DNA of 64,000 nucleotides, from positions 124,001 through 188,000 of the forward strand of contig NZ_CP146022.1 of NCBI RefSeq assembly GCF_036967205.1. Reading direction: 5' to 3'. Position numbers and translations under genes: made by a program. Below are positions 1-64,000 of the stretch, in pieces; the first letter of the stretch is position 1, and every line of letters begins with the position of its first letter. This DNA comes from Streptomyces sp. Q6 (GTDB lineage Bacteria > Actinomycetota > Actinomycetes > Streptomycetales > Streptomycetaceae). The notes beneath the pieces are model-generated. The model did no database searches, was not told where the DNA came from, and saw only the letters and a program-made list of their open reading frames with translations.

Positions 1-286
1 GCCTTCGACCCGACGCTCTGGGAACCCTCGGCGTATGCGGTACGGGTTGCCGTGGGGCTCCACGAGCAGTTCGGCCGTGTCCGCGCACACGTCCGCGGCG
101 CCCGTCTCCTTCGGCGAGGCCCGGCTCACGCCGCCGATTGTCGCGGAAGTCGTGCGCCCTATCGGCCGCACCCGGTCCGGCTACTTGCGGGGCCGTCGGC
201 TCCGAGCAGCGGCATCCGGATGACCAGCGACAAACACGATCGGCTTTCGGACGACGAGTCCGTGGGCGCCAAGACGACCGTGCCTC
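1..286. other. Left flank without a recognisable gene
   Basis: This stretch upstream of the first transposable element has open frames on the plus strand, but none resembles a known family or has a convincing ribosome site. It could be the end or remnant of a gene cut by the window edge. It supplies the TTA target (287-289) of the neighbouring element. Confidence 0.4.
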
Positions 287-307
287 TTAGAGATCGTCTC
301 AACTGAC

Positions 308-685
308 TTGATCACTAAGCTGGCGGCCGTAATGGCGATGGTGGGGCGTCTGGTGCCGGACGGGTTGTGGGAGTTGTTCCAGCGGGTGGTCCCGGCTGCG
401 CCGGTGCGTCCGCAGGGTGGTGGCCGACGTCGGTATGGTCATCGAGAAGTGCTGGCGGCGATCGTGTTCGTGGCCACGACTGGGTGTACCTGGCGGCAGC
501 TGCCGCCAGGCTTCGGCCCGTCCGGGCCAACCGCACACCGTCGTTTCACTGAGTGGAGCCGGGCTCGGGTATGGGGCAAGCTCTACCGCCTGGTGCTGGA
601 CGAACTCGGCGCACGTGGAGCGTTGGACTGGTCCCGGTGCGCGATCGACTCGGTGAACATGCGGGCAACGAGAGGGGGGACCTGA
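308..685 (+). CDS. IS5-family transposase, OrfA part (copy A)
   Basis: This is the N-terminal half of a DDE transposase of the IS5 family with the DUF4096-like start seen in two-frame actinobacterial elements. The run RPQGGGRRRYG, the GCTWRQLPPGFGP motif and the helix GPTAHRRFTEWSRARVW are characteristic. The frame stops just after a run of six G (674-679), where a -1 shift would join it to OrfB. Two elements further on (10509 and 11377) have A-rich slippery strings (AAAAGGGGGG type). Here the A tract is degraded to AGAGGGGGG, so frameshifting efficiency is uncertain. Confidence 0.85.
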   Translation: MITKLAAVMAMVGRLVPDGLWELFQRVVPAAPVRPQGGGRRRYGHREVLAAIVFVATTGCTWRQLPPGFGPSGPTAHRRFTEWSRARVWGKLYRLVLDELGARGALDWSRCAIDSVNMRATRGGT

Positions 686-1149
686 CGGGTCCGAATCCCG
701 TAGATCGCGGCAAGAAGGGGTCAAAGATCCACTTGATCACCGAGCGATCCGATCTGGCCCTCTCAATCGGGATCTCCACCGCAAACACCCACGACAGCCA
801 GGGACTTGAGCCCCTCGTGCGCGGCATCACGCCCGTTCGCTCACGCCGTGGACCGCGGCGGCGAAAGCCTGCCAAGCTCCATGGCGACAAGGGGTATGAC
901 TACGACCACCTGCGCTGGTGGCTGCGCTCGCGGAACATCACCCCGCGCATCGCGCGCAAGGGCGTCGAGTCCTCACAGCGCCTGGGCCGTCATCGCTGGA
1001 CCGTGGAGCGGACGGTCGCTTGGCTTGCCGGATGCCGCCGCGTGCACCGTCGGTACGAACGCAAGGCCGGACACTTCCTCGCCTTCACCGGCATCGCCGC
1101 CGCTCTGATCTGCTACCGCAGACTTGCGAAGGTCCTCAACTCGATGTGA
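679..1149 (+). CDS. IS5-family transposase, OrfB part (copy A)
   Basis: This is the C-terminal catalytic half of the transposase, read in the -1 frame relative to OrfA. It starts near GAC at 679 and has no start codon of its own. It contains GPNPVDRGKKGSKIHLI, the DDE aspartate region in HGDKGYDYDHLR, and the C-terminal RWTVERTVAWL segment that holds the catalytic glutamate in this family. It is a full-length C-terminal half with no internal stop. The SUKH gene follows 73 nt downstream in the same direction. Confidence 0.85.
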   Translation, partial: DLTGPNPVDRGKKGSKIHLITERSDLALSIGISTANTHDSQGLEPLVRGITPVRSRRGPRRRKPAKLHGDKGYDYDHLRWWLRSRNITPRIARKGVESSQRLGRHRWTVERTVAWLAGCRRVHRRYERKAGHFLAFTGIAAALICYRRLAKVLNSM

Positions 1150-1222
1150 TCCATAATGTACGGCCCTATATGGCGCGGCCCAACTCAGTTGACCGCACCG
1201 CGTACACACTGTCGAGGAACTC

Positions 1223-1822
1223 ATGACTGACTATCTGGCTGCCGTGATGGAGATGCTCGGCCCGGCCCAGAACCGCTACGCGGACCCGGCTGCCTGGGAC
1301 CGTCTCCACGCAGAACTCGACACAGAGCTTCCGCCCGACTACCGGGCGCTCGTGGACGCCTTCGCCCCCATTCAGATCAACGGTCATCTGTACCTTTCCC
1401 ACCCGGCGACCGAGCGATGGAACCTGGGCCAGGACATCCACAACAAAGTCGAGGCGTGGTCCGAGGCGCCGTGGGACGACCTCGATCTCGACGCGGATGA
1501 GGACCCCCGCCAGCTCTTCGGACTCGACGAGCTGAGCTTTGGCACCCGCAACGGGCTGTGGCCCATCGCGAGCACCGACCGAGGCGAGACCATCTTCCTG
1601 CTCGCTGCCCCTGAGGCTCCGCGGCTTCTGGTGAACTATGACGAAACCTGGGCAGAGCACCACATGAGCTTCGCGGAATGGCTCTACCGCTACCTCATCG
1701 GCGAAGACATGAGCGGGCCTAACAGCGCAGCCTTTTACCCCGGCCCCGTGCAGTTGCGGCACCTTCCGATGTCCACTGACGAACGCCCCGAACCTTGGTA
1801 CGGCCCAGACCGCGGCATGTGA
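1223..1822 (+). CDS. SUKH (SMI1/KNR4) domain protein, passenger of copy A
   Basis: This 199-residue acidic protein has the SUKH/SMI1-KNR4 pattern: a helix with LPPDYRALVDAF near residues 33-45, NGHLYLSHP, then FGTRNGLWPIAS followed by RGETIFLL. SUKH proteins are mostly immunity proteins of contact-dependent or polymorphic toxin systems, though no toxin gene is adjacent here. The start is set by GAGGAA four bases before ATG. The gene lies between the transposase and the right inverted repeat. The copy at 13646-14245 has the same length and ends with the same GPDRGM. Its function is inferred from the family only. Confidence 0.8.
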   Translation: MTDYLAAVMEMLGPAQNRYADPAAWDRLHAELDTELPPDYRALVDAFAPIQINGHLYLSHPATERWNLGQDIHNKVEAWSEAPWDDLDLDADEDPRQLFGLDELSFGTRNGLWPIASTDRGETIFLLAAPEAPRLLVNYDETWAEHHMSFAEWLYRYLIGEDMSGPNSAAFYPGPVQLRHLPMSTDERPEPWYGPDRGM

Positions 1823-2004
1823 GAGGCCACCGCTCTCTTTACAGCGGCAACCTAATGAGATCACTTCTTAGACGCGAGGCGATCGCATGATCCGCCGGGC
1901 AGAATCCAGGACCGGCATCGCCTGGATCAGCACGGGAACGGGCCCGATGCTGCCCGTCAACGCAGCCTGCCGCCCGGCGCCGGCTCATGTCCTCTCCACC
2001 GCTG

Positions 2005-2376
2005 TCACACAGGGACGTAAAGGTCCTGCGGTGACGCGCTCAGGACAAGCCCGTTGTCGAAGCGGACCCGCACCCTCACCAGTGGTCCCTGCTCCTGGAA
2101 CGCGACCCACGCGGGCCGCAGTGCGCCGACCTTCTGCTCCAGCTGCTTCCTGCTTTCCGGGGGCATTCCATCACCGTAGGAATCGAGCAGCGCCTTGAGC
2201 CGCTCGTACTCGAGGACGTCGGCGTCGTCACGGATCTGCTCGGCGACCTCTTCCACTGTTCCCTCGCTGTCGGCGGCGAGGGAGAGGATGCCGATGGCCG
2301 TATCGCCCACCTCGATCTGGTCGGTCAGGCGGAGATCAGCGGCCAGCTTGACCCGCTGGCCTTCATGCAACGTCAT
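2005..2376 (-). CDS. Conserved hypothetical protein, 123 aa
   Basis: This small soluble protein is not recognised. The start at MTLHEGQRVKL is chosen because AGGGAA lies a few bases upstream. The frame stays open further upstream only through a 9-bp tandem repeat that would encode a low-complexity DRR string, which is unlikely to be translated. It has a charged central helix (EEVAEQIRDDADVLEYERLK) and a beta-rich end (VRVRVRFDNGLVLSAS). The first 15 residues, with EGQRVKLAADL, resemble a small beta-barrel opening. It is divergent from the hydrolase at 2610. Confidence 0.6.
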   Translation of the reverse strand: MTLHEGQRVKLAADLRLTDQIEVGDTAIGILSLAADSEGTVEEVAEQIRDDADVLEYERLKALLDSYGDGMPPESRKQLEQKVGALRPAWVAFQEQGPLVRVRVRFDNGLVLSASPQDLYVPV

Positions 2377-2390
2377 GGGATTCCCTGTTC

Positions 2391-2452
2391 TGCGGTCTCT
2401 GCGGTCTCTGCGGTCTCTGCGGTCTCTGCGGTCTCTGCGGTCTCTGCGGTCC
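2391..2452. repeat. 9-bp tandem repeat, about seven units
   Basis: TGCGGTCTC is repeated six times exactly from 2391, and a seventh partial unit ends near 2452. It lies 15 bp upstream of the start of the minus-strand gene ending at 2376. Units of 9 bp keep frame, so copy-number change would alter spacing or upstream sequence rather than reading frame. Confidence 0.95.
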
Positions 2453-2609
2453 GGTCGTACTCGCCCCATGATCGCGTTCGTTCCACGGGGCCGTCATACC
2501 GGTCGGCTACCTGGCAGCACTCGTGATCGCCCGTACGGTGATCCGTGTCCAGTGCGGGCATCCGGCCCGACGGGACTGCGACGGGCGCCGGTTCACCTGG
2601 GAGGTGTCA

Positions 2610-3410
2610 GTGCCATCTCCTACCATCCGCACCATGCGTAGATTCTTCATGGTGGGTGCTCGGCGACTGTCGTATCTGGACTTCGGGGGTCCCGGAAAGC
2701 CTCTTCTGGCTCTGCACGGGCACTACAACGAAGCGGCGGCGTTCGCCTCGTTGGCTGCGGCGGTGGCTCCGCAGTGGCGAGTGATCGCCCTCGATCAACG
2801 TGGGCACGGGGAGTCCGATCGCGCCGACCACTACGAACGGGACGGTTACATAGCCGATCTGTTGGCCTTCCACCAGCACCTGGACGAGCATCTGGACATC
2901 GGCCCGGTGGCCGTGCTGGGCCATTCGCTGGGCGGGGTGAACGCCTACCAGTTCGCGGCCCGCCATCCGGACAAGGTCAGTGCGCTGATCGTCGAGGACA
3001 TCGGTGCGGTGGTGGACTGCGACTGGTCGTTCACCAACCGCCTGCCTGGCGTCGCCCCGTCCCGGGAAGCCCTCACATCAGCGCTGGGTGTGTCGGCGCC
3101 CTACCTGGAGTGTGCCTTCCGCCAGACAGATCGGGGCTGGGGATTCTCCTTCGACATCGCGGACACCGTGGCATCCCAAAAGGCACTCAACGGTGATCAC
3201 TGGGACGACTGGACATCCGTCATGTGCCCGACGCTGCTCGTTCATGGCACCCGTAGCGACGAGTTGACCGCCGCTCACGCCGAAGACATGGTGACCCGAC
3301 GGGCCGACGGCGTCCGCCGCGTCGAGCTGCCGGCCGGTCACGTCGTGCACCACGATGTGCCAGACCGCTTCGCAGAGGCGGTCGCCGCCTTTCTCTCAGG
3401 GCCACACTGA
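2610..3410 (+). CDS. Alpha/beta hydrolase
   Basis: This is an alpha/beta-hydrolase-fold enzyme of about 266 residues. It shows the oxyanion-hole region LALHGHYNEAAAF, the LDQRGHGESD turn, the nucleophile elbow GHSLGG, and a C-terminal GHVVHHDVPDRFAEAV with the catalytic histidine. A catalytic aspartate probably lies in LVHGTRSDELT. The substrate cannot be told. The GTG at 2610 follows GGGAGGTGTC at good spacing; ATG at 2634 is an alternative. There is no signal peptide, so it is probably cytoplasmic. It stands alone, divergent from the 123-aa protein. Confidence 0.85.
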   Translation: MPSPTIRTMRRFFMVGARRLSYLDFGGPGKPLLALHGHYNEAAAFASLAAAVAPQWRVIALDQRGHGESDRADHYERDGYIADLLAFHQHLDEHLDIGPVAVLGHSLGGVNAYQFAARHPDKVSALIVEDIGAVVDCDWSFTNRLPGVAPSREALTSALGVSAPYLECAFRQTDRGWGFSFDIADTVASQKALNGDHWDDWTSVMCPTLLVHGTRSDELTAAHAEDMVTRRADGVRRVELPAGHVVHHDVPDRFAEAVAAFLSGPH

Positions 3411-3572
3411 GCCTGACCCAGCAGCCTCACCACATGCGTCCCGCCGCCATCGGCATCAAGGGGAGGGCCAACGGCCGCCGGAACGGGTCCAACTAGTGCC
3501 GCATCAGACCACGTTCGCCCTGCTGAAAGGCCCTGCCCGCTGGGGGCTTCGGCCGTTGGCGATAATCGACCG

Positions 3573-4085
3573 ATGAGCGCCCTCGAACGCCCCATGCCGC
3601 CTCTGAACGCCGACGAACGCACCACGCTCGAAAGCTGGCTCGACTTTCATCGCGTCACGCTCGCCATGAAGTGCGAGGGCGTGGACGATGAGCAGGCCGC
3701 CGTCGCTTCCGTGCCTCCCTCCGGCTTCACGTTGACCGGCCTCGTTCAGCACATGGCCGAGGTGGAGCGGAATTGGTTCCGTCGCGTGCTCGCCGGGGAT
3801 CAGGCCCCGCCCATCCACGACCCGCAGGCCGACCCGGATGCCCCCGACGGCGGGTTCGAACTGGCGGAGGGCGCCACCCTGGGTGATGCCCTCGCCACCT
3901 GGCACGCAGAGATTGCCCGGGCCCGCGAGCACTGCGCCGACCGTGCTCTGTCCGATACGGGTCGCTTCATGGGCCAGGACGTCAACCTCCGCTGGATATA
4001 CGTGCACATGATCGAGGAGTACGCCCGCCACAATGGCCACGCCGACCTGGTCCGGGAACGCATCGATGGCACCACCGGCGTGTAG
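3573..4085 (+). CDS. DinB family protein (DUF664 type)
   Basis: This 170-residue four-helix DinB-superfamily protein has the three conserved histidines expected to bind a divalent metal: in [12 protein letters not shown], and two in [14 protein letters not shown] near the C-terminus. Actinobacterial members are thiol-dependent (mycothiol) S-transferases or damage-induced proteins of unknown substrate. It sits inside the inverted repeats of a decayed IS630 element, convergent with the transposase remnant; its stop lies within a few bases of the remnant's C-terminal end. It is complete, with no sign of decay. Confidence 0.85.
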
Positions 4086-4089
4086 CGGC

Positions 4090-4340
4090 GGATCCAGCAA
4101 CGTTGGCCCTGCCGACGACGGCGCGTAGGCGCCGGTCGTCGGCGTGGCGGTTTTCGCCACATGCTGTAGCGGCGGATCATGCTGCCCTGATCCTTGTGGT
4201 CGGCGTGATCGGTGCCGTCGAGGGTGAAGTAGCGCAGGGCGGTGAACTGAACTTCTGTCCGGTCGAGCCAGGAACTGTTGGTGGGGTTGCAGGTGATCTC
4301 GACATTGGTCGATCTCGCGTACACGAACTCGCTCTGCCAC
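4090..4340 (-). pseudogene. IS630-family transposase C-terminal remnant
   Basis: The minus strand encodes NPTNSSWLDRTEVQFTALRY and then FTLDGTDHADHKDQGSMIRR and YSMWR, the well-known C-terminal block of IS630 transposases. After MWR the frame breaks: one extra A in GCGAAAACCGCC throws it out, and the shifted frame gives the expected NRHADDRRLRAVVGRANVA. The N-terminal two thirds, including the first catalytic aspartates, are missing; the left-over 5' end lies next to the terminal repeat at 4401-4427. Confidence 0.85.
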
Positions 4341-4526
4341 CCGAACAGAGTGACGGTCGCACGCCTCCCGCCGCAGCACCGGGACAGCACGTCATCACAC
4401 CAGGGCGAACGTTGTCTGATGCGGCACTAGCCTTGCCCTCCGGGCCGGTACGACGCGGGTGCGAGCCGGACGACGGCATGGCGCAGGTCACAGGAACTCC
4501 GCCGGGGCGGCGGAGAGGTAGACAGT

Positions 4527-5162
4527 GTGAGGGACTCAGAAAACGATCTGCGCAGACGCGTACGGGCCGGTGAGCGCGACGCGTTCGCCGAGTTGTACGA
4601 ACGGTGGGCCGGCGCCGTGCACCAGCATGCTTTGTGGCTCACCGGCGACCCGACGAGCGCCGAGGACATCATGTCGGAGACGTTCCTGACCGCTTGGCGG
4701 GTACGGGAGCGGCTGCACGAGGACGGGGGATCGCTGCGGCCCTGGCTTCTCGGCATCGCCACCCACAAGGCGGAGAACGCCCGCCGCGGTCTGCGGCGCC
4801 GCCTGGCGTTCCTGGCGCGGCAGCGGCAGTCGCCCGTGGTCGCGGACTTCGCCCCCGAAGTCGCGGGCCGCGTCGACGACGCCCGTCGCCTGGCCGCCGT
4901 CCAGGAAGCGCTCGACCGGCTGCGGCGCCCCGAGCGGGAAGTGCTCACGCTGTGCGTGTGGTCGGGCCTCGACTACCGGCAGACCGCCGAGGCGCTCGGC
5001 ATCCCCGTCGGCACGGTGCGCTCCCGGCTGTCCCGGGCCCGCGCCAAGCTCGCCCGGCTCGCTGACGAGGCCAAGGCGAATCCGGAACCGCGTACCGCTC
5101 GCGGAGAGATGAAGGGTGAGGCCGCACTCGCGGCCCTGCCCGTGCGGGAGGAGACGGCGTGA
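4527..5162 (+). CDS. ECF-type RNA polymerase sigma factor
   Basis: This is a sigma-70-family protein of about 211 residues with sigma region 2 (residues about 12-80: AFAELYERWAGAVHQHALWL, EDIMSETFLTAWR) and region 4 (about 125-180: EREVLTLCVWSGLDYRQTAE and GIPVGTVRSRLSRARAKL). It would direct RNA polymerase to a small regulon. The start is GTG at 4527 after GGAGAGG. Its stop overlaps the GTG start of the next gene by 4 bp, so both are made together. The partner is a CU044_5270-type membrane protein, a standard pairing in Streptomyces. Conditions of activation are unknown. Confidence 0.9.
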   Translation: MRDSENDLRRRVRAGERDAFAELYERWAGAVHQHALWLTGDPTSAEDIMSETFLTAWRVRERLHEDGGSLRPWLLGIATHKAENARRGLRRRLAFLARQRQSPVVADFAPEVAGRVDDARRLAAVQEALDRLRRPEREVLTLCVWSGLDYRQTAEALGIPVGTVRSRLSRARAKLARLADEAKANPEPRTARGEMKGEAALAALPVREETA

Positions 5163-6223
5163 AGAACAAGAACGTACGACCGGACGCGAACACGAACGCG
5201 GCCTCCGATGCCGATGTGACGGCGCTTGCCCGGCTGCTGCCGGCCCCGGGCCGTGCCCCTCTCCCGCACGCGCAGCACCTCCACCACAAGGAACAGCTGA
5301 TGCAGCACATCGACCGTGACCGCGACCGTGCCCACGGCCCCGGCCGCCCCGCGTTCTCCGCCCGGCGCCTGCTGCGCCCCGCGGTCCTCGTGCCGGTGAC
5401 GGCGCTGGCCCTCGCCGGCATCCTCACCACCGGCATCGTGATCGCCTCGGACGGCGACACACGCACGGCCACCACGGCGGGCCGGGACGCACAGCCCGCG
5501 GTCGCCCTCCTCGACCAGATCTCCGACGCCGCCGGGAAGAACGCGGAACTCACCGTGCGCGATGACCAGTTCGCCTACACCCGGGCGAAGGTCCAAGGCG
5601 CCGACCTGACCAGCGGCAAGGCGGTGGTCGAGCCGTTGAAGGACTCCGAGACGTGGCTCGCCCAGGAGCCCGGCCCGCTGCGGAAGCTCGGGCTCGCGAA
5701 GGAGGACGGCGAGACCTTCCCGCTCAATGCCGCGCTCGGTGACACCAAGGGCACGCCGGAGGGCTTCGGCCGTGCCACCTACCACTGGCTGGCGTCCCTG
5801 CCCACCGACCCCGACAAACTGCTGGACCACCTGTACGCGAAGACACCCGAGACCGAACGCGAGGAGCGCCACCAGGCGGTGTTCAACACGATCGGGAGCC
5901 TCCTCGGCGGGGTGACACCCCCCAGGACCGCCGCGGCCCTCTACCGTGCCGCCGCGAAGATCCCTGGCGTCACCAGGGCGCCCGCCGCCCAGGACGCCAT
6001 CGGCCGGCACGGCATCGGCATCGCACGGGAGGACACCCGGTTCCACACGCGCACCGAGTGGGCCTTCGAGCGGCACGACCTCACGTTCCTCGGCTCCCGC
6101 AGCTATCTCGTCAAGGACACCACGTACGGGAAGAAGGGCACGCTCATGTCCGCCAACGCCATCCTGGACCAGGCGATCGTCGACAAAGCCGGGCAGGAGC
6201 CCAGCGCGGTGCGGGACAGCTGA
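5159..6223 (+). CDS. CU044_5270-type membrane protein, sigma-factor partner
   Basis: This 354-residue protein has a cytoplasmic N-terminus of about 80 residues, one transmembrane helix (AVLVPVTALALAGILTTGIVI, roughly 78-98), and a large outer domain rich in charged residues. The family is commonly encoded right after an ECF sigma factor. The short cytoplasmic segment may act on the sigma factor, but no zinc-binding HxxxCxxC anti-sigma motif is visible, so an anti-sigma role is not shown. The outer domain (FAYTRAKVQG, RTEWAFERHDLTFLGSRSYL) resembles a lipoprotein-like sensor fold. The start GTG overlaps the upstream stop. Confidence 0.75.
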   Translation: MKNKNVRPDANTNAASDADVTALARLLPAPGRAPLPHAQHLHHKEQLMQHIDRDRDRAHGPGRPAFSARRLLRPAVLVPVTALALAGILTTGIVIASDGDTRTATTAGRDAQPAVALLDQISDAAGKNAELTVRDDQFAYTRAKVQGADLTSGKAVVEPLKDSETWLAQEPGPLRKLGLAKEDGETFPLNAALGDTKGTPEGFGRATYHWLASLPTDPDKLLDHLYAKTPETEREERHQAVFNTIGSLLGGVTPPRTAAALYRAAAKIPGVTRAPAAQDAIGRHGIGIAREDTRFHTRTEWAFERHDLTFLGSRSYLVKDTTYGKKGTLMSANAILDQAIVDKAGQEPSAVRDS

Positions 6224-6633
6224 GACGCCGCAGTCCCGCACCGCGCTGGGTCCGGGGTGCGGGGTGGCGACAGTCGCCGCCTTGTCCTCCGGCGCGGCGA
6301 GCGGCCTCAGGCCGAGTTCCCGGCGGCCGGTCTTCTGGCCGGCCGTGGCAGTGCCGGTCCAGATCGCCGCCGCGCGCCCGCCCGGCTCGTTCAGCAGGCT
6401 CACGCCGTCGTCCGGCTCGGTCGTCACGTGCCAGTACTGGGTGTCCGCGTGCGTTGCCGATGCTCGCGGCGTTGCGCGGAGAGGGCTACGGGCGAGGCCT
6501 CTCGCAGGAAGCGCCAACGGAACCCGCCTCGGAGCAAGGCCGAGGAGAAGAGCCTCCGAGGGCGAGTTCCGTAGTCCAGGCCGGTACGGGGCGCCGTCCT
6601 GAGCGTGGGGTGGTGGGGCGGGTGCGGACGTGA
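6224..6633. other. Intergenic stretch, possible gene remnant
   Basis: This lies between the convergent ends of the sigma operon and the NlpC gene. No intact gene is seen. On the minus strand a protein-like stretch (ADTQYWHVTTEPDDGVSLLN and following) reads from about 6460 down, but it has no start site and runs into the shadow frame of the membrane-protein gene. It may be a decayed gene; the family is not recognised. Confidence 0.35.
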
Positions 6634-7665
6634 TCAGCCGGTGACGCGGACGCCGAACTGGAAGCTGCCGATCGTGCTCATCGACTCGTAGCGCACCGAG
6701 GCACCCGGGTACGGCGCGTGCAGCACCTGGCCGGCCCCCGCGTAGAGGCCGACATGCTCCGTGTTGTTGAAGAAGACCAGGTCACCGGGCTTGAGAGCGC
6801 TCATTCCCACCCGGGGGCCCTCGTTGACCTGCGTGTATGTGACCCGCGATATCTGGAGCCCGGCCTGCGCGTAGGCCCATTGCGTGAGGCCCGAGCAGTC
6901 GTAGGAGTTGGGCCCCGTGCCACCGCGGAGGTACGGCTTGCCGATCTGGGTGGCGGCCGCGTGCAGGGCGTCGGCGCCGAACTTGGACGCGGCCGCCTCA
7001 TTACCGAGGTCGACTCGGCCGGCGGAGGACCGGCTGGCACGCTGCTCCGTGTCAGCCAACTGCTGTCGCTCGGTGACGGTCAGGGTGTTGAGCAGCTTCT
7101 GCGCTCTTTTGAGTTTGTCCTGGATCTCCACCTTCTTCTTGCCGAGTTCGGTGCGGGTGTCGGTGAGATCCGTGAGCTTCTCCGCCGCCTTCGCGCGCTC
7201 CTGAGCCAGCTCGCGTTGCTTGGTCTGGACGCTGTGGAGCGACGCCAACTGCTGGGCGGAGAGCGCTTCGAGGGTGGATGCCTTGTCGAGGTAGTCGTCC
7301 GGGTCGGCGGACAGGAAGAGCTGAACTCCGGGATCGATGCCGCCTGAGCGGTACTGATGACTGGCCATCATGCCGAGGCCCGTGCGCAGTTGATTGAGCT
7401 CTTGCTGCTCGCGAGCGACCTTGTCCTGGAGCAGGCCGATCTCCTTCTCCAGCTTCTGCTGCTTCTCCTTGGCCGCGTCGTAGTGGTTGGTGGCCCGCTC
7501 GGCCTCTTCGTAGAGTTTGTCGACTTTGGTCTTGACCTCGGTCTTCGTGGGCTTGGGGGCCGCGTCGGCGGCGTGCGACGTCAGGGCCACGGCAGCGACC
7601 GCTGTCGTGGTGAGCACGGTCACGCGGGTGCGGCTCGGCCGCTTGGGCCGTCGATGGGATGACAC
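6634..7665 (-). CDS. Secreted NlpC/P60 peptidoglycan endopeptidase
   Basis: A signal peptide (SRTRVTVLTTTAVAAVALTSHAADA) is followed by a long coiled coil of about 180 residues and a C-terminal NlpC/P60 domain. The catalytic cysteine is in YDCSGLTQWAY, the histidine in EHVGLYAG, and HAPYPGASVRYE closes the domain. Such enzymes cleave D-Glu-(m)DAP bonds in peptidoglycan stem peptides during growth or spore wall remodelling, and the coiled coil may keep them inactive until activated. The GTG at 7665 is chosen because AAGGAG lies 9-10 bases upstream and the protein then begins SSHRRPKRPSRTR, as in family members. Confidence 0.9.
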   Translation of the reverse strand: MSSHRRPKRPSRTRVTVLTTTAVAAVALTSHAADAAPKPTKTEVKTKVDKLYEEAERATNHYDAAKEKQQKLEKEIGLLQDKVAREQQELNQLRTGLGMMASHQYRSGGIDPGVQLFLSADPDDYLDKASTLEALSAQQLASLHSVQTKQRELAQERAKAAEKLTDLTDTRTELGKKKVEIQDKLKRAQKLLNTLTVTERQQLADTEQRASRSSAGRVDLGNEAAASKFGADALHAAATQIGKPYLRGGTGPNSYDCSGLTQWAYAQAGLQISRVTYTQVNEGPRVGMSALKPGDLVFFNNTEHVGLYAGAGQVLHAPYPGASVRYESMSTIGSFQFGVRVTG

Positions 7666-8147
7666 GAAGGCGGGCTCCTTCTTCCTGCCGCCCACGAAAT
7701 GTCCAGGGGGCGGTATGCCTCCGTCGTCACTCGCCTCGTGTGAGTGATCAACCGGACGGAGGATTGAGGCCAGACCTTAGTGACCTTCCCATGACAGTTT
7801 CAAAGTCTCACGTGAAAAATCTTGCCCGCATCTGACTTTCTCCTGCACAACTCATGAGCGGTTACGTCCACTTGCTCGACGTCACATCCGGTGCGCACAG
7901 AATTGCACACGTGGGCGGCAGCCCGGCCGCCCAGCCCTCGGTGAAAGTTCCTCACAACAAAGTTGGCCCGGCGGGAACCTTCGGCCCGGTGGCGGACACG
8001 TACACAGCATGGAACCGAACGAAGCCGGTCCGGCCCTGCCGGTCGACGGGGCATTCGACCGGCAGGTGTGGACGACCGCTGTCGACTGTGATCGCGAGGC
8101 GCTCGGCCGGGCCTTCGTCCTGGTCAACTGCCCTGGACTGGCCGGTC
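7666..8147. other. Upstream region of the NlpC gene
   Basis: There is no gene here. It contains the leader and promoter region of the minus-strand endopeptidase. The ydaO (c-di-AMP) riboswitch that often precedes Streptomyces cell-wall hydrolase genes was looked for and its conserved core was not found. The stretch 7790-7860 is less GC-rich than the surroundings, consistent with promoter sequence. Confidence 0.4.
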
Positions 8148-8344
8148 GCCGAGCATCTGTGTTCCTTCGCCCGCATGGTCACCGAGACACCGCACGAGCG
8201 ACTGCCGGAGTAGATCGCATCCGCCCGAGCCGCCGCCGACCTGCCCGGCCTCAGCCGGTCAATCGAATCAAGGCGCTCAAACGACAGATCTTGGGGCGTA
8301 CAAGATGTGAACTCGCCCGCAAACGGGTTCTGTTCTACGAATAG
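8148..8344 (+). pseudogene. ISL3-family transposase C-terminal remnant
   Basis: Two plus-strand frames carry pieces of an ISL3 transposase end: FARMVTETPHERLPE, a stop, then ASARAAADLPGLSR in one frame, and VNRIKALKRQILGRTRCELA with RKRVLF in the other. The expected linking segment is missing, so this is a deleted and frameshifted tail. No inverted repeats were identified. Confidence 0.65.
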
Positions 8345-8507
8345 GGGAAAGGTCAAGCGTCTTCCGCAACCAGGCCGAACCCTTCACGAACGCCTTCCAA
8401 TAGATGGCGACGCGAGGGGTCGTTCTCCTATGCCGCCATAAAGCAGCCAAGTCCCCGAACTCGCTGCGCCGGTCATTCGACGGATGAAACCAACAACTCT
8501 TGGCTAA
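8345..8507. other. Short intergenic stretch before the solo IS end
   Basis: Nothing recognisable as a gene. It ends with TAA (8505-8507), the same trinucleotide that follows the right end of the IS at 11373. Confidence 0.4.
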
Positions 8508-8528
8508 GACCGTGTCCTACGTGGTGAG
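8508..8528. repeat. Solo IS terminal repeat
   Basis: GACCGTGTCCTACGTGGTGA and one more G match the right terminal repeat of the 10509-11373 element exactly (complement of 11353-11373) and its left repeat with one mismatch. It faces inward, as a left end would. No transposase follows directly. Confidence 0.85.
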
Positions 8529-9188
8529 TCTGCAGAACGTGCATTGTCATCGACTTGCACACAGGGGGCGCCGTGCACACTGCGGGGAGGAGCCGTGACC
8601 GCCTCCCTCACACCGGCTCCTTGCGCCGAGGATGATGAAGAACCGGGGCCATCAGCCGTGCTGCTGTCACACGCCGTCACCCCCCCCCCAGGCCAGCAGC
8701 AGAACTGCTCCTGCTCCACATCGCCGCGCTCGGCGTCTGCCCTGGAACCCGGAACCTGCGCTCACCGTCACTCCGTTCATCTCGCGCCATGGGGTGTCCC
8801 TCGCCCCGCTGCGGATGAAGAACTTCAGCCGAGCACTGAACCCACCTCGCGCACAAGATGGAAAGCTGCCGCAACCGGCCATGCCTGCCGTGAACCAGCG
8901 CACCCTCCTGCCGTGAGAACGGTCCTCGGTACCGACAGGGCTGAGAGTTGACGGCACCAGAAGGTGTTCCCTCGGAGGTCTTGTTACGGGCTCTAAGGGC
9001 GACACCTCAGCCGGTAGGAGGCAGCACTGAATCACCATAAAGTTAAGGAAAAGGGTTGTTTCAGGCGACGGAATTCTCGCTTCCGTCGGAAGTCCTTCTC
9101 TCACTTTTCAAACAATCTCCAAAGCGACTCCAAAAACACCCGCACACTCGTAAGGTTCCCCTGTCAACGACCGAAAGGGAATCAAATC
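8529..9188. other. 660-bp stretch without a supported gene
   Basis: Open frames exist on the plus strand (about 8544-8951), but the encoded sequence is proline-, alanine- and cysteine-rich without family resemblance. A run of ten C lies near 8681-8690. From about 9020 to 9188 the sequence is clearly less GC-rich and probably holds the promoter of the secreted protein that follows. Confidence 0.4.
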
Positions 9189-9893
9189 GTGGGTAGATCT
9201 ATCCGCTTGTGGTCGGCATCTTTCGCCACTGGAGTAGTTCTGGTCGCTCTGCCTTTGTCGGGGGCGCCAGCGGCCAGTGCCGAAGTTGTGCCGACACTGC
9301 CCGCTGTCTCCTCTGACGACAGCCGCGTCGAAGTCGAGAGCCTGACAATCGACGAGCGTCAAATACTCCAAGCTGACATTGACGCGACTCTCGCCGAGAC
9401 GGCCAGTGGTGGAGAGCAGATCAGTGCGAACGAAATCGCGTGGAACGGCGGCGAGGTAGTCGTGACACTGCCCCTTCCCGGCCAGGTGGCGGCTCCTACA
9501 GCATCCGAGGATGCTCTCCTGCTTGACGGCGTATCCGCAGCCGAGGTCTCAGAGGTCCAGGCGGAGGCTGCAGGCTGGAACGGGTGCCCAGCTGGCGCTA
9601 ACGACAACCGGTGGTACTGCTTCTACCAGTTCGCCGGATTCGAAGGCCGCCGAGTCCAGTGGAACCACGCACACTGCTCAAGCGGCATCAAGATGGCGGA
9701 TTACGGATTCGACAACCGGACGACGGGCATCATCAACACGACGAAGAACATCGACTTCTGGGGAATGAACCTGACGGCCTACCACGACTGGTTCACGGGC
9801 AACGCGCTCAGGGTTCCCCCGTACACCAAGATCTCGCAGTTGGACTCGTTCCACGACAACAAAATCAGCAGCTTCACGGCCTGCCGCAGGTAG
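9189..9893 (+). CDS. Secreted protein, peptidase inhibitor I36-like
   Basis: The protein has 234 residues with a signal peptide (SASFATGVVLVALPLSGAPAASA). After a linker region of about 90 residues comes a cysteine-containing domain beginning CPAGANDNRWYCFYQFAGFE, then GRRVQW and NRTTGIINTTKNIDFWG, and ending FTACRR. That domain resembles the beta/gamma-crystallin-like I36 (SMPI-type) metalloprotease inhibitors of Streptomyces. An inhibitory role is inferred; the segment between signal and domain could be a propeptide. GTG at 9189 follows AAAGGGAA. The gene is followed by a strong palindrome. Its base composition is lower in GC than the neighbours, which fits acquisition. Confidence 0.65.
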   Translation: MGRSIRLWSASFATGVVLVALPLSGAPAASAEVVPTLPAVSSDDSRVEVESLTIDERQILQADIDATLAETASGGEQISANEIAWNGGEVVVTLPLPGQVAAPTASEDALLLDGVSAAEVSEVQAEAAGWNGCPAGANDNRWYCFYQFAGFEGRRVQWNHAHCSSGIKMADYGFDNRTTGIINTTKNIDFWGMNLTAYHDWFTGNALRVPPYTKISQLDSFHDNKISSFTACRR

Positions 9894-9919
9894 GGCACCG
9901 CCCGCCGAGAGGCAAGTCA

Positions 9920-9947
9920 GGGGCAGGCGATGCGCATCGCCTGCCCC
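9920..9947. terminator. Perfect palindrome, likely terminator
   Basis: The two 14-bp halves, GGGGCAGGCGATGC and its exact complement, abut with no loop, 27 bp after the secreted protein's stop and between it and the convergent GntR gene. It probably terminates transcription from both sides. Confidence 0.75.
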
Positions 9948-9984
9948 TACCCGCTCTACCCGTCAAGTGGGACATCAGTCTTAC

Positions 9985-10272
9985 TCACTCCGAAGCGAAC
10001 ACGAAATGAGTGTCCAGATATTCGTCATGATATTGGACCAGGCCAGCCGCTCGGAGTTCCGAGATTCCGTGCTGCGCCTCCTCTTCTGTTGTTTGATAAA
10101 GGCGTGCCAGCTCTGACAGCTGAGGGAGAATCTCACCCCGTTTGAACCTCCCGGAGCGCACTCCCTCGGTCACTTCTTCGATGAGCGGAGATACTCCTGA
10201 CCGTCCAGAGTGCTGCACCCCGTTTAGCGAGATCGTGGGCAACCCACTCGGGCGAATCCTCTTATTCTCCAT
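9985..10272 (-). CDS. Small GntR-type winged-helix regulator
   Basis: This 95-residue protein consists of little more than a GntR winged helix: PLIEEVTEGVRSGRFKRGEI, then LPQLSELARLYQTTEEEAQH as recognition region, and a wing ending LVQYHDEYLDTHFVF. There is no effector domain, so it is short even for the YtrA type. It may dimerise through the C-terminal strand and control itself or the neighbouring secreted gene, with which it is convergent. The target is unknown. Confidence 0.7.
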   Translation of the reverse strand: MENKRIRPSGLPTISLNGVQHSGRSGVSPLIEEVTEGVRSGRFKRGEILPQLSELARLYQTTEEEAQHGISELRAAGLVQYHDEYLDTHFVFASE

Positions 10273-10504
10273 GACTGCCTCCGTATCTTCGCGCTTTCGT
10301 TGCCGGAAAGATCTATGTTCGCATTTGAGGTTCCTTGAGTTGACCGCGGCAAATGCAGCAGGACAGGGTGACCGTCCCGGCCAGCTCTTCCCCCGCAGAA
10401 CCGATTCCCGTTAGGGTGATCAAGGATGCGTCGCAACAGGCGACAGCATACGGGCGTGATCAGCCAGAGGACAGAGTTCCGCATCTCGCCCTCTCGACGC
10501 TGCC
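10273..10504. other. Short stretch left of the IS
   Basis: No gene is supported; this is the upstream region of the GntR-like gene and the left flank of the IS at 10509. Confidence 0.4.
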
Positions 10505-10517
10505 CTTAGACCGAGTC

Positions 10518-10991
10518 CTACGTGGTGAGTCGAATGAGACGCTTGTAGCAACAGATGGCTGCAGCAAGCCCGAGAAAGGCCAGGTAGTTGCGGGGATTGC
10601 GTTCGTAGCGAGGGCTGAGACGTCGGTAGCCGGACAGCCAGGACATGGTCCGCTCGATGACCCAGCGGCGTCGCCCTAATCGTTCGCTGGACTCGATGCC
10701 TTTGCGCGCGATCCGTACTCCGATGCGTTTGCCGCGTAACCATTTCCGCAGGTCGGCGCGGTCGTAGGCTTTGTCGGCGTGCAGGCGTTGAGGCTTGAAG
10801 TGTCGGCCGCGGTGGGGGTCGTGTCTCGTTTGGTGACCCTCGATCATCGGCTTGAGACCTTCGCTGTCGTGGGTGTTGCCGGCCGAGATGCCGACGAGGA
10901 GGGGCAGTCCGTTCGCGTCCGACAGGACGTGCATCTTGGAACCCGGCTTGCCCCGGTCCACAGGGCTCGGACCTGTGTGTTCGCCCCCTTT
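10518..10991 (-). CDS. IS5-family transposase, OrfB part
   Basis: Catalytic half read in the -1 frame from the AAAAAGGGGG string. It contains TGPSPVDRGKPGSKMHVLSD, the LHADKAYDRADLRKWL aspartate block and the RRRWVIERTMSWLSGYRR block with the catalytic glutamate. The frame is complete, ending KRLIRLTT. With a good slippery site and near-identical terminal repeats, this element looks potentially active. Confidence 0.85.
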   Translation of the reverse strand, partial: KGGEHTGPSPVDRGKPGSKMHVLSDANGLPLLVGISAGNTHDSEGLKPMIEGHQTRHDPHRGRHFKPQRLHADKAYDRADLRKWLRGKRIGVRIARKGIESSERLGRRRWVIERTMSWLSGYRRLSPRYERNPRNYLAFLGLAAAICCYKRLIRLTT

Positions 10992-11335
10992 TTAGCCCTG
11001 ACATGGGCGGTGTCGAGGACGACGCGGGTGACGTCGATGAGGCCGGCGCCGTCGAGGCGGTGTAGCACTGCTTCGTGCAGGCGGCCCCAGACACCGGCTC
11101 TCGACCAGATCAGGAACCGGCGGTGAGCGGTCGACTTCGATATCCCGAAGCAGGGCGGCAGTTGGCGCCAGGCGCAGCCGCTGACCAAGACGTAGATGAT
11201 GGCCGCGAACAGCGTCTCATCAGGCGTGTCCTGCGTTCCGCCGCCTTGCGGCCGCACCCTCGAGGGCGGGATCAGCGGCTTCGCGATCTCCCACAGCCCG
11301 TCTGGAACAATCCAACTCCACGTACCCCGCCCCAT
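10844..11335 (-). CDS. IS5-family transposase, OrfA part
   Basis: N-terminal half of the transposase, starting ATG at 11335 (MGRGTWSWIVPDGLWEIAK). It has the family blocks RVRPQGGGTQD, SGCAWRQLPPCFG and KSTAHRRFLIWSRAGVW. The functional part runs to the A5G5 string (10984-10993 on the plus strand as C5T5), where a -1 shift gives the catalytic half. Without shifting, the zero frame runs on to 10844 as a low-value tail. Confidence 0.85.
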   Translation of the reverse strand: MGRGTWSWIVPDGLWEIAKPLIPPSRVRPQGGGTQDTPDETLFAAIIYVLVSGCAWRQLPPCFGISKSTAHRRFLIWSRAGVWGRLHEAVLHRLDGAGLIDVTRVVLDTAHVRAKKGANTQVRALWTGASRVPRCTSCRTRTDCPSSSASRPATPTTAKVSSR

Positions 11336-11441
11336 ACCGAGGTTAACGACGCCTCACCACGTAGGACACGGTCTAAGACCGTGTCTCACGTGGCGATTTC
11401 GCCCGCTGCGGGGCCGTAGGTGCTGAGGGCGGGTACAGCCG

Positions 11442-11822
11442 TCAGGACAGCCAGCTGAGTCGGCCGTCCACGACGGCCGGGAGAGACGTGGGCATCTCGT
11501 CGGTGACCCAGGCGAACTCCAGGGCTGCGAGCGTGGCTCCGCGGTCCGTCCATACGAGGATCTCGCCGACGTAGGCGCCGGACGGGTCATGCACGTGCGC
11601 GTCGACGGGCACGAGCTCTGTCGGCAGCGCCGCATGTTCGCAGGGTTCCCGAACCTGCAGATCGACACTCACGGAGTCGGGCCCCCAGACAGCGGTCACC
11701 TCAGTGCGGTCCAGTTGACTCCGCAGTTGTGATGCGCCGGCGAACTCCGCGGCCAGAATGTGCTCAAGTACTGCGCGCTCGTCGGCGTTCAACGAACGCG
11801 GGTCAATGGAAAGAGGAGCCAT
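11442..11822 (-). CDS. Hypothetical passenger protein, 126 aa
   Basis: This acidic, soluble protein begins MAPLSIDPRSLNADERAVLE and has a central beta-rich part (VSVDLQVREPCEHAALP) and an end that reads LEFAWVTDEMPTSLP. No known domain is recognised. It is divergent from the transposase by about 85 bp and lies inside the element's inverted repeats. The start at 11822 has only a weak ribosome site; a longer frame upstream overlaps the transposase and is rejected. By analogy with the SUKH elements it may be an immunity-type passenger, but this is inference. Confidence 0.6.
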   Translation of the reverse strand: MAPLSIDPRSLNADERAVLEHILAAEFAGASQLRSQLDRTEVTAVWGPDSVSVDLQVREPCEHAALPTELVPVDAHVHDPSGAYVGEILVWTDRGATLAALEFAWVTDEMPTSLPAVVDGRLSWLS

Positions 11823-11907
11823 GCGCCCATTCTGAGGGGCCGGTGTAACCAGCCCAACGCTCCACCGGTCGTCGCCGGGGTGGCCGCCAGCGGCATCATG
11901 ATCGTTC

Positions 11908-12267
11908 ATGGGTGGGGATCTGTCGCAGCGGCTCGTGCCGGATGATCTATGGGCCATGGTCGAGCCGGTACTGCCGTCTTTCCGCCCGCACCCGCAGGGC
12001 GGTGGCACCGCGCCGATCAACCAGCGTGCCGTGTTCCCGGCCGTCGTGTACGTGCTGACCAGCGGGTGCGCGTGGCGGTACCTGCCACTGACGTTCGGAG
12101 TGTCGCCGGCGACGGCTCACCGGAGGTTCTCTGTCTGGACCGCATCCGGAGTGTGGCGTCAGCTGCACCGCGTGGTTCTGGACGAGATCGGAGCACGTGG
12201 CGGACTCGACTGGAGTTCCGTGTTCGTCGATGCTGCCTCGGTGCGCGCGAAAAGGGGGGTCCCCTGA
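11908..12267 (+). CDS. IS5-family transposase, OrfA part
   Basis: N-terminal half, starting MGGDLSQRLVPDDLWAMVEP, with RPHPQGGGTAPIN, SGCAWRYLPLTFG and ATAHRRFSVWTASGVWRQLH. It stops just after the AAAAGGGGGG string (12250-12259), a textbook -1 slippery sequence for this group. Confidence 0.85.
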   Translation: MGGDLSQRLVPDDLWAMVEPVLPSFRPHPQGGGTAPINQRAVFPAVVYVLTSGCAWRYLPLTFGVSPATAHRRFSVWTASGVWRQLHRVVLDEIGARGGLDWSSVFVDAASVRAKRGVP

Positions 12268-12725
12268 CAGGGCCGAATCCGGTCGACCGAGGCAAAGCGG
12301 GCAGCAAACTTCACGTTCTGACCGACGCGCAGGGGCTGCCTGTAGTTATCGGGGTGTCCGCCGCGAACGTCAACGATGTGCAAGCGCTTCGCCCGCTCGC
12401 CCTTGGGATCCCAGCCGTCCGCTCGCGCCGCGGCCCTCGTCGGCGACGTCCCGACAAGGTTCGTGCCAACAAGGCGTACCACTCGGCCGGCAACCTGGCG
12501 TGGCTGCGCGAACGCCACGTCACTCCACGGATCGCCCGGCCGGGCGTGGAGTCCTCCGAGCGCCTCGGAAGGCACCGGTGGAAGATCGAGAGATCGATCT
12601 CCTGGCTCTTCGGATACCGCCGCCTGACCACTCGCTACGAACGAAAGGGCAGCCACTTCCTCGCCTTCCTCGGCCTCGCCGCGGTCATGACCTGCTACAA
12701 GAAGCTCGCCAAGATCGCCACGTGA
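12258..12725 (+). CDS. IS5-family transposase, OrfB part
   Basis: Catalytic half in the -1 frame: LTGPNPVDRGKAGSKLHVLT, VRANKAYHSAGNLAWLRER in place of the usual DKAY block, and RHRWKIERSISWLFGYRR with the catalytic glutamate. The DKAY/DKGY aspartate common to the other copies reads ANKAY here. That changes a residue normally required for DDE chemistry, so this copy may be inactive unless the adjacent residue substitutes. Confidence 0.85.
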   Translation, partial: GPLTGPNPVDRGKAGSKLHVLTDAQGLPVVIGVSAANVNDVQALRPLALGIPAVRSRRGPRRRRPDKVRANKAYHSAGNLAWLRERHVTPRIARPGVESSERLGRHRWKIERSISWLFGYRRLTTRYERKGSHFLAFLGLAAVMTCYKKLAKIAT

Positions 12726-12755
12726 AACACCGTCTAAGAGATCGTCTCAACTGGC

Positions 12756-13334
12756 TTGTTCACTAGGCTGAATGCCGTGACAGCGATGGTGGAGCGTCTG
12801 GTTCCAGACGGGTTGTGGGAGTTGTTCCAGCGGGTGGTTCCGGCGGCGCCGGTGCGGCCGCAGGGTGGGGGAAGGCGCCGGTATGGGGACCGGCAGGTGC
12901 TGGCTGCCATCGTGTTCGTGGCAACGACCGGCTGCACGTGGCGACAACTTCCGCCGGGCTTCGGCCCGTCCGGGCCGACCGCGCACCGCCACTTCACCGA
13001 GTGGAGCCAGGCCCGCGTATGGGGCAAGCTCCACCGCCTGGTCCTGGACGAGCTCGGCGCACGCGGCGGACTGGACTGGTCGCGGTGCGCGATCGACTCG
13101 GTGAACATGCGAGCCCTCAAAGGGGGACCTGACGGGCCCGAATCCCGTAGATCGCGGCAAGAAGGCATCGAAGATCCACCTGATCACGGAGCGGACCGGT
13201 CTGCCCCTCTCCATTGGGATCTCGGCTGCCAACACCCACGACAGTCAGGGTCTGGAGCCTATGGTGCGGGGCATCCCACCCATCCGCTCCCGCCGCGGGC
13301 CGCGCCGCCGTCGACCGGCCAAGCTGCACGGTGA
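12756..13334 (+). CDS. IS5-family transposase, OrfA part (copy B)
   Basis: N-terminal half, close to that of copy A (VERLVPDGLWELFQRVVPAA). It reaches AAAGGGGG at 13119-13126. Unlike the other three related elements, the catalytic half is in the +1 rather than the -1 frame here, as if one G had been lost. The zero frame therefore runs on to 13334 through non-family sequence. This copy is probably not able to make full-length transposase. Confidence 0.75.
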   Translation: MFTRLNAVTAMVERLVPDGLWELFQRVVPAAPVRPQGGGRRRYGDRQVLAAIVFVATTGCTWRQLPPGFGPSGPTAHRHFTEWSQARVWGKLHRLVLDELGARGGLDWSRCAIDSVNMRALKGGPDGPESRRSRQEGIEDPPDHGADRSAPLHWDLGCQHPRQSGSGAYGAGHPTHPLPPRAAPPSTGQAAR

Positions 13335-13581
13335 CAAGGGCTACGACTTCGACTGGCTGCGCACGGGGCTCCGCTCCCGCAGCATCACACCGCGCATCGC
13401 GCGCCGGGGCATCGAATCCTCCCAGCGCCTTGGCCGTCACCGTTGGACCGTGGAGCGCACGGTGGCGTGGCTGTCCGGATGCCGCCGTCTGCACCGCCGC
13501 TACGAGCGCAAGGCCGAACACTTCCTGGCGTTCGCCGGCATCGCAGCCGCCCTGATCTGCTACCGCAGGCTGACAGCCTGA
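13126..13581 (+). CDS. IS5-family transposase, OrfB part (copy B)
   Basis: Catalytic half from GDLTGPNPVDRGKKASKIHL to FAGIAAALICYRRLTA, with HGDKGYDFDWLRTGL and RHRWTVERTVAWLSGCRR intact. It lies in the +1 frame relative to OrfA, so it needs either a +1 shift or repair of the G run. The SUKH gene begins 64 bp after its stop. Confidence 0.75.
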   Translation, partial: DLTGPNPVDRGKKASKIHLITERTGLPLSIGISAANTHDSQGLEPMVRGIPPIRSRRGPRRRRPAKLHGDKGYDFDWLRTGLRSRSITPRIARRGIESSQRLGRHRWTVERTVAWLSGCRRLHRRYERKAEHFLAFAGIAAALICYRRLTA

Positions 13582-13645
13582 CCGGCGAGACCTCCGAGCT
13601 GGAATGATCCTGTCGCAAAGACGACACAAGCCAGCGAGGAACGCC

Positions 13646-14245
13646 ATGACCGACTACCTGGCCGCCGCCATCGCGATGCTCGGCCCGGCCGAGAACCGCT
13701 ACGCCGACCCCGCCGCCTGGGACCGGCTCCACACCGAACTCGACATCCGGCTGCCGACCGACTACCAGACCCTCGTAGACGCATACGCTCCCATCCAGCT
13801 CAACGGCCACCTGTACCTGCACCACCCCGCAACCGAACACTGGAACCTGGGTGACTGGATACGCGGGACGGTCCGCGCCTGGTCCGAAGTCTCCTGGGAC
13901 AAGCTCGACCCGGACGAGGACCCCCGCCTGCTCTTCGGACTCTCAGAGTTGAGCTTCGGTACGCGGAACGGACTGTGGCCGATCGCCAGCACCGACCGCG
14001 GCGAGACCCTGTTCCTTGTAGCCGCGGACGACACAGCGCCCTGGATTCTGATCGAGGACGGCGAGGGCGGCTGGGCACGGTTCGACATGAGCTTCGCCGA
14101 ATGGCTCTACCGGTACCTCATCGGCGAAGACATGGCCGGCCCCAACACCTCCGCCTTCTACCCCGGCCCGGTACAGCTGTGCCGACTTCCGATGACCGCT
14201 GACGAACGGCCGGAGCCATGGAGAGGGCCTGACCGCGGTATGTGA
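13646..14245 (+). CDS. SUKH (SMI1/KNR4) domain protein, passenger of copy B
   Basis: This 199-residue homologue of the 1223-1822 protein has the same block order: AAWDRLHTELDIRLPTDYQT, NGHLYLHHPATEHWNLG, FGLSELSFGTRNGLWPIAST, AEWLYRYLIGEDMAGP and the same last six residues. Differences are spread along the gene and concentrated in the middle (for example AADDTAPWILIEDGEG against AAPEAPRLLVNYDETW), with both frames intact. That pattern suggests both are still under selection. GAGGAACGCC precedes ATG at 13646. If it is an immunity protein, the central differences could reflect different toxin partners. Confidence 0.8.
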   Translation: MTDYLAAAIAMLGPAENRYADPAAWDRLHTELDIRLPTDYQTLVDAYAPIQLNGHLYLHHPATEHWNLGDWIRGTVRAWSEVSWDKLDPDEDPRLLFGLSELSFGTRNGLWPIASTDRGETLFLVAADDTAPWILIEDGEGGWARFDMSFAEWLYRYLIGEDMAGPNTSAFYPGPVQLCRLPMTADERPEPWRGPDRGM

Positions 14246-14313
14246 CCCCGCACGCCACGACAGCCGCAGGCGCCCTCCCAACTGCCTGGAGAACCAAATG
14301 AGACGACCTCTAG

Positions 14314-15360
14314 CGAGCTCGTGCACGGTAGGCGGTGAGACGTCGCGAACTTCGGTGCGACCCAGCTTCACATCTGCCATGTCGGGTTCAGGTCCGCGGT
14401 CTGCTGGTGGGACAGCAGGCCGGCGATGGCTTGGACGGTGTCGCTCATGTGCTCGCGGCGGCCGAGGTGGCGGGCCAGGGCCCGCCAGTTCTTCAGATGG
14501 GCGATGCCGTGCTCGACACGGATACGTCGTGATGAGTGCGCCTTGCGCTGGCGCTCGTGCATCTCTTCGTACCAGTCCGGGGCGTTCTTCTTGAACTTGC
14601 GGTGCGGTGGTGTCACCACCCGACCACCGGTCTGGGCGCCCAGTCCCTGGTAGCCGCCATCAGCCAGGATCTCGACTGCAGGCCCGTCGGCCAAGAGGTT
14701 GACCAGCCCTAACTGGCGGGCATGGGTGATGTCCGCGCAGCTTGCGGGACGGGCCGGGCTGCACCACAGCACGCGGCCTTCGCCGTCCGTGACCACCATG
14801 GACTTGACGGCGTTCTGCTTGTTCTTGCCGGAGATGAACTTGTCGCGGTCCTTGCGTCCGGCAGCGGGCCGGCGGACCCGGATCTCGGTGCCGTCGACGA
14901 TGCCGGTCGCCCCGCTCGCGCCGAGATGGTCGACAACCTCAGCGAGAGACCGCAGCCGCACGTCGGGGCTGACGGTGCAGCCCCGCTCGGCGAGCAGGGG
15001 CCGCACCTCACCGATGGCCCGGGTGACGGTGGAACGGTCCGCTCCGAACCAGCAGGCCAGCACATCATGGGTGACCCCGTGACGAAGATGGACCAGCGTG
15101 GCCAGCAGCCGGTCGACGAACACCAGCCGGTACTTCGCGCCTGCGCCCACAGCCCTCTGCCGCGGGCGAGCGGCAAGCCTCGCCTGATGACGCTCATGCC
15201 ACAACGGTCCGATCTCCTCGACGAGTTCAGCAATCACTCCGGCAGTCAGCCCCGTGATCCGCCGATTGCCGATGATCACCGCGCGCGTCGAGTTCCCCAC
15301 CACCCGACCATGATCAACCATCCAGGCTCGACGTCTCACCGCCTACCGTGCACGAGCTCG
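14314..15360 (-). mobile_element. IS5-superfamily element with 32-bp perfect repeats
   Basis: The terminal repeats are perfect over 32 bp (14314-14345 and 15329-15360; outer part CGAGCTCGTGCACGGTAG). TAG lies on both sides (14311-14313 and 15361-15363). One transposase gene fills the 1047 bp on the minus strand. The insertion point is exactly next to the last base of the SUKH element copy B. Perfect ends and an intact gene suggest a recent arrival. Confidence 0.93.
14368..15321 (-). CDS. DDE transposase (IS5 superfamily, DDE_Tnp_4 type)
   Basis: This protein of about 317 residues has an N-terminal helix-turn-helix (FVDRLLATLVHLRHGVTHDV, ADRSTVTRAIGEVRPLL) and a DDE_Tnp_4 domain with IVDGTEIRV, ILADGGYQGL, and SSRRIRVEHGIAHLKNW carrying the three acidic residues. 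ATG at 15321 is preferred; a longer frame from GTG at 15339 would start inside the terminal repeat. The gene is complete, so the element may be mobile. Confidence 0.9.
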   Translation of the reverse strand: MVDHGRVVGNSTRAVIIGNRRITGLTAGVIAELVEEIGPLWHERHQARLAARPRQRAVGAGAKYRLVFVDRLLATLVHLRHGVTHDVLACWFGADRSTVTRAIGEVRPLLAERGCTVSPDVRLRSLAEVVDHLGASGATGIVDGTEIRVRRPAAGRKDRDKFISGKNKQNAVKSMVVTDGEGRVLWCSPARPASCADITHARQLGLVNLLADGPAVEILADGGYQGLGAQTGGRVVTPPHRKFKKNAPDWYEEMHERQRKAHSSRRIRVEHGIAHLKNWRALARHLGRREHMSDTVQAIAGLLSHQQTADLNPTWQM

Positions 15361-15363
15361 TAG

Positions 15364-16213
15364 GGCTTGTCCCGCAATGATCTTCAGGTGAGTATGGGCC
15401 GGTCGCGGTGTCACGGCCGACCTATCTGGCGAGGTTGAGGTTGTGCAGGCGGGCGAGGCCGAGCATGGCATGGTGGACGCCGTCGCCCTTGAGGCGACAG
15501 TCCCGGAGGATCTTCCAGGTCTTCATGCGGGCAAAAGTGTGCTCGATGCGGGCACGCACCTGCTTGTGGGAGCGATTGTGTTCCTGTTTCCAGTCGGGGA
15601 GTTCCTCGCCGGCCCGGCGGCGGTGCGGCATCACGAGTCCCGTTCCTGGGTAACCGCCGTCGGCGATCGTCACGGTCTTGCCGACGGCGGCCTTCGCTCC
15701 CGATTCTTCCCAGGCTCTGCAGTCGTTGCGGTTGCCCGGCAAGGGCTGGCCGACCACGACGATCTGGCGGGGGTCGGCGTCGATGACGACTTGGTGGTTG
15801 GTGGAGTACCGGTAATTCTTGGACTGTTCGGCGATCGCGTGGTCGCGGGTGGGTACCAGAGCGCCGTCCACGATGAGGGCGGTGCCCTTCGTGAAACGCT
15901 GCCTGGGCTGAAGCGCGAGAAGCGGGCCGAGATGGCCGATGATCCGGTCTGCCGCAGATTTCGAGACGCCGAGCAGCGGAGCGAGTTGGCGCATCGTCAG
16001 GTTCGTGCGCCAGTAAGCCGTTTCGAGCAGTACCCGGTTTTCCAGCGTCAGGCCCCACGGCCGACCCCGCCGTACCGCTTCTGCACCCTCACGCCGCAGT
16101 GCAGTCACCAACCTGCCGAAACAGCGCGGGCTCGGCCCGGTGAAGGGGGTTATCCAGGACGGCTCGGACGTCGTGATCACACCAGCCACAGCAAGATCAT
16201 CACATCGTGACCA
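15364..16213 (-). mobile_element. IS5-superfamily element, ends approximate
   Basis: A single transposase gene is bordered by short inverted ATGATCTT boxes (15377-15384 and complement at 16193-16200) with weaker similarity outside (TCCCG against TCACG). The exact ends and any target duplication could not be fixed. It directly follows the TAG of the element at 14314-15360. A related transposase tail without its element lies at 51905-52063. Confidence 0.65.
15422..16189 (-). CDS. DDE transposase (IS5 superfamily)
   Basis: This 255-residue transposase has an N-terminal helix-turn-helix (TMRQLAPLLGVSKSAADRII) and a DDE domain with IVDGALVPTR, IADGGYPGTGLVMPHR and QVRARIEHTFARMKTWKILR. It is complete, ending RLHNLNLAR. 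It is slightly shorter than the transposase at 14368 and belongs to a different subgroup. Confidence 0.88.
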   Translation of the reverse strand: MAGVITTSEPSWITPFTGPSPRCFGRLVTALRREGAEAVRRGRPWGLTLENRVLLETAYWRTNLTMRQLAPLLGVSKSAADRIIGHLGPLLALQPRQRFTKGTALIVDGALVPTRDHAIAEQSKNYRYSTNHQVVIDADPRQIVVVGQPLPGNRNDCRAWEESGAKAAVGKTVTIADGGYPGTGLVMPHRRRAGEELPDWKQEHNRSHKQVRARIEHTFARMKTWKILRDCRLKGDGVHHAMLGLARLHNLNLAR

Positions 16214-16234
16214 CGTGAGACTGCACGCGAAACC

Positions 16235-16666
16235 TCACGTGGAAAGGCGGAGGTCTCCAGCCCAGCTGTCGCAACGAACTCGGCCCGAGGCAAAGGTCAC
16301 ATCGAATGCGATGCGGCCGCACTTGGGCTCGAACTCTTCCTTCACCGCCAGGACGTCTTCTCCGAGGTGGGCGGCGAACGGCGTCCGATCACCGACCGGA
16401 GCTACCTCGATGCGTCCCCAGCTGTCCACCTCGTAGCCCTCGTGCGGGCGCGAGGACTCCACGATCAGGCACCAGTCCGAGCCGGATGTGACGTGTAGGG
16501 AACTGCCTTGGCCGTCGATCAGCCACACATCCAGTGGATCTTCCGCCTCCTCGTCCCCGCTCCGATGCCAGGCGGCGAAGACCTCCCCCAGTCGGCGCCC
16601 GACCAGGATCTCAGGGCGTGCGCCGGACCCGTTCAACGGACACTGGTTCACCTTCTCGGACTCCAC
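16235..16666 (-). CDS. Hypothetical protein, 143 aa
   Basis: This acidic soluble protein is not recognised. It contains GRRLGEVFAAWHRSGDEE, then a beta-rich part (LDVWLIDGQGSSLHVTSGSD, WCLIVESS) and ends RVRCDSWAGDLRLST. Size, acidity and a lone position beside insertion sequences resemble small immunity proteins, but no domain supports that. It is next to another unknown small protein at 16748 in the same direction, separated by about 80 bp. Confidence 0.6.
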   Translation of the reverse strand: MESEKVNQCPLNGSGARPEILVGRRLGEVFAAWHRSGDEEAEDPLDVWLIDGQGSSLHVTSGSDWCLIVESSRPHEGYEVDSWGRIEVAPVGDRTPFAAHLGEDVLAVKEEFEPKCGRIAFDVTFASGRVRCDSWAGDLRLST

Positions 16667-16747
16667 CCAGCGACCGTACTGTCAGCCAACGTCCCAGCTC
16701 ACACACTTAAACGGGACAGCCCTAGCCGGAGCACTACCGGGCTTGCG

Positions 16748-17188
16748 TCAAAGATCGGGGATCAGGCCGGGCTCGACGCCAAGCGCCACCACGTCCTCGC
16801 GGACTGCCGTCACGAACTGCGCGATCTCCGACACGAGCACATCCCAGCCAACTGGCGAAGTCCACGAGCCCGGCTCAGAGACAGAGCCGACCCGCCATCC
16901 CTCGACAGACCCCACGATCCGCACCTCGCCCACGTCGGCGTAAGACATCGAGTCGAACTCGAAGTCATCGCGGTCGCCGTCCAGCTGGCCCAGCCAACCC
17001 ACTAGGGCGCGCGCCAGTTCAGCCACCGGAAACAGCCCCTCCGCCATCACCACCTGGCTGCCATCCCGGATGACCAAGTCGGCTTCGATGTCCACGAGCA
17101 GAACCCCGAGAGGTGCCGTTTCAGGACGGAGGCCACGGCGGTTCAGATCCGGCATACCCACATTTTGGTACGCGAATTTCACTGCCAT
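16748..17188 (-). CDS. Hypothetical protein, 146 aa
   Basis: The start MAVKFAYQNVGMPDLNRRGL is set by GGAGGG five to six bases upstream. The protein is acidic, with LLVDIEADLVIRDGSQVVMA, a helix FPVAELARALVGWLGQLD, and a strand pair YADVGEVRIVGSVEGWRVGS. This looks like a small cytoplasmic alpha-beta protein of the kind found as toxin-immunity candidates, but the family is not recognised with certainty. The same frame is open upstream into an acetyltransferase remnant (17280-17610), which would give a fused reading frame; the strong internal ribosome site argues for the short form. Confidence 0.65.
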   Translation of the reverse strand: MAVKFAYQNVGMPDLNRRGLRPETAPLGVLLVDIEADLVIRDGSQVVMAEGLFPVAELARALVGWLGQLDGDRDDFEFDSMSYADVGEVRIVGSVEGWRVGSVSEPGSWTSPVGWDVLVSEIAQFVTAVREDVVALGVEPGLIPDL

Positions 17189-17279
17189 TTGGCCCTCCCT
17201 GGAGTCCAAGGGCCCGCAGATCCGCCAGCCACCCAACGCATGAATCCTACCAAGCTGCCCAATAGGGCTCTCTATAGGA

Positions 17280-17610
17280 AAGCGGGACAGCCCTTGGTCG
17301 TCGACGAAACCGAGCCGTCGGTTCATGCCGATGGCCGCTGCGTTGTCGGGGTGGTGGAAGGTCCGCAGCCAAGGCGCGCCGTGAGAACGCGCGAAGCCGA
17401 TGGCCAGGAGCTTCATGGCTGGCGAGATTCCTCTTCCCCGGTGGCCGGCCGGCAGCCCGGTCATCTCGCTGAACGCGTGTCCTTCAGGGTGGAGCGACGT
17501 GGTTGCCCTGCCGACCCGTGAACCGCTGTCCAGGGCGAGAACGACGCCGTGAGGATCGTAGGTCGGTGTCTCGATGCGCTGGGCTACGTACTCGCCGGAC
17601 GTATAGAAAC
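17280..17610 (-). pseudogene. GNAT acetyltransferase C-terminal remnant
   Basis: The minus strand reads FYTSGEYVAQRIETPTYDPH, ALDSGSRVGRATTSLHPEG, then MTGLPAGHRGRGISPAMKLL (the Q/RxxGxG/A acetyl-CoA loop) and NAAAIGMNRRLGF, the usual GNAT C-terminal block. The N-terminal half is missing and the original stop has been lost, so the frame runs on in phase into the gene at 16748-17188. Confidence 0.7.
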
Positions 17611-17752
17611 GTGTAGAACTGCCCCGTTCCTGACCATCGTCGCCCTTGTCGACGCTCCTCGCGGCGGCCCCGGGGACGGACAGCAGGGGGCTCGGAGAGC
17701 GAGCATGATCGTGTACGTCGCGGTGGGTTCCGCCGCACTCTCCGGCTCTGCC

Positions 17753-18991
17753 TCAGCCCACCGCTCCCGGGTCCTGGTACACCGCGCCGAGGGCCAGATG
17801 CGCACCGCCCCGCGCCGCCGCCGTGAACCCGAGACGCGACAGGGCCACCTCGCAGCCGCCCCCGTCGGGCGCCATGACACGCTCGGCGACGACCTCGCGG
17901 ACCCGGTCGAGGATGAGGTCGCCGATGTGGGTGAAGTAGCCGCCGAGTACGACGCGCCCCGGGTTGAGGACGTCGGCGAGCAGCGCGATGCCCAGGCCGA
18001 GCGCGTCGGCGACACGCTCCAGCGCCTCACGGGTCCGTACGTCACCCGCGTCGGCCCGGTCGTGCAGCACGGCGAGCCGGCGCTCCAATGCGACGCCCTG
18101 ATCGTGCACTTCGTCGTCCGCGTCGGCGGCGAGCCGCAGAATCGCGTCGAGGCCCACCATCGTCTCCCAGCACCCGGCGCGCCCGCACACGCACGGCCGG
18201 CGCTCCGGGTCGAGCGGCATGTGCCCGACCTCGCCTGCGAAGCCGGCGGAGCCGCGCAGCAGTCGCCCGCCGCTGATGATGCCCGCGCCGATGCCCCGTT
18301 CTCCGGTGATGCACACCATGTCGGGGATCCGCCCGTGCGCATGCTCGGCTACGGCGCCGAGTTTCGCGTCGTTCTCCACGGTGAGCGGCAGCGCGGCGGC
18401 CCCGAGCCGGTCGAGGAGCCCCGCGGTGACGGCCACGTCGCGCCAGCCCAGGGCGGGTGCGTAACGGACGGCGCCGGCCCGGGTGTCGACGACGCCGGGC
18501 ACGGCGACGGTCAGGCCGACCGCGCGGGCGCCGGCCCGGCCGAGCGCGGCCGTGCACCGCGCGATCGCGCGGGCCGTGAGGTCGAGCACGGCGTCGGCCC
18601 CCGCGTCGCCGACCGCGACGGCCGTGCGGTGCTCGAACGCCACCTCACCGCCGAGTGTGAGCGCGAGGACGTGGACGTAACTGGTGCTGATCTCGACGCC
18701 GATGCCGCAGATGTGTCGCCCGTCGATCCGCACCAGCGTGCCGGGCCGGCCGACCGCGCCCTCACGCCGGGTCGGCCCCTCCCCTGCGAGGCCGAGCCCG
18801 ACGAGTTCGGCGACGAGGCTGGTCACGGTCGGCTTGGGCAGGCCGGTGCCGGTCGCGATCCGGGCTCGGGACAGCGGGCCCTCGTCGCGCAGCATGCGCA
18901 GCACGAGCGCGAGGTTGGCACGCCGGATGGAGCCGCGGTCGCGGGCCCGCGACGGCCCGGACAGGTCGCTCGCGCGCGGTTCAGCCTTCAC
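17753..18991 (-). CDS. ROK-family transcriptional repressor
   Basis: This 412-residue protein has an N-terminal winged helix (residues about 20-80: RRANLALVLRMLRDEGPLSR, RIATGTGLPKPTVTSLVAEL) and a ROK sugar-kinase-like domain. The ROK signature is present: GERGIGAGIISGGRLLRGSA, then GEVGHM and the zinc motif CVCGRAGCWE. Such proteins repress sugar-utilisation genes and release DNA on binding a sugar or sugar phosphate. It is divergent from the secreted protein at 19163, and a 9+9 palindrome at 19101-19127 between them is its likely operator. The inducer is probably a sugar released by the neighbouring enzymes. Confidence 0.9.
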   Translation of the reverse strand: MKAEPRASDLSGPSRARDRGSIRRANLALVLRMLRDEGPLSRARIATGTGLPKPTVTSLVAELVGLGLAGEGPTRREGAVGRPGTLVRIDGRHICGIGVEISTSYVHVLALTLGGEVAFEHRTAVAVGDAGADAVLDLTARAIARCTAALGRAGARAVGLTVAVPGVVDTRAGAVRYAPALGWRDVAVTAGLLDRLGAAALPLTVENDAKLGAVAEHAHGRIPDMVCITGERGIGAGIISGGRLLRGSAGFAGEVGHMPLDPERRPCVCGRAGCWETMVGLDAILRLAADADDEVHDQGVALERRLAVLHDRADAGDVRTREALERVADALGLGIALLADVLNPGRVVLGGYFTHIGDLILDRVREVVAERVMAPDGGGCEVALSRLGFTAAARGGAHLALGAVYQDPGAVG

Positions 18992-19086
18992 TTGTCCCTC
19001 GTCCTTCCCGGCCGCCGGGGGCGCCCGGCACGGTCACATCATCGCAAAGCCGCATCCCCGTGGGGCAGTTGAGGCCGCGACGAGTC

Positions 19087-19127
19087 TTGACAGCCGCGAC
19101 ATTAGTTCGGATCGTAGTCGAACTAAT
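19087..19127 (+). promoter_or_regulatory. Promoter -35 box and palindromic ROK operator
   Basis: A perfect inverted repeat ATTAGTTCG - 9 bp - CGAACTAAT (19101-19127) lies just downstream of a TTGACA box (19087-19092). It would therefore cover the -10 region of a promoter reading toward the gene at 19163. It lies between that gene and the divergent ROK regulator, whose family binds such sites. Confidence 0.75.
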
Positions 19128-19162
19128 TCATCGCCGCGCTGCTGTGATCCAGAGGAGCCCCT

Positions 19163-20980
19163 GTGTCCCCAGCCCGTTCCCACGCCCGCACCAGAGTCGC
19201 CGCCGCGTGCGCGGCCGCGGTCACCGCACTGCTCGGCACCTCCCTGGCCTCGCCCGCGCACGCCGCGAGCGAGGCGGACCACACGGTCACGGTCGGGCAG
19301 AAGGGTCCGTGGACCAACCCCGACGACTCCCCCGCCGCCCCGATCCTCGACAAGGACGGCTCCTTCCATTACCAGTCCGCGCACGCCCTGTACGGCAAGG
19401 ACGATCCGCGCGAATGGAAGTTCTGGACGGGCAGGGACTTCGACGCGGCGCAGCCGGACACGAAGCTCGACACCGCGGTGAACCCGGCCAATCCGGCTGA
19501 CCGCAACGACGACACGACCTGGCGCTGCAACAACTCCCCCACCGGCCGCGAGGCCACGTTCCCGCCCGCCGGATCCTCGTACGCGCAGAAGAACTTCTGC
19601 GACCTCATGGGCGTCTGGGTCGATCCGGACTCGGGCAATTGGTACGGGCTCGTGCACAACGAGTTCACGCCGAGCCCTTTCGGTGACGGCCTGCACTACG
19701 ACGCGATCGACTACGCCGTCTCCAAGGACCACGGCAGGACCTGGGACATCAAGGACCACGTCCTGACCTCGCCGTACAGCACGAAACGCGGTGACGCGAC
19801 CGCGTTCCCGAACGAGACGTACTACTACGGCGACGGCGACCCGCGCCTGTTCGTGGACACCGCGTCCGGCTACTTCTACGTCTACTACAACGCGCGGGCC
19901 ATCCCGAAACCCGGCTCCCCCGGCGGCTGGACCGACGCCAGTCTGGCGCACGTCGCCCGTGCTCCCCTGTCGGCCAAGATGGCGCCGAGTTCGTGGAAGA
20001 AGTGGTACGACGGCGCATGGTCGCAGCCCGGCATCGGCGGCAAGGAGAGCAACATGCTCCCGGTCGACTCGGCCGACGACACCGGGTACACGCCGGTCGA
20101 GCACGACTACGACCCGGCGACGAAGGGGTCGGTCAAGGAGCAGCAGGACGCGGGTGAACTCCCCGCCAAGGCGGACCTGTTGACGATGAACATCGCATGG
20201 AACGCCTACCTCGGCCTCTACATCGGCACACCCGAGGCCATCCACCAGGACAGCACCGAACCCCAGCGGTTCTACGCCACCGACAACCTCGCCACACAGA
20301 AGTGGCGGCTGCTCGGCGACTCCGGGGACTACCTCACCGGCTCCTGGTACCGCTGGTTCCTCGATCCGGTGAACAGGACCAGCTCTCAGATCGTCGGCAG
20401 GACGTTCCGCAACTACTGCTCGTTCCAGTGCTCGGGCGGCAGGGACGGGGAGTACTACGACGCCACGATCGACACCGCGCGGCCTGCGGCACCGGTCAAG
20501 GCGGGCGGCACGTACGCCATCGCGAGCGGGACGGGCCGGTACCTCACGCAGGCGGAGGGCAACACCACCACGTCGGTGGAGGCGAACGGCCTGACCGTAC
20601 GGGGTCGTTGGGTGTTCACACCGACCGGCGACGGCGCGTACGCCGTCTCCAACGCGACCACGCACCGCCTCCTGGGCGTCGACTCGACCCGGAACGCGGG
20701 ACGCGCCTGGTCCGCCAGGCCGACGGTGACGGCGGCACCGGGATCCGGTCCGGCGGTGGGACAGCAGTGGTGGGTGATCCCCGGCCGCGGCGCCGACGGC
20801 GAGCCGAACGGCACGGTCCGCCTGGTCAACCGCTACAGCGGCCTGTCCCTCGGCCTTTCGTCGGACCGCACGAGGGCGGCGGAGACGACACCGGCCCGCG
20901 CGTGGACCGCGCCGAGCGACAGTGGCGTCGGCGCGGGCCGTACGGCGGACGAGCAGACCTTGCGCCTGACCGCCCGCTGA
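19163..20980 (+). CDS. Secreted beta-propeller protein, probable glycoside hydrolase
   Basis: The protein has 605 residues. A signal peptide (RVAAACAAAVTALLGTSLAS plus PAHA) is followed by a propeller-like region with GVWVDPDSGNWYGLVHNEF, the Asp-box-like SKDHGRTW, and YGDGDPRLFVDTASGYFYVY. From about residue 440 a repeat-rich C-terminal domain (GGTYAIASGTGRYLTQAEGN, YAVSNATTHRLLGVDS, LVNRYSGLSLGL) looks like a beta-trefoil carbohydrate-binding module. No catalytic pair is assigned. GTG at 19163 follows AGAGGAG. It is under the putative ROK operator and followed, 113 bp on, by the gene at 21094, so both probably act on one glycan. Confidence 0.7.
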   Translation: MSPARSHARTRVAAACAAAVTALLGTSLASPAHAASEADHTVTVGQKGPWTNPDDSPAAPILDKDGSFHYQSAHALYGKDDPREWKFWTGRDFDAAQPDTKLDTAVNPANPADRNDDTTWRCNNSPTGREATFPPAGSSYAQKNFCDLMGVWVDPDSGNWYGLVHNEFTPSPFGDGLHYDAIDYAVSKDHGRTWDIKDHVLTSPYSTKRGDATAFPNETYYYGDGDPRLFVDTASGYFYVYYNARAIPKPGSPGGWTDASLAHVARAPLSAKMAPSSWKKWYDGAWSQPGIGGKESNMLPVDSADDTGYTPVEHDYDPATKGSVKEQQDAGELPAKADLLTMNIAWNAYLGLYIGTPEAIHQDSTEPQRFYATDNLATQKWRLLGDSGDYLTGSWYRWFLDPVNRTSSQIVGRTFRNYCSFQCSGGRDGEYYDATIDTARPAAPVKAGGTYAIASGTGRYLTQAEGNTTTSVEANGLTVRGRWVFTPTGDGAYAVSNATTHRLLGVDSTRNAGRAWSARPTVTAAPGSGPAVGQQWWVIPGRGADGEPNGTVRLVNRYSGLSLGLSSDRTRAAETTPARAWTAPSDSGVGAGRTADEQTLRLTAR

Positions 20981-21093
20981 TCTCCCGGCCGACCACGGCG
21001 CGACCGGCACTCGGCCCGCTCCCTCCCCTCCCTTCCCCGTCCAGCTCACCCGGCCGGATTCGGCCCCTGGCACTGCCCGCAAGGAGAACCATC

Positions 21094-23073
21094 GTGCCCG
21101 CCCGCTACCACCTGCGTTTCCAGGTCGCCCCCGGGCCCGATGCCGAGCGGCACGCGGTCGAACTCGCCGCCTTCTGCCGGGAGTCGGGGGTCGAGGAGGC
21201 GGTGCTGCTGCTGGCCGCGGAGGAGTTCCACGCCGGTCACCCCACGGCCGTCGAGGAGGAAGTCCTGTACGAGACCGTGTCCCGGACGTCCGCCGTCCTG
21301 CGGGACGCCGGGATCGGTGTGAGCCTCAACCCGTGGGTCACGACGGGGCACGCCGATCGCGGGCGCCGGGACCGGCACGGCTTCGCGCCCATGGTGGGAC
21401 CGGACGGGACGGTCGCCACCGCCCAGGCATCCTTCGCCTGCCCCGTCTGGCGCTCCTGGCTCGCCGCCCATTACGGCCGGTTCGCCCGACTGGGCTTCCG
21501 TGTGCTGTGGCTGGAGGACGACTTCCGCTACCACAACCACGCGCCGCTCACCTGGGGCGGCGGCTTCGAGCCGTTGATGCTGGAGCGGTTCGCGTGGGTC
21601 GCCGGAGAACAGGTCACGCGCGAGCGGCTGGTGGCGGCCGTGACCGCGCCCGGGACTCCGCATCCCTGGCGGGCGCTGCTGCAACAGGTATGGCGCGAGG
21701 CGCAGTTGGAGGTCGCGGCCCTGGTCGCCGAGTGCGTGGACACGTGTACGGAGGGGCGTTCGCGGGTGGGTCTGATGAGTTCCGTTCCGGGTGCGCACGG
21801 CGTGGAGGGGCGCGACTGGGCCGGCCTCTTCGACGCCCTGGCGATCGGCGGCGAGGCGGTGCAGCGGCCGCACTTCGCGCCGTACAGTGACACGCCGGGC
21901 CGCACCCTGAGCGGCAGCGTCTGGTTGTTGGAGGAGCAGCGGGCGTTGCGTCCGGCCCATGTGCGCAGCGAACCCGAGATCGAGAACTGGCCGCACACCG
22001 CCTGGTCCAAGTCCGACACCCAGACGTGGTCCGAGCTGGTCGCCGCCCAACTCTCCGGCGCCGACGCCCTGTTGCTCAATCTACATCCCACCCACACGGG
22101 CCGGGCCGGCCGTCACCCGCGCATCGCCGAGCTGCTGCGCCGCTCGCGCCCCGCCCTCGATCTCGTCGCCGCCCGCACGGCGGACGCGCTCGGCACGGCA
22201 GGAGTGTCTCTCGTCGTACGCCCCGACGCGGCGGCCCACGCCCGCACGCACCGCCCCGGCCACCTCGGCGACCTGGCCGTCGAAACGACCCCCTGCGCCG
22301 ACTTCCTCCTCCGCAACGGCGTCCCGGTCACCGCCGAAGACGCCCCGGTACGCGTCCTGTTCGGGCCGACCGCGTACGCCGTGAGCGACGACGACCTGCG
22401 CCACCTGCTGAGCGGCGGCCTGCTCCTGGACGGCATCGCGGCCCATATCCTCGCCGAACGCGGCTTCGCGGAACTGATCGGTGTCACGGTCGCCGAACGC
22501 GTCGACCGCGAGCAGGGCTCCTACGCGTACGAAACGACGCAGGACGAAGACCTGCTGCTCAGCGTCAATACCCAACCCGCCCTGGCGCGCCTGCGACCGC
22601 ACCCCGGCACGGAACTCCTGACCACCGTCCGCACACCGGCCGGCCGCGCCTGGGGCGTGGGCCGCAGCCTGTACACCAACCGGCTCGGCGGCCGCGTGGC
22701 CGTGCTGGCCGCGACCCGCCCCGACCAGCTCCCGTACGACGACGAGGGTCGACGTCTCCTGCACACCACGATCCGCGCTCTGGAAGGCTCCCGACCTGCG
22801 TTGCCGCTGATCAGCGGCGGCCCCCATCTGATCCCCCACCTCCTGCGCACCCCGACCGGCCGCCACCTGGCCATAGCGAACGGCAGCGCGGACCCGGCCA
22901 CCCCTCGTATCTCCGTACCGGGCCGATCCCCAGCCGAAGCCCAGTTGCTGTCCCCGCTGGCGGAACCGATGCCCGTACCCACTGTCGAAGCGACACTGCC
23001 TCATCGGGGCTGGCTCCTCTTGAACCTGCCGCCGGAGGGTGAATCGGATCATTCACCTCGCCCGGACCGGTGA
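21094..23073 (+). CDS. Putative intracellular glycosidase, unassigned
   Basis: This 659-residue protein has no signal peptide. The N-terminal 350 residues look like a TIM barrel (LLLAAEEFHAGHP, LNPWVTTGHADRGRRD, FRVLWLEDDFRYHNHAPL, IENWPHTAWSKSD); acidic residues in LEDDF and SEPEIEN are candidate catalytic ones. The remainder (VSLVVRPDAAAHARTH, GGLLLDGIAAHILAERGF, PALPLISGGPHLIPHL) resembles the trimerisation-like and beta-sandwich parts of GH42-type enzymes. The exact family is not recognised. GTG at 21094 follows AAGGAG. An earlier open frame (from 20197) overlaps the upstream gene and is a shadow. Confidence 0.65.
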   Translation: MPARYHLRFQVAPGPDAERHAVELAAFCRESGVEEAVLLLAAEEFHAGHPTAVEEEVLYETVSRTSAVLRDAGIGVSLNPWVTTGHADRGRRDRHGFAPMVGPDGTVATAQASFACPVWRSWLAAHYGRFARLGFRVLWLEDDFRYHNHAPLTWGGGFEPLMLERFAWVAGEQVTRERLVAAVTAPGTPHPWRALLQQVWREAQLEVAALVAECVDTCTEGRSRVGLMSSVPGAHGVEGRDWAGLFDALAIGGEAVQRPHFAPYSDTPGRTLSGSVWLLEEQRALRPAHVRSEPEIENWPHTAWSKSDTQTWSELVAAQLSGADALLLNLHPTHTGRAGRHPRIAELLRRSRPALDLVAARTADALGTAGVSLVVRPDAAAHARTHRPGHLGDLAVETTPCADFLLRNGVPVTAEDAPVRVLFGPTAYAVSDDDLRHLLSGGLLLDGIAAHILAERGFAELIGVTVAERVDREQGSYAYETTQDEDLLLSVNTQPALARLRPHPGTELLTTVRTPAGRAWGVGRSLYTNRLGGRVAVLAATRPDQLPYDDEGRRLLHTTIRALEGSRPALPLISGGPHLIPHLLRTPTGRHLAIANGSADPATPRISVPGRSPAEAQLLSPLAEPMPVPTVEATLPHRGWLLLNLPPEGESDHSPRPDR

Positions 23074-23092
23074 TCCCCGACCACGACGCCTG

Positions 23093-24511
23093 TCATCGTG
23101 TCGCTGATCGTTGAGATCGTCGGTCCGAAGCCTCGGTCTTGAGGTGCTTCTCGTCCTTCTGCTTCTGCTTCTTCCTTCCCTGCTGGACCGGCCCAGGAGC
23201 CGGTCGGTGCGGGAGTGCCCTGGTGCCGTCCGGCCCTGCGCTGCCGCTGACTCGCACACTCGCCGTATCGGCGGCAGGGCGCACGGTGTCGTAGCTCGGG
23301 TCATGGGGCGGCGTGATCCTTGAAGTGCTGTCCGCCTCGTCCGGTTGCTGCGAGCCGGTCGTCTTCGCGGGCGCGGAGGACGAAGGGTGAGGGCGGCCTG
23401 CCGCGTCGGCGGCGGGAGGAGGTGCGACGTCGTTCAGGACGGCACCGGTGATCACGAGTGTCAGCGCCCCCGCCACGGCGACGGTCACCGGTGGGAGCCA
23501 TGCTCGGCGAGCTCGCTCGGCGAGGGTGACGGATGTTGGTTCCGCAGGGTGCGCTGGTGCCGCTGCGGCTTCTGCCGGCGCAGGTGCGAGGTCGGTCGGC
23601 CGAGGGACGGAGGTGCGGTGCGTGACCGTGGTCGTGCGCGTTCGCGACACAGGGATCACGGGTTGCGCGGCAGGGGCTGGAGCGGACGCGACCTCCGCGA
23701 GCAGGCGCAGCAGGCGGGCGGTGTCGGGGCGATCTCGCGGATCCTGTGCGGTGACGGAGGACAGCAGGCGAGCCAGACCGGTGGGGACCTGTTCGGGGAT
23801 CCGAGGGGCTTCCATCAGGTGGCTGATGCCCGCTTCGAGGGGTGTCGCGTGGTGGGGCGTCTCGCCGGTGAAAGCCTCAAGGAGAACCAGGCCCAAGGCG
23901 TAGATGTCGCTGGCCTTGCTCGCACCGCGCCCCAGCAGTTGCTCGGGGGCCATGTAGGCGAGGGAGCCGACCAGGGTGCCCGGTTCACTGTGGGTGTGGT
24001 CATCGACGGAGCGAGAGAGCCCGAAGTCCGCCAGGCGCGGTGCACCCAGTTCGTCGAGGAGGATGTTGGACGGCTTGATGTCACGGTGGATGATGCCGCA
24101 GCCGTGCACATGGTCGAGGGCCGAGGTCAGAACCGTCGCCAGCCGTACGGTCTGCGCGAAGGGCAACGGGCCCTCGGTGAGACGGTCGCGCAACGTCGTT
24201 CCGCGCACCAACTCGGTGACCATGTAGGCGCTGTCGCCGTCTCGGCCGACGTCGTAGACAGTGACGAGCGCTGGGTGGGAGAGACGGGCCAGCGTCAGCG
24301 CCTCGTCACAGAATCGGTCCGCGGAGATCGAGTCCGCCGTAGGGCGGAAGACTTTCACCGCCACTTCACGCCCCAGAACCGTATCGACGGCGGCGAAAAC
24401 GTCCGCTGTTCCTCCCGCCCCCAGCCGGTACTGCATCCGGTACCGGCCGTCGCCCGGTGAAGGCTCCTGTGCGAGCGCGGCGGTGTCCCTGCCGCCAGGT
24501 CCTATCAGCAT
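23093..24511 (-). CDS. Membrane-anchored Ser/Thr protein kinase
   Basis: This is a Hanks-type kinase of about 472 residues. The kinase domain (about 25-280) has GAGGTADVF, the ATP lysine in EVAVKVF, HRDIKPSN, DFGLSRS and MAPEQLL. An Ala/Pro-rich linker is followed by a transmembrane helix (LPPVTVAVAGALTLVITGAV) and an outer tail of about 100 residues that is Pro/Ser-rich and ends very basic. No PASTA repeats are present, so the signal sensed is unknown. The start MLIGPGG is set by GAGGAGG seven bases upstream rather than the longer frame. It is convergent with the glycosidase and only 19 bp away. Confidence 0.9.
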   Translation of the reverse strand: MLIGPGGRDTAALAQEPSPGDGRYRMQYRLGAGGTADVFAAVDTVLGREVAVKVFRPTADSISADRFCDEALTLARLSHPALVTVYDVGRDGDSAYMVTELVRGTTLRDRLTEGPLPFAQTVRLATVLTSALDHVHGCGIIHRDIKPSNILLDELGAPRLADFGLSRSVDDHTHSEPGTLVGSLAYMAPEQLLGRGASKASDIYALGLVLLEAFTGETPHHATPLEAGISHLMEAPRIPEQVPTGLARLLSSVTAQDPRDRPDTARLLRLLAEVASAPAPAAQPVIPVSRTRTTTVTHRTSVPRPTDLAPAPAEAAAAPAHPAEPTSVTLAERARRAWLPPVTVAVAGALTLVITGAVLNDVAPPPAADAAGRPHPSSSAPAKTTGSQQPDEADSTSRITPPHDPSYDTVRPAADTASVRVSGSAGPDGTRALPHRPAPGPVQQGRKKQKQKDEKHLKTEASDRRSQRSATR

Positions 24512-24770
24512 CAACAGCCTCCTCCAAGCGCGGCAGTGCACTTCGCGTACCCCGACCCGCACAGGCCACGCCAAGGCGACATCGTTCTCTTACGGGCGTC
24601 CCACGGTCCGTCTTGGTCACCAGACCGAGGTCGGTGTCGCCGATGCGCTAGCTAGCGGAGGCAGAAGGTGGGGCCTTCCTCCGGTACGCGGAAGACCTCC
24701 TCGGCGTCGAGCAGTGTCACCGACGACAAGCTGGACCCAGGCGTCAGGGCAACGGTCCACACCTGGACCA

Positions 24771-25328
24771 TCAGCAGGCGTCGTTCGCATGTTTGTCGAA
24801 CTGGGCGCGGCTCATGGTCCTGTCATCAGCCCACCACTGCCCAGGCTCCAGCGTGTCGATGTCCGTGGCCTCGAAACGGTTGACGCCGCGGTACTTCACC
24901 ACGGTCGCACGCTCTTCCGGCGACCATCTTCCGACCACGAACTCCACGGCGTAGAACCCGTCCGCCGACAGCTTCCTGGCCGGACGTACCTTGACGTGCC
25001 AGGACTTCGGTGGGTGGTAGACGCTGATCTCCTGTTCTCCTGTGACCGACTGGGGCGGCCGGGCCGACCAGTCATCCAGCGCTTCGGCATCCACACGGTC
25101 GGTGTCACCGTCGACGTGCCGGATGCTGATCTCCTCCATGTGTGTGCCCTGTGAGCAGGGACGCAGCAGAGCCCGCACGTCCCCGTCGGGGCCCCTACCG
25201 ATGGCCACCAGCGTCAGTTCCGGCGGACTGCACCCCGCGCTCAGCAGTGCGAGGACCACCATCGCGCCGACGCCCGGCAGCCCTCGCACCGCTCTGGCCC
25301 GACGGCCTCTCACGCCGATGTCCCTCAA
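24771..25328 (-). CDS. Lipoprotein of unknown function
   Basis: The protein has 185 residues with a basic N-terminus and a lipoprotein signal ending LLSAGC, so it is predicted to be anchored on the outer face of the membrane. The mature part is beta-rich (VRALLRPCSQGTHMEEISIR, SWHVKVRPARKLSADGFYAV) and ends in KHANDAC, so two or three cysteines could form a bridge. No family is recognised. A run of 8-bp repeats lies 60 bp upstream. Confidence 0.65.
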   Translation of the reverse strand: MRDIGVRGRRARAVRGLPGVGAMVVLALLSAGCSPPELTLVAIGRGPDGDVRALLRPCSQGTHMEEISIRHVDGDTDRVDAEALDDWSARPPQSVTGEQEISVYHPPKSWHVKVRPARKLSADGFYAVEFVVGRWSPEERATVVKYRGVNRFEATDIDTLEPGQWWADDRTMSRAQFDKHANDAC

Positions 25329-25390
25329 CGCGGCTCCCCCATCTATCCCCCTACAGGATCCCCCGCGAGCCTAGGGGCTCTTGAACCCGT

Positions 25391-25470
25391 GGCCCCTTGG
25401 GCCCTTGGACCCTTGGCTCCTTGGCTCCTTGGCCCCTTGGCTCCTTGGCTCCTTGGCTCCTTGGCTCCTT
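25391..25470. repeat. 8-bp tandem repeat, ten units
   Basis: Ten consecutive 8-bp units, seven of the form GGCTCCTT or GGCCCCTT and the first three slightly varied, run from 25391 to 25470. It lies upstream of the lipoprotein gene, in the stretch 25329-25702 between it and the dioxygenase, which holds no gene. Being 8 bp, unit gain or loss would change any frame read through it, but no translated gene crosses it. Confidence 0.95.
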
Positions 25471-25702
25471 GGGCCAGATCCTCTTCCGCCAGCACGACAG
25501 AGCTGGGTCAGGCAGAAGCCTCGTTGACCGCCGGCCCTCTGTCCATGCCTCCGTACTTCAACAGCGGCGGTGTCCAGCCTCCGACGTCCTGGACAGTCCC
25601 CATAGGGCCCCGGCCGAGGGCGTCCAGGGGACAGCCGGTGATGACATCACGACGGCCGCCCCGAGATCCATCCACGGCGCGAAATCGTCGGCTCCCCGCA
25701 AC

Positions 25703-26527
25703 TCACAGGCCGTCGCGGTCGTGCCAATGCTCCTGCCAGCGCCAGTCGATGGGGTCGTCGGCGCGCTGGTACCGGATGTCGGTGGACAGCCGGGCCACTT
25801 CGTCGGGGTCGGCGTTGTCGAGGGATGCGTGGACCATGTACGGGGAGTGGACCACCATGTCGCCTGCCGCGTAGTCGGCGACCAACCAGCGGGACGCGAA
25901 CTTGTCGGCCAGTGCCGGGAGATCGGCCGTGATGGACGCGGCGGGCCTGCGCAGGCGGCCGTCCTGTTCCTCGGCCCGCACCCGCTGATGGCTGCCCTCC
26001 AGGTAGACAAGGCCGCCTCGTGCGGCGGGGCAATCGCCCAGCGGGATCCAGGAACTGAGCACCCGGTCGGTGCCCTCCCGGAGGTACACCAGGTCGTAGT
26101 GCGCCTGGGTGGCGAATCCGATGCCCGTGTCGCCCGCCCGCTGATGCCGGATGATCTTTCGCCGGTGCAGGAACACCGGCGCGTCCAGGAACCAGGCGTA
26201 CCAGTCGCGGATCGCGGGTTGGGTGCAGAACGCGTCGTAGACGGGACCCGGCACCACCTGCTCGAACAGCACTCGGCGCACGGCCGCCGGGTCCGGGTGC
26301 CCTCGGCCGCGTTCACGCAGCCCGGTTGTGGCCATGGCCTGGAAATAGTGGCGGCGGAAGGCGGTCACACGGTCTGGGGGCAGGGCGCCTTGGAGATAGA
26401 GGTAGCCGTCACGGCGCAGGCGCGCCCACAGGGCGTCGCGGTCATGCCGTTCTTCGTCGGGCACCGGTGTGAGAGCGCCCATCCTGGCGGGCGCGGTGTC
26501 GAGTGAGTAGCCGTTGGACGTCAGCAT
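25703..26527 (-). CDS. Phytanoyl-CoA dioxygenase family protein
   Basis: This is an Fe(II)/2-oxoglutarate oxygenase-like protein of about 274 residues. The HxD motif is in QAHYDLVYLREG, the distal histidine in VHSPYMVHASLDN, and the 2-oxoglutarate arginine probably in RLSTDIRYQR. It would hydroxylate a small molecule or lipid; the substrate is unknown. MLTSNGYSLD at 26527 is chosen with GAGG nine bases upstream; longer frames continue far upstream over the divergent gene and are rejected. It is divergent from an AraC regulator 100 bp away, which likely controls it. Confidence 0.85.
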   Translation of the reverse strand: MLTSNGYSLDTAPARMGALTPVPDEERHDRDALWARLRRDGYLYLQGALPPDRVTAFRRHYFQAMATTGLRERGRGHPDPAAVRRVLFEQVVPGPVYDAFCTQPAIRDWYAWFLDAPVFLHRRKIIRHQRAGDTGIGFATQAHYDLVYLREGTDRVLSSWIPLGDCPAARGGLVYLEGSHQRVRAEEQDGRLRRPAASITADLPALADKFASRWLVADYAAGDMVVHSPYMVHASLDNADPDEVARLSTDIRYQRADDPIDWRWQEHWHDRDGL

Positions 26528-26626
26528 GGGCACCATCCTCGACGCGCCCTGCCGGCGAAGCCATGAACGAAAGCGGCCCGGCAGGGGGACTCTTCGGGTG
26601 CGATCCGTGCCGCTTACAGTGACCGC

Positions 26627-27391
26627 ATGCAGGGCTGGTCGCGCTATCTCACCCCCGCCGCCGCGCACTGGGGGCTCGGTCTGGTGTGCCTGGGAGCGGG
26701 CGGGCAGAGCGGACACGTCGGGACGGTACGAGAGCGGGTGCTGTCGACGCACGCCATGGTGGTGGTGACCGCGGGCCGCGGCCGCTGCAACGACCACGCG
26801 GTCACTCCGCCGGCACTGTTCCACCTACCGGCGGGCGCCCCGCACACCTACGGCCCTGACCGGCACGGCTGGAGCGAGCAATGGGTGCTGTACGACGGCC
26901 CGGCCGCCCGCGCGTACGCCGAACTCGGCTATCTCCCCTCCGGGGTGCTCCCCCTCACCGACCCGGCATCGGCCGCCCTGCGGTTCACCCGGCTACGCCG
27001 AGCCCTGGACCGCCCCGACCCCGAGACCGCGTCCGCCGCGGCCCTCCACGAACTGATCACCGCGGTGGGCCGCCCCCGGTCCACGCACCCGGTCCTGGCC
27101 GCGCTGGACCGCAACAGCGCGCTCCCCCTCGCGGCCACCTCGGACGAACTCGGCCTGAGCCCGGAGCGGTTGCGGGACGTCGTCCGGGAGCAGACAGGAC
27201 ACGGACCGAAGGAGTACGTCCAGCGGCTGCGCATCAACCGGGCCAAGGAACTGCTCGCGGAGACGGACCTGACCGTGGCGGCGGTGTCCCGTCGGACCGG
27301 GTTCAACGACGCCGGCTACTTCACCCGCCAGTTCACCCGCCGCACCGGCATCACCCCCTCTGCCTTCCGCATCCAGCAACAGCGCGGGTGA
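26627..27391 (+). CDS. AraC-family regulator
   Basis: The protein has 254 residues. An N-terminal cupin-like sensor (PPALFHLPAGAPHTYGPDRH) is followed by a C-terminal pair of helix-turn-helices (LPLAATSDELGLSPERLRDV and LTVAAVSRRTGFNDAGYFTR) and the family ending FTRRTGITPSAFR. The cupin part has a histidine-bearing AGAPHTYGP loop that could hold a ligand. It is divergent from the dioxygenase gene, the most likely target. The first ATG at 26627 is used. Confidence 0.88.
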   Translation: MQGWSRYLTPAAAHWGLGLVCLGAGGQSGHVGTVRERVLSTHAMVVVTAGRGRCNDHAVTPPALFHLPAGAPHTYGPDRHGWSEQWVLYDGPAARAYAELGYLPSGVLPLTDPASAALRFTRLRRALDRPDPETASAAALHELITAVGRPRSTHPVLAALDRNSALPLAATSDELGLSPERLRDVVREQTGHGPKEYVQRLRINRAKELLAETDLTVAAVSRRTGFNDAGYFTRQFTRRTGITPSAFRIQQQRG

Positions 27392-27490
27392 CGCCGCAAT
27401 CCCCCCTCGGCCCGCCCACGACCCGGCGGGCGTGCGCTCGTCTTCGGCCGATTCCCTGCCCCACGCCCTGTAACCAGTTATATTGGTTAC

Positions 27491-28093
27491 ATGGAATCCT
27501 CGCCCACCACAGGGCTGACGCTGCACTCCCGCACCGGCGTCGCCTACCGGTTCGACCCCGGTGCGCTGTGCCTGGAGCTGCTGACCACCGGCGGTCCCGG
27601 CCCCTACAGCCGGTACGAGGTCCTGCACGAACCCGCCGACCTGGCCGCCTGGGCAGACCGGTCGCGCCTCACCCCGACGCCCGTACTGGACGTCCGCGCG
27701 GCGGACGTGGCCGCCCTGCGGACCCTGCGCGACGCCCTGTTCCGCGTGGTCATCGCCCACACGCGCGGCGAGCCACACCCGCCCCGCGATCTGGACGTCA
27801 TCAATGAGACGGCCGCCCGTGCGGCCATGGCCCCCGCCATCGCCCCGGACGGAAAGCGGCGCTGGGCCGCAGGCCTCACCGGCACTCACCTGGCGGCCAC
27901 CGTCGCCCGGGACGCCGTCGAACTGCTGACCGGCCCGTTCGCGCACCGCATCCGCACCTGCGCGGCGGAGGACTGCCACCTCATCTACGTCGACACGTCA
28001 CGCCCCGGTCGCCGCCGCTGGTGCTCCATGGAGCACTGCGGCAACCGCCACAAAGTCAGGGCGCTGCGCGCCCGCCACTCCGAGGAAGGATGA
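27491..28093 (+). CDS. CGNR zinc-finger (ABATE domain) regulator
   Basis: This 200-residue protein has an ABATE-type N-terminal domain (FDPGALCLELLTTGG, ADLAAWADRSRL) and a C-terminal CGNR zinc finger: CAAEDCHLIYVDTSRPGRRR, then WCSMEHCGNR. Four cysteines are placed to bind zinc, and the finger is thought to bind DNA. Its stop overlaps the next gene's ATG by 4 bp, so it is co-transcribed with and may regulate the SRPBCC protein. ATG at 27491 is preceded by an AT-rich stretch (GTTATATTGGTTAC) that may be its promoter or operator. Confidence 0.88.
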   Translation: MESSPTTGLTLHSRTGVAYRFDPGALCLELLTTGGPGPYSRYEVLHEPADLAAWADRSRLTPTPVLDVRAADVAALRTLRDALFRVVIAHTRGEPHPPRDLDVINETAARAAMAPAIAPDGKRRWAAGLTGTHLAATVARDAVELLTGPFAHRIRTCAAEDCHLIYVDTSRPGRRRWCSMEHCGNRHKVRALRARHSEEG

Positions 28094-28494
28094 CCGTCAT
28101 GCCCACAGGACTCACCCAGGACGCCGGTTGGCAGATCGGCGTGTCCCGCACCCTGCCGCATCCCGCAGCCGTCGTCTGGGACTTCATCAGCAGCCCCGAA
28201 GGCATCAGCCTCTGGCTCGGCCCCGGCGCGGTCCTCACCCCGGAACGGGGCGCCGCCTACCGGACGGACGAAGGAGTGACGGGCGAGGTGCGCGGCTACC
28301 GCCGCGCTGACCGCATCCGCGTCACCCACGGCACCACCACGCTCCAGGTCGCCCTCGCACCCGCGGCCGACGGAGCCCGCACGATGCTCCGCTTCCACCA
28401 GGAACACCTGGCCGGCGCTGAGGAGCGCGAACGGCAGCGGACGCACTGGCAGCACGTCATGGACCAGGTCGCCACCGCCCTCGAACGGCGGTAA
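28090..28494 (+). CDS. SRPBCC (AHSA1-type) protein
   Basis: This 134-residue START/Bet v1-fold protein has RTLPHPAAVVWDFISSPEGI and SLWLGPGA at the N-terminus, and ends with a helix (HWQHVMDQVATALERR), as in AHSA1-like SRPBCC proteins, which bind hydrophobic ligands. The function is unknown. It is translationally coupled to the CGNR gene (ATGA). An internal ATG three codons on (MPTGL) is an alternative start. Confidence 0.85.
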   Translation: MTVMPTGLTQDAGWQIGVSRTLPHPAAVVWDFISSPEGISLWLGPGAVLTPERGAAYRTDEGVTGEVRGYRRADRIRVTHGTTTLQVALAPAADGARTMLRFHQEHLAGAEERERQRTHWQHVMDQVATALERR

Positions 28495-28726
28495 CCGCCG
28501 ATCGCTTCAGCATCGCCATCACGTTCTGGTTCCAGGCCGGAGATCCCTGGCGAGGCACGACCGCGCGCGGATCGGCCACCGTTGTACGGCCGGGGCGCTG
28601 AACTCGTCGGCACGGCCGACCCGTTCGGCGCCCCTGGCGGCCACCGCACGCCAACAGGCCATGGAGCCGCGGGAACAGGATGTGCGCGCGGCGTCGGCTG
28701 TCGTAGAACCGCGGACGGCCCGGTGC

Positions 28727-29086
28727 TCACGCGGCGTCGACGGGGACCTTCTCCGCGCCGATGCGCCGGATACGCTCCTGCCCCCACTCGACCAGGGACT
28801 CCAGGGCCGTGTTGAGGGTGGCGCCGTGCTCCGTGAGGGAGTACTCGACCTTCGGCGGCACCACGGGGTACACCTCCCGGTGCACGAGGCCGTCCTCCTC
28901 CATCTCCCGCAGGTGCTGTACGAGCATCTTCTCGCTGACGCCCGGAAGTCCGCGCCGCAGCTCCGCGAACCGGCGCGTGCCGTGCTCGTGCAGTTCCCAG
29001 ATGATCAGGGACTTCCACTTCCCGGCGACGACGTCCATGGCCGCGTCGAGCCCGCAGAAGTAGGGACCTCGTCGTGCTGTTGCCAT
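28727..29086 (-). CDS. HxlR-family regulator
   Basis: This MarR-like winged-helix protein of about 119 residues has the HxlR pattern: AAMDVVAGKWKSLIIWELHE, RRFAELRRGLPGVSEKMLVQ, HLREMEEDGLVHREVYPVVP and KVEYSLTEHG. A single cysteine near the N-terminus (PYFCGLDAA) sits where thiol-sensing HxlR members have theirs, so redox or electrophile sensing is possible. MATARRG is chosen because GGAGG lies five bases upstream; a start at 29098 is possible. It is divergent from the reductase at 29226, its likely target. Confidence 0.88.
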   Translation of the reverse strand: MATARRGPYFCGLDAAMDVVAGKWKSLIIWELHEHGTRRFAELRRGLPGVSEKMLVQHLREMEEDGLVHREVYPVVPPKVEYSLTEHGATLNTALESLVEWGQERIRRIGAEKVPVDAA

Positions 29087-29225
29087 GAGTGCCTCCATTC
29101 GGCCCGGGAGGTACTTACCTTCCGGTGAGTACTGCACTAATTAGTCCGTACTGGTCAACTCTACTGGCGCTGAGGAGGATTGAGGCATCAACACCACCTT
29201 CCGCACCACCTGAGGGAGCAGTGAC

Positions 29226-30104
29226 ATGCACGAGATCCACGCCACCGACGTGACCGTCCTCGGACTCGGCGCGATGGGCAGCGCGCTCGCCGAGACCCTG
29301 GTGAAGGCCGGGGTGCGGACCACGGTCTGGAACCGTTCGGCAGGCAGGGCACAGGCGCTCGTCGCACAGGGAGCGAGAGAGGCCGCCCATGCCGCGGAGG
29401 CGGTCCGGGCGAGTCCGCTGGTCGTCGTCTGCCTCTTCGACCACGACTCGGTGCACGAGGTACTCGACCCGCTCGTGGACGACCTGGCAGGGCGCACGCT
29501 CGTCAACCTCACCACGACCACGCCCGAACAGGCACGGCGGTCGGCACTGTGGGCGGCCGAGGCGCAGATCGCCTACCTGGACGGGGGCATCATGGCGGTC
29601 CCGTCCATGATCGGACAGCCGGGGGCCTCGATCCTGTACAGCGGTTCGCAGAAGGTGTTCCGTCACCACGCGTCACTGTTCGAACACTGGGCGACCAGCA
29701 CCTACGTCGACGAGGACGCGGGTCTTGCCTCGCTCTACGACTTCGCGTTGCTGTCGGCGATGTACGTGATGTTCGCAGGGTTCATGCAGGGCGCGGCCAT
29801 GCTGGCACCGGCGGGCATTCCGGCGAGCCGCTTCGCGGCGATGGCCGCCCCGTGGCTGACCGCGATGACCGGCGAACTCGCCGGATACGCCGAGGTCATC
29901 GACGGCGGTGACTACACCGTCCCGGGGCAGCAGAGCCTGACGTTCTCCCACCTCGGCCTCTTCATCGAGGCGATCGCCGACCAGGGAGTGAGCCCCGAAC
30001 CGATCGCCATGGTCCAGCGCCTCATTCAGCAGCAGGTGGACGCCGGCCACGGGACGGAGGGATTCGCCCGCATCATCGAGAGCCTGAAGCACCCCGGCAA
30101 TTGA
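29226..30104 (+). CDS. NADPH-dependent imine-reductase-like dehydrogenase
   Basis: The protein has 292 residues. An N-terminal Rossmann domain with VLGLGAMGSALAETL and WNRSAGRA (the Arg/Ser pair favours NADPH) and NLTTTTPEQ is followed by a helical C-terminal dimerisation domain (YDFALLSAMYVMFAGFMQGA, GYAEVIDGGDY). This is the layout of beta-hydroxyacid dehydrogenase relatives and of bacterial imine reductases. The substrate cannot be told. The neighbouring HxlR regulator suggests induction by a reactive compound. ATG at 29226 follows GGGAGCAGTGAC. Confidence 0.82.
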   Translation: MHEIHATDVTVLGLGAMGSALAETLVKAGVRTTVWNRSAGRAQALVAQGAREAAHAAEAVRASPLVVVCLFDHDSVHEVLDPLVDDLAGRTLVNLTTTTPEQARRSALWAAEAQIAYLDGGIMAVPSMIGQPGASILYSGSQKVFRHHASLFEHWATSTYVDEDAGLASLYDFALLSAMYVMFAGFMQGAAMLAPAGIPASRFAAMAAPWLTAMTGELAGYAEVIDGGDYTVPGQQSLTFSHLGLFIEAIADQGVSPEPIAMVQRLIQQQVDAGHGTEGFARIIESLKHPGN

Positions 30105-30275
30105 TCGATCGTTGTTGAACTCCCCTTCCTGCAACGCTGTTGAGGCTTGCGCCGGCGTGGCTCTACAACTGCGAGCACCCCGGGCCGGCGCGAGTGATCG
30201 AGTCAGGCCCACGACAACCCGCCGGCCCCCCACCCTGCTGCGCTCCTCCGAGCGCGCGCCTCTACCATCACGCAC

Positions 30276-31139
30276 ATGTCGTTCACCTCACCCATACCCG
30301 TTCTCCACAACTCCCGTGGAGCCACGCTCCGTTACGAGGACGGGGCGCTCGTCCTGCGGCTCCCCGACGAGGAGGTACGGATCCCGCTCCCGGCCGTCGC
30401 ACGGATCCACGCCGAGGGACGCACGGTCGCCGTCGAACTCACCGCACGCACGGGGGCTGCACCCGGGGTGCACACGTTGGACGACGTGAGCGAGGCGGCC
30501 GCGGCGCTCTTCGCCGACGCGGTCACCGCGGCCCTGCCCGAGCGCACGGCCGGGGCCGAGCCGGTCGACGGCTCGGCGCTGGTCGTCGTGCGACCCCTGA
30601 CCGAGACGCCGGACGAACAACGAAGACGCAGAAGCCGTCGCAGGACGCGGATCGGGATGGCCTCGGCCGGGTCCGTCTTCTTCGCCCTGGCGCTCGCCGT
30701 CGGCATCCACGGCCAGTGGATCGTCGCGCTCCTGACCCTGCTCGTCGGGCCGGTCGGAGCGGCAAGCCTGGCCTACGCGTGGATCGGCGTGGAGGACCTG
30801 TACCTCCAGTGGTACCTGCCGCGCAACGGCATCACGGTCCAGGCCCGGCTGGTCGGACACTCGCGCATCATGGGCGGCGGATTCGGCACGTACGTCTACA
30901 CGGACCTGCACGGGGAGAGCCGGACCCTGCACCACCGCGGCGGCGGTGCGACCGTCGAGGCCGCCTACCACCCGGACAAGCCGCACATCGTGCGGGTCCC
31001 GGAGTCACGCGGCCAGAAGACCGGCTCTGTTGCCGTGACCGTGTTCCTCGTCCTCTTCGGCCTCGTCGTCGAGGCCGGAACCGCCTACCTGCTCTACGAG
31101 GCCTTCGTGAACGGTTACCCGGGCTACGGCCCGTCCTGA
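30276..31139 (+). CDS. DUF3592-type membrane protein
   Basis: This 287-residue protein has an N-terminal soluble region of about 120 residues, two hydrophobic segments (FFALALAVGIHGQWIVALLT and WIVALLTLLVGPVGAASLAY region, about 133-165), a DUF3592-like beta domain (GITVQARLVGHSRIMGGGFG, YHPDKPHIVRV) and a last membrane helix (VAVTVFLVLFGLVVEAGTAY). The function is unknown. It stands alone between the reductase and decarboxylase genes. Confidence 0.75.
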   Translation: MSFTSPIPVLHNSRGATLRYEDGALVLRLPDEEVRIPLPAVARIHAEGRTVAVELTARTGAAPGVHTLDDVSEAAAALFADAVTAALPERTAGAEPVDGSALVVVRPLTETPDEQRRRRSRRRTRIGMASAGSVFFALALAVGIHGQWIVALLTLLVGPVGAASLAYAWIGVEDLYLQWYLPRNGITVQARLVGHSRIMGGGFGTYVYTDLHGESRTLHHRGGGATVEAAYHPDKPHIVRVPESRGQKTGSVAVTVFLVLFGLVVEAGTAYLLYEAFVNGYPGYGPS

Positions 31140-31270
31140 CCACGGCCGGTCACCGCCTCCGGGAGAGTTGCGCCGGTACACGTGACGGCCGGTCAGGCGG
31201 ATCGTTACGATCACGGCTCCTGCTTCGCTGACCAGGGGCCTTGTATCGACGAAAGGCTCCGCGCACCACC

Positions 31271-32755
31271 ATGACCCACCGTCCGCACGCCCCTGCTCCG
31301 TCTCCGTTCGGCGCACCCTGCGCGCCCCCGATGCCGCCGGCGGTCCACTCGAAGGTGCTGCGGGACGAACTCGTAGCGGCGGCCGAGTGGGCCGCCCAGT
31401 ACCTGAGTGAACTGCCGCAGCGGCCGGTGGGTCGTCCGCTGCCCTCGCACGTACGGTCCTCGTTGCGCGAGGGACGGCTTCAGCTACGGGGCGGAGAGCT
31501 CGGCGGGGTGCTGGACTTCGTGCGCGACGAGATCGCGCCGTACCCGACCGGGAACGGGCACCCCGCGTTCTTCGCCTGGGTCAACTCACCGCCCGCACCG
31601 GCCGGGATTGTCGCCGAACTGCTGGCCTGCGCCATCAACGCGACCTGCGGAATGGGCGAGAACGCCCTGATGGATCTCGAACGGGGCACCGTACGCATGC
31701 TTGCCGACCTGGCGGGTCTGCCCGACGGTACGGGCGGAGTGTTGACCAGCGGCGGCTCCATGGCCAACCTGCTCGCCCTGGCCACGGCCCGCACCTGGTT
31801 CCTCACCCGACGAGGCTCGGGCGACGGCCCCGCCTTCGACCGCGATCACGCTCGCCTCACCCTCTACCCCAGCGCCCAGGCGCACATGTCCGTCGCCAAG
31901 GCGGCCGCCTGCATCGGCCTGCCCGCCCACCGGCTTCGCCCCGTCGCCACCGACGCGCACGACCGACTGGACCCCGCCGCGTTGCGCGCCGCGGTCACCG
32001 CCGACCAGGACGCGGGCCTGCTGCCCTTTTGCGCCGTCACCACGTTGGGAACCACCGCCACTGGTGCCGTCGACCCGCTGGAACCGGTCACGGAACTGTG
32101 CCGGAGCGTGGGAATGTGGCACCACGCCGACGGGGCCTGGGGCGGACTCGGCGCCGGCGTGCCGGCCCTGGCACCCCGCTACGCGGGAGTCGACGGTGTC
32201 GACTCCCTGACCGTGGACCCGCACAAGACCCTGAGCGTGCCGGTGGGTTGTGGGGCGTTGCTCGTACCGGATCCCGAGCACCTGCACACCGCCTTCGCCC
32301 ACCAGGCTTCCTACCTGAGCGCCGGTGAACCGGATGCTTTGCCGTGGCTGTCCCATGCCACGATCGAGCTGACCCGCCCCGGCACCCGCGCCCTCGGACT
32401 GTGGGCCACCCTGCACCACCTGGGCCGCGACGGGGTCACCCGTCTGATCGAGCACTACCTGACCCTCGCCGACCAGTTGCGCGAGCGGATCACCGCCGAA
32501 CCCCGGTTGCACATGGTGGCCGGCGGCCCGTGGCCCGTCGTCTGCTTCCGGCTCACCGACCCGGACGGGGGCGATGCGGACGCCCTGCACACTCGCGTCG
32601 CCCGCCGAGTCCAGGACGCCGGCCACGCCTACCTCGCCACCGTCGCCGTCCACGGTCGCATCGTCCTGCGCGCCGCTCTGTGCAACTACCGCACCACCGC
32701 CGACGACCTCGACCTGCTGATCCGCGAAGTCCTCCACGCCGCCGACGCCGAGTAG
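31271..32755 (+). CDS. PLP-dependent group II decarboxylase
   Basis: This protein of about 494 residues belongs to the pyridoxal-phosphate decarboxylase family (aromatic L-amino acid, glutamate or diaminobutyrate type). Visible landmarks are TSGGSMANLLALATART for phosphate binding, HADGAWGG for the ring-contacting aspartate, and SLTVDPHKTLSVPVGCGALL with the Schiff-base lysine. The amino-acid substrate is not determined. ATG at 31271 is used; a TTG at 31241 in the same frame is an alternative. It is a single gene, flanked by non-related genes. Confidence 0.85.
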   Translation: MTHRPHAPAPSPFGAPCAPPMPPAVHSKVLRDELVAAAEWAAQYLSELPQRPVGRPLPSHVRSSLREGRLQLRGGELGGVLDFVRDEIAPYPTGNGHPAFFAWVNSPPAPAGIVAELLACAINATCGMGENALMDLERGTVRMLADLAGLPDGTGGVLTSGGSMANLLALATARTWFLTRRGSGDGPAFDRDHARLTLYPSAQAHMSVAKAAACIGLPAHRLRPVATDAHDRLDPAALRAAVTADQDAGLLPFCAVTTLGTTATGAVDPLEPVTELCRSVGMWHHADGAWGGLGAGVPALAPRYAGVDGVDSLTVDPHKTLSVPVGCGALLVPDPEHLHTAFAHQASYLSAGEPDALPWLSHATIELTRPGTRALGLWATLHHLGRDGVTRLIEHYLTLADQLRERITAEPRLHMVAGGPWPVVCFRLTDPDGGDADALHTRVARRVQDAGHAYLATVAVHGRIVLRAALCNYRTTADDLDLLIREVLHAADAE

Positions 32756-33131
32756 TGCGTCCCCGCGACGCGCGGCCTGCCAGGCATGCGGGAACGCCTG
32801 AGGCTCCCGACGGGCGTTCGGCGGCGTCATGAGGACCCGGTGCCGGAACCGGTGGGCGGCGGGTCCTGGCCTGGTGTGCAGCCGGGCCAGGGCCTCATCG
32901 AGCAGCGGCGCGGTGTGCAGGTCGAGCTTCCCGCCCACACGCGGCAGGACCGAGGCCCCCGCGTCGAGCGACGACTGCAAGATCAGCGGCGGCACGTACT
33001 GCTCCGCCTACGACAAGGTCTGCGTCGAGGACGCCCCCAGCTCGACAGCGCTTCCTGGGAGGCCCTATTGACGCGCGTAGCGCTGGTCCGACACTGTCGG
33101 TGTCCCATTCCTTTCCCTGCCAGGAGGCATC
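32756..33131. other. Stretch with gene debris
   Basis: There is no intact gene. On the minus strand a STAS-like remnant lies at 32846-32995. On the plus strand a short reading CKISGGTYCSAYDKVCVED (about 32973-33035) looks like a scrap of a secreted protein. The promoter and ribosome site (CCAGGAGGCATC) of the carboxypeptidase lie at the right end. Confidence 0.4.
32846..32995 (-). pseudogene. STAS-domain (anti-sigma antagonist) fragment
   Basis: The minus strand reads VLPRVGGKLDLHTAPLLDEA followed by LARL, the typical first strand-helix unit of STAS anti-anti-sigma proteins (G-x-L-D-x-x-T-A-P). The phosphorylatable serine strand and everything C-terminal are missing. Confidence 0.5.
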
Positions 33132-33866
33132 GTGCTCAGACGTCATGTACGCGCCTTGCTCACGCTTGTCATGCTCGCATCATTAACGACGCTCGGGGCG
33201 GCGGTGACCACCGGAACCGCCCATGCCGACACCTGTTACACCTGGAACCGGACCCTTAGCCAGGGCGCCAGCGGCGAGGACGTACGCCAGTTGCAGATCC
33301 GGGTCGCCGGATACCCGGGGTACGGCGGAGTGCTCGCCATCGACGGGGAGTTCGGTGCGGGCACCAAGGCCGCGGTCACCCGCTTCCAGCAGGCGTACGG
33401 GCTGTCCGCCGACGGCATCGCGGGCTCTCAGACCTTCAGCAAGATCTACGCGCTTCAGGACGGCGACTGCACACCGATCCACTTCACGTACGGCGAGATG
33501 AACCGCTGCAACTCCGACTGGTCCGGCGGCGCCGTGTCCGCCGCAGCGGCGAAGGCCAACGCCCTGCAACAGATGTGGAAGCTGGAGGCACTGCGGCACG
33601 CCCTCGGCGACCGGGCTCTCACCACCAGCAGCGGCTTCCGCTCCTACTCCTGCAACAACGCGGTCGGCGGGGCCTCCAACAGCAACCACCTCTACGGCCG
33701 CGGGATCGACCTCGTGGGCACCCCGTCGTTCTGTGAGATCGTCAAGCAGGCCCGCAACCACGGCTTCAACGAGATCCTCGGTCCGGGCTATCCCGGCCAC
33801 AGCGACCACGCGCACCTCGGCAGCCAGAGCTCGCGCTACTGGTCGGCCTCGTCCTGCGGCATCTGA
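33132..33866 (+). CDS. Secreted zinc D-Ala-D-Ala carboxypeptidase
   Basis: The protein has 244 residues. A signal peptide (RALLTLVMLASLTTLGAAVT to AHA) is followed by a peptidoglycan-binding domain (about 45-110: LSQGASGEDVRQLQIRVAGY, IDGEFGAGTKAAVTRFQQAY, ADGIAG) and a peptidase M15 domain with zinc ligands in SNHLYGRGIDLVG and in SDHAHLG. It cleaves the terminal D-Ala of peptidoglycan stem peptides, like the Streptomyces albus G enzyme. Four or more cysteines suggest disulfides. The start follows AGGAGG. It is followed by a strong hairpin. Confidence 0.92.
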   Translation: MLRRHVRALLTLVMLASLTTLGAAVTTGTAHADTCYTWNRTLSQGASGEDVRQLQIRVAGYPGYGGVLAIDGEFGAGTKAAVTRFQQAYGLSADGIAGSQTFSKIYALQDGDCTPIHFTYGEMNRCNSDWSGGAVSAAAAKANALQQMWKLEALRHALGDRALTTSSGFRSYSCNNAVGGASNSNHLYGRGIDLVGTPSFCEIVKQARNHGFNEILGPGYPGHSDHAHLGSQSSRYWSASSCGI

Positions 33867-34276
33867 GCCCGCACCCGTACCGGACGCGCTGCCGACCGCC
33901 GCGCCAACCAAGTGGGGGCCTGTGCGGCGGTGATGGGTTCCACGTCAGCCCGGCAGCGACGCGACCGCCGAGACTCTCCACTCGGCGCCGCCTGGCGGCC
34001 GCCGCCGCGCCGGTAGACCGGGTATGTCACAACCGTCGGTACTGTCGTGGAGCATTCCCGTCACCCGCATCGAGGTTCTCTCCTCGCCGGCCTGCGCGGA
34101 GCTTGTTCCGCGCAGGCCGGCGAGGCATCGATGCTCGGGTCCCCGCGATGCTCGGATCCCCGCGATCCCGTCCGTCGCGTCGGCCGAGGACCGCGTAAGG
34201 ACTGCCGCCAGGTGGGATCCGCTGTCAGGTGCCGTTCCGCTGCCACCGGCGGAACAGGATCGGACGGCGCGTCATG
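33867..34276. other. Convergent intergenic stretch with hairpin
   Basis: This lies between two convergent genes. No gene is seen. It holds the long hairpin at 34082-34125 and a short direct repeat of CCCGCGATGCTCGG-like sequence just after it. Confidence 0.5.
34082..34125. terminator. Strong bidirectional hairpin
   Basis: CCTCGCCGGCCTGCGCGGA, a 6-base loop (GCTTGT) and the exact complement form a 19-bp uninterrupted stem. It stands between the convergent carboxypeptidase and inositol dehydrogenase genes and probably ends transcription from both sides. Its length exceeds a usual terminator. Confidence 0.8.
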
Positions 34277-35278
34277 TCACGTCGCGCGCGGACCGGGCAC
34301 CGGGACCGGCCTCCCCTCCCGCCGCGACACGGTGGCCGCTTCCGCGATCGCGAGGGCCGCGCGGGCGTCCTCGCCGGTGCAGGGGCTCGGCCGGAGTCCG
34401 GCCACGACCTCGGTGAACGCGGTGAGTTCGGCCCGGTAGGCGTCCCGGAAGCGTTCCATGAAGCCCGGGTGCGGTGTGCCGGCGGGCCACTTCGCTCCGT
34501 CCGCTGAGGCCAGCGGGGTCTGGTCGGTCAGGCCCGCGACGAGTGAGCCCTTGGAGCCGCAGACTTCGAGGCGGACGTCGTACCCGGCTCCGTTGTAGCG
34601 GGTCGCGGTGCACGTGGCCAGCGTGCCGTCGTCCAGCGTGAGGACGCTGACAGCGGTGTCGACATCACCGGCGGCGCCGAAGAACTCCTCCCCGCGGTTG
34701 GCTCCGGTCGCGTAGACCGAGACGATCTCGCGACCCGTCACCCAGCGGGCGCTGTCGTAGTCGTGCACCGAGCAGTCCCGGAAGATTCCCCCGGAGCCCG
34801 GGAGGTAGCCGGCCGGCGGCGGCGTCGGGTCGGCCGTGCACGCACGCAGAGTGTGCGTCCACCCGAGGCGTCCGGACGCGACGGCCTCGCGCAACTCCCG
34901 GTACCCGGCGTCGAAGCGCCGCTGAAAACCTATGTGCAGCGGCGCCCCCGAACCGGCGAGGGCGGCGAGGACCGCGTCCGTCTCCCGCAGCGTGCCGGCG
35001 ACCGGCTTCTCGCAGAAGGTCGGCAGTCCGGCCCGCTGCGCCGCGACGATCAGCTCCGCGTGAGCGAACGTGGGCGCGGCGATGACGACCCCGTCGAGTC
35101 CCGCGCCGAACAGTGCGTCGAGGTCGCCCGCGACCTCTCCCCCGACGCGGTCGGCGACGGCGCGGGCGGAGCGTTCCTCGGCGTCGTGCACCACGATGTG
35201 GTCGACCGCCGGGAGCGCCGCGAGGGTCGCGGCGTGGACCGCGCCGATGCGTCCTGTGCCGATGAGTCCGATACGCAT
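34277..35278 (-). CDS. iolG: Inositol 2-dehydrogenase-type Gfo/Idh/MocA oxidoreductase
   Basis: This 333-residue protein has an N-terminal Rossmann fold (MRIGLIGTGRIGAVHAATLA), the family lysine motif CEKPVAG, and the C-terminal substrate part with GIFRDCSVHDYDSARWVTG. It would oxidise myo-inositol to 2-keto-inosose with NAD+, the first step of the pathway encoded downstream; the exact substrate is inferred from context. MRIGLIG is chosen, with GGAAGG eight bases upstream. It is divergent from the GntR regulator, and a TTACATA-type motif lies between them. Symbol is by context. Confidence 0.85.
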   Translation of the reverse strand: MRIGLIGTGRIGAVHAATLAALPAVDHIVVHDAEERSARAVADRVGGEVAGDLDALFGAGLDGVVIAAPTFAHAELIVAAQRAGLPTFCEKPVAGTLRETDAVLAALAGSGAPLHIGFQRRFDAGYRELREAVASGRLGWTHTLRACTADPTPPPAGYLPGSGGIFRDCSVHDYDSARWVTGREIVSVYATGANRGEEFFGAAGDVDTAVSVLTLDDGTLATCTATRYNGAGYDVRLEVCGSKGSLVAGLTDQTPLASADGAKWPAGTPHPGFMERFRDAYRAELTAFTEVVAGLRPSPCTGEDARAALAIAEAATVSRREGRPVPVPGPRAT

Positions 35279-35313
35279 GGGCAACACCTTCCGTAGAGAT
35301 CCTCGATTTGTTA

Positions 35314-35325
35314 TTACATAAAGAC
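35314..35325. promoter_or_regulatory. Candidate iol operator, site 1
   Basis: TTACATAAAGAC lies between the divergent dehydrogenase and GntR genes. The inverse strand upstream of the iolE operon carries TTACATATTGAC (37253-37264). The shared TTACATA-2-GAC pattern is a candidate site for the GntR regulator. Next to it GACGTAC occurs twice (35323-35329 and 35339-35345). Confidence 0.45.
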
Positions 35326-35404
35326 GTACGGACGCAAGGACGTACAGAGCTTAGTGGGAATGCGGCATACTGTCCGTGTTCGCAGCAGCGCCCAGGAGGG
35401 TCAC

Positions 35405-36148
35405 GTGGAGTCGTTCACGAAACTGATCACGATCGATCGGGCCAGTCCGGTCCCGCTGTACTTCCAGTTCGCCCAGCAGTTGCAGCAGCTCATCGAGACC
35501 GGTGTGCTGCCGCCCGGCACCCGGCTGACCAACGAGATCTCCCTGGCCGACCAGTTCGGGCTCTCCCGCCCGACGATGCGCCAGGCCATGCAGCACCTCG
35601 TCGACAAGGGACTCCTCGCCCGCAAGCGCGGGGTGGGCACCCAGGTCGTCACCAACCGCATCCGGCGCCAGGTCGAGTTCTCCAGCCTGTACGACGACCT
35701 GGAGCGCGACGACCGGCATCCGCGGACGAAGGTCCTGTCGGTCGGCACCTGTCCCGCCGACACCGCGACGGCCGCGGCGCTGCGGGTCGACGAGGGAACC
35801 GACGTGCTGTCCATCGAGCGGCTCCGGTTCGCCGACCATCAGCCCATCGCGCTCCTGCGCAACCATCTGCCGCTCGGCCTGGTCGACTTGAGCGCCGACG
35901 CCCTGGCCGAGGCGGGCCTGTACCAGTTGCTGCGCCAGTCCGGTGTGGACCTGCACACGGCGGAGCAGACGATCGGTGCCCGCCGGGCGACGGCGGCCGA
36001 GGCGAAGCTCCTCGACGAGACGCGCGGCGCCACGCTGCTGACCATGACCCGGACCGCGTACGACGACACGGGGAAGCCGATCGAGTACGGGGCGCACGTC
36101 TACCGGGCGTCGCGCTACTCCTTCGAGATGTCGATCGCGGCCCGCTGA
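35405..36148 (+). CDS. GntR/UTRA-family regulator of inositol genes
   Basis: This protein of about 247 residues has a GntR winged helix (LQQLIETGVLPPGTRLTNEI, LADQFGLSRPTMRQAMQHLV, DKGLLARKRGVGTQV) and a UTRA ligand domain (ALRVDEGTDVLSIERLRFAD, RTAYDDTGKPIEYGAHVYRA). GTG at 35405 is set by AGGAGGG five bases upstream. It lies within the inositol cluster and is the probable repressor that responds to an inositol intermediate. Confidence 0.88.
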   Translation: MESFTKLITIDRASPVPLYFQFAQQLQQLIETGVLPPGTRLTNEISLADQFGLSRPTMRQAMQHLVDKGLLARKRGVGTQVVTNRIRRQVEFSSLYDDLERDDRHPRTKVLSVGTCPADTATAAALRVDEGTDVLSIERLRFADHQPIALLRNHLPLGLVDLSADALAEAGLYQLLRQSGVDLHTAEQTIGARRATAAEAKLLDETRGATLLTMTRTAYDDTGKPIEYGAHVYRASRYSFEMSIAAR

Positions 36149-36180
36149 CCCCGTACATCGCCTGATCAGTACCCGCGCCA

Positions 36181-36609
36181 TCAGTAGCCCCGCTTCAGCA
36201 GCGCGTCGGAGAGGTCGGCCGCGGCCGCGTTCAGCCTCAGCCCGATCACGTCGAGCCGGCGCAGCAGTTCGCGTCGGCGCAGCATCGTGGAGCTCAACTC
36301 CTCGCGGAACAGGGCGGCGACGGCCTCCTGGTACTCCCGGCGCACCCGCCCCGCCGCCTTACGGGCCGCCATCGCGTGCCGCTGCACCCGGCGCGGATCG
36401 TCGACCAGGTGCGAGGCCGCCTCCCGCAGAGCCGTGAGTCCTTCGCGCACGGCGTCGAGCGCGGGCAGGTCGGCCGGGTCGCCGGGCATGCCCAGGAGGT
36501 CGGTCTCCCGCACCAGGTCACGCAGGTTGTCCAGGACGTCGTCGACCGAGCGGGAGAACCGGTAGAGGTCCTCACGGTCGATCGGGGTGGTGGGCGTGAC
36601 CGCAGTGAC
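36181..36609 (-). pseudogene. DUF47 (PhoU-like) protein, N-terminally truncated
   Basis: The frame matches the C-terminal two thirds of DUF47 proteins: TPIDREDLYRFSRSVDDVLD, VDDPRRVQRHAMAARKAAGR, REELSSTMLRRRELLRRLDV. The first 60 or so residues expected in the family (the helix pair before the PIDRED motif) are missing, and the upstream frame is unrelated low-complexity sequence. There is no good ribosome site. It is probably a remnant, though a short functional form cannot be excluded. Confidence 0.6.
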
Positions 36610-36785
36610 GCACCCGACTCGCGGGCCACCGACCGGTGCGTGGGCCACGCCGCCCCGGCACTTCACCGTCTGTCCGCGCGGCAGGCCGGTGAGCTGGCCG
36701 TCGCGGCCGGTGCCGGGGGCCGGCGGTGACACACGTACGCCCCTGGGACGACCCAGGCGGTCGCGGGCCGCGGTGCACGCGCCGC

Positions 36786-37208
36786 GACGCGGTGCGGGGT
36801 CTGACGACCGCGGCGAGCGTGTGGCTCGCGGCGTCCATCGGCGCGGCGGCGGGCGCCGGGCTGCTGGTGCTGGCCGGCGCCGCGACGGCCGCGTATCTGG
36901 TGGTCGCGTTCCTCTTTCCTGTGCTCGCGCGGCGGTTGCCCCGGTCGCCGACGGATTCGTTGCTGCTGCGGGTGAGTTATCGCGACGGGCGCGGGCTGCT
37001 GCGCGAGATCGTCCAGGAGTGCACCGGCGCGGGTTTCCACGTGTCCGGGCTGCGCTCGGCCGAAACGCTGCCGGAGGGGGCCTCCACGCCGCAGGTCGGT
37101 GTGATGCTGGTGCTGTCGGGGAAGGGCGTGCAGGACGAACTCGTGCCCCGTCTCTCGGACCGGGACGGCATCACGGAGGTGACCCTGCTGGAGGACGAAA
37201 GGGATTGA
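36786..37208 (+). pseudogene. MgtC/SapB family protein, N-terminally truncated
   Basis: From DAVRGLTTAASVWLAASIGA the sequence matches the last membrane part of MgtC-family proteins (AAGAGLLVLAGAATAAYLVV) and the C-terminal ACT-like soluble domain (DSLLLRVSYRDGRGLLREIV). The first three membrane segments with the conserved acidic residues are absent. Its cut end faces the cut end of the DUF47 gene about 180 bp away. Confidence 0.65.
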
Positions 37209-37252
37209 GCGGTGCCGCCCGGGCGGACACGTGACGACAAGAGACACGCGTG

Positions 37253-37280
37253 AGTCAATATGTAAGGACAATAGGTTGAC
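37253..37280. promoter_or_regulatory. Candidate iol operator, site 2, and -35 box
   Basis: GTCAATATGTAA (37253-37264) is the complement of TTACATATTGAC, matching site 1 at 10 of 12 positions. TTGACA (37275-37280) eleven bases further on could be the -35 box of the iolE operon, so the site would sit just upstream of RNA polymerase. Confidence 0.45.
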
Positions 37281-37427
37281 AGGCAATCATGACGGAAGGC
37301 AGGCTCACGTCATGCGAGCGGGACACCACCGGCCCGACGCGCCACACGATCCGGAGAAGGGGTTCGGAATGCCGATCAGGTTGGCCCACACCGTCCGCGC
37401 CGTCCACGCCACCGAGGGAGGAAGCCG

Positions 37428-38315
37428 GTGACCACACCCCTCGCACAGCGCATCGCCGGAGCGCCGATCTCCTGGGGGGTCTGCGAGGTTCCGGGCTGGG
37501 GACACCAGCTCGCCCCGGATCTGGTGCTGCGTCAGATGCGTGACGTCGGCCTGAGCGCCACGGAGTTCGGGCCCGAGGGATTCCTCCCCGACGCGCCCGC
37601 CGACAAGGCCGCCACCCTCGCCTCGTACGGTCTCAAGGCCGTCGGCCAGTTCGTCCCGGCCGTCCTGCACGACCCGGGCCACGACCCGCTCCCCCAGGTC
37701 GAGGTGGCCATCGCCGGGCTCATCGCGGCGGACGCCGGCACGGTCGTCATCGCCGCCGCCACCGGGATCGACGGATACGACGAGCGCCCCGCGCTGGACA
37801 CCGAGGGCTGGAAGTCGCTCCTGGCCAACCTCGACCGGATCTCGGCCGTCGCCGCCGACGCCGGGCTCGTCGCGACCCTCCACCCGCACGTCGGAACGAT
37901 GATCGAGTCCGGCGAGGAGACCCGCCGGGTGCTCGACGGCTCCGGCGTCGGCCTGTGCCTCGACACCGGGCACCTGCTCATCGGCGGCGGGGACCCCGTC
38001 GCCCTCGCGGCCGAACACCCCGAGCGCATCGCCCACGTCCACCTCAAGGACGTACGCCTGGACCTGTGCGAGCGGGTGCGGGCCGGGCGGACGACGTACA
38101 CCGAAGCGGTCGCCGACGGGATGTACGTGCCGCTCGGCGCCGGGGACATCGACATCGCCGCGATCGTCCGCATCCTCGAAGGCGCCGGGTACGACGGCTG
38201 GTACGTCCTGGAACAGGACACCATCCTCTCGTCCGACCCGGCCGCCGGTGCCGGCCCCGTGGAGGACGTGCGTGTCTCCGTGGCCCATCTCCTGTCTCTC
38301 GCGGGGAAGGGCTGA
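37428..38315 (+). CDS. iolE: Inosose dehydratase
   Basis: This 295-residue xylose-isomerase-like TIM barrel begins with RIAGAPISWGVCEVPGWG, as IolE proteins do, and has metal-site residues in TLHPHVGTMIE, CLDTGHLLIGG, AHVHLKDVR and YVLEQDTIL. It dehydrates 2-keto-myo-inositol to the trione in the second step. GTG at 37428 follows GGGAGGAAGCCG. It opens the iol operon; iolC begins 3 bp after its stop. Confidence 0.9.
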   Translation: MTTPLAQRIAGAPISWGVCEVPGWGHQLAPDLVLRQMRDVGLSATEFGPEGFLPDAPADKAATLASYGLKAVGQFVPAVLHDPGHDPLPQVEVAIAGLIAADAGTVVIAAATGIDGYDERPALDTEGWKSLLANLDRISAVAADAGLVATLHPHVGTMIESGEETRRVLDGSGVGLCLDTGHLLIGGGDPVALAAEHPERIAHVHLKDVRLDLCERVRAGRTTYTEAVADGMYVPLGAGDIDIAAIVRILEGAGYDGWYVLEQDTILSSDPAAGAGPVEDVRVSVAHLLSLAGKG

Positions 38316-38318
38316 GTC

Positions 38319-39293
38319 ATGGCCCACGACCTCGTCACCATCGGACGGACCGGCGTCGATATCTACCCGCTCGACCACGGCGTCGGCCTCGAACAGGTGC
38401 ATACGTTCGAGAAGTTCCTCGGCGGGAGCGCGACGAACGTCGCCGTCGCGGCCGCCCGCCACGGGCGCCGTACCGCGCTCATCTCCCGGGTCGGGCAGGA
38501 CCCCTTCGGGCGCTACGTGCGGCAGGAGGCCGCACGGCTCGGAGTGGACCCCGCGCACATCACGCCGCTCACCGCGCCGGGCGGACCGCCGACGCCGGTG
38601 ACCTTCTGCGAGGTGTTCCCGCCCGACGACTTCCCGCTCTACTTCTACCGGCACGGCGGGGCGCCCGACCTCATGATCGAGCCCGCCGAGCTGCCGCTCG
38701 ACGACATCCGGGACGCCGCGGTCTTCTGGGCGACGGTGACCGGCCTGTCGGCCGAACCGAGCCGCTCCGCGCACTTCGCCGCCTGGCAGGCCCGCGAGCG
38801 CCGACCCCACACCGTCCTCGACCTGGACTACCGGCCCATGTTCTGGGACGGCCCCGAGGAGGCCGGGCGGCAGGTGGAGCGCGCGCTCGGCCATGTCACC
38901 GTCGCCGTCGGAAACCGCGAGGAGTGCGAAGTCGCCGTCGGCGAGACGGAGCCCGGACGGGCGGCCGACGCGCTGCTGGAACGCGGCCTCGAACTCGCCG
39001 TCGTCAAGCAAGGACCCAAGGGCGTCCTCGCCGCCACCCGGGACGAGCGGGTGGAGGTCCCGCCGTTCCCGGTCGAGGTCGTCAACGGACTCGGGGCCGG
39101 CGACGCGTTCGGCGGCGCCCTCGTCCACGGGCTGCTCAGCGGCTGGGACCTGCGCCGGACGATCGAGTTCGCCAATGTCGCGGGCGCCCTCGTCGCGGCC
39201 CGGCTCGCCTGCTCCACCGCCATGCCGACCACGTCCGAGGTGGAGGCGGCCCTCGCCTCCCCGCCGCCGGTCCAGACCGTGGGAACCACATGA
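38319..39293 (+). CDS. iolC: 5-dehydro-2-deoxygluconokinase
   Basis: This 324-residue PfkB-family kinase opens with ITIGRTGVDIYPL-type sequence (VTIGRTGVDIYPLDHGVGLE), has the first PfkB box FLGGSATNVAVAAARHGRRT and the second, NGLGAGDAFGGALVHGLLSG, with the catalytic aspartate in GAGD. It phosphorylates 5-dehydro-2-deoxygluconate. Its stop overlaps the next start (ATGA). Confidence 0.92.
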   Translation: MAHDLVTIGRTGVDIYPLDHGVGLEQVHTFEKFLGGSATNVAVAAARHGRRTALISRVGQDPFGRYVRQEAARLGVDPAHITPLTAPGGPPTPVTFCEVFPPDDFPLYFYRHGGAPDLMIEPAELPLDDIRDAAVFWATVTGLSAEPSRSAHFAAWQARERRPHTVLDLDYRPMFWDGPEEAGRQVERALGHVTVAVGNREECEVAVGETEPGRAADALLERGLELAVVKQGPKGVLAATRDERVEVPPFPVEVVNGLGAGDAFGGALVHGLLSGWDLRRTIEFANVAGALVAARLACSTAMPTTSEVEAALASPPPVQTVGTT

Positions 39294-40171
39294 TCGACGC
39301 CGCACGACTCACCGAGATCCGGGCCCGCGAGCCCGAGCTCATCGGGCGCGCCTGGCACAAGCGCGCCCGCCGCCCCGTACACCGCGACGACGGCCGCCTA
39401 CTGATCGTCGCCGCCGACCACCCGGCCCGCGGCGCCCTGGCCGTCCGCGACGACAACGCGGCCATGGCCAGCCGCACCGGCCTCCTCGACCGCCTGGCGA
39501 CCGCCTTGTCCCGTCCCGGCGTCGACGGCGTGCTCGGCACTCCGGACCTGCTCGACGACCTCGCCCTCATGGGTGCGCTCGACGACCGGATCGTCATCGG
39601 GTCGATGAACCGCGGCGGACTGCACGGCTCCGTCTTCGAACTCGACGACCGGTTCACCGCCTACACCGCCGAGGCCATCGCCGCCCAGGGCCTCGACGGC
39701 GGCAAGACGCTGACCCGGATCTGCCTCGACGACCCCGGCAGCCTGCGCACTCTCGCATCGACGGCCGCGGCGGTCACCAGCCTCGCCGAGCACAGCCTGA
39801 TGGCCATGATCGAGCCGTTCCTGACCGTCCGTCACGAGGGCCGCGTCCGCAATCTCCTCGATCCCGACAGCGTCATCAAGTCGATCCACATCGCGAGCGG
39901 ACTCGGCGCCACCAGCGCCTACACCTGGCTCAAGCTGCCCGTCGTCGACGAACTCGCACGCGTCCTGGACGCCACCACGATGCCGACGCTGCTGCTCGGC
40001 GGCGACCCGCCGGGCGACCCCCACGACACGTACGCCTCCTGGGACGCGGCCATGGCGCTTCCCGCGGTGCGCGGCCTGGTGGTCGGGCGCACTCTCCTCT
40101 ACCCGCCGGGCGACGACGTCGCCGCGGCCGTGGACATCGCGGCCGACCTCGTCCATGGGAGCAGCCGATGA
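39290..40171 (+). CDS. Cgl0159-type aldolase of inositol catabolism
   Basis: This 293-residue beta/alpha-barrel has ADHPARGALAVRDDNAAM, GSMNRGGLHGSVFELDD and IEPFLTVRHEGRVRNLLDPD, followed by LKLPVVDELARV with a candidate Schiff-base lysine. Actinobacterial iol clusters carry this protein where others have IolJ, so it probably cleaves the phosphorylated product to dihydroxyacetone phosphate and malonate semialdehyde. That role is inferred from context. It overlaps both neighbours by 4 bp. Confidence 0.82.
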   Translation: MIDAARLTEIRAREPELIGRAWHKRARRPVHRDDGRLLIVAADHPARGALAVRDDNAAMASRTGLLDRLATALSRPGVDGVLGTPDLLDDLALMGALDDRIVIGSMNRGGLHGSVFELDDRFTAYTAEAIAAQGLDGGKTLTRICLDDPGSLRTLASTAAAVTSLAEHSLMAMIEPFLTVRHEGRVRNLLDPDSVIKSIHIASGLGATSAYTWLKLPVVDELARVLDATTMPTLLLGGDPPGDPHDTYASWDAAMALPAVRGLVVGRTLLYPPGDDVAAAVDIAADLVHGSSR

Positions 40172-41085
40172 ACGACAACGCACGATGGGTACGGCCTCTC
40201 GGCAGCGCCACCGACGCCGGCTGGGAGGTCGCCGTCGCCGCCTCCCCGCCGGACTGGCGGTACACGAGTCTGCGCGTCGCGGTCCTGGACCCCGGTGACA
40301 CCCGGTCGCTGGAGGTGGCGGGCTGGGAGCACGTCGTCGTGCCGCTCTCCGGTGGCGTACGGGTCGCGGCCGTGGCGCCCGACGGGAAGACGCACGAGGC
40401 CCGACTGGCCGGGCGGGACGGTGTGTTCAGCGGGCCGACCGACACGGCGTACGTGCCCGCCGGCTGGCGTCTGACGTTGCGTGCGGAGACCGGACCGGCG
40501 CGTGTCGCGGTCGCGGGGGCGCTGGTCGCGCCGGACGGGGGCGGGCATGTGTTCCGGCACGTGGCCGCCGCCGACGTGCCGGTGGAGTCGCGCGGCGCCG
40601 GGATCTGTTCGCGCCAGGTGCGCAACTTCGGCACGCCCGACGTGCTCGACGCCGCTTCGCTCATCGCGTGCGAGGTCATCACCCCGGCCGGCAACTGGAG
40701 TTCATGGCCGCCGCACAAGCACGACGTCGAACGGCCGGGCGAGGAGACCGCCCTGGAGGAGATCTACTACTTCGAGACGCAGCCGACGGACACGCGCGGC
40801 AGCGACCCCGTCGGCTATCAGCGCGTCTACGCCTCGGACCGTGACCGCCCGATCGACGTACTCGCCGAAGTACGCACCGGAGACGTGGTGCTGGTGCCGC
40901 ACGGCTGGCACGGTCCCGCCATGGCCGCACCCAACGCCGACCTCTACTACCTCAACGTGATGGCCGGCCCTGGGCCCGAGCGCGCCTGGCTGATCTGCGA
41001 CGACCCGGCGCACGCGTGGGTCCGCGACACCTGGCCCGACCTGCCCTTCGACGCACGACTGGACACACCCGGAGGTGTCGGATGA
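40168..41085 (+). CDS. iolB: 5-deoxy-glucuronate isomerase
   Basis: This 305-residue double cupin shows the metal-binding motif of IolB: SSWPPHKHDVERPGEETALE, EEIYYFETQP, and HGWHGPAMAAPNADLYYLNV near the end. It isomerises 5-deoxy-D-glucuronate to 5-dehydro-2-deoxygluconate, the substrate of IolC. It overlaps the aldolase and iolD genes by 4 bp each, so the operon is translationally coupled. Confidence 0.92.
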   Translation: MNDNARWVRPLGSATDAGWEVAVAASPPDWRYTSLRVAVLDPGDTRSLEVAGWEHVVVPLSGGVRVAAVAPDGKTHEARLAGRDGVFSGPTDTAYVPAGWRLTLRAETGPARVAVAGALVAPDGGGHVFRHVAAADVPVESRGAGICSRQVRNFGTPDVLDAASLIACEVITPAGNWSSWPPHKHDVERPGEETALEEIYYFETQPTDTRGSDPVGYQRVYASDRDRPIDVLAEVRTGDVVLVPHGWHGPAMAAPNADLYYLNVMAGPGPERAWLICDDPAHAWVRDTWPDLPFDARLDTPGGVG

Positions 41086-43025
41086 GCACGCCGCGGAGCG
41101 CGACGACGGTACGACTGACCGTGGCGCAGGCCACCGTGAGGTTCCTCGCCGCCCAGCACACCGAGCGCGACGGGCAGTCGCGGCCGCTGTTCGCGGGCGT
41201 CCTCGGCATCTTCGGCCACGGGAACGTGGCGGGCCTCGGGCAGGCCCTGTTCCAGCAGGAGGGGGAGGAGGGCGCTCTCCCCTACGTGCTGGCCCGCAAC
41301 GAACAGGCCATGGTGCACACGGCGGTCGCCTACGCGCGCCACCAGGACCGGTTGGAGACCTGGGCCTGCACCGCCTCCATCGGCCCCGGCTCCACGAACA
41401 TGCTGACCGGCGCGGCGCTCGCGACGATCAACCGGATCCCGGTGCTGCTGCTGCCCGCGGACACCTTCGCCACCCGCCCCAGCGCCCCCGTCCTCCAGGA
41501 GCTGGAGCAGCCCGGCGCCGCGGACATCACCGTCAACGACGCCTTCCGGCCGCTGTCCCGGTTCTTTGACCGGGTCATGCGCCCCGAGCAGTTGCCGTCC
41601 GCGCTGCTGGGCGCCATGCGGGTGCTCACCGACCCGGCCGAGACCGGGGCCGTCACGATCGCGCTGCCGCAGGACGTGCAGGCCGAGGCGTACGACTGGC
41701 CCGTCGAGCTGTTCGCCTCACGGACCTGGCACATCGCGCGACCGCCGGCGGAGGCGGCCCGGATCACCGCCGCGGCCGAGGTGCTGCGCGCGGCGCGGCG
41801 CCCGCTGATCGTGGCGGGCGGCGGTGTGCACTATTCCGGCGCGGAGGCGGCCCTGTCCGCGTTCGCGGAGGCCACCGGCATCCCGGTCGGCGAGACACAG
41901 GCCGGCAAGGGCGCGCTGCCGCACGGGCATCCGCAGGCGATGGGCGGCGTCGGATCGACCGGTACGACCGCGGCCAACGCCCTCGCCCGGGACGCCGACG
42001 TGATCGTCGGCATCGGGACGCGCTGGAGCGACTTCACCACCGCGTCCCGCACCGCCTTCCAGCAGGCGGGAGTCCGCTTCGTCAACATCAACATCGCCGG
42101 GTTCGACGCGGGCAAGCACGCGGGCCTCTCGGTCGTGGCCGACGCCCGTGAGGCGCTGACCGCGCTGACCGCCGCGCTCGACGGCCACCGCGTACCGGCG
42201 GCGTACGAGCGGCGGCAGGCCGAGCTGTGGCAGCGATGGGACCGGCAGGTGGAGGCCGCGTACCGGCCGCCGGCGTCGGTCACGGACGGCCTGGCCGACG
42301 GCGTCCTCACCCAGGGCACCGTGCTCGGCTGCGTCAACGAGCTCGCCGATCCCCGTGACGTCGTCCTGTGCGCGGCCGGGTCCATGCCCGGCGACCTGCA
42401 CAAGCTGTGGCGCGTACGCGACCGCAAGGCGTACCACGTCGAGTACGGGTACTCCTGCATGGGCTACGAGATCCCGGCCGCGCTGGGTGTCCGGTTCGCC
42501 GACGACACGCGGGACGTGTTCGCCATGGTCGGCGACGGCGGGTACCTGATGATGCCGACCGAGCTGGCCACGGCGGTCCAGGAGCGCGTCAAGGTCATCG
42601 TGGTGCTGGTCCAGAACCACGGCTTCCACTCGATCGGTTCGCTGTCGGAGTCGGTCGGCTCCCAGCGCTTCGGCACCCGCTACCGGTACCGCTCCGCCGA
42701 CGGTCGTCTCGACGGGCCGCGGCTGCCCACCGACCTGGCCGCCAACGCCCGCAGTCTGGGGGCGCACGTCATCGAGGTGCGCTCGCGCGGCGCGCTGGAG
42801 AAGGCCATCGCCGAGGCCAAGGCGTGGCCGGACGACGGCGGCCCCGTCGTGATCCACGTGGAGACCGACCCCTCGATCTCCGCACCGGACAGCGACAGTT
42901 GGTGGGACGTGCCCGTGAGCGAGGTCTCCGCGCTCGACTCGACACGGGCCGCCCGCACGGTCTACGCCGCGCAGAAGCAGGCCCAACTCCCGCTCCTCGC
43001 ACCGTCGGAGACCGGGCCCGCCTGA
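41082..43025 (+). CDS. iolD: Trihydroxycyclohexane-1,2-dione hydrolase (ThDP)
   Basis: This 647-residue thiamine-diphosphate enzyme has the N-terminal pyrimidine-binding domain (NEQAMVHTAVAYARHQDRLE with the catalytic glutamate), a central domain (RRPLIVAGGGVHYSGAEAAL) and a C-terminal ThDP/Mg site (MVGDGGYLMMPTELATAVQE followed by VLVQNHGFHS). It opens the ring of the trione from IolE. It is the last gene of the operon. No methylmalonate-semialdehyde dehydrogenase or inositol transporter gene lies in the window. Confidence 0.92.
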   Translation: MSTPRSATTVRLTVAQATVRFLAAQHTERDGQSRPLFAGVLGIFGHGNVAGLGQALFQQEGEEGALPYVLARNEQAMVHTAVAYARHQDRLETWACTASIGPGSTNMLTGAALATINRIPVLLLPADTFATRPSAPVLQELEQPGAADITVNDAFRPLSRFFDRVMRPEQLPSALLGAMRVLTDPAETGAVTIALPQDVQAEAYDWPVELFASRTWHIARPPAEAARITAAAEVLRAARRPLIVAGGGVHYSGAEAALSAFAEATGIPVGETQAGKGALPHGHPQAMGGVGSTGTTAANALARDADVIVGIGTRWSDFTTASRTAFQQAGVRFVNINIAGFDAGKHAGLSVVADAREALTALTAALDGHRVPAAYERRQAELWQRWDRQVEAAYRPPASVTDGLADGVLTQGTVLGCVNELADPRDVVLCAAGSMPGDLHKLWRVRDRKAYHVEYGYSCMGYEIPAALGVRFADDTRDVFAMVGDGGYLMMPTELATAVQERVKVIVVLVQNHGFHSIGSLSESVGSQRFGTRYRYRSADGRLDGPRLPTDLAANARSLGAHVIEVRSRGALEKAIAEAKAWPDDGGPVVIHVETDPSISAPDSDSWWDVPVSEVSALDSTRAARTVYAAQKQAQLPLLAPSETGPA

Positions 43026-43419
43026 GGTCGGACGTCAGGCCCGGGGAGCGGTCACGACTCCACTCGTGTCGTCGGCAAAGGAGGTGTCGCTGTCCCAGCT
43101 GTTCGAGCCGCCGTCCGCGGCGATGCAGGCGCCGTAGTCGTGGTGCCGGACGAGGTCGCCGGGGTAGTTGGCGGAACGGAGGGGGGCGCGACCGGCTCTC
43201 CCGGCACCAGGATCACGCCATCACGCCGCATTCCCAGCCCGGAGCACGATGAGGTGGACGGCATACAGCCGAGCTCGCGCAGACTCCCCTACGGTGCGGC
43301 AGGCGGGCTCGGGACCTGGCTTGCGGCGGCTGTTCGAAACCACCTTGCCCCTCGGGCCCCTTCGTCCGCCCGGGCAGGAGCGAAGGGTCAGGTTCGTCCG
43401 CCCGGGCGGGAGCAAAGGG
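43026..43419. other. Intergenic debris after the iol operon
   Basis: There is no intact gene. The left part is the AbfB remnant (43035-43177, minus). The right part contains two direct copies of a GTCCGCCCGGGCRGGAGC-type sequence (about 43369-43382 and 43396-43410), each followed by AAGGGTCAGG, just before the CstR gene. Confidence 0.45.
43035..43177 (-). pseudogene. AbfB (arabinofuranosidase-type) domain remnant
   Basis: The minus strand reads SANYPGDLVRHHDYGACIAA then DGGSNSWDSDTSFADDTSG and a stop. This is the repeat pattern of AbfB carbohydrate-binding domains (N-x-P-x-x-x-x-R-H, then a D/S-rich strand). Only the last 45 or so residues of a gene remain. Confidence 0.5.
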
Positions 43420-44628
<1,209 letters not shown>

Positions 44629-44632
<4 letters not shown>

Positions 44633-45210
44633 GACGCGCTCCGCAGTTCGGCGATGACGGTGCGGATGTCGATGCGAGGGCCCCGGTTGTAGGGGAGCTT
44701 GGCGAGCAGGACGCCCATGGCACAGGAGTTGCTCAGCGCGGCGTAGGTCAGGCCCGCGCCGATCGCGGTGCCGACGAGGTGGACGCCCGGCACGGCGAGG
44801 CCGACGAGGCCGGTGACCAGGACGAGGGAACCGGCGACCAGGCGGACCTGGCGCTCCATGTCCCAGCGTTCGGGGCCCCGCTGCACCGGGGCCCCCGAAG
44901 CCTCCCAGGCGTTCATGCCGCCCTCCAGGACGCGCAGGTTCGGCAGTCCGGCCTGGGCGAGGGCCTGCTCCGCCTCGCGGGCGCGCTGACCGGAGCGGCA
45001 GACGAGCACGACGTCCTCGTCGAGGTGGCCGAGGAGTTCGGCGCGGTGCTCGCGCAGGGTGTGCAGCGGCACGTTGTACGAGCCGGGGATGTGGACGGTG
45101 CGGAACTCGCCGGGGGTACGCACGTCGAGCAGACGTGGGGCGCGGCCCTTCTCCGTGAGGGCGTGCAGGGAGGCAGGGGTGAGGGACTGGACGGTGCGCT
45201 GGGCGCTCAT
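44629..45210 (-). CDS. Rhodanese with DUF2892 membrane tail
   Basis: The protein has 193 residues. The rhodanese domain (about 10-110) has RLLDVRTPGEFRTVHIPGSY and the active-site loop VLVCRSGQRARE with the catalytic cysteine. The C-terminal DUF2892 part has two membrane helices (VAGSLVLVTGLVGLAVPGVH, GTAIGAGLTYAALSNSCAMG). It would handle persulfide sulfur at the membrane and pass it to the exporter. It opens the operon rhodanese-tauE-cstR; an ATACCC/GGGTAT operator lies 25 bp upstream. Confidence 0.9.
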
Positions 45211-45234
45211 GGGTGGCTCCGGACAGGAAGAGTG

Positions 45235-45250
45235 ATACCCGGTGGGGTAT
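45235..45250. promoter_or_regulatory. CstR-type operator 1
   Basis: ATACCCGGTGGGGTAT, a near-perfect inverted repeat 25 bp upstream of the rhodanese-DUF2892 start. It matches the GC-tract palindromes bound by CsoR/CstR repressors. Confidence 0.8.
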
Positions 45251-45454
45251 AGGGAAGGGTGTGAAGGACCTCGGGAATCCGCCCGAGAGGGAGCCCGAGA
45301 GGGAGGGCGCGGGTGGGGCGTCGTGGGCCGGGGCGCGGCGCCCCCGGCCCGCGGGAGGAGAGGAGCGGGGGCGGAACAGTCCCGGCTCCCCCACCGGCCG
45401 GTGAGGCGCGACGGGAAGGTTCGCGGACTCACGCCCGCCCGGTGGTGCGGGGTG

Positions 45455-46843
45455 TCAGAGCCGGGCGGTCTCGGCCGCGAGGGCCCAGGCGGCCCAGCCG
45501 CCGAGGATGTCGGAGACGTCGTTGAAGCCGCGGTGGCGCAGGAGGCTGGCGGCGATGGAGGAGCGGTGGCCGCCCGCGCAGTGCAGGACAAGGGGCCGAC
45601 CGACAGGCAACTCGTCGGTGCGGGTGGGCAGTTCGCTGAGCGGGATGTGCAGGGCCTCAGGGATGAAGCCGTTGGCCTCGCGCTCTCCGCAGGTGCGGAC
45701 GTCCACCACGACCGGCGGGTTCTCCCCGGCCAGGGCGGTCTTCAGGTGCGCGGCGGTGAGGCGGCTGGCCGGGGCGACCTCGTCGGCCATCACCCGCAGG
45801 GCGTCCTCGGGGTTGCGGACGTAGCCCACGACGTGGTCGAAACCGATGCGGGCGAGGCGGGTGACGATCTCCTCCTCCCGGTTCTGCGGGGCCATGACGA
45901 CCAGTTCGTCCGCCGGGTCCAGGACCGTACCGGCCTGTTCGGCGAAGCGCCCGTCGGCGGGGATGTTCACCGCGCGGGCCAGGTGCCCTGCCGCGAACTC
46001 CTGCGGGTCGCGCGCGTCGACCACCGTCGCTCCGGCGGCGCGCAACGCGGCGAACTCCTCCTGGGACAGAGGCCGGGAGGCCGAGGTCCCGTCGTACCGG
46101 GGGCGGTCCTTGCGGTTGAGGTCTGCGTCGTAGGCGAAGTAGCCCGGGGCGGCGGACTGGCCGGCCGTGACCAGGGCGATGAATTCCTCCCGACTCATGG
46201 GTGCGCAGGCGTAGTTGGTGGCGCGCTGCTCGCCGATGGTGGAGGACTTCTCCGTGGAGAGGTTCTTGCCGCAGGCCGAGCCCGCACCGTGGGCGGGGAA
46301 GACGCGGACCGCGTCCGGCAGCCCCATCAGCTTGTTCTGCACGCTGTCGTGGAGCATTCCGCCCAGTTCCTCGGCGGTGGCGCCCACCGAGGCGAGCAGG
46401 TCGGGGCGGCCGACGTCGCCGATGAAGAGGGCATCGCCGGTCAGGACGCCGTACGGCACGGTGTCATCGGCGTGCTCGTACACCAGGACGCTGATCGACT
46501 CCGGGGTGTGGCCGGGGGTCTCCATGACCTCCAGGACCACCTCGCCCAGGTCGATCCGCTCACCCTCGGCGAGGTGGCGGATCGGGTACTCGGTCTCCGC
46601 ACGCGAGCCGTAGCCGATCCAGGCACCCGTCTCGTCGGCCATCTCCAGGTGCCCGGCGACGAAGTCCGCGTGGAAGTGGGTGTTGATGACGCCGACGACG
46701 GTGAAGCCGTGGGCCTGTGCGTCGGCGAGGTACTCGGAGACGTCCCGGCGCGGGTCTACGACGACCGCCTGGCCGGTCTTCTCGTCAGCGATCATGTACG
46801 AGGCCTGGGAGAGGCAGTCGAGGTAGTACTGAGCGAAAAACAC
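45455..46843 (-). CDS. MBL-fold persulfide dioxygenase/sulfurtransferase fusion
   Basis: The protein has 462 residues. The metallo-beta-lactamase domain (1-240) has THFHADFVAGH, METPGHTPESISV, LTGDALFIGDVGRPDL and FPAHGAGSACG, as in ETHE1-like persulfide dioxygenases. Two rhodanese domains follow; the first (TVVDARDPQEFAAGHLARAV) lacks the cysteine (VVMAPQNREEE), the second has it (LVLHCAGGHRSS). It would oxidise glutathione-like (here mycothiol or other) persulfide to sulfite. GTG at 46843 follows AAAGG. It is in the same direction as its sulfur neighbours. Confidence 0.9.
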   Translation of the reverse strand: MFFAQYYLDCLSQASYMIADEKTGQAVVVDPRRDVSEYLADAQAHGFTVVGVINTHFHADFVAGHLEMADETGAWIGYGSRAETEYPIRHLAEGERIDLGEVVLEVMETPGHTPESISVLVYEHADDTVPYGVLTGDALFIGDVGRPDLLASVGATAEELGGMLHDSVQNKLMGLPDAVRVFPAHGAGSACGKNLSTEKSSTIGEQRATNYACAPMSREEFIALVTAGQSAAPGYFAYDADLNRKDRPRYDGTSASRPLSQEEFAALRAAGATVVDARDPQEFAAGHLARAVNIPADGRFAEQAGTVLDPADELVVMAPQNREEEIVTRLARIGFDHVVGYVRNPEDALRVMADEVAPASRLTAAHLKTALAGENPPVVVDVRTCGEREANGFIPEALHIPLSELPTRTDELPVGRPLVLHCAGGHRSSIAASLLRHRGFNDVSDILGGWAAWALAAETARL

Positions 46844-46996
46844 GGTGGAACCTTTCGAGGGAAAGCACGCGCAGAGCGGAGCCCTGCGCAGCAGGAAGCA
46901 GCCCGGCGAGGGCGGCGCACCGCCCACGGACCGGCCGCCCATTCGGACAGGGCGGACGTTCGGGCGGATCAGACGTTCAGGCGGACGACCGGGTGT

Positions 46997-47320
46997 TCAG
47001 GCGGGCCGGGCGGCCGTGCCGCGCACGACCGGGCGGCCGGCGCGGATCCATCCGGAGGTGCCGCCCGCGACCGAGATCGCGTGGAATCCGGCGCCCTCCA
47101 GCTGCTCGGCGGCCCAGGCGCTGCGGTTGCCGCTCGCGCAGATGACGTAGACGGGCCGGTCGGCGGGCAGAGCGGCGAGGTGGGCGCCCAGCTCGGAGAG
47201 GGGCGCGGTGCGGACGCCCGGCACGTGGCCCGCCGCGTATTCGTCCGGCTCTCGCACGTCGATGGCGAAGGCGCCCTGCGCCAGCTCTGACGCGAGGACG
47301 TCCAGATCCACTTCACGCAT
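46997..47320 (-). CDS. Single-domain rhodanese
   Basis: This 107-residue sulfurtransferase has AFAIDVREPDEYAAGHVPGV and the active-site loop VICASGNRSAWAA with the catalytic cysteine. It has no signal peptide, so it acts in the cytoplasm. It lies upstream of the MBL-rhodanese gene (153 bp between) and directly under the operator at 47339-47354, so the two are probably one transcription unit. Confidence 0.92.
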   Translation of the reverse strand: MREVDLDVLASELAQGAFAIDVREPDEYAAGHVPGVRTAPLSELGAHLAALPADRPVYVICASGNRSAWAAEQLEGAGFHAISVAGGTSGWIRAGRPVVRGTAARPA

Positions 47321-47338
47321 GGAAGATCACCCTTTCAT

Positions 47339-47354
47339 ATACCCCCCGGGGTAC
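47339..47354. promoter_or_regulatory. CstR-type operator 2
   Basis: ATACCCCCCGGGGTAC, an inverted repeat 18 bp upstream of the single-domain rhodanese start. Confidence 0.8.
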
Positions 47355-47395
47355 TTACGGGATCGACTGTAGGCAGGGCCGAGAAGCGAAGTCAA

Positions 47396-47411
47396 ATACC
47401 CCCCTGGGTAT
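47396..47411. promoter_or_regulatory. CstR-type operator 3
   Basis: ATACCCCCCTGGGTAT, an inverted repeat in the middle of the divergent region between the rhodanese gene and the broken MFS gene, 41 bp from operator 2. Confidence 0.8.
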
Positions 47412-47453
47412 CCCACGTCACAGGGGCGACCCACGCGGGCGACCCGAAAACCA

Positions 47454-47469
47454 ATACCCCTAGGGGTAC
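47454..47469. promoter_or_regulatory. CstR-type operator 4
   Basis: ATACCCCTAGGGGTAC, an almost perfect palindrome 52 bp before the ATG of the MFS pseudogene, which was evidently part of the same regulon. Confidence 0.8.
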
Positions 47470-47521
47470 GGTGATCTGCGAATACGGAAACAGATACGTC
47501 TACGAAGAGGAGGGTGACGAG

Positions 47522-48733
47522 ATGACGCAGGGCACCCTGGCAACGCGGCGGCCCGTCCCGGACGCCGTGCGGCTGGGGCTCCGGGAGAACCGGGCCCAGT
47601 TCGCGCTGCTCGTCGCCGTGACGGCGGCGGTCGGCGCGCTCGTCGGCCTGGAACGGACAACGGTCCCCTGATCGGCACCGAGGTCTTCGGGCTCGCCGGA
47701 AACCTGGCCGTCTTCTCGTTCATCGTCGCCTTCGGACTCGCCAAGGCCTTCACGAACCTCGCCGCCGGAGTGCTCACCGCGCGCTTCCGGCGTCGGCAGC
47801 TCCTGCTGACCGGCTGGCTGATCGGCACACCCGTGCCGTTCATCCTCGCCTGGGCCCCGTCGTGGTGGTGGATCGTGGCCGCGAACGTCCTGCTCGGCGT
47901 CAATCAGGGACTGACCTGGTCGATGACCGTCAACATGAAGATCGACCTCGTGGGACCGGACCGCCGGGGGCTCGCCACCGGCCTCAACGAAGCCGCCGGG
48001 TACGTGTCGGTCGGTGCCACGGCCCTGCTCACCGGCTACCTCGCCACCCACTACGGGCTGCGCCCCGCGCCCGAGCTGATCGGAGCGGTCTTCCTCGCCG
48101 CCGGGTTCGGCCTGTCGCTCCTGGTCAAGGACACCGCCGCCCACCTGGCCCTCGAACTCGCCCGCCGCCCCGCACCCGCGGCAGGTGACGGCAACCTCAC
48201 GGTCAGGCCCTCCTTCCGCGAGACGTTCGGCCGTACGTCGTGGCGGGACCGGTCCCTGCGCGGCGCGAGCCAGGCGGGCCTGGTGAACAACCTCAACGAC
48301 GGTCTGACCTGGGGCGTGTTCCCGCTCCTCTTCGCCGACCACGGCCTCGGCATCGCCGCGATCGGCCTGATCAAAGGGGTCTATCCGCTGCTGTGGGGCG
48401 TCGGCCAGATTCCGGCCGGGCACCTGGCCGACCGGATCGGCCGCACACCGCTCGTCGTGACGGGCATGCTTGTCCAGGCCGCCGCGTTGCTGCTCGCCCT
48501 CGCGCTCCTCGACCGCCCGCTGCTCGCCGGAGTCCTCTCCGCCGTCGGCCTGGGGCTTGGCACCGCACTGGTCTACCCGGCGCTGATCGCCTCGGTCTCC
48601 GACCACGCCCACCCCGCATGGCGCGCCAACTCCCTCGGCACGTACCGGTTCTGGCGCGACATCGGATACGCCGCCGGCGCCCTCCTGGCGGGCGTCCTCG
48701 CCGACGCGCTGGGCCTGGACGTCACCGTGCTAG
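47522..48733 (+). pseudogene. MFS transporter, frameshifted and 3'-truncated
   Basis: The start MTQGTLATRR follows GAGGAGGGTGACGAG. The frame breaks at CCCC 47665-47668: adding one C would join GLERTTVP to LIGTEVFGLAGNLAVF. The rest shows MFS helices (LLLTGWLIGTPVPFILAWAP, VAANVLLGVNQGLTWSMTVN, GVGQIPAGHLADRIGRT). The 3' end stops at the CTAG where an IS481 element begins (48730), after about 11 helices. Under four CstR-type sites it was probably a sulfur-related transporter. Confidence 0.85.
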
Positions 48734-49787
48734 CTGTATTGATCACGAGCGTTGTTGACACTGGCGGGTCTTGATCATGGCGAAGACCTCCGGTGTGGTG
48801 GAGCTGTCTAGGACTGCACCACACGGAGGTCTTCGTGTCCCACCGTAATGCCCGGCTGACCGTGCACGGCAGGCGCCTGCTGGTCGAACGTGTCGCGTCC
48901 GGCCGTCCCGTCGCCCATGTCGCCGCCGAGATGGGCATCTCGCGGGCGACCGCCCATAAATGGCTCCGGCGGTGGCGAGCCGAGGGCGGGGCGGGCCTGG
49001 CCGACCGCTCCAGCAGGCCTTTGACGACACCGCATCGGACCCCGGCGAGCATCGAGGCCGACGTCTGCCGGCTGCGGACCGACCGCAAGCTCGGGCCGGC
49101 CCGGATCGGCCCGATCCTGGGACTGCCCGCCTCGACCGTGCACCGCGTTCTGACCCGCCACCGGCTGAACCGGCTGTCCTGGATCGACCGGCCGACCGGC
49201 ACCGTGATCCGCCGTTACGAACGCGACCGGCCCGGCGAACTGATCCACATCGACGTGAAGAAACTCGGCCGGATTCCCGACGGCGGCGGCCACAAGGCCC
49301 TGGGCCGCCAGGCCGGCCGCGTCACCCGCAACAACATGGGTTACGACTACATCCACTCGGCCGTCGACGACCACTCCCGCCTCGCCTACAGCGAGATCCA
49401 CCCGGACGAGAAGGCCGCGACCTGCGCGGCCTTCCTCACCCGCGCGGCCGCGTTCTTCGCCGAGATGGGCATCACCCGCATCGAACGCGTGCTGACGGAC
49501 AACGCCTGGGCCTACCGCAAGGGCCTGGCCTGGAAGAACGTCCTGGCCGAACTCGGCGCGAGTGGCAAGCTCACCCGCGCCTACCGGCCCCAGACCAACG
49601 GCAAGGTCGAACGCTTCAACCGCACCCTGCTCGAGGAATGGGCCTACCAGCGGCTCTACACCACCAACGACGAACGCACCGCGGCCCTGGCAGACTTCCT
49701 GCACACCTACAACCACCACCGCAGCCACACCGCACTCGGCGGCCAGCCACCCATCACCCGCGTCAACAACCCTGCGGGTCAATACAG
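48734..49787 (+). mobile_element. IS481-family element with CTAG duplication
   Basis: The element runs from CTGTATTGATCACG to the inverted CTGTATTGACCCGC (complement of the end at 49787), with matching GTTGTTGAC further in on both sides. CTAG flanks it (48730-48733 and 49788-49791). One transposase gene fills it. The left side is the MFS pseudogene and the right side a fragment of a different gene, so the target was already a junction of two broken genes. Confidence 0.88.
48781..48835 (+). promoter_or_regulatory. Hairpin covering the transposase ribosome site
   Basis: CGAAGACCTCCGGTGTGGTG (48781-48800) can pair with CACCACACGGAGGTCTTCG (48817-48835) with a single bulge. The second arm contains the GGAGGT ribosome site and touches the GTG start. 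Transcripts entering from outside the element would fold this way and block translation; transcripts starting inside the arm would not. Confidence 0.7.
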
Positions 49788-49791
49788 CTAG
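48835..49791 (+). CDS. IS481-family transposase
   Basis: This 318-residue protein has N-terminal helix-turn-helices (GRPVAHVAAEMGISRATAHK, LPASTVHRVLTRHRLNRL) and an rve-type DDE core: LIHIDVKKLG, RVLTDNAWAYRKG and NGKVERFNRTLLEEWAY. GTG at 48835 follows GGAGGT. The coding sequence ends ...QYS and takes its stop TAG from the duplicated CTAG target, beyond the element's own end, so the stop depends on the insertion site. The frame is complete. Confidence 0.9.
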   Translation: MSHRNARLTVHGRRLLVERVASGRPVAHVAAEMGISRATAHKWLRRWRAEGGAGLADRSSRPLTTPHRTPASIEADVCRLRTDRKLGPARIGPILGLPASTVHRVLTRHRLNRLSWIDRPTGTVIRRYERDRPGELIHIDVKKLGRIPDGGGHKALGRQAGRVTRNNMGYDYIHSAVDDHSRLAYSEIHPDEKAATCAAFLTRAAAFFAEMGITRIERVLTDNAWAYRKGLAWKNVLAELGASGKLTRAYRPQTNGKVERFNRTLLEEWAYQRLYTTNDERTAALADFLHTYNHHRSHTALGGQPPITRVNNPAGQYS

Positions 49792-49948
49792 CCGCCGCCT
49801 GCTGACGCGGAGTGATCACTTCCGGACCGGTCAGCTCGTAGATGCCGCCGGCGTGCCGGTCATCCAGCAGGCAGGCGGCCGCGACCTCAGCGATGTCCGC
49901 CGGGTCGATGATCGGCACTCCGACGTCGCCGAAGGGCGCGGCGACGAC
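49792..49948 (-). pseudogene. NmrA/NAD(P)H-binding protein fragment
   Basis: The minus strand reads VVAAPFGDVGVPIIDPADIA, EVAAACLLDDRHAGGIYELT and GPEVITPRQQAAA, a segment typical of the C-terminal half of NmrA-like NAD(P)-binding proteins. It is cut by the IS481 element on one side and lacks the Rossmann N-terminus on the other. Confidence 0.65.
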
Positions 49949-50053
49949 CTGTCGCGGTCCGGACGCCCTGGGCGGGCTCGCCGTCGTTGAGGGCGTACCA
50001 CCGCGCGCCTCCTAGGAACAGGTGGCCCCTCTGCCACCGCCTTGGACCCGCGC

Positions 50054-50608
50054 TCAGCGCACCGGGCGGTAGGTCGCGATGATCACGCCGCTACTGGTGG
50101 GCTCTGCGCTCACCAGCTCCAGCTTCTTCAGAGCGGCGTCGTCCTCGAACAGCTTCTTTCGGCCCTCACCGGCCACCACCGGGTGGATCAGCAGCACCAG
50201 CTCGTCCAGCAGATCCAGTTCCAGCAGGGAACGCACCAGCGTCGGGCTGCCCGCGACGGTGATGTCCTTGCCCTCGCCCGCCTTGAGCTTCTCGATCGCG
50301 GCCGTCAGATCGCCGTCGACGAGCGTGCTGTTGGCCCAGTCCTCGACGCTGTCCAGCGTCGAGGAGACGACGTACTTGGGCGAATCGTTGATCCACTTGG
50401 CGAAACCGGCGTCCTCGCCGCTGGTCACCGTCGGCCAGTACCCGGCCCACTCGGTGAAGGTCACCCGGCCCATCAGAATCGTGTCCGCGGTCTCCAGCGC
50501 CTTCCCCAGCGCCGCTCCCATCTCCTCGTCGAAGGCGAACTGCCACTCGTTCGGGGACTGGACGACACCGTCGAGCGAGATGAACGGACTCGAAACGACC
50601 TTGCGCAT
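50054..50608 (-). CDS. DHFR-like (RibD C-terminal) reductase
   Basis: This 184-residue protein of the RibD C-terminal/dihydrofolate-reductase-like family has MRKVVSSPFISLDGVVQSPN, ETADTILMGRVTFTEWAGYW, DITVAGSPTLVRSLLELDLL and DELVLLIHPVVAGEGRKKLF. The family reduces small heterocycles with NADPH; the substrate is unknown. It is a free-standing gene, with AraC-type regulation from the gene at 50703 possible but not shown. Confidence 0.88.
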   Translation of the reverse strand: MRKVVSSPFISLDGVVQSPNEWQFAFDEEMGAALGKALETADTILMGRVTFTEWAGYWPTVTSGEDAGFAKWINDSPKYVVSSTLDSVEDWANSTLVDGDLTAAIEKLKAGEGKDITVAGSPTLVRSLLELDLLDELVLLIHPVVAGEGRKKLFEDDAALKKLELVSAEPTSSGVIIATYRPVR

Positions 50609-50702
50609 GATTCCTCCGTGATGAGTTCCGGGCCACCTGCCCGGTTACGCCCGGACGGCCCTGCGACCGGGCGAGCCGACCCCGTCGGCCACGTCAGGAA
50701 AC

Positions 50703-51443
50703 CTATGCGGGCATCAAGGACGAGGGCTTGTACAGAAGCGACAGGGGCTCGGCCATGTCCGGGCGGCTCAGCCGAGTGGCGGTCCGGCCGATGTACCGGG
50801 TCAAGGACCGCGCCAGATGCGGCTGGTCGAAGTAGCCCAGTCGGTGCACGACGTCCTGAGCCGGCGTCCCCTCCTGGATCAGTACCGCCGCCTCACGGGC
50901 GCGGTGGATCTGCCGGATGGCGCCTTGAGTGAGGCCCGTCGCCGCGACAAAGCGGCGCTGGAGGGTGCGCCCGGACACATCGGGGGCGGCGCCGGCGAGC
51001 ACGGCGAGCACGATCGGATCGCGGTCCACGATGCCCTCACGCACCATGCGCCGTACGAACGCCTCCGCATTGTCGTAATCGGGCAGGTGCCAGGCAGAGC
51101 CCTTCAGCCAGACGGAGCGCCGCGTCACATCGGGTATCTCCGCGCTACTGCCCACGAGCCGGCTGATCGGTATGTGCGGCATCGAGGTGCCCAGCGCAAA
51201 GCTGATACCGAAGAACGTGGCGCCCTCGGGGACGTCAGCCGGACACGCGCTGGGTTCCGGACCCAGCACGATCGCCTGAACCCTGCCCTCGTGCTCCCAG
51301 AAGACGAGCTCCCAGTGCGATGCCGCGATCGATGTCATCCGGCTGACCCCATCGCTACGGCTGCGCCAGACCCGCTCGATGTACGGCAGCTCCGAAGGTC
51401 TGCTCTCGATCTCCAGACCCAACCGGATCCCCCCCCCGTTCAC
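50703..51443 (-). CDS. AraC-family regulator
   Basis: This 246-residue protein has an N-terminal sensor-like domain (SHWELVFWEHEGRVQAIVLG, GATFFGISFALGTSMPHIPI) and a C-terminal AraC helix-turn-helix region (GRTLQRRFVAATGLTQGAIR, VVHRLGYFDQPHLARSLTRY). It is upstream of and in the same direction as the DHFR-like reductase (94 bp), which it may control. The start near the GGGGGG run at 51427 is uncertain; an internal ATG at MTSIAAS is an alternative. Confidence 0.82.
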   Translation of the reverse strand: MNGGGIRLGLEIESRPSELPYIERVWRSRSDGVSRMTSIAASHWELVFWEHEGRVQAIVLGPEPSACPADVPEGATFFGISFALGTSMPHIPISRLVGSSAEIPDVTRRSVWLKGSAWHLPDYDNAEAFVRRMVREGIVDRDPIVLAVLAGAAPDVSGRTLQRRFVAATGLTQGAIRQIHRAREAAVLIQEGTPAQDVVHRLGYFDQPHLARSLTRYIGRTATRLSRPDMAEPLSLLYKPSSLMPA

Positions 51444-51538
51444 CGCTGTCTGAGCCGCCAGTGTGCCACGCCGCCATGACAGTCCGGCCGACGCGGACCG
51501 GGGCCCGGACCGGCGCCCTCAGCCAATGGGGAGGCGAG

Positions 51539-51820
51539 TCAGCGGGGTCGTCCGGCAGCGTTCGCCCGATGGTGTTCCAGCGCACCGATGGACAGAGCCG
51601 CCACGCCCATCAGCCCGAACACGATCGAGCTGGACGCGCCGCCGTGGTGCCGCTCCCAGACACGGAATCCGACCAACAGAACAACGACTCCGAACAGCCC
51701 ACTCTGGATCCACCTGATGGTCGCGGCCCGTGAGCCGTGACCATCAACGTCGCCGCCTCTTGTACCCACCGGGCTCCTCTGCTCCTTCAGTGCCCCAACT
51801 GTACTGCCGCTGAGTGCCAT
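51539..51820 (-). CDS. Small two-helix membrane protein
   Basis: This 93-residue protein begins MALSGSTVGALKEQ. Two hydrophobic segments (WIQSGLFGVVVLLVGFRVWE and SIVFGLMGVAALSIGALEHH) are separated by a short HHGGAS turn, so it is a predicted membrane protein. No family is recognised. The start at 51820 has only a distant GGGAGGG. The frame is open further upstream across a transposase remnant. Confidence 0.5.
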   Translation of the reverse strand: MALSGSTVGALKEQRSPVGTRGGDVDGHGSRAATIRWIQSGLFGVVVLLVGFRVWERHHGGASSSIVFGLMGVAALSIGALEHHRANAAGRPR

Positions 51821-51904
51821 TGGGATCGAGAAGCCCTCCCCTTCGCTACGCCTGCGACGACCACCAACGAGTGTGCGCCCGCGACGACCACGGATCGGAA
51901 ACGA

Positions 51905-52063
51905 CAACACAACCGTTCCCACAAGCAGGGCCGCGCCCGCGTCGAGCACACCCTCGCCCGCAGGAAGACCGGGAAGGTCCTCCGCGACTGCCGTCTCAAA
52001 GGTGACGGCGTCCACCACGCCACGCGCGGCGTCGCCCGGCTGCACGATCTCAACCTGTCCTGA
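51905..52063 (+). pseudogene. IS5-superfamily transposase tail
   Basis: The frame gives HNRSHKQGRARVEHTLARRK, TGKVLRDCRLKGDGVHHATR and ARLHDLNLS with a stop. It is clearly related to the end of the transposase at 15422-16189 (HNRSHKQVRARIEHTFARMK and so on). The rest of the gene and the terminal repeats are gone. Confidence 0.85.
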
Positions 52064-52496
52064 TAGGTCGGCCACCGCGCCGTTTCCGCTCCCGAGCGGC
52101 AAGTGTCGATAGCGCGGAAACGCCTCAGCCAGAACTACGGGGAGGCGCTCTGGAGAGAGACGAACTACGGCTCACAGAAGCTGAGTTCACCGCCATTGCG
52201 CTGCTGTCGGAACTGCCGGAGCACCCTCCTACCTGAACGCCGAGCGTCCTGCATCGGCGGCATCGGCGTCGGCGCACGAAGCGTCGGCGCGTTCCACGCC
52301 ATACGGCACCTCGCAATAGGCCGGGTCACACAGCTGTGAGGAGTTGGGCTGTGCCCGGCCACACACCTGCGCGGGGAGGGGACGTGCCCTCGGCCGCCCC
52401 CTGGATCGGCACTTCTGATCAGTGCATTGTCTCGAAGCGCACACGGGCGGGGCGTCTCCCCGCCCCTCCCCCATCGCACTGAGAAAGAGCCGCCCC
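52064..52496. other. Upstream region of the first lipase gene
   Basis: There is no gene. A stretch around 52110-52200 is less GC-rich. Just before the lipase ATG at 52497 lies GAGAAAGAG as a weak ribosome site, and about 100 bp upstream a C-rich leader. Confidence 0.4.
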
Positions 52497-53195
52497 ATGG
52501 GAAGTTTTCTCGCCAGAGCCCGGAGAGTCCGCGCCGTCGTCGTGATGGCCGTCTGCACACTCGCCGCCGCCGTCGCGCTGCCCGCCGCGCCCGCTCAGGC
52601 CGCCGCCCACGACCCCGTGCTGTTCGTGCACGGCGTCTGGACCGACGGACCCACCACGTGGACCGACATGATCGCCGACTTCGAGCGGGAGGGCTGGGAT
52701 CCCGCCTCGCTCCAGATGATGAACTACAACACCGCCCAGAGCCTTGAGGACAGCGCCGCCGAGGTCGTCGACGAGGTCGCCGCGCTGCGTGCCCGAACGG
52801 GCGCGGCGAAGGTGGACATCGTCGCGCACTCCATGGGTGCGCCCATGGTGCGCTGGTACCTGAAGTTCCTCGGCGGTACCCAGTACGTCGACGACTTCGT
52901 CTCGATCGCCGGCGGCAACCACGGCGGGATCGGCACGGAGTTCTGCGCTCCCGTCCAGCCGTCCTGCCAGGACATGCTCATGTACAGCCCGTTCCTGCAA
53001 GCGCTCAACTCCGGGGACGAGACCCCCGGTCCGACGACCTACACCGCCCTCTGGTCCAGCTGCGACGAGTTCCTCAACCCCGACTCGACCGCGCTCCTCG
53101 ACGGTGCCGACAACATCTGGGCCGGCTGCCTCGGCCACGTCACGATGGTGAACTGGCCGCAGAACTTCGTCCGAACCGAGAACGCCGTCGCCTGA
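52497..53195 (+). CDS. Secreted class 2 lipase (EstA-type), copy 1
   Basis: This 232-residue secreted alpha/beta hydrolase has a signal peptide (RAVVVMAVCTLAAAVALPAA to AQAA), DPVLFVHGVWTDGPTTWTDM for the oxyanion hole, the nucleophile elbow VAHSMGA (histidine before serine) and GHVTMVNWPQNFV with a candidate catalytic histidine. It resembles the compact family I.7-like/EstA lipases. Four cysteines suggest disulfides. It is about 85 percent alike to the protein at 59300-59983 by eye. A perfect terminator follows. Confidence 0.9.
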   Translation: MGSFLARARRVRAVVVMAVCTLAAAVALPAAPAQAAAHDPVLFVHGVWTDGPTTWTDMIADFEREGWDPASLQMMNYNTAQSLEDSAAEVVDEVAALRARTGAAKVDIVAHSMGAPMVRWYLKFLGGTQYVDDFVSIAGGNHGGIGTEFCAPVQPSCQDMLMYSPFLQALNSGDETPGPTTYTALWSSCDEFLNPDSTALLDGADNIWAGCLGHVTMVNWPQNFVRTENAVA

Positions 53196-53210
53196 CGGCC
53201 GCTGATGTCC

Positions 53211-53244
53211 GAGGCCCCGGTCACCGGTCGGTGACCGGGGCCTC
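53211..53244. terminator. Terminator after the first lipase
   Basis: GAGGCCCCGGTCACC, a 4-base loop, and the exact complement form a 15-bp stem starting 15 bases after the lipase stop. Confidence 0.85.
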
Positions 53245-53844
53245 AGGCGTTGCCTCCACGGCGTACTGGTAGCCGAAGCCGCGCAGGCCGATGGCGCCCT
53301 CCGGATCGAAGGTTCCCGTCGCCCCCGGCTGCCGCCGGCTCCGTGTCGATAGCGGAGAGGGGCGGCCGTTCGTGTCTTCGCGGAGCCATCCACGTGTGCA
53401 CGGCCCTGTGCCGGCTCAGGGCCGACTTCCGCCGCGGCCGAGCCGCCGCCTCTGCTCCGTCGGCCTCCGGTCTCGCGCTCCGTGCCACTCCCCCGGACGG
53501 TCCGCCGCGCCCGCCCGGTCGCCTTGTCGTGTGCCCCCACAACGGAAGCCCGGCGGATTCCTGTGCGGGCGCACACGTTCATGGCCGGCGCCCACATACC
53601 CGCTGGTCACCCGTGGACTACGGGCAACGGCGATCTCCATAATCCAGCCACCGACCGGCTCCCAGCCGGTGGCCCACCCGACGGCGTCCGGCCGACATGT
53701 CCCTGACGTCGTACGGAACCGGTACGGCTTCCATGCCTCCCCCTCGCCCTCCCTCACCGCGTCACCGCGGCGCGCCGGTCCACCGCCGGAAACGCCCTTG
53801 CCTCCCCGATCCGGGGTCCTGCCCCTCGTCGAAAGCGTGCGCTC
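53245..53844. other. 600-bp stretch upstream of the liv operon
   Basis: No gene is supported. On the minus strand near 53222-53310 a protein-like end (TFDPEGAIGLRGFGYQYAVE) is readable but breaks into frame-less sequence upstream, so it may be a gene remnant. The promoter of livF probably lies in the right third; no clear motif stands out. Confidence 0.4.
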
Positions 53845-54732
53845 ATGAACGCCTCACCACCGCCCATCCCTCCCCCGGCCGCGCTGGAGGTCGACGACCT
53901 CACCGTGGTGTACGGGGGCTCCGTACTCGCTCTGGACGGCGTCTCCCTGCGCGTCCCCGACGGCGCCGTCGTCGCCCTGCTGGGGGCCAACGGCGCGGGC
54001 AAGTCGACGCTGCTGCGGGCGATATCCGGCACGCTGTCGCTCCACGGCGGCTCCGTCCGACGCGGCACGGTCGCCTTCGACGGCGTGCCGTCGACCGGCC
54101 GGTCGGCGGCCGACGTCGTCGCCGCGGGCATCGTCCACGTACCCGAGGGGCGGCGCGTCTTCACCGCGCTGTCGGTGGAGGAGAACCTGCGCGCCGGGCA
54201 GTTGGGACCGGGCCGGCACGGCCGGGGCGCGTACCGCGAGTCCCTGGAGCAGGTCCACTCCCTCTTCCCCGTCCTGGCCGAGCGCAGACGGCAAGCGGCC
54301 GGGCTGCTCTCCGGCGGCGAGCAGCAGATGCTGGCGCTCGGCCGGGCCCTGATGTCGCGTCCCCGGATGCTGCTCCTGGACGAGCCGTCGCTCGGGCTCG
54401 CCCCGCAGATGGTCGAGCAGATCGCGGGCATCGTGCGGCGGATCCACGAGCAGGGCGTGGGTGTCCTGCTCGTGGAGCAGAACGCCGCGCTCGCGCTCCA
54501 ACTCGCCGACGAGGCGTACGTCCTGGAGGTCGGCCGGGTCGGACTGTCCGGCACGTCCGAGGAGCTGTCCCGCTCGGACGAGGTCCGGCGGCTCTACCTA
54601 GGTGAGCGCCGGGACCAGGACAGCGACGGACGCGGTAGCAGAGACAGCGACGGGGAGGGTGGCGGCGGACCGGAGGCGGCGGCAGGGCTGGTCACCGCGG
54701 GGCCCCGGACGCTGAGCAGGTGGGTCGGATGA
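53845..54732 (+). CDS. livF: Branched-chain amino acid ABC transporter ATPase (LivF type)
   Basis: This 295-residue ATPase has Walker A GANGAGKST, the signature LLSGGEQQMLALGRAL, Walker B MLLLDEPSLGLAP and the H-loop region LLVEQNAALA. The last 60 or so residues are a Gly/Asp-rich tail not found in most LivF proteins. LivF proteins in other operons usually come after LivG; here it is first. The stop overlaps the next start (ATGA). Confidence 0.9.
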   Translation: MNASPPPIPPPAALEVDDLTVVYGGSVLALDGVSLRVPDGAVVALLGANGAGKSTLLRAISGTLSLHGGSVRRGTVAFDGVPSTGRSAADVVAAGIVHVPEGRRVFTALSVEENLRAGQLGPGRHGRGAYRESLEQVHSLFPVLAERRRQAAGLLSGGEQQMLALGRALMSRPRMLLLDEPSLGLAPQMVEQIAGIVRRIHEQGVGVLLVEQNAALALQLADEAYVLEVGRVGLSGTSEELSRSDEVRRLYLGERRDQDSDGRGSRDSDGEGGGGPEAAAGLVTAGPRTLSRWVG

Positions 54733-55625
54733 GCCGCCTCTCTTCCCTCCCCTTCCGGCTCCCGTCCCGCTCCGCCGGGCGCGCGCCGGTCACCAGGCCG
54801 ACGACGCCGGACGTTCCCGCCCTGATCGTCGAAGACGTCACCGTACGGTTCGCCGGTCTCACCGCGCTCGACGGCGTCGGCTTCACCGTCGCGCCCGGCT
54901 CCGTCCACGCCCTCATCGGCCCCAACGGCGCGGGCAAGTCCACCACGTTCAACGTGCTGTCCGGCATCTACGGGGTGAGCGAGGGCAGCGTGCGGTTCGG
55001 TGAGGCCGAGCTGACCGCGCTCGCGCCGCACCGCATCGCCGCCCTCGGCGTGGCACGGACCTTCCAGAACATCGTTCTCACCGCAGGCACGGTCACCGAC
55101 AACCTGATGCTGAGCCGGCACACCCTCACCCGGGCGGGCTTCGCCGCGACGGCCCTGCGTCTGCCCGGCGCCGTCCGCGAGCAGCGACGGCACCTCGAAC
55201 GGGTGCGGGAGATCGGGACGTTCGTAGGACTCGGCGCCTCCCTCGACACACCGGTCGCCCTGCTCTCGTACGGCGATCGCAAGCGCGTCGAACTGGCACG
55301 CGCCCTGTGCATGGAGCCGAGGCTTCTGCTGCTCGACGAGCCGGTGGCGGGGATGAACACCGCCGAGCGCGTCGGCATGGCACGGACCATCACCGACATC
55401 AGGGACGCCCTCGGCATCTCGATCCTGATCGTCGAGCACGACATGGGGATGGTCATGCGGCTCGCCGACGAGGTGACCGTGCTGGATTTCGGGCGCCGGA
55501 TAGGCGGCGGCGCCCCGGAGCGGGTGCAACGCGACCCGGCCGTCGTGCGGGCCTATCTCGGCACCGCCGGTGACAGCGCCGACGACGGAACAGCCGCCGA
55601 ACCGGCCTCGGAGGAGACCCCGTGA
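54729..55625 (+). CDS. livG: Branched-chain amino acid ABC transporter ATPase (LivG type)
   Basis: This 298-residue ATPase has Walker A GPNGAGKST, ALLSYGDRKRVELARALCME as signature, Walker B LLLLDEPVAGMNTAE and the LivG-type end DFGRRIGGGAPERVQRDPAV. It drives uptake of a branched-chain-type substrate together with LivF. The start ATG at 54729 overlaps the livF stop. A longer frame from 54720 is less likely. Confidence 0.9.
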   Translation: MSRLSSLPFRLPSRSAGRAPVTRPTTPDVPALIVEDVTVRFAGLTALDGVGFTVAPGSVHALIGPNGAGKSTTFNVLSGIYGVSEGSVRFGEAELTALAPHRIAALGVARTFQNIVLTAGTVTDNLMLSRHTLTRAGFAATALRLPGAVREQRRHLERVREIGTFVGLGASLDTPVALLSYGDRKRVELARALCMEPRLLLLDEPVAGMNTAERVGMARTITDIRDALGISILIVEHDMGMVMRLADEVTVLDFGRRIGGGAPERVQRDPAVVRAYLGTAGDSADDGTAAEPASEETP

Positions 55626-56509
55626 ACACCCTGCTGCAGACCGGCTTCGACGGACTGGCCCTGGGGTCCGTGTACGCGCTGATCGCCCTCGGCTTCAACC
55701 TCGTGCACAAGGCCTCGCACGTTGTGAACTTCGCCCACGGCTCCCTGCTGTTGCTCGGGGGCTATCTGGTGACGGTGCTGCACGCGTCCCTCGGGTTCGT
55801 CGCCGCGGTGGCCGTCGCCGCGGCCGGCACCGGAGCGGCCGCGATGCTGGAGGCGCTGCTCCTGCGTCGGATGCGCCGGTCGGGGCCGGCCGTGCCGACG
55901 ATCCTCACCATCGGCGTGGACATCCTGCTGCTGACCGAACTCGCCCGACGCATCGGCGGCGACGTCCTGCGCTCCGGCGATCCCTGGGGCGCGGCGGTGG
56001 TCTCCTTCGGCGGCATCACCGTGCCTCAGAGCCGGATCGCCTGCCTCGTGGTGGCCCTCCTGCTGGTCGGCGTCTTCGTCGCCGCCTTCCGCTGGTCCCG
56101 CTGGGGTCTCGCGATGCGTGCGATGTCCCTCGACGAGGAGGCGGCGGCGCTGATGGGCGTACGTGGGGGCCGGCTCCGGCTGAGCGCGTGGGCCCTGGCG
56201 GGGCTGATGGCCACGGTCGCCGCCGTGTTCCTGACCGCCTTCCCCACCCCCGGCCTCGACCGGACCACGGGCCACATCGCGCTCGCCGCGTTCCCGGCCG
56301 CCGTCCTCGGCGGGCTCGGGTCCGTCGGCGGCGCGCTGCTCGGCAGCCTGGTCGTGGGCATGGCCGAGGCCGCGGCGGTCGGCTACCAGCAGCACCTCGA
56401 CCTGCTGGGCGGCGGCCTCGGCGACATCGTCCCGTACCTGGTGATGGTCCTGGTCCTGATGGCCAGACCGCAGGGCCTGCTCGGATCCAAGGAGCGCACA
56501 CGTGTCTGA
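55622..56509 (+). CDS. livH: ABC transporter permease (LivH type)
   Basis: This 295-residue membrane protein has about eight hydrophobic segments and the LivH landmarks LQTGFDGLALGSVYALIALG, NLVHKASHVVNFAHGSLLLL and AALMGVRGGRLRLSAWALAG. GTG at 55622 overlaps the livG stop. Confidence 0.92.
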   Translation: MNTLLQTGFDGLALGSVYALIALGFNLVHKASHVVNFAHGSLLLLGGYLVTVLHASLGFVAAVAVAAAGTGAAAMLEALLLRRMRRSGPAVPTILTIGVDILLLTELARRIGGDVLRSGDPWGAAVVSFGGITVPQSRIACLVVALLLVGVFVAAFRWSRWGLAMRAMSLDEEAAALMGVRGGRLRLSAWALAGLMATVAAVFLTAFPTPGLDRTTGHIALAAFPAAVLGGLGSVGGALLGSLVVGMAEAAAVGYQQHLDLLGGGLGDIVPYLVMVLVLMARPQGLLGSKERTRV

Positions 56510-57722
56510 CCCACAGTCCTCCACTCCCGCCCTCGCCTCCCTGTCCGCGGAGCGGCCCGCGGGCGTCCTGGCCCGCCTGCGGTCCGCCCCCGGCAGACCC
56601 GTGGCGGCCGTGGGGCTGGTCCTGCTGCTGGTCCCGCCGTTCTACCTCGACGCGTTCTGGCTGCAGACCGGTCTGTTCGCGATGGCGGCGGTGATCGCGG
56701 CGCTGGGCCTGAGCCTGCTGTCCGGTACGGCGGGCCAACTCTCCCTCGGCCACGCCTTCTTCCTGGCGGTGGGCGCGTACGGATACACGTGGTGCGCGGA
56801 CGCCCCGCACACCGGCGACGGCCACGACCTCACCGGTCTGTCCCTGCCACCGTCACTCGCCTTCCTGGCCGCGGTCCTGCTCGCGGGGGCCGCGGGGGCG
56901 GTCTTCAGCCCCCTCTCGGGAAGGCTGCGCAGCATGTACTTGGGCGTGGCGACGCTGGCCCTGGTCTTCGTCGGACAGCACGTGCTGGTGAACGCCACCC
57001 CGGTCACCGGTGGCTTCAACGGACGTTCGGTGCCGCCGATGGAGTTCTTCGGACTCTCGCTGGCGGACACCGCCGACGGCTTCAGCGTGTTCGGCGTCCC
57101 GTTCGGCGGACTGGAACGGCTCTGGTACTTCGGTCTGGTGCTGGTGGTCGCCGCCTACCTGGCGGCGCGGAACCTGCTGCTCGGCCGGCCCGGCCGGGCG
57201 ATGGGCGCGCTGCGTGACAGCGAGGTCGCCGCGGCCGTGATGGGTGTGCCGGCCAGCCGCTTCCGCGCCGCGGCGTTCACCGTCTCCTCCATGTACGCCG
57301 GTGCGGGCGGGGCCCTGCTGGCCCTGGCGTACCAGCGCATCGTGCCGGACACCTTCGGACTCTCCCTCTCCATGGACTTCCTGGCGATGCTCGTGATCGG
57401 TGGTCTCGGCTCGGTCGCCGGTGCGGCCGCGGGCGCGGTGTTCGTCACCGTGCTGCCGCAGTTGCTCACCCATTACGCGGACGCCCTGCCGCTCGTGGTC
57501 GCGCCGGGGTCCACGGAGCCGGGTCTGGGATCGGTGGACGCGGCCCGCTACCTGTACGGCGCCGCCCTCGTCCTCACCTTGCTGTTCTTCCCCGGCGGGC
57601 TGGCCTCCCTGTCCCGCCCCTCCCTGCCGAGGGCCCTCCGGAGTCTCCGGGCGAGCGTCCTCCCCCAGTCCCCCGCCGCGAAGACCGCCGGCGGGACCAC
57701 CCTCAAGGAGCCCACCTCATGA
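56502..57722 (+). CDS. livM: ABC transporter permease (LivM type)
   Basis: This 406-residue membrane protein with about ten hydrophobic segments has LSLLSGTAGQLSLGHAFFLA, LGRPGRAMGALRDSEVAAAV and FLAMLVIGGLGSVAGAAAGA. It forms the channel with LivH. It overlaps livH by 8 bp and the binding-protein gene by 4 bp. Confidence 0.92.
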   Translation: MSDPQSSTPALASLSAERPAGVLARLRSAPGRPVAAVGLVLLLVPPFYLDAFWLQTGLFAMAAVIAALGLSLLSGTAGQLSLGHAFFLAVGAYGYTWCADAPHTGDGHDLTGLSLPPSLAFLAAVLLAGAAGAVFSPLSGRLRSMYLGVATLALVFVGQHVLVNATPVTGGFNGRSVPPMEFFGLSLADTADGFSVFGVPFGGLERLWYFGLVLVVAAYLAARNLLLGRPGRAMGALRDSEVAAAVMGVPASRFRAAAFTVSSMYAGAGGALLALAYQRIVPDTFGLSLSMDFLAMLVIGGLGSVAGAAAGAVFVTVLPQLLTHYADALPLVVAPGSTEPGLGSVDAARYLYGAALVLTLLFFPGGLASLSRPSLPRALRSLRASVLPQSPAAKTAGGTTLKEPTS

Positions 57723-58975
57723 ACCGCACGCACCTCGGAACCGCCGCCGTAGCCGTCTCGCTCGTCCTGACACTGGCCGGTTGCAGCGGCAAGACCGGCT
57801 CCTCCGCGGACGGCACGAACGCCGGTGGCGTCAAGACGGGACCCGGCGTGACCGCCGACGCCATCAGAGTCGGCATCATCACCGACCTCACGGGCCCGGC
57901 GGCGCCCCTCGGCAAGCCCTCCCTCCAGGCGACGCAGCTCTACGTCGACCAGGTCAACGCGGCGGGCGGGGTGTGCGGCCGCAAGCTGAAGCTCGTCGTC
58001 CGCGACCACGGTTTCGACGTGCAGAAGGCGGTCGCCGCCTACGCCGAGGTCCAGCCGCAGGTCGCGGCGCTGGGCTCGCTGCTGGGCTCCGCCCAGACGG
58101 CGGCGCTGCTCGACTCCATCGAGCGCGACGGCCTCGTGACCATGGTCGGCGGCAACGCGGCCTCCAGCCTCGGGCACCAGCACATCCAGGTGATGAGCAC
58201 GACCTACGACCTCGACATGATCAACGGCGTCGACTGGCTGGTGCGGACGCAGGGGCTCAAGTCCGGTGACGAGATCGGCCTGGTGCACCAGCCGGGCGAG
58301 TACGGCGAGAACGCGGCCGAGGGCGTGCGGTTCGCGGCGAAGAAGGCCGGCCTCGACCTCGTCGTACGGACCGTCAAGCCCACCGAGACCGACATGACCG
58401 CGCAGGTGACCGCGCTCGGCGCCGCGAAGGTCAAGGCGATCGTCTTCGCCGGCACCCCCGGCCAGACCGCCTCGCTGGTCGGTGTGGCCGCCGCGACCGG
58501 GCTGAAGGTGCCGGTCCTGGCGCACGCCGCCGCCTACGTACCCCAGTTGCTCGCCACCCCGGCGAAGCCCGCCCTGGAGAAGATGCTCTACGTCACGGGC
58601 GGCGTGCCCGCGCTCAGCAGTGACCTGCCCGGGGTGAAGAAGCTCGTCAAGGACTACCGGGCGAAGTACCCGAAGGAGGAGCTGAACGTCGGCGTCCAGG
58701 TCGGCACGACCAACGGCGCGGTGCTCGTCGAGGCGCTCAAGGCCGCCTGCGAGGCCAAGGACCTCAGCCGGGCGGGCATCACGGCCGGTCTGCGCACCCT
58801 CAAGCGCTTCGACAAGGGCATGGGCAGCGTGCTGGACTTCTCCGACCCGGCGAAGTCGCCCAGCCGCAAGAGCTACGTCCTGCGGCCCGCGGCAGGCGTG
58901 CCGGGCGGTCTGAAGACCGTCCAGGACGCCACCGAGGTCCCGGCCGTCGCCGAGTACCTGGCCGCGCGCGACTGA
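57719..58975 (+). CDS. Substrate-binding lipoprotein of the liv-type transporter
   Basis: This 418-residue protein has a lipobox LTLAGCSG at residues about 17-24. The mature part is a type I periplasmic-binding fold (IRVGIITDLTGPAAPLGKPS, ADQ-like YVDQVNAAGGVCGRKLKLVV, GLVTMVGGNAASSLGHQHIQ). It delivers the substrate to LivHM; the substrate may be a branched-chain amino acid or an aromatic acid or amide. It is last in the operon and followed by a terminator. Confidence 0.9.
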   Translation: MNRTHLGTAAVAVSLVLTLAGCSGKTGSSADGTNAGGVKTGPGVTADAIRVGIITDLTGPAAPLGKPSLQATQLYVDQVNAAGGVCGRKLKLVVRDHGFDVQKAVAAYAEVQPQVAALGSLLGSAQTAALLDSIERDGLVTMVGGNAASSLGHQHIQVMSTTYDLDMINGVDWLVRTQGLKSGDEIGLVHQPGEYGENAAEGVRFAAKKAGLDLVVRTVKPTETDMTAQVTALGAAKVKAIVFAGTPGQTASLVGVAAATGLKVPVLAHAAAYVPQLLATPAKPALEKMLYVTGGVPALSSDLPGVKKLVKDYRAKYPKEELNVGVQVGTTNGAVLVEALKAACEAKDLSRAGITAGLRTLKRFDKGMGSVLDFSDPAKSPSRKSYVLRPAAGVPGGLKTVQDATEVPAVAEYLAARD

Positions 58976-59016
58976 TCCGGAACTCTCCCCGCTCTCAGAC
59001 ACGCGCACCGAGGCCG

Positions 59017-59051
59017 ACGGCCCCGCACGGCTCGACGCCGCGCGGGGCCGT
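59017..59051. terminator. Terminator after the liv operon
   Basis: ACGGCCCCGC, a 15-base loop and GCGGGGCCGT form a 10-bp stem about 40 bases past the binding-protein stop, followed by TTCTCGT. Confidence 0.7.
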
Positions 59052-59299
59052 TCTCGTGTCGTCAAGGGGCGGGGCGACAGTGCGGTCGGCGGCGGGGGTG
59101 TGCCCGCGAACACGCTTCGTCCGGACCGCCGCCGACCGGTGTCCGAGCCCTGGTGGGAGCGGCTCCGGCGCTCCTAGCCTCCAGCCACGGCACCGCGCCC
59201 CGACCCGACGGACGGGGATCCCGGCGTGCCGCGCACCGGGCAGTGGCCCGCTCACCGCCCTGTGCCCCTCCCCCTTCCTCACCTGAGGAGAGCCGCCCC

Positions 59300-59983
59300 A
59301 TGCGAAGAATCCTCACCTCGGTCACAGCAGCCGTCCTGACGGTCGTCTGCACCCTGGCCGCCCTGTTCCTGCCGGCCGCGCCCGCGCAGGCCGCCGCCCA
59401 CGACCCCGTGCTGTTCGTCCACGGTATCTACCTCGACGGGCCTCTCACCTGGACCGACATGATCGCCGACTTCGAGCGGGAGGGCTGGGACCCCGGCTCG
59501 CTGCAGATGATGAACTACAACACCTGGCAGAGCCTGGAGGAGAGCGCGGCCGAGGTCGTCGACGAGGTCGCCGTGCTGCGGGCGAGGACCGGCGCGGCCA
59601 AGGTCGACATCGTCACCCACTCCATGGGTGCGCCGGTGGTCCGCTGGTACCTGAAGTTCCTCGGGGGCACGCAGTACGTCGACGACTTCGTCTCGATCGC
59701 CGGCGCCAACCACGGTGGCCTGGGGGTGGAGGGCTGCGCCATCCAGCCGGCGTGCCAGGACCTCGCCGTGTACAGCCCGTTCATGCGGGCCCTGAACTCC
59801 GGTGACGAGACGCCGGGGCCGACGACGTACACCGCCGTGTGGTCCAGCTGCGACGAGCTCATCAACCCGGACGTGAGCGCGATGCTGGACGGCGCGCGCA
59901 CCATCTGGGCGGGCTGCGTCGGCCACGTGGCGATGGCTTCATGGCCGCCCAACTTCGACCGGGCCCAGAACGCGGTCGCGTGA
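59300..59983 (+). CDS. Secreted class 2 lipase (EstA-type), copy 2
   Basis: This 227-residue secreted hydrolase is closely related to the protein at 52497-53195. It has the same signal-to-mature junction (AAPAQAAAHDPVLFVHG), the nucleophile elbow VTHSMGA, DETPGPTTYTAVWSSCDE, and the C-terminal VGHVAMASWPPNFDRAQNAV, with the histidine and cysteines conserved. The signal peptides differ more than the mature parts. GAGGAG lies well before ATG at 59300. The two genes flank the liv operon, which suggests a local duplication. Confidence 0.9.
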   Translation: MRRILTSVTAAVLTVVCTLAALFLPAAPAQAAAHDPVLFVHGIYLDGPLTWTDMIADFEREGWDPGSLQMMNYNTWQSLEESAAEVVDEVAVLRARTGAAKVDIVTHSMGAPVVRWYLKFLGGTQYVDDFVSIAGANHGGLGVEGCAIQPACQDLAVYSPFMRALNSGDETPGPTTYTAVWSSCDELINPDVSAMLDGARTIWAGCVGHVAMASWPPNFDRAQNAVA

Positions 59984-59988
59984 CCCCT

Positions 59989-60019
59989 GGTGCCCGGCGC
60001 CCCCACGGCGCCGGGCACC
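59989..60019. terminator. Terminator after the second lipase
   Basis: GGTGCCCGGCGCC, a 5-base loop and its exact complement form a 13-bp stem 6 bases after the lipase stop. It lies between convergent genes and could serve the PucR gene as well. Confidence 0.85.
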
Positions 60020-60074
60020 CTCACGGTGACGGTGCCCGGCATGCTCACCGGCGCGGTGGCGCCCCGCTGCCTCG

Positions 60075-61364
60075 TCAGGCGGCGCCGTTGAGTCGGTACG
60101 CGTCGAGGGCCAGCGCCAGGTCGATGAGGTCCCGGGGGTGGTCCAGGCGGCGCCCGGTGAGCCGCTCCAGCCGGCGCAGCCGGTTCAGCACGGTGTTGCG
60201 ATGGCAGTACAGCAGGGTGCCTGCCTGCCCGGCGGACCCCTGGCAGTCCAACCACACCTCCAGGGTCTCCATCAGAATCCGCCGGTCCGTCGCCTCCAAG
60301 GCCATCACCTCGCCGAGGGTGCGGGTGATGAGCTCCCCCGCGAGGTCGGGCCGCGACAGGACGAATCCGGCGGACATGCGGTCCTCCAGGGCGGCCAGTT
60401 CGCCGTCCCGCGTGCAGGTGCCGAGGGCGAGTTCCGCGAGTTCGCGGGCCCGGCGCAGCCCGGCCAGACCGTCCACGACCGGGCTCAGGCCGCCCCGGAC
60501 ACCGGCCCCCACGGGCACGGCTTCGCGCAGCTGTTCCACCGGCCGGTCCCGCAGCAGCGCGACCACCACCTGTCCGTCGGCGTAGGGGCACCAGTTGAGC
60601 TGGAGGCCGCCGACCTCCTGCCGGACGGGGGCCTCGGCGGGCCGTTCCGCCGCCGCTCCGCCGAGCCGGACGACGGCGTACCGGCCGACGAGCGGCAGTT
60701 CCAGGATGACCGCGGCACCCGACAGGTCCACCGGGTCGCTGTGACCGCGGAGCAGCGCCTTCAGAGCGGGCAGCAGTTTGCGCGCGTCGTCGCGGGTGAG
60801 CCCGACCGTGCGTTCCCGGTGCGCCTCCTTGAGGAGGTTCATGTCCCGTTCGACCCAGCGCCAGAAGTCGTTCGCCGCGTACACGAGCAGTTGCGCGTCC
60901 TCCGGGCTTTCCTCCATGACGGCCTCGACGAGGCCGTCCCAGATCACCGAGGCGCCGATCCGGTACGCCTGCGTGACCGCGAGGAGGGGAATGCCCTGGG
61001 CCGCCCTCTTGCGTCCCACCGCCCAGGCCCGTTCGCCGGATTCGGCGAACCGCTCGGGGTGGGCGAGTGAACCGACGGCGACCTCCAGTGCCACGTGCGT
61101 CGAGTGGGCGACCTCCGGTGGGGCGAGCAGCGGACTCGAGTAATGGACGATCTCGGCCCGCAGCCGTGCCAGGGACCGGTCGACGAGAGTGGAGAGCCGG
61201 CCCAGCAGGGCGGTGGCGGCTCGCTGGAGCACGGCGTCGACCTGGGGCGGGTCGCTGACGGCCGACTCCGGCACGGGCGGCCGGGCGCCGTCGGCGGGCG
61301 ACGCGGGTCTGGCGGGGGCGGCGCCGATCGTTCCGTATCGCGATGCCTCCAAGGTCCCCTCCAC
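60075..61364 (-). CDS. PucR/CdaR-type regulator
   Basis: This 429-residue protein ends with the PucR C-terminal helix-turn-helix: TLEVWLDCQGSAGQAGTLLY, CHRNTVLNRLRRLERLTGRR and DPRDLIDLALALDAYRL. The middle region (ERTVGLTRDDARKLLPALKA, YAVVRLGGAAAERPA) corresponds to the GGDEF-like sensor part, and the first 150 residues to a RsbT/PucR N-terminal domain. It is divergent from the membrane-protein/symporter pair, with a 400-bp gap, and likely controls it or the liv operon. GTG at 61364 is uncertain. Confidence 0.85.
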   Translation of the reverse strand: MEGTLEASRYGTIGAAPARPASPADGARPPVPESAVSDPPQVDAVLQRAATALLGRLSTLVDRSLARLRAEIVHYSSPLLAPPEVAHSTHVALEVAVGSLAHPERFAESGERAWAVGRKRAAQGIPLLAVTQAYRIGASVIWDGLVEAVMEESPEDAQLLVYAANDFWRWVERDMNLLKEAHRERTVGLTRDDARKLLPALKALLRGHSDPVDLSGAAVILELPLVGRYAVVRLGGAAAERPAEAPVRQEVGGLQLNWCPYADGQVVVALLRDRPVEQLREAVPVGAGVRGGLSPVVDGLAGLRRARELAELALGTCTRDGELAALEDRMSAGFVLSRPDLAGELITRTLGEVMALEATDRRILMETLEVWLDCQGSAGQAGTLLYCHRNTVLNRLRRLERLTGRRLDHPRDLIDLALALDAYRLNGAA

Positions 61365-61774
61365 TGCTCACGGCTGCCGGCTCTCAGGTGCTGGCATTGT
61401 TGGGCATGGCACGGACAAAGACCAGGGCTGATCACGGGCCGGACCGCCCCGGTGGAGAAGCCTTCGGGCAGGCAGCGCGGGAACTACCCGGGCCGGGTGT
61501 GAGCCCGCACAGTCCACGCGCCGGAAATCTGTGTCCCGACACTCGATGGACCCGGCGCGTGCCGGACGGCGTCCGCGCGCTGGACGTGCCGCGGGGCCGC
61601 CGCCATGCTGCCCTGGTCGCCGGTGACCACGCACCTTGACCAGGGCGGGCGGGGCGGCCCCCACATCGTCCGCGCGACGGAGACACCGCACAGCGTGTCG
61701 CCGCGGCCGCCCCCTTTCCTGACCTTCCGGGCCACGTCCGTGCCCGGCCCCTGACGAACTTCCGTGGAGCCTTC
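61365..61774. other. Divergent region between PucR and symporter genes
   Basis: This 410-bp stretch contains no supported gene, though several frames are open. It should hold the promoters of the PucR regulator and the symporter pair. TGTGTCCCGACACTCG near 61530 contains a short inverted repeat (TGTGTC/GACACT). Confidence 0.4.
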
Positions 61775-62062
61775 GTGAATTCGCCGCACCGCCCCCTACG
61801 AACCGGCCGTCCGCGCCCGCAGCACCGCCACGCCTGGGGTGTGGTGACGGGCTACCTCGCGTACGTCGTGATCTCGGCCTTCTTCCCCGGCCTGATGAGG
61901 ACGCGGGTCGTGGGTCATCTGAGCACCGGCCTGTGCCTGATGGCCGCGCTGGTGGCGGCCATGCTCGTCGCGTCGGTCCGCTCGGGGCACCACGAGGATC
62001 GCCTCGGGTCCCCGGACACCGAACGCCTCGATGTGACGGGCAGTCAGGAGCTGTGGTCATGA
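61775..62062 (+). CDS. Small membrane protein, symporter partner
   Basis: This 95-residue protein has two membrane helices (VVTGYLAYVVISAFFPGLMR and GLCLMAALVAAMLVASVRSG). It resembles the DUF485-like partner subunits encoded just before acetate/sodium symporters. GTG at 61775 follows TGGAGCC. Its stop overlaps the symporter's ATG by 4 bp, so the two are made together. Confidence 0.75.
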   Translation: MNSPHRPLRTGRPRPQHRHAWGVVTGYLAYVVISAFFPGLMRTRVVGHLSTGLCLMAALVAAMLVASVRSGHHEDRLGSPDTERLDVTGSQELWS

Positions 62063-63612
62063 GCGTGGGTGACTCGCAGGCGAGCACGGTGGTCGGGGTC
62101 CTCGTCTTCATGGCCCTCTGCGGCCTGCTCTGTGTGGTGACCAACTCGGGCTCCGAGGACGGTGGCGACGGCCCCGAGGGCGACGCGGCGCGCAGCGGGC
62201 TGAAGCCGTGGCAGCAGGGCCTCGCGATCAGCGGTACGGGCATGTCCTCGGTCAGCCTGATGGCGATCACGGGGATGGTGGCGGTCACCGGGCACGACGG
62301 CATGATGCTGCTCCTGGGCATGGTGCTGAGCATGGTCCTGCTGGCCATGGTGCTCGCCGAGCCGCTGCGCCGGGCCGGTCGGCGGACGATCGGCGACGCG
62401 GTGGCGCACCGGCTGCCCGGCCCTTCGGTCCGGGTCGGCCTCGCCCTGGTGACGCTCCTGGTGTGCCTGTGCTTCCTGGTCCTCCAACTGTCCGCGGTCG
62501 GAGCGATGACCGCGCGTGTCCTCGGCTTGTCGGGCCCCGGCGCCAGGACGGCGTGCGTCGTGATCGTCGGGGTCCTCATGGTGTCGCTCGCCGTGACGGG
62601 CGGTCTGCGCGGCACCGCGCTGGTGCAGATCGTGAAGGTCGTCGTCCTGCTGCTCGTGTACGCGGCCCTGGCCCTCGTCGTCCTGCGCCGGTTCTCGTGG
62701 GACCCGGACCGGCTGCTGGCGGCCGCTGTGGACAGGAGCGGATTCGGGGAGGCGCTGCTCGGCTCCGGTGTGCAGTACGGCTCCGACGCCGTCGGTGTCC
62801 TGAACCAGCTCGGCACCGCGCTCGCGCTTCCGCTCGGCATCGCCTGTCTGCCCCAGGTCACGATGCGTGTCCTGGGCGTGCGGCGTGCGCAGGAGACCCG
62901 GCCGGCGATGCGCTGGGCGGTCGGCCAGATGCTGGTGATCTCGGCGCTGTTGGCGGTGGTCGGCTTCGGCGCCGCCGCGGTGGTCGGCGGGGCCGGCCTC
63001 GCGGGCGCCGATCCCACGGCCGGCGCGGCCCTGTCGCTCGCCGCCGCGCTGGACGGGGGTGGCCTGCTCCTGTCGGCGGTGGCCTGCGCCGTCTTCCTGG
63101 CCGCGCTGGCGACGGTGGCGGATGTCGTCCTGGCCGGTGCGCGCACGGTCGCCCACGACCTGTACGCCCATGCCCTGCACGACGGTGACGTACGTCCTGG
63201 AGCGGTCTCCGCTCTGGCCCGCTGGACGGCTCCGGTCATCGGTGCGGTCGCCATGATTCTCGCCGTACTAGCGGGCGAGTGGCCGCTGTTGGTGCTGTCC
63301 ACCGTGGCGGCGACCCTGGCAGCCTCAGCCCTCGCACCGGTCCTTGTCTACTCCCTGCTGTGGCCGCGCTTCACGGCCCGGGGAGCCTTGTGGTGCCTGT
63401 ACGGGTCCACCCTGCTGAGCCTCGGCCTGACCGCCGTGTCCCCGATGGTCTCGGGCGCCCCGACCGCCGTCTTCCCTCAACTGGACTTCCACCTCACGGC
63501 GTTGACGGCGCCCGGCGTGATCACCGTGCCGGTCGGCTTCGCCCTGGGCTGGCTCGGCTCCCTCCTCAGCCGCCCGGACCGCCATCCGACGCATCGACTC
63601 CGGCACACGTAG
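62059..63612 (+). CDS. Sodium:solute symporter (SSS family)
   Basis: This 517-residue protein has about 13 hydrophobic segments. Landmarks are LAISGTGMSSVSLMAITGMV near the N-terminus, RRTIGDAVAHRL, and the long GVLNQLGTALALPLGIACLP followed by QVTMRVLGVRRAQETRPAMR, as in SSS members such as acetate or monocarboxylate permeases. It would import an organic acid or other small molecule with sodium. The start ATG at 62059 overlaps the small membrane protein; longer upstream frames are out of the coupled arrangement. Confidence 0.88.
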   Translation: MSVGDSQASTVVGVLVFMALCGLLCVVTNSGSEDGGDGPEGDAARSGLKPWQQGLAISGTGMSSVSLMAITGMVAVTGHDGMMLLLGMVLSMVLLAMVLAEPLRRAGRRTIGDAVAHRLPGPSVRVGLALVTLLVCLCFLVLQLSAVGAMTARVLGLSGPGARTACVVIVGVLMVSLAVTGGLRGTALVQIVKVVVLLLVYAALALVVLRRFSWDPDRLLAAAVDRSGFGEALLGSGVQYGSDAVGVLNQLGTALALPLGIACLPQVTMRVLGVRRAQETRPAMRWAVGQMLVISALLAVVGFGAAAVVGGAGLAGADPTAGAALSLAAALDGGGLLLSAVACAVFLAALATVADVVLAGARTVAHDLYAHALHDGDVRPGAVSALARWTAPVIGAVAMILAVLAGEWPLLVLSTVAATLAASALAPVLVYSLLWPRFTARGALWCLYGSTLLSLGLTAVSPMVSGAPTAVFPQLDFHLTALTAPGVITVPVGFALGWLGSLLSRPDRHPTHRLRHT

Positions 63613-63906
63613 GGGGAGGGTGCGGGGCCCCTGCCGTAGGTCGAGGACCCGCACCGCTGGAAAGGCAGCCGACTTGTACACGAGCCGCTTGCCGAGGGCT
63701 CTGCCGCAAGCGGCTCACGATCGATGCGTACGAGAGGCACGGGGAACTGCGGCGGGTGAGAGGCCGTCACGGTGTGAGGCAGAGCCAGGTGCCGTGGCCG
63801 GCGACGCACAGCGTGCCGGTGAGGCCGGCGTCGTCGCGGGCGTGCCCGATGGCCTCGCGGCCTTCGGCTCATCCCTCGCGGTCGACCGTCGGAAGAGCGT
63901 GAGTCC
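63613..63906. other. Intergenic region with hairpin
   Basis: No gene is supported. It contains a terminator-like hairpin (GAGCCGCTTG 63682-63691 with CAAGCGGCTC 63707-63716) and a weaker one (GGTGCGGG 63619-63626 with CCCGCACC 63648-63655) just after the symporter. On the minus strand DDAGLTGTLCVAGHGTWLCL can be read near 63770-63840 but has no start and may be a remnant. Confidence 0.45.
63682..63716. terminator. Hairpin after the symporter gene
   Basis: A 10-bp perfect stem (GAGCCGCTTG and its complement) with a 15-base loop, about 70 bases after the stop. Confidence 0.55.
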
Positions 63907-64000
63907 ATGACCGTGCCGAGCGGACGCCGTGAGCGCAAAAAGGCCATGACCCGCCAGAAGATCGCCGACACCGCCCTGCGGCTCTTCCTGGAGCGTGGGT
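63907..64000 (+). CDS. TetR-family regulator, 5' part only
   Basis: The first 31 codons are visible before the window ends: RRERKKAMTRQKIADTALRL followed by FLERG, the first helix of a TetR DNA-binding domain. GGAAGAGCGTGAG precedes ATG at 63907. The rest lies outside the window. Confidence 0.75.
   Translation, partial: MTVPSGRRERKKAMTRQKIADTALRLFLERG

Follow-up and report, generated by a model that had tools for sequence, protein, structure and literature searches.

A SUKH (SMI1/KNR4) gene of Streptomyces sp. Q6 is a passenger of an IS5-type insertion sequence (IS) and moves with it. The gene lies within the ends of a 1,578-bp element, copy A, at positions 290–1867 of the window, by which we mean the whole 64,000-nucleotide stretch analysed (NZ_CP146022.1, positions 124,001 to 188,000 of the forward strand). 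An earlier sequence-only reading of this DNA had recognised SUKH as an IS passenger, which stands, but not its place among many alternative cargoes.

Boundaries and mobility of the SUKH elements

Copy A is laid out as follows.

287–289, no strand: left target duplication, TTA (same triplet at 1868–1870)
290–306, plus strand: left inverted repeat, GAGATCGTCTCAACTGA
308–685, plus strand: transposase ORF A, DUF4096
661–1149, plus strand: transposase ORF B, DDE domain, in the minus-one frame relative to ORF A
1223–1822, plus strand: SUKH (SMI1/KNR4) passenger gene, 199 aa, same strand as the transposase
1851–1867, minus strand: right inverted repeat
1868–1870, no strand: right target duplication, TTA

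The left end, GAGATCGTCTCA, starts at 290 and the right end, TGAGATCACTTC, finishes at 1867; inverted ends with TTA on both sides, enclosing a two-frame transposase and a SUKH gene, are thus present just as first described from the letters. ORF A presumably joins ORF B through a frameshift at the G run 674–679. Pfam assigned the transposase to DUF4096 (E = 9.5e-23) and DDE_Tnp_1 (E = 1.8e-17), and the NCBIfam model transpos_IS5_3 identified an IS5-family DDE transposase, with ORF B scoring 127.6 bits (cut-off 110) and ORF A alone 94.3 bits, below the cut-off. Within this family, IS427 or IS1031 would be the candidate subgroup. The terminal inverted repeats and short target duplication of IS5 elements were found, with the ends of copy A itself pairing at only 9 of 17 positions; because of this pairing copy A by itself is weak evidence, and the case for the element becomes strong through comparison across SUKH elements. 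A toxin–antitoxin pair inside copy A was considered and rejected, since the 718 bp from the transposase stop to the right end hold the 600-bp SUKH gene and leave no room for a second one.

Copy B has its parts ordered as in copy A.

12738–14310, plus strand: copy B, whole element, IS5-type transposase and SUKH
13646–14245, plus strand: SUKH gene of copy B

The SUKH proteins of the two copies share 76% amino acid identity, a diversification that the sequence-only reading had proposed to look for. The flanks of copy B, TAA and TAG, are not identical, which may be due to a further IS transposase (DDE_Tnp_4, 14368–15339) adjoining it directly on the right. The G run of copy B (13122–13126) is one base shorter than that of copy A, so that ORF A reads beyond its usual stop, and the transposase of this copy may be impaired.

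The 8.95-Mb genome of the strain holds three SUKH matches. The third copy, L003 (right arm), is 99.4% identical to copy B over window positions 12736–14312, that is, the element plus two bases on each side, and its flanks are unrelated to those of B; the SUKH gene therefore moves with the IS. In this recent second insertion transposase and SUKH have travelled together, which bears out the claim of a true passenger; its ORF B has a 1-nt deletion. A fourth copy without SUKH, L007 (G000:C1:18651-19400), lies near the other chromosome end, in the left arm, and ends inside the transposase. Its left flank is common to L003, and by inference this common flank belongs to the terminal inverted repeat.

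Both ends were recognised in 13 distinct SUKH elements (left end at least 15/16, right end at least 9/12). Identical TTA or TAA triplets flank 10 of them; in copies B, L003 and L013 the two triplets differ. One SUKH match (86%) lies at 3928-4524 of NZ_CP107900.1, a plasmid of Streptomyces sp. NBC_00464 (G179:C2:3928-4524), in an element whose transposase is annotated as a single IS5 gene. A second architecture, flanked by TAA on both sides, places SUKH to the left of the transposase and divergent from it; on a plasmid of S. anulatus NBC_01010 such a left-slot SUKH element runs from TAA and GACGTCGTCTCAGTTGG to the mirrored end and TAA. Two SUKH genes near a single IS5 transposase were also seen on an S. 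anulatus plasmid. The empty-site alignment proposed for copy A came to nothing: no empty site was found among the 41 relatives compared for the right flank, for which the best long match outside this genome covered 294 of 536 bases at 71%.

Toxin linkage of SUKH homologues

SMI1_KNR4 is the nearest Pfam family of the copy A SUKH protein (E = 6e-4; 20.8 bits, below the curated cut-off of 25.4), which had no match in NCBIfam and none in the PDB by profile search. Its close homologues carry the NCBI annotation "SMI1/KNR4 family protein", and a full-length homologue with 39% identity scored 25.5 bits against SMI1_KNR4, just above the cut-off. SUKH families include non-immunity proteins too.

In Streptomyces sp. 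NBC_00853, the gene for a SUKH protein 39% identical to that of copy A from end to end follows, after 9 bp, a giant RHS-repeat gene that carries a LamG-like annotation. We checked the upstream region of 31 SUKH loci (20 fetched among the matches listed and 11 already in the set). An RHS gene, or an ORF with the same ending, lies 0–17 bp upstream at 10 of the 31 (L259, L263, L267, L211, L235, L270, L271, L273, L278 and L280). No RHS-like ORF immediately precedes SUKH at the remaining 21; the ORFs there are shorter, unlike or missing, mostly unscanned, and many of these loci are IS-derived or more distant. All five RHS protein C-termini scanned matched Endonuclea_NS_2 above the cut-off. When one subtype of this toxin domain was searched for in 392 genomes at E = 1e-15, it was found in nine, each time with a SUKH match directly behind it (18–101 bp between the matched stretches). 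Seven of the nine loci were among those checked upstream and two (G143, G385) were new. At the same threshold, neither the strain itself nor any of the 15 genomes encoding a full-length SUKH of at least 70% identity has the domain.

Elements A and B themselves hold only the transposase and SUKH, whereas homologues with 34–57% identity to the IS-borne proteins do adjoin a toxin. In a SUKH tree built by a quick method and containing several long branches, one branch (33 rows, support 95) unites 13 right-slot IS copies, 9 relics and 11 SUKH-only loci; another (support 99) holds two divergent-type copies and 4 SUKH-only loci; and the ten toxin-linked SUKH fall outside both. This distance and placement mean that the IS-borne SUKH may have another target. 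Such a target could be phage, a different class of toxin or some other stress, and SUKH domains are linked to many toxin types in the accessible text of PMC12247911. We nevertheless regard protection against something else as fairly unlikely, given that the linkage found is to nuclease toxins and that PADLOC returned no match. Assignment to a phage-defence family was rejected on the same search, which covered eight proteins.

Immunity of the IS-borne SUKH against RHS-delivered nucleases is, judging from this linkage, probable, and DNA/RNA nucleases delivered in this way are the candidate target. The passenger would be an orphan immunity gene, derived from SUKH antidotes whose genes immediately follow those of RHS-repeat proteins ending in a DNA/RNA non-specific nuclease domain. 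Its product would bind and block such nucleases when delivered by rivals, carriers of the IS would gain protection without owning the toxin, and protection may spread without the toxin. Of the "mobile immunity module" proposed at the outset, mobility is observed directly and immunity is suggested by the association of the same SUKH family with RHS-nuclease toxins. On a Kitasatospora plasmid, a SUKH gene sits beside an Imm7 gene.

A cargo slot with alternative genes

Of 392 Streptomyces genomes, 193 contain an ORF B match at E ≤1e-60, and the transposase-plus-SUKH unit has spread through the genus, as had been supposed. We examined 120 loci, 30 given by the ORF B search and 90 fetched from the best-scoring matches listed, so that near relatives are over-represented; some near-identical copies from one genome are included. 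A fixed rule was applied (repeat pairing of at least 12/17 and TNA behind the right end). Sixty-nine loci are cargo-free, with the right repeat overlapping the transposase stop, and in 28 the right repeat lies 376–1,067 bp further out, behind one extra gene. A left end without an accepted right end was seen in 15 loci (in 3 of these the right end is on the stop, without TNA), five loci are cargo-free without a left end, and three have no left end. Identical triplets flank 54 of the 69 cargo-free and 22 of the 28 cargo loci. As controls, 5 of 2,240 shuffles satisfied the rule, none of the 2,240 with a matching triplet, as did 1 of 112 reversed sequences.

Poor pairing between the two ends keeps four SUKH loci, copy A (L078), L079, L084 and L096, from satisfying the strict rule; the assignment of A, L079 and L084 comes from the comparison of SUKH elements, and L096 (the same as L013) has unlike triplets. 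In the comparison proposed by the sequence-only reading, elements with and without SUKH have outer repeats of the same type (GAN5TCTCA) and a TWA duplication, and no element was met in which the right repeat lies at the transposase stop with such a SUKH gene just outside. The cargo elements measured 1,226–1,657 bp and, in the loci read, contain one well-coded gene between transposase and right end. Outside the genus, in a sample of 296 genomes of the class, there were five matches in four genomes of one other family, all five cargo-free with the right end on the stop.

Fifteen cargo families, including SUKH and the element C gene (below), lie between both repeats with identical triplets in at least one locus. 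Pfam searches with 19 representatives assigned cargoes to ankyrin repeats (7 loci), DUF1877 (E = 4.4e-41), UPF0167/CbrC (E = 3.5e-61), DUF4240 (2 loci), DUF2625 (2 loci), DUF6193 and DUF4291. A lincosamide-nucleotidyltransferase-like gene occurs at two loci (L204, L153), its best NCBIfam match being Lnu(F) at 149.7 bits against a cut-off of 450. Cargo proteins without a Pfam match have about 118 aa (6 loci), 112 aa (3), 88 aa (3), 160 aa (2), 198 aa and 170 aa; Streptomyces genomes re-drawn in the class-wide search added a second DUF4291 element and unmatched proteins of 178 and 213 aa. The ends are weaker or missing in the nucleotidyltransferase, 88-aa and 213-aa families, and NCBIfam had no match for seven of eight cargo proteins. 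At least one other cargo also moves: one genome contains two copies of the 160-aa element that show 99.93% identity across 1,403 aligned bases and differ in their triplets and flanks. The extra genes in these IS5 elements are currently annotated as separate neighbours.

Several of these families resemble immunity genes. The accessible text of PMC3599342 credits CbrC of E. coli, a UPF0167 protein, with protection against colicin E2, and that of PMC3482391 lists ankyrin proteins as Imm-ank. A search of plasmids for toxin linkage of five other cargoes, with six regions opened, gave a single lead: on a Hymenobacter plasmid (L283, NZ_CP114769.1 70503-78877), a homologue with 33% identity to the 160-aa cargo is encoded among colicin-immunity and Imm53 genes. 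At another locus (L240, NZ_CP098484.1 81486-92052), SUKH, DUF4240 and nucleotidyltransferase-domain genes, three kinds seen as cargo, lie within about 5 kb.

Scanning the window for ends of this IS kind revealed two further elements.

10509–11373, minus strand: element D, cargo-free relative, 865 bp, repeats 16/17, flanks TTA and TAA
11377–12734, plus strand: element C, related IS whose cargo separates the left repeat from the transposase, repeats 15/17, flanks TAA and TAA
11442–11822, minus strand: cargo gene of element C, 126 aa, divergent from the transposase, no Pfam match
11908–12725, plus strand: transposase of element C, two frames, DUF4096 and DDE

Elements D, C and B follow one another over 10509–14310 with a single TAA at each junction (D-TAA-C-TAA-B), as if each IS had used the junction of the last as its target. 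The left-hand slot of the element C type also holds SUKH, in another SUKH subclade. The element C cargo is 87–94% identical in 4 of the 6 matching plasmid records, and its homologue adjoins an IS5 transposase in both records opened, where element ends were not recognised. At L298 (NZ_CP108525.1 238598-246969), an IS5 transposase is flanked by an ankyrin gene and, on its opposite side, by an element C cargo homologue; two elements may have fused here. For S. zaomyceticus, a two-cargo element was considered and is unsupported, as no well-paired ends were found.

The ORF B phylogeny (FastTree; 126 sequences, 117 of them different; 450 columns; 44 open forks) includes 13 SUKH rows, mostly from the SUKH search. 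Its cargo labels need 25 changes, compared with 45 in shuffles. Sister transposases carry different cargo (DUF4240 and a 118-aa gene, support 98) or cargo and none (UPF0167, support 100), and the same families recur on separate transposase branches, the 112-aa cargo in three placements even when starred branches alone are counted. A trace of cargo exchange by recombination within the transposase gene was looked for and not seen: trees of four transposase segments need 28, 30, 26 and 29 label changes, with no gradient toward the 3' end. The IS group would offer an exchangeable slot for alternative genes, several of them immunity- or resistance-like. On balance, we lean towards this IS5 group acting in Streptomyces as a mobile immunity library of single antidote-like genes from many families, held to the right or sometimes the left of the transposase, which are exchanged, stacked at TWA junctions (D-C-B) and left to the host as a stable resident defence once the transposase decays.

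Persistence of SUKH, selection and related systems

After removal of 12 SUKH loci as duplicates (L004, L005, L006, L008, L040, L042, L043, L045–L049) and 4 as fragments (L035, L037, L038, L068), 47 were kept. SUKH and transposase are both intact in 12, SUKH is intact beside a partial transposase in 15, intact without a transposase match in 18, and broken without a transposase in 2. These counts include one genome twice (L034, L064) and single frameshifts under "partial" (L003, L041), refer to flanks of 1.5 or 4 kb, and include L060, where "broken" may mean a match stopping short. None of 19 loci with SUKH fragments or weak SUKH matches has an intact transposase alongside. At eight loci with SUKH of at least 70% identity the flank contains no match to the transposase, which shows that SUKH genes occur without the IS as well; only some of the eight keep the right repeat, and for the remainder it is the tree that points to descent from an element. 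In all, ten SUKH loci without an intact transposase have a right repeat (at least 10/12) within 60 bp of the SUKH stop (L012, L015, L016, L020, L025, L026, L030, L031, L055 and L061).

SUKH is under purifying selection, with a dN/dS of about 0.20. The median was 0.198 within elements (45 pairs) and 0.216 where the transposase is decayed or absent (189 pairs), the pairwise values at transposase-less loci including time spent within elements; medians for ORF B and ORF A were 0.107 and 0.102. An often intact SUKH after decay of the transposase is expected if hosts keep the gene. It also fits the earlier suggestion that the element "pays its way", of which the benefit itself is presumed.

Neutral hitchhiking, in which IS5 copies trap any gene beside a second right end and the cargo brings no benefit, would suit the diversity of the cargo, which includes the lincosamide-nucleotidyltransferase-like gene and several genes of unknown family. 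It is hard to reconcile with the selection on SUKH, the return of the same families on separate transposase branches and the different slots used by SUKH in two subclades, and we consider it improbable. A transposition accessory, such as a regulator or chaperone of the transposase with no host benefit, would be expected beside the transposase and under purifying selection, as SUKH is, co-directional in both A and B; this explanation is very unlikely, however, because the 69 cargo-free elements of the sample lack any such gene, the cargoes belong to unrelated families, SUKH is intact at many loci whose transposase is broken or not found, and its homologues sit behind toxins. That SUKH lies outside the IS and the right repeat is coincidental, as the poor pairing in copy A might suggest, can be dismissed given the shared boundaries of L003, the identical target duplications of most bounded SUKH elements, and the shuffled and reversed controls.

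A passenger within a single IS recalls the transporter IS (tIS), defined as an IS carrying passenger genes in the accessible text of PMC9330008 and PMC3129680. As there, an extra gene lies within the repeats of a single IS with its own transposase; here the passengers are unrelated to transposition and have moved with the IS, both SUKH and another cargo. Copy A would accordingly be described as a transporter IS with a two-frame transposase, imperfect inverted repeats of about 17 bp, a 3-bp TWA duplication and a passenger slot between transposase stop and right repeat. The difference is that many single cargoes, several antidote-like, alternate in one slot of one IS5 group, for which a literature search covering few subscription papers found no report. 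The DUF4096/DDE transposase and TWA duplication are those of the IS5 family. The length of element D agrees with the span of 850-1,200 that the accessible text of PMC7371123 reports for Ralstonia IS5 elements, whereas the cargo elements extend beyond it.

Orphan immunity genes kept apart from their toxin are also known from the AID/rAID systems of Bacteroidales, where, according to the accessible part of PMC12247911, such genes include a SUKH that protects against a nuclease effector. Those are recombinase-associated arrays, whereas in Streptomyces a single gene is carried per small IS with its own IS5 transposase rather than an immunity array with a dedicated recombinase. The IS-borne SUKH may work like AID/rAID genes without being a member of these systems. 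SUKH is often named as an immunity family of polymorphic toxin systems (PMC3482391, accessible text); the family is the same here and homologues lie directly behind RHS-nuclease genes, but within the element the IS-borne copies lack a toxin partner. If correct, our reading would account for the movement of antidote genes without their toxins in soil bacteria, on the smallest vector possible, and would describe an IS of possible benefit to the host. It also predicts functions for DUF1877, DUF4240, DUF2625, DUF4291, DUF6193 and unnamed families.

Two repeats of other kinds were seen elsewhere in the window. GCGGTCTCT is repeated six times head-to-tail at 2392–2445, either where a minus-strand gene starts or immediately upstream of it. 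The stretches 52566–52865 and 59357–59656, 86% identical, lie in two secreted proteins that are likely paralogues and that look lipase-like by a motif.
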